A program made the position numbers and the translations under genes. Below are positions 1 through 8,020 of a stretch of 8,020 nt of DNA, piece after piece. Each line of letters begins with the position of its first letter. Within the stretch, counting starts at the first letter, position 1. This DNA comes from an uncultured Prevotellaceae bacterium (GTDB lineage: Bacteria > Bacteroidota > Bacteroidia > Bacteroidales > Bacteroidaceae). Under the pieces are notes generated by a model. The model had not been told where the DNA came from, did no database searches, and was given only the letters and a program-made list of their open reading frames with translations. The stretch lies in assembly GCA_946644025.1 (NCBI GenBank), contig CAMPCG010000124.1, forward strand, positions 1 to 8,020. Direction: 5' to 3'.

Positions 1-3
1 GAC

Positions 4-43
4 TTCTAACTACCTCTAACTACTTCTAACTACTTCTAACTAC
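4..43. repeat. 10-bp tandem repeat, 4 copies
   Basis: Four direct copies of TTCTAACTAC with one substitution (the second copy starts with C) run head to tail and stop 13 bases before the glycosyltransferase start codon. The same CTAACTAC string recurs inside palindromic element copy 1 (around 1376-1383), so this tract may be the edge of another element lying outside the window. No promoter is visible between it and the gene. Any effect on expression is inference. Confidence 0.85.
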
Positions 44-56
44 AGAAGTTGAGCGT

Positions 57-1247
57 ATGCGAAACTTGAATAATGATTTGATTACTGTAGGACTTGATGG
101 CAAGCGCGTCGTTCGCAATGCCACGGGTCTGGGTAGCTACGGTCGCACGCTGGTGTCCGACCTTGCTGCCATCGACGGCCTCAGCCTTCGTCTCTACGCC
201 CCCGATGGCGGGCGCGACGACCTTCGCAGCCAGGTGCCGGCCAGTGTGGCACTCTGCTACCCCGAGGGCTTCCAGCCGCTGGGCAAGAGCTGGTGGCGCA
301 CGAAGGGCATGGTAGCCCAGCTGCGGCGCGACGGCGTGCAGGTATACCACGGACTCTCGGGCGAGCTGCCCATGGGGCTGGCCAAGGCCGGCATTAGCTC
401 GGTCGTCACCATCCACGACCTCATCTTCATGCGCCACCCCGAGTGGTACGCCGCCGCCGACGTGAAGATTTACACCCAGAAGTTCCGCCACGCCATAGCG
501 GAGGCCGACCGCGTCGTGGCCATCAGCGAGTGTACGCGCCGCGACATCCTCCAGCTGGGGGCCGACGTGCTGCCCGACGGCGAGCTGGAGCAGAAGGTGG
601 AGGTCATCTTCCAGAGCTGCGCCCCGCGCTTCTCCACCATGACCGTGGGCACGCAGCCCGACGACATGGCGATGAAGCTGATATGGTATGTCCACGACCA
701 CTACGGCCTGCCCGACCGCTACATCCTGAGCGTGGGCACCATCGAGGAGCGCAAGAACGCGCTGCTGGCCGTGAAGGCGCTCCACCGCCTGCCCGACGAC
801 CTGTCGCTGGTGCTCGTGGGCCGCGCCACCGACTATACCGACCGCGTCTGGGAATATGCCCAGGAGAACGGGCTGGGCCACCGCCTGTTGATGCTCCACG
901 ACGTGCCCGACGACCATCTGCCCCCCATCTACCGGCTGGCCGAGGCCTTCGTCTACCCCTCGCGCTACGAGGGATTCGGCATTCCCGTCATCGAGGCTAT
1001 CCGCATGGGCCTGCCCGTGGTGGCCTGTACAGGCTCGTGCCTGGAAGAGGCCGGGGGCCCCCACAGCCTCTACGTAGACCCCGACGACGACCATGCCATG
1101 GCCGCGGCTGTAGGCCAGCTGCTCTGCGGAGCGCCGGGACGCGAGCAGCGCATAGCCCAAAGCCAGCAATACATACAGCGCTTCGAGAACACCGGCGCGG
1201 CGGAGCGATTCGCTAACCTCTACCGGAAGCTCCAACAAGCCCAGTAG
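57..1247 (+). CDS. GT4-type glycosyltransferase (GT-B fold)
   Basis: This 396-residue protein has the two-domain GT-B plan of GT4 retaining glycosyltransferases, which move a sugar from a nucleotide-sugar donor to an acceptor in glycan assembly. The N-terminal domain opens with a glycine-rich acceptor-side loop (RNATGLGSYGR, residues 20-30) and contains TIHDLIF (118-124) and the segment ISECTRRDIL (156-165). The C-terminal donor domain begins near residue 222 with ILSVGTIEERKN (223-234), which includes the basic pair R232/K233 expected near the donor phosphates. The family E-x7-E motif is EGFGIPVIE (E305 and E313). No signal peptide or membrane segment is seen, so it is probably cytoplasmic. 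The start at 57 leaves a short leader before the conserved VGLDGKR strand. No Shine-Dalgarno is visible, which is normal for Bacteroidota. The gene stands alone here, so donor, acceptor and pathway cannot be assigned; a mannosyltransferase role is only one possibility. Confidence 0.9.
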   Translation: MRNLNNDLITVGLDGKRVVRNATGLGSYGRTLVSDLAAIDGLSLRLYAPDGGRDDLRSQVPASVALCYPEGFQPLGKSWWRTKGMVAQLRRDGVQVYHGLSGELPMGLAKAGISSVVTIHDLIFMRHPEWYAAADVKIYTQKFRHAIAEADRVVAISECTRRDILQLGADVLPDGELEQKVEVIFQSCAPRFSTMTVGTQPDDMAMKLIWYVHDHYGLPDRYILSVGTIEERKNALLAVKALHRLPDDLSLVLVGRATDYTDRVWEYAQENGLGHRLLMLHDVPDDHLPPIYRLAEAFVYPSRYEGFGIPVIEAIRMGLPVVACTGSCLEEAGGPHSLYVDPDDDHAMAAAVGQLLCGAPGREQRIAQSQQYIQRFENTGAAERFANLYRKLQQAQ

Positions 1248-1451
1248 GCCCACCAGCAGACCCACTAAACCCACCAGACCCCCAGCAGACCCATCAGACC
1301 CCCAGCAGCCCACCAGCAGACCCACCCCCCGGCCCCTCCCAAGGGAGGGGAGTAGAATGTTCTACCGCCTCCAAGTCTAACTACTCCCCTCCCTTGGGAG
1401 GGGCCGGGGGGAGGGTCTGGTAGTGGGCCTGGTGGGTCTGGTGGTGGGTCT
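1248..1451. repeat. Intergenic imperfect palindrome around GC-rich double hairpin (element copy 1)
   Basis: The core is a 31-bp perfect inverted repeat, 1325-1355 against 1381-1411, around a 25-base loop. With one mismatch it extends to 1318-1418. Each arm is itself a hairpin (CCCCTCCC facing GGGAGGGG at 1333-1350 and again at 1386-1403). Outside the core, low-complexity repeats built from CCCACCAGCAGA-like units lie on the left (1248-1324), and their inverted counterparts built from GGTGGGTCTGGT-like units lie on the right (1413-1450). The whole spacer between the glycosyltransferase and argC is therefore one nested palindrome. It could end transcription of the upstream gene in either direction, though neither hairpin is followed by a clean T-run. 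It belongs to the same family as the copies at 3175-3303, 4257-4564 and 7762-7972. Confidence 0.85.
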
Positions 1452-1468
1452 TAATAAATGATAAAAAA

Positions 1469-1500
1469 TTTGCGTAGCAGGCAAAATGTCCCTAACTTTG
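1469..1500 (+). promoter_or_regulatory. Bacteroidota-type promoter of argC
   Basis: TTTG at 1469-1472 is followed after 20 bases by TAACTTTG at 1493-1500. This fits the Bacteroidota housekeeping sigma consensus TTTG-N19-21-TAnnTTTG. Transcription would start near 1507, giving a leader of about 20 bases before the ATG at 1528. The promoter lies just downstream of element copy 1. Confidence 0.75.
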
Positions 1501-1527
1501 CCACAAAATAGCAAAAACGACGAGACT

Positions 1528-2520
1528 ATGATTAGAGTAGGAATTCTTGGTGCGGCAGGCTACACGGGCGGCGAACTCATCCGCCTGCTGCTGAACCACC
1601 CCGGGGCGGAGATTGTCTTCGCCAACAGTGAGAGCAATGCCGGCAACTTTGTCGGCGACGTACACGAGGGTCTGTTGGGCGACACCACGCTGCGCTTCAC
1701 CTCCGAGATGCCCTTCGAGCAGGTCGACGTGGTGTTCTTCTGCTTCGGCCACGGCAAGAGCCGGGCCTTCCTCGAGGAGCACACCATACCCAGCCACGTG
1801 AAGATTATCGACCTGGCTCAGGACTTCCGCATTGCCGGCGACCACGACTACGTCTACGGACTGCCCGAGATGAACAAGGCGCGCATTGCCAAGGCCCGCC
1901 ACGTGGCCAACCCCGGATGCTTCGCCACCGCCATACAGCTGGCACTGCTGCCCGCCGCTCACCTGAACCTGCTGAAGGACGACGTGAGCGTCAACGCCAT
2001 CACCGGCAGCACAGGGGCAGGGCAGAAGCCATCGGCCACCACCCACTTCTCCTGGAGGGCCGACAACATGAGCATCTACAAGCCCTTCCAGCACCAGCAC
2101 CTGGCTGAGATACGCCAGTCGCTGCGCCAGGTGCAGGGCTACCTCGACGCACAGATAGACTTCATCCCCTACCGCGGACCCTTCGCCCGCGGCATCTTCT
2201 GCACCGCCGTCGTGAGGCTGCCAAAGGGCAACGACGAGGAGACCGGGCGACAGCTGCACGACGACATACTGGCCGCCTACTGCGACTACTACCGCGGCGC
2301 TGCCTTCACCCACTACAGCGAGCAGCCCATAGACCTGAAGCAGGTGGTGAACACCAACAAGGCGCTCGTACACTGCGACATCTTCGACGGCAAGCTACTC
2401 GTCACCTCGGCCATCGACAACCTCCTGAAGGGAGCCGTGGGCCAGGCCGTGCAGAACATGAACATCATGGCTGGCATCGACGAGGCCGAAGGACTGAGAC
2501 TCAAGGCGTCGGCGTTCTAA
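1528..2520 (+). CDS. argC: N-acetyl-gamma-glutamyl-phosphate reductase
   Basis: ArgC reduces N-acetylglutamyl-phosphate with NADPH to N-acetylglutamate semialdehyde, a middle step of arginine biosynthesis in the cytoplasm. The 330-residue protein starts with the dinucleotide-binding loop GILGAAGYTGGEL (5-17). The catalytic cysteine is C131 in HVANPGCFAT. ITGSTGAGQKPS (158-169) and the histidine-rich KPFQHQHLAEI (185-195) supply the expected active-site region, and GPFARGIFCT (217-226) and DNLLKGAVGQAVQNMN (297-312) are typical of the family. An in-frame ATG at 1486 would add 14 residues, but it lies upstream of the -7 element at 1493-1500 and would not be on the transcript, and the family begins directly at the MIRVGILG strand; hence the start at 1528. 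No other arginine gene is adjacent in this window. porX follows after 53 bases and may share the transcript. Confidence 0.97.
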   Translation: MIRVGILGAAGYTGGELIRLLLNHPGAEIVFANSESNAGNFVGDVHEGLLGDTTLRFTSEMPFEQVDVVFFCFGHGKSRAFLEEHTIPSHVKIIDLAQDFRIAGDHDYVYGLPEMNKARIAKARHVANPGCFATAIQLALLPAAHLNLLKDDVSVNAITGSTGAGQKPSATTHFSWRADNMSIYKPFQHQHLAEIRQSLRQVQGYLDAQIDFIPYRGPFARGIFCTAVVRLPKGNDEETGRQLHDDILAAYCDYYRGAAFTHYSEQPIDLKQVVNTNKALVHCDIFDGKLLVTSAIDNLLKGAVGQAVQNMNIMAGIDEAEGLRLKASAF

Positions 2521-2523
2521 ATG

Positions 2524-2572
2524 CACTTATCACTTATCACTTATCACTCATCACTTCTCACTTCTCACTTCT
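2524..2572. repeat. 7-bp tandem repeat, 7 copies, ending at the porX start
   Basis: Three CACTTAT units, one CACTCAT and three CACTTCT lie head to tail and fill almost the whole argC-porX gap. The last unit ends one base before the porX ATG, so the translation initiation region of porX is made of repeat units and has no Shine-Dalgarno. Similar heptamers (ATTTCTC type) form the outer ends of element copy 3 at 4257-4564. Copy-number change by slippage would alter the leader without touching the reading frame. Confidence 0.9.
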
Positions 2573-2573
2573 C

Positions 2574-4244
2574 ATGGTACAACTGTTATGGGTAGACGAT
2601 GAGGCGGACCTGCTCAAGGCCCACATCATCTTTTTGGAAAAGAAGGGTTACGCCGTAACCACAGTGAGCAACGGCACCGATGCCATCGACCTGTGTCAGG
2701 AGCGCAGCTTCGACCTGGTGCTGCTCGACGAGCAGATGCCGGGACTCTCGGGCCTGGAGACGCTGCAGCGCATCAAGCAGATAACACCCGCCACGCCCGT
2801 GGTCATGGTGACGAAGAGCGAGGAGGAGAACATCATGGAGCAGGCCATAGGGCAGAAGATTGCCGACTATCTCATCAAGCCCGTCAACCCCAACCAGATT
2901 CTCCTGGTGCTGAAGAAGAACATACACCGGCGGGAGATAGAGACCGAGGTGACGCAGACGCAGTACCAGCAGCAGTTCCAGCAGATTGCCATGCAGATAC
3001 AGGACTGCCGCTCGTGGCAGGACTGGCAGGACGTCTACCGCCAACTGGTACACTGGGAGTTGCAGCTCGCCGGCACCGACTCGCAGATGACCGAGATGCT
3101 CGCCATGCAGAAGGAGGAAGCCAACCAGGGATTTGCCAAGTTTGTGAAGAAAAACTACCTGAGCAGCCTGGGCAGTCCTTCCCCCGGCCGACCCACCTCC
3201 CAGCCCCTCCCTGTGGGGAGGGGAGTGTATACAACTTCCGCAGAGAAATCAAGGGGCATAGGTAACTACTCCCCTCCCTCGCAGGGAGGGGCAGGGGGAG
3301 AGTCGGTAGAGGCTCCGCTCTTCTCCCACCAGCTGTTCAAGAAGAAGGTGTTCCCGCTGCTCGACCAGAAGGAGAAGGTGTTCCTCGTCGTTATGGACAA
3401 CTTCCGCTACGACCAGTGGCGGATGCTCTCGCAGGAGATTGGCAACCTCTTCGACATCGACGAGGGCCTGTACTTCAGCATCCTGCCCACGGCCACGCAG
3501 TATGCGCGCAACGCCATCTTCTCGGGACTCATGCCCAACAAGATTGAGGAGATGTTTCCCGAGCTGTGGGTCGACGAGGACTCGGAGGAGGGCAAGAACC
3601 TGAACGAGGCGCCGCTCATACAGACGCAGCTGGACCGCTTCCGCCGCCACGACACGTTCTCTTACCACAAAATCAACACCTCGGCCGAGGCCGACCGCCT
3701 GCTGCAGCAGTTCAGGCAGCTCGACAAGTACGACCTCAACGTGGTGGTGTTCAACTTCATCGACATGCTCAGCCATGCCCGGACGGAGAGCCGCATGGTG
3801 CGCGAGCTGGCCAACGACGAGAGCGCCTACCGCTCAATCACGCTGTCGTGGTTCCGCCACTCGGTCATTGCCGACTTCTTCCGCCAGCTGGCACAGACCG
3901 ACTACCGCGTTATCGTCACCACCGACCACGGAAGCATACGCTGCACGAAGCCCGTCAAGATTGTGGGCGACCGCAACACAAACACTAACCTGAGATATAA
4001 ACTGGGGAAGAACCTGGGCTATGACTCGAAGGACCTCTTCGTCATCAAGAACCCCGCCGACGCACAGCTGCCGTCGCCAAACCTCTCGACGAGCTACGTC
4101 TTCGCCACGGGCGACTCGTTCTTTGCCTATCCCAACAACTACAATTACTATGTGTCCTACTACAAGGACACGTTCCAGCACGGCGGCATCTCCATGGAGG
4201 AGATGATTATCCCGCTCATCACGCTGAAGGGGAAACGGCGGTGA
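2574..4244 (+). CDS. porX: PorX-type response regulator with PglZ domain, carrying an in-frame palindromic insert
   Basis: PorX works with the sensor kinase PorY and controls genes of the type IX secretion system; it is cytoplasmic. The 556-residue protein begins with a receiver domain (about 1-120): acidic D8/D9, phospho-acceptor D52 in LLDEQMPG, T80 and K102. A helical linker follows (about 120-195). The C-terminal PglZ/alkaline-phosphatase-superfamily domain (about 250-556) has candidate metal and catalytic residues D275 (VVMDNFRYDQW), T306 (LPTATQYARNAIFSG), D397 and H401 (IDMLSHARTE), D451/H452 (TTDHGS) and H536 (FQHGG). Characterised PorX is, as I recall, about 518 residues. The surplus here matches residues about 201-247, a proline- and glycine-rich stretch encoded by a GC-rich palindrome. 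Both flanking domains keep their motifs and no stop intervenes, so the protein is probably functional. No promoter is visible in the 53-base gap after argC. The start at 2574 directly precedes the first receiver strand. Confidence 0.95.
   Translation: MVQLLWVDDEADLLKAHIIFLEKKGYAVTTVSNGTDAIDLCQERSFDLVLLDEQMPGLSGLETLQRIKQITPATPVVMVTKSEEENIMEQAIGQKIADYLIKPVNPNQILLVLKKNIHRREIETEVTQTQYQQQFQQIAMQIQDCRSWQDWQDVYRQLVHWELQLAGTDSQMTEMLAMQKEEANQGFAKFVKKNYLSSLGSPSPGRPTSQPLPVGRGVYTTSAEKSRGIGNYSPPSQGGAGGESVEAPLFSHQLFKKKVFPLLDQKEKVFLVVMDNFRYDQWRMLSQEIGNLFDIDEGLYFSILPTATQYARNAIFSGLMPNKIEEMFPELWVDEDSEEGKNLNEAPLIQTQLDRFRRHDTFSYHKINTSAEADRLLQQFRQLDKYDLNVVVFNFIDMLSHARTESRMVRELANDESAYRSITLSWFRHSVIADFFRQLAQTDYRVIVTTDHGSIRCTKPVKIVGDRNTNTNLRYKLGKNLGYDSKDLFVIKNPADAQLPSPNLSTSYVFATGDSFFAYPNNYNYYVSYYKDTFQHGGISMEEMIIPLITLKGKRR
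3175..3303. repeat. Palindromic element copy 2, in frame inside porX
   Basis: The stretch has two GC hairpins: CCCCTCCC with GGGAGGGG at 3204-3223, and again at 3271-3291. Around them lie outer C-rich (3178-3187) and G-rich (3293-3300) ends. The two halves are inverted copies of each other around a spacer (3227-3267). The right half shares TAACTACTCCCCTCCC with copy 1, so copies 1 and 2 form one subtype. The left half has about 14 extra bases (roughly 3189-3202) compared with copy 1. Read in the porX frame it gives codons for residues about 201-244, rich in P, G and S, without stops. Boundaries are approximate because the pre-insertion sequence is unknown. Confidence 0.8.
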
Positions 4245-4256
4245 GGGCCCCCCTCT

Positions 4257-4564
4257 GCTAAATGAGAAATGAGAAATATGATTTGACTTGTCACCGGAAC
4301 TTTATCCCTGAATCCACTTTAAAAGTCCAAGATATACGCAAACGACGGCGCAGCCGCTCCCCTCCCTTGTAGGGGAGGGGCAGGGGTGGGGTCAGTATAT
4401 ATTTAGCTGGCAGGAAGTTAGAGACCCCACCCCTACCCCTCCCCTTGAGGGGAGGGGAGCGGCTGCGCATAGTTTTTTACGTTGTATGCTCATATCCATG
4501 CTTTTTAAAGTTATCTCATCCCTTAAAGGTAATCATATTTCTCATTTCTCATTTCTCATTTAGC
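4257..4564. repeat. Palindromic element copy 3 between convergent genes
   Basis: The outermost ends are inverted AATGAGA-type heptamer tracts. Bases 4261-4283 are a perfect 23-bp inverted match to 4531-4553, and the right end has one heptamer more. The core 4348-4468 is a GC-rich palindrome with arms GCGCAGCCGCTCCCCTCC. Each arm is also a hairpin (4359-4380 and 4436-4457), and an inner inverted repeat of GGGGTGGGGTC type flanks an AT-rich loop near 4394-4422. The element fills the gap between the porX stop and the stop of the 48-residue minus-strand ORF. It may serve as a two-way terminator. Bases 4344-4468 match 7802-7926 (copy 4) with one difference. Confidence 0.88.
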
Positions 4565-4571
4565 GTAGGCT

Positions 4572-4718
4572 TTACTCGCCCTCGCCCCAACCTTCGTCGT
4601 CGCCGGCAAAGCTTACAGACCTTCTCTGCGGTTCTGGGTCTGAGTATTGCAAGAACGTGTATTTAGCTTCAATGTGGACGGTCTCCGTCGTGGGAGCCAT
4701 GTATTCTTTCTTCTTCAT
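4572..4718 (-). CDS. Small hypothetical protein (48 aa) downstream of the CotH gene
   Basis: The minus strand has an ATG at 4718-4716 and a TAA at 4574-4572. The 48-residue product starts MKKKEYMAPTTETVHIEA and ends in a very acidic, glycine-rich tail (AGDDEGWGEGE). It has no signal peptide, no membrane segment and no cysteine. A strong Shine-Dalgarno, AAGGAGG, lies 9 bases upstream of the ATG, unusual beside its neighbours, and is the best evidence that the ORF is translated. It begins 21 bases after the stop of the CotH-type gene, so the two probably form an operon. I cannot assign a function. The MKKxxYxxP opening recalls small uncharacterised Bacteroidales proteins, but that is from memory. 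A leader/tail peptide or a small partner of the secreted protein are untested ideas. Confidence 0.7.
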   Translation of the reverse strand: MKKKEYMAPTTETVHIEAKYTFLQYSDPEPQRRSVSFAGDDEGWGEGE

Positions 4719-4727
4719 ATACTGTTT

Positions 4728-4734
4728 CCTCCTT
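4728..4734 (-). promoter_or_regulatory. Strong ribosome binding site of the 48-aa ORF
   Basis: AAGGAGG on the minus strand is followed by 9 bases and then ATG at 4718. No other gene in the window has a comparable Shine-Dalgarno. It sits in the 21-base gap after the CotH-gene stop codon. Confidence 0.75.
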
Positions 4735-4739
4735 GTTTT

Positions 4740-7346
4740 TTATTTTACGATTACCTTAACTCCGTTTACTATGTAGACGCCCTTGGTCGTCTGCACGTTT
4801 ATGCGCTCGCCGGCCTGAAGCCTTGCCTTGCGCAGTACGACGCCGCCCAGGGTGCTGACGCTGACGTCCATGGCGCGTGGTGCCACGACGCTGAGCTCGC
4901 CTTGGCTGGCGAAGATGGCCAGGCTGTTCTCGGCCGACAGCGCCTTCACGCTGTTAGCCTCGTCGCCCAGGGCGATGCGCAGCGAGCGGGCAGTGGCGCC
5001 GCCCTGAGTCTTCGGCGTCCACAGATAGGCGCGGAAGGGGTTGGTGGTCAGGCTGCCCGTGGCGTGCCAGAACTCGTTGCTCTTGATGTAGTAGTAGTCG
5101 TTGGCGGCGTAAGCCTCGTCGGTCACGTTGAACTGCGTCTTCTGCATCACGCCCGTCAGGGTCCAGCCCTCCACGGTGCTCTTCTCCCAGATGGTCTTCT
5201 TGCCCACCTTTGCCACGGTGACGTCCTCGGCGGTAGCCGTAACCGTTTCGGCCTGGTTCTTGGCCATGAAGAACACGGGGGTGTAGCCTGCTGCGGCTGT
5301 GGCAGCGTCGGCGGGGTCTATGGCGTTCATCACCAGGGTCTGTGTGCCCTGTTCGTCGGTGGCGACCTCGCCTAAGTGGAAGAAGCTGGCCGTCTCGTTC
5401 TCGGCCTGCTGCAGGTCGAAGGGCAGAATCATCGTGCCCCAGGTGTTGCTCACCGTGCGCTGGTAGGAGGCCTGTGCGGCCACGAACTTGTCATCGCTGT
5501 AGAACGGGTGTCCGTCCACGAGGCGCAGCTCGGCGCAGGTCTTGTTGCCGGCGGCGTCCTTCCTCACGTTCACGATGTTATAGCCTTCAGGCGATACATC
5601 GGCATCGATGGTAGCGATGGCGTTGGGCGTCTGCTCGCCGGGCGTCCAGCTCTGGGCGTAGAAGCTCTCGGCGGTGCTGCTCTCGGGATAGACGGTGAAG
5701 TAGTAGTAGGCCTCGCCATCGGCCTCAGCCTCCGAGCAGTTGTTGCACACGCGGCGGTAGGTGCCGTCGGCCTGTTTGGCAAACATGCAGTCCTCGTAGT
5801 CGTGCTCGGTGCACTCCTGGAGCGTGGCGCAGCCCAGTTTGTCGTATTGCGCCTTGAACTCGGTCTGAACATAGCTCGTCCTATCAGGAATGAAATCATT
5901 CATCACCGCGTAGGCATCGTCAAGACTATTATAGTGATTGCCGTCGTTCCAGCTGCTCAGATTGTAGTAAGCTCCTGCACCGCCGTTATACCGATCTGTG
6001 TAGTTGAGCACTGCCGACTGGCTGATGGTGGCCCTCAGTTCCTGAGCCTTCTGCTTCAGGAAATCTTCTAGGCCGACGCTCACCTCTTGCCAGCGCTCAT
6101 AGACGGCTTTCATGAAGTAGGGGTCGTTCCATGCCTTCTCGCAGAGCTGGCCAAAGGGCGTGATTTTGAATTCCCAGAAATGTTTCCCCTTAATGTCCTT
6201 TCCGTCAATCTTGTAGTTCCAGGTCAGGTCTAAGTCCCACACGGGGCCGAACACGATTTTGCTGTCGATATTCTCCATCCAGAAATAGTTGTTGCCGTAG
6301 GCGGCATCGTAGTTACAGGTTATTTCGGAAACGATGAATGCATCGACAGCCGCATCCAGGTCTACGTATCGGCGCCAGTTGTCGTTGGGGTCGGTCTCGG
6401 GCTTGTAGAGCAGTGTGGCCACCTTCGACAGCTTGGCTTTCACATCATTGTATTTGGGGTCGGTCGAGGGCCCGCTGGCCGTTGCAATGTCGGGGTCGGG
6501 GCTCTTCACGTTCACCAGGAAGTCGGCCCCATAGCCAGAGCCATAGCTGCCAAAGCTGATGGCGATGTAGGGGTCTTCCTGGAATCGGTCGTTGGGGTCA
6601 TCCACGTTTCCCTCGAAGAAATAGCCGGTATCCTCGTTGATGGGCACACGGCGGTCGGCGATGTTCACGTGGTCGGAAATCTGGTAGGTGCCGAAGTATT
6701 GGTTGTTGATGACCAGGTCCACGAACTTGGAGGCAGGAACGAAAGTCATGCCCATGCGTTTCTGCAAGGCTACTGCAAGGGCGTTGCGTATCAGCGTTGC
6801 GTCGTAGTAGTTGGCCAGTAGCGTCCAGTTCTTGTCGGTGGCATAGTCGTTCACTTCTACGCCGTTCTCTTTACGGGTGAGCAGGTCGGCCTTCTTGTCG
6901 AACTTCAGGCGGAAGGGCTTCTTGGGCTGCCAGTCGCCATAAGTCCATTGACCTATATACCAAGTAGAGTTTCCTCGTCCGCGCACGCCGAGCCACTCGT
7001 TGCGCTCCTTGATGGTGCCCCAGTCGTCGCGGATGGTTATCTTTGTCCGGTAGTACCAGTCGTGCTTCTTTGAATCATCAAAAATGTAGCCGAGAACCTC
7101 CAGCTCTGCCTTGCCGTCAATCATCCTTACGGTACTCTTGTTGGTGGTGGCGTCGTAGTCTGTCTTGTAGATTTGCAGATAGACCGTTGGAAGGTTAGTT
7201 TTCTGCGGGAAGCTGTCCAGCTCTTCCTGCGTGAACTGATAGCCGAAGGCGTTGTTGCGGTTGGTAGCGCCGCTGTCGGCCCGGCTGCTGATGGTGCTTG
7301 CAGAGAGCAGAGCCATCAGCAACCCTGTGCGAATGGTGTTGTTCAT
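4740..7346 (-). CDS. Secreted CotH-domain protein with T9SS-like C-terminal sorting domain
   Basis: The 868-residue product has a signal peptide (residues 1 to about 23, hydrophobic core GLLMALLSA, no lipobox cysteine). A CotH domain follows (about 53-480): GVRGRGNSTW (120-129), KKPFRLKF (142-149), WTLLANYYDATLIRNALA (174-191), FGTYQISDHVN (218-228), FIVSEITCNYDA (337-348) and FGPVWDLDLTWN (366-377). In Bacillus, CotH is an atypical protein kinase of the spore coat; the role of secreted CotH proteins in Bacteroidota is not established. Residues 506-537 hold five cysteines (C506, C512, C520, C534, C537), perhaps a small metal-binding or disulfide module. A beta-rich region contains NTWGTMILPFDL (634-645). 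The last 60 or so residues end in TKGVYIVNGVKVIVK, typical of T9SS type A sorting domains, so the protein is probably exported and surface-attached or released. An in-frame ATG at 7409 would put extra residues before the signal peptide; 7346 fits better. A 48-aa ORF follows after 21 bases. Confidence 0.92.
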   Translation of the reverse strand: MNNTIRTGLLMALLSASTISSRADSGATNRNNAFGYQFTQEELDSFPQKTNLPTVYLQIYKTDYDATTNKSTVRMIDGKAELEVLGYIFDDSKKHDWYYRTKITIRDDWGTIKERNEWLGVRGRGNSTWYIGQWTYGDWQPKKPFRLKFDKKADLLTRKENGVEVNDYATDKNWTLLANYYDATLIRNALAVALQKRMGMTFVPASKFVDLVINNQYFGTYQISDHVNIADRRVPINEDTGYFFEGNVDDPNDRFQEDPYIAISFGSYGSGYGADFLVNVKSPDPDIATASGPSTDPKYNDVKAKLSKVATLLYKPETDPNDNWRRYVDLDAAVDAFIVSEITCNYDAAYGNNYFWMENIDSKIVFGPVWDLDLTWNYKIDGKDIKGKHFWEFKITPFGQLCEKAWNDPYFMKAVYERWQEVSVGLEDFLKQKAQELRATISQSAVLNYTDRYNGGAGAYYNLSSWNDGNHYNSLDDAYAVMNDFIPDRTSYVQTEFKAQYDKLGCATLQECTEHDYEDCMFAKQADGTYRRVCNNCSEAEADGEAYYYFTVYPESSTAESFYAQSWTPGEQTPNAIATIDADVSPEGYNIVNVRKDAAGNKTCAELRLVDGHPFYSDDKFVAAQASYQRTVSNTWGTMILPFDLQQAENETASFFHLGEVATDEQGTQTLVMNAIDPADAATAAAGYTPVFFMAKNQAETVTATAEDVTVAKVGKKTIWEKSTVEGWTLTGVMQKTQFNVTDEAYAANDYYYIKSNEFWHATGSLTTNPFRAYLWTPKTQGGATARSLRIALGDEANSVKALSAENSLAIFASQGELSVVAPRAMDVSVSTLGGVVLRKARLQAGERINVQTTKGVYIVNGVKVIVK

Positions 7347-7465
7347 ATACAATATTATTAAATAAAAGGTATAAAAGGTTCTTAGTATTATGACTGCCCC
7401 TTTCACCAAGGGAACAAAGGTTTTTCTTCGTGTTCAGCCGCTTGTTAGGTTAGCTTTGACGTGTG

Positions 7466-7473
7466 CAAAGGTA
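7466..7473 (-). promoter_or_regulatory. Probable -7 element of the CotH-gene promoter
   Basis: The minus strand reads TACCTTTG, a match to the Bacteroidota TAnnTTTG -7 box. It would start transcription near 7460, leaving a leader of about 115 bases before the ATG at 7346. No clear TTTG is found 19-21 bases further upstream, so the promoter may be weak or need an activator. A plus-strand match, TAGCTTTG at 7451-7458, has no gene behind it and is probably chance. Confidence 0.5.
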
Positions 7474-7649
7474 CTAATAATATTTCATTCCGCGTGCATT
7501 TTTTTCCTTATTTTTTTTCAAAAAAGCGTTCTTGCGCGGTTTAGGGTGGGTGCAGCCGTAGCTACACCTGCGTTGCGATGTTGGGAAAGATACGGGGAAA
7601 ACCATCGAGAGCTACGTTCTTTTTATGCCGAAGGCCGGATGTAATTTAT
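7474..7649. other. Non-coding stretch with no recognised feature
   Basis: This part of the 673-base region upstream of the CotH gene contains T-rich tracts (7499-7518) and mixed sequence after them. I see no tRNA or rRNA and no credible ORF. The short palindrome GTAGCTAC near 7557-7564 is too small to interpret. Confidence 0.5.
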
Positions 7650-7754
7650 AAACGTCGTCAGTGTTTGTACAAACGCCGTCGGTGTTTGTACAAACGTCGT
7701 CGGCGTTTCTACAAACGTCGTCGACGTTTGTAGAAATGCCGTTGGTGCTTTCTT
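7650..7754. repeat. 21-bp tandem repeat of interrupted palindromes, 5 copies
   Basis: Five 21-base units begin at 7650, 7671, 7692, 7713 and 7734. The consensus is AAACGYCGTCGGYGTTTGTAC; the last copy is degenerate. Each unit is a near palindrome: in copy 4, AAACGTCG and CGACGTTT are exact inverted arms around a single T. The joints between units (GTTTGTACAAAC) are also palindromic. The period of 21 bases is about two helical turns. The tract lies about 180 bp upstream of the proposed CotH-gene promoter. It could be a regulator-binding array or a simple intergenic repeat; nothing in the window decides between these. Confidence 0.9.
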
Positions 7755-7761
7755 AATCTGA

Positions 7762-7972
7762 AATATGAGTCTACTTTAAGATGTCCAATGTATACGCAAA
7801 TGACGGCGCAGCCGCTCCCCTCCCTTGTAGGGGAGGGGCAGGGGTGGGGTCAGTATATATTTAGCTGGCAGGAAGTTAGAGACCCCACCCCTACCCCTCC
7901 CCTTGAGGGGAGGGGAGTGGCTGCGCCGTCGTTTGCGTATACCTTGGACTTTTTAAGGTGGACTCAAATATG
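7762..7972. repeat. Palindromic element copy 4 with long terminal inverted repeats
   Basis: The left end, from about 7762 through the C-rich block at 7817-7824, is an imperfect inverted copy of the right end from about 7906 to 7972. The shared parts include GTCCAA, GTATACGCAAA, GACGGCGCAGCC and CTCCCCTCCC, giving arms of roughly 60 bases. The middle holds the same GC double hairpin and AT-rich loop as copy 3, in the same orientation. This is the most complete copy in the window and the best guide to the element's ends. It encodes no transposase, so any movement would need help in trans. Exact ends and a target duplication cannot be fixed from one site. Confidence 0.85.
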
Positions 7973-7995
7973 ATTATCCGCATGAACCCGTATAA

Positions 7996-8010
7996 GACGC
8001 TGAAAGCGTC
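7996..8010. other. Short hairpin at the window edge
   Basis: GACGCT and AGCGTC form a 6-bp inverted repeat around GAA. The following AACGCTCAAT runs off the window and may begin another short tandem tract. Its role is unclear; an open frame from the ATG at 7982 is too short to judge. Confidence 0.35.
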
Positions 8011-8020
8011 AACGCTCAAT

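What the first reader, a model, noticed from the sequence alone, without database searches (positions are those of the whole stretch)
3175..3303. Palindromic repeat element inserted in frame inside porX
The GC double-hairpin repeat that occurs three more times between genes in this window also lies inside porX. It keeps the reading frame and adds a P/G/S-rich segment (residues about 201-247) exactly between the helical linker and the PglZ domain. The gene encodes 556 residues, against about 518 that I recall for characterised PorX, so the surplus fits the insert. Rickettsia palindromic elements are the known precedent for intergenic repeats that also invade coding frames; I know of no description for PorX. 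The insert could lengthen the hinge through which phosphorylation controls PorX, or be neutral.
Basis: partly seen in the sequence, partly recalled or inferred. Interest (0 to 1): 0.78.

Follow-up and report, generated by a model that had tools for sequence, protein, structure and literature searches.

The report
Palindromic repeats inside Prevotella-like protein genes
A mirror-image DNA repeat sits inside a bacterial control gene without breaking its reading frame and probably adds a floppy loop to the protein, and repeats of the same kind lie in frame inside many household genes of related bacteria.

Summary
Window 3190-3304, inside porX (2574-4244, 556 aa), is a GC double-hairpin palindrome (fold z -8.3, 0 of 200 shuffles). 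Close PorX relatives have a single arm, another sequence or a short linker there. AlphaFold (mean pLDDT 82.9) shows residues 203-243 as a low-confidence loop between the last bundle helix and PglZ. In six related genomes 57 of 83 sampled arm sites lie in open frames (52 without doubtful frames). Of 38 of those frames scanned with Pfam, 24 have the element inside or between matched domains: CTP synthase, AlaRS, PheT, RecG, RNase R, glutamate synthase, MiaB, threonine synthase and others. In up to 30 genomes a few loops of CTP synthase, AlaRS, RecG and a helicase hold different repeats in different lineages. This works like Rickettsia palindromic elements; no relation by sequence was tested. Searches listed no report for Prevotella. 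Best reading: non-autonomous palindromes persist where they stay in frame in tolerant loops. Mobility, translation and any hinge role are inferred; no mobilising enzyme or target duplication was found.

The parts
2574..4244 (+). porX: receiver domain + helical bundle + PglZ, 556 aa, host of the insert
   Evidence: ORF; PF00072 and PF08665; the 17 best fold matches are solved PorX chains
3190..3304 (.). palindromic element: inverted outer ends, two GC hairpins, variable spacer; open on the + strand in the porX frame
   Evidence: boundaries set by eye from ends shared with other copies
3204..3223 (+). left (5') hairpin CCCCTCCCTGTGGGGAGGGG, read PLPVGRG
   Evidence: sequence; translation
3271..3291 (+). 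right (3') hairpin CCCCTCCCTCGCAGGGAGGGG, read SPPSQGG
   Evidence: sequence; translation
3174..3189 (+). extra proline-rich coding stretch before the element, perhaps the rest of an older or tandem copy (inference)
   Evidence: present in the window and P0001, absent from L119
1308..1428 (.). intergenic copy with the same arrangement, between the glycosyltransferase gene and the semialdehyde-dehydrogenase-type gene
   Evidence: inverted pair I3; fold z -11.67; neighbours
4348..4468 (.). intergenic copy of the arms in the inside-out arrangement
   Evidence: I5, D1; arms R then L; fold z -12.57
7806..7926 (.). second inside-out copy; 95% identical to the one at 4348-4468 over the 151-nt repeat D1
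   Evidence: D1; fold z -13.38

Best explanation
The segment is one copy of a family of non-autonomous palindromic elements (two GC hairpins in inverted order around a variable spacer) that has multiplied in certain Prevotella-like lineages. A copy lies in the porX linker in a register that keeps the frame open. The ribosome reads through it and makes a disordered P/G/S-rich loop between the helical bundle and PglZ. The same happens at a few tolerant loops of many household proteins, with different repeat families in different lineages. Shown: sequence, open frame, absence in relatives, recurrence in other genes and loops, low-confidence loop in the model. Inferred: mobility, translation, near-neutrality. 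Unknown: what moves it.
For: The insert DNA is the repeat. The rest of PorX is collinear in the 38 proteins aligned, apart from small insertions. P0001, P0002 and P0004 stand for 5, 2 and 9 member sequences, against an assembly artefact. In six genomes 57 of 83 unique sampled arm sites are in open frames with at least 40 aa on both sides, 52 without doubtful frames. If the frame did not matter, in-frame copies should be about a third of those in genes, so 52 would need about 104 out-of-frame ones; at most 31 sites remain. Pfam: 24 of 38 frames have matches across or on both sides of the element. 5' arm in one codon phase at 19 of 22 sites (P 4e-7 against 1/3). Same loops, different inserts, in CTP synthase, AlaRS, RecG and a helicase. 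AlphaFold: 203-243 is the only long stretch under pLDDT 50 in a model of mean 82.9.
Against: No target-site duplication or clean empty site was resolved. No transposase was linked: of 17 Y1_Tnp loci only L203 holds an arm-like sequence in the DNA fetched. The genomes with gene inserts are unnamed; named PorX homologues nearby are MAG proteins. No peptide data. That used frames hold no stop follows from how sites were chosen. Only 22 of 44 unused 5'-arm frames hold a stop within the arm, so stops alone do not explain the phase bias. Non-ORF copies are also open in one (10), two (13) or three (3) frames of 26, so open arms are not peculiar to genes. The search for split genes was weak. Insert classes cluster on the PorX tree (0 of 500 shuffles as low for the GC class), so part is inherited, and the tree cannot tell gain from loss.
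Confidence: 0.82

Rival explanations
1. The insert is functionally selected: a longer P/G/S-rich hinge changes how phosphorylation-driven dimerisation controls PorX and so type IX secretion.
For: It sits at the boundary of the helical bundle (122-205) and PglZ (206-517) of F. johnsoniae PorX (PMC10951265, passages; alignment). Several relatives carry inserts of similar length there.
Against: Relatives have linkers of very different length and sequence, some very short. Elements of the same kind sit in enzymes without such a hinge.
Confidence: 0.08
2. The insert is not translated: the ribosome bypasses the hairpin or the RNA is spliced, so the frame does not matter.
For: The element is a very strong hairpin (-78.2 kcal/mol). 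Bypassed hairpin elements are known in yeast mitochondria (recalled).
Against: In-frame sites (52) far outnumber the third expected if frame did not matter, with at most 31 other sites. One codon phase in 19 of 22 5' arms. In CTP synthase and glutamate synthase copies native sequence lies between the arms and would be lost (nativeness judged by eye, for CTP synthase).
Confidence: 0.05
3. No mobile insertion: variable linkers drift to repeat-like sequence by slippage and recombination with intergenic repeats.
For: Linkers also hold short tandem repeats of several kinds (L010, L094, L134, L137). No empty site with a target duplication was found.
Against: Two-hairpin units with similar inverted ends occur in unrelated genes of one genome and inside catalytic domains. 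The pattern read backwards gave 0 matches in the same genomes.
Confidence: 0.05

Closest known systems
Rickettsia palindromic elements (RPE; Ogata et al. 2000, 2002, as described in passages of PMC10969869 and PMC3733652)
   Same: Palindromic repeats of about 150 bp; three of ten families are read in frame inside genes, nearly half of the 44 copies in R. conorii (PMC10969869)
   Different: Host is Prevotella-like; copies are GC double hairpins; several other repeat families share the same loops. No RPE sequence was compared.
GTAG/CGTC REPs and REPINs (PMC3733652, passages and section 15)
   Same: GC hairpins as singlets and inverted dimers; intragenic cases known, including tRNA synthetase and repair genes; different REPs at about the same site in recB of two Xanthomonas species, a precedent for recurrent sites
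   Different: That survey found most REPs intergenic; here 57 of 83 sampled sites are in open frames. Y1 transposase genes are not flanked by the repeat. The tetranucleotide tag could not be assigned.
MITEs such as P. gingivalis BrickBuilt and Coxiella QMITE1 (named in PMC10969869, passages)
   Same: Short, inverted ends, no gene of their own
   Different: No target-site duplication and no parent transposon were found.

Membership tests
Protein-coding palindromes (the kind to which RPEs belong) | palindromic repeat read in frame inside unrelated genes, with orthologues that lack it | tested here: met
   57 of 83 sites in open frames; Pfam across or on both sides in 24 of 38 frames; orthologues without the insert
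Protein-coding palindromes (the kind to which RPEs belong) | protein product shown to contain the insert | not testable with these tools
   needs proteomics; only frame and phase counts here
RPE families proper | sequence relation to Rickettsia RPE families | not tested
   no RPE sequence was compared
REP/REPIN | GC hairpins, often as inverted dimers | tested here: met
   58 left-right pairs among 200 arms in the loci held; 73 arms lone
REP/REPIN | GTAG or CGTC tag at one end of the palindrome | tested here: inconclusive
   AGTAG stands beside the hairpin in some copies (window 1308-1428, L089), not in others; polarity not settled
REP/REPIN | RAYT (Y1_Tnp) gene flanked by the repeat | tested here: not met
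   8 of 10 genomes have a Y1_Tnp match (7 over the cut-off), 17 loci; only L203, below the cut-off, has an arm-like sequence nearby
MITE | terminal inverted repeats | tested here: met
   ends of the type AGAC(C/T)CTCCCC / GGGGAG(A/G)GTCT in RecG, CTP synthase and helicase copies, by eye
MITE | target-site duplication and parent transposon | tested here: inconclusive
   orthologues too diverged for a clean empty site; apart from Y1_Tnp no parent element was sought

The most novel reading that the evidence does not exclude
These bacteria host a set of unrelated palindromic families that repeatedly recolonise the same few loops of essential proteins. Their half-hairpins are placed in an orientation-coupled way, around either a spacer or native coding sequence (consecutive arms 91-200 nt apart: 14 left-right, 1 right-left, 0 same). 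A dedicated, unknown insertion mechanism would then be a standing loop-diversifying process for household enzymes, not just tolerated selfish DNA.
Probability: 0.15. Interest if true: 0.87.

Novelty: new variant of a known kind. Interest (0 to 1): 0.64.

Why it matters
Protein-coding palindromes are a known oddity of Rickettsia and a few other bacteria. Here relatives of a genus common in guts and rumens (record titles) seem to carry them in core enzymes such as alanyl-tRNA synthetase, CTP synthase and RecG, often enough to map which loops tolerate insertion and how new disordered loops arise. It makes testable whether such loops are neutral and what moves the repeats.

Tried and rejected
Rfam: 54 matches up to E 1, nearly all microRNA models on the palindromes, none at its gathering score. 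Rejected as identity.

First structure job (A1) gave mean pLDDT 50.7 and was not used; the second (A3) is used.

Split genes beside non-ORF copies: 10 same-strand ORF pairs scanned. Pfam matched both sides in 3 pairs, one side in 2, neither in 5. No split family was seen (one pair is two whole chromate-transporter domains), but the test is weak.

Plasmids: no match to 3170-3312. Viral contigs: 113 stretches match the arm pattern, not read. An alignment of the four window copies with two other pieces was uninformative.

Script errors and drops: one search printed no rows because of a wrong expression, repaired, where 19 of 158 sequences gave no linker (7 of them, L081-L087, were not fetched for PorX). 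In one search, 24 of 151 PorX frames were not cut. The tree used 112 rows with insert classes set by eye. One search left out 4 loci with doubtful frames (L162, L220, L227, L236); one search also L216 (antisense of the helicase gene) and the orthologous duplicates L222 and L235. Of 43 distinct frames behind the 57 sites, 38 were scanned with Pfam.

On re-reading I saw that 'no stop in the used frames' is built into the choice of sites; I dropped it as evidence and lowered the best explanation from 0.84 to 0.82, with small shifts in the rivals.

Full report
What is in the window. The open frame 2574-4244 encodes a 556-residue PorX: receiver domain 5-112, PglZ domain 267-461. At 3190-3304 lies a palindrome of two GC hairpins with inverted outer ends; it folds far better than its shuffles (z -8.33, 0 of 200). 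The intergenic copy 1308-1428 has the same arrangement; 4348-4468 and 7806-7926 have the arms inside out. The organism is not told; named close PorX homologues are Prevotella.

PorX in relatives. A protein search scored 7,999 candidates and listed the best 120; I read their linkers and aligned 38 of them, in which the linker is the main place of length variation. P0001 to P0004 share the window's insert. Others have a single arm (P0005, P0006), other repeats or a short linker. Three with 94% identity over the PglZ part have linkers of 48, 39 and 43 residues against 84 in the window. L088, L089 and L090 carry the GC palindrome as DNA. Other relatives carry other repeats at the same place: GAGGTGAGAGG/CCTCTCACC arms (L007, L093, L102, L107), CGAGG repeats (L009, L010, L094, L095), and two more (L134, L137). 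On a tree of 112 PorX rows without the linker, insert against none needs 24 changes and the GC double hairpin 11, of which well-supported branches force 6. The classes were set by eye, they cluster on the tree, and gain is not told from loss.

Structure. With 53 diverse sequences AlphaFold gives mean pLDDT 82.9. Residues 203-243 are the only long stretch below 50, between helices 172-200 and 251-264. Solved PorX chains are the 17 best fold matches. In F. johnsoniae PorX the bundle ends at 205 and PglZ starts at 206 (PMC10951265, passages).

Not only PorX. A strict arm pattern occurs 14 to 128 times in each of six related genomes; read backwards, 0 times. In the order, 11 of 295 genomes match a shorter version of the pattern: G067 with 19, ten others with 1-7, so this family is expanded in few lineages. 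Of 83 unique sites read in context, 57 lie in open frames with at least 40 aa on both sides. Sites of G067, G147 and G396 were all read: 11 of 18, 14 of 19 and 14 of 17 (19 before removal of duplicates), doubtful frames still included; the other three genomes were sampled. Paired arms count twice. Genomes are mostly coding (recalled), so this is no enrichment, but REPs are mostly intergenic (PMC3733652, section 15). Of 38 frames scanned with Pfam, the element lies inside a matched domain in 13, between matches in 11, beside a match on one side only in 11; 3 have no match (my tally). Hosts include CTP synthase, alanyl- and phenylalanyl-tRNA synthetase, RecG, RNase R, glutamate synthase, MiaB, threonine synthase and primase. 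Alignments to solved CTP synthase (two of three inserts), AlaRS and MiaB break or gap at the insert.

Translation. The 5' arm is in one codon phase in 19 of 22 sites after removal of doubtful and duplicate ones (P 4e-7 against 1/3). Sites were chosen for open frames, so this alone is not proof: in the unused frames 22 of 44 5' arms and 9 of 52 3' arms hold a stop. The stronger point is the ratio: 52 in-frame sites against at most 31 others, where a process blind to frame should leave about two out-of-frame copies in genes for each in-frame one. Stops in the arm close only half of the unused 5' frames, so peptide selection or a fixed insertion register may add to the bias. Non-ORF copies are open in one (10), two (13) or three (3) frames of 26.

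Recurrent loops. CTP synthase, AlaRS, RecG and a helicase were sought in 30 genomes and found in 21, 27, 28 and 29. Inserts of 10 aa or more fall in 4 loops of CTP synthase (22 distinct proteins), 2 of AlaRS (31; a third is a masked row), 3 of RecG (28) and 2 of the helicase (29). The RecG loop after AQRAKLW holds inserts in 7 of 28 proteins, all different, two of them orthologous. The helicase loops hold inserts in 13 and 12 of 29. Not every insert is a recognisable palindrome, and some rows are partial genes. Different REPs at about the same recB site are a known precedent (PMC3733652, section 15).

Unexplained. Arms 91-200 nt apart are left-right 14 times, right-left once, same direction never. 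In L164 (CTP synthase) and L170, L176, L223 and L235 (glutamate synthase; the last two orthologous) the DNA between them is native coding sequence, by eye. Seven of the 14 gave no such open frame. Why single arms should be paired in this way is not clear.

Mobiliser. Y1_Tnp matches occur in 8 of 10 genomes, but only 1 of 17 loci has an arm-like sequence in the DNA held. No target duplication was resolved.

Literature. Seven searches bear on in-frame palindromes in Prevotella or Bacteroidota; three more concern Rickettsia elements or PorX. No listed title or abstract start describes them in Prevotella or other Bacteroidota, but searches list 20 of 31, 33 and 396 papers, and most subscription papers are not held. 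Read: PMC3733652 (passages, and section 15), PMC10969869 (passages), PMC10951265 (passages). PMC5771137 on P. gingivalis repeats was seen as a listing only.

Noticed in passing
P0053 residues about 47-56, and the matching L090 PorX: A further ten-residue in-frame insert (LRVGASAGMR) inside the PorX receiver domain, after its second helix; possibly another repeat-derived insert.
   Followed up: no
window 2-43, 2524-2574, 4537-4561: Short tandem repeats (10-, 7- and 7-nt units) just before start codons or beside the 4348-4468 element; inverted arms 4252-4283 and 4531-4569 enclose that element.
   Followed up: partly
window 7650-7736: About four copies of a 21-nt unit AAACGTCGTCGGCGTTTGTAC, which also pair as inverted repeats.
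   Followed up: no
window 4740-7409 (-): 889-aa protein with a CotH kinase domain near porX; its C-terminus resembles a type IX sorting domain (recalled, not tested).
   Followed up: no
window 4572-4718 (-): Small 48-aa ORF MKKKEYMAPTTETVHIEAK... of unknown function.
   Followed up: no
G147:C89, G064:C16, G120:C2: CTP synthase matches listed with stop codons inside the matched stretch; may reflect inserts out of frame or match ends beyond the gene.
   Followed up: no
viral contigs L373 onward: 113 stretches carry the same GC hairpin pattern; hosts and context were not examined.
   Followed up: no
L164, L170, L176, L223, L235: Left and right half-hairpins bracket native coding sequence of CTP synthase or glutamate synthase.
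   Followed up: partly
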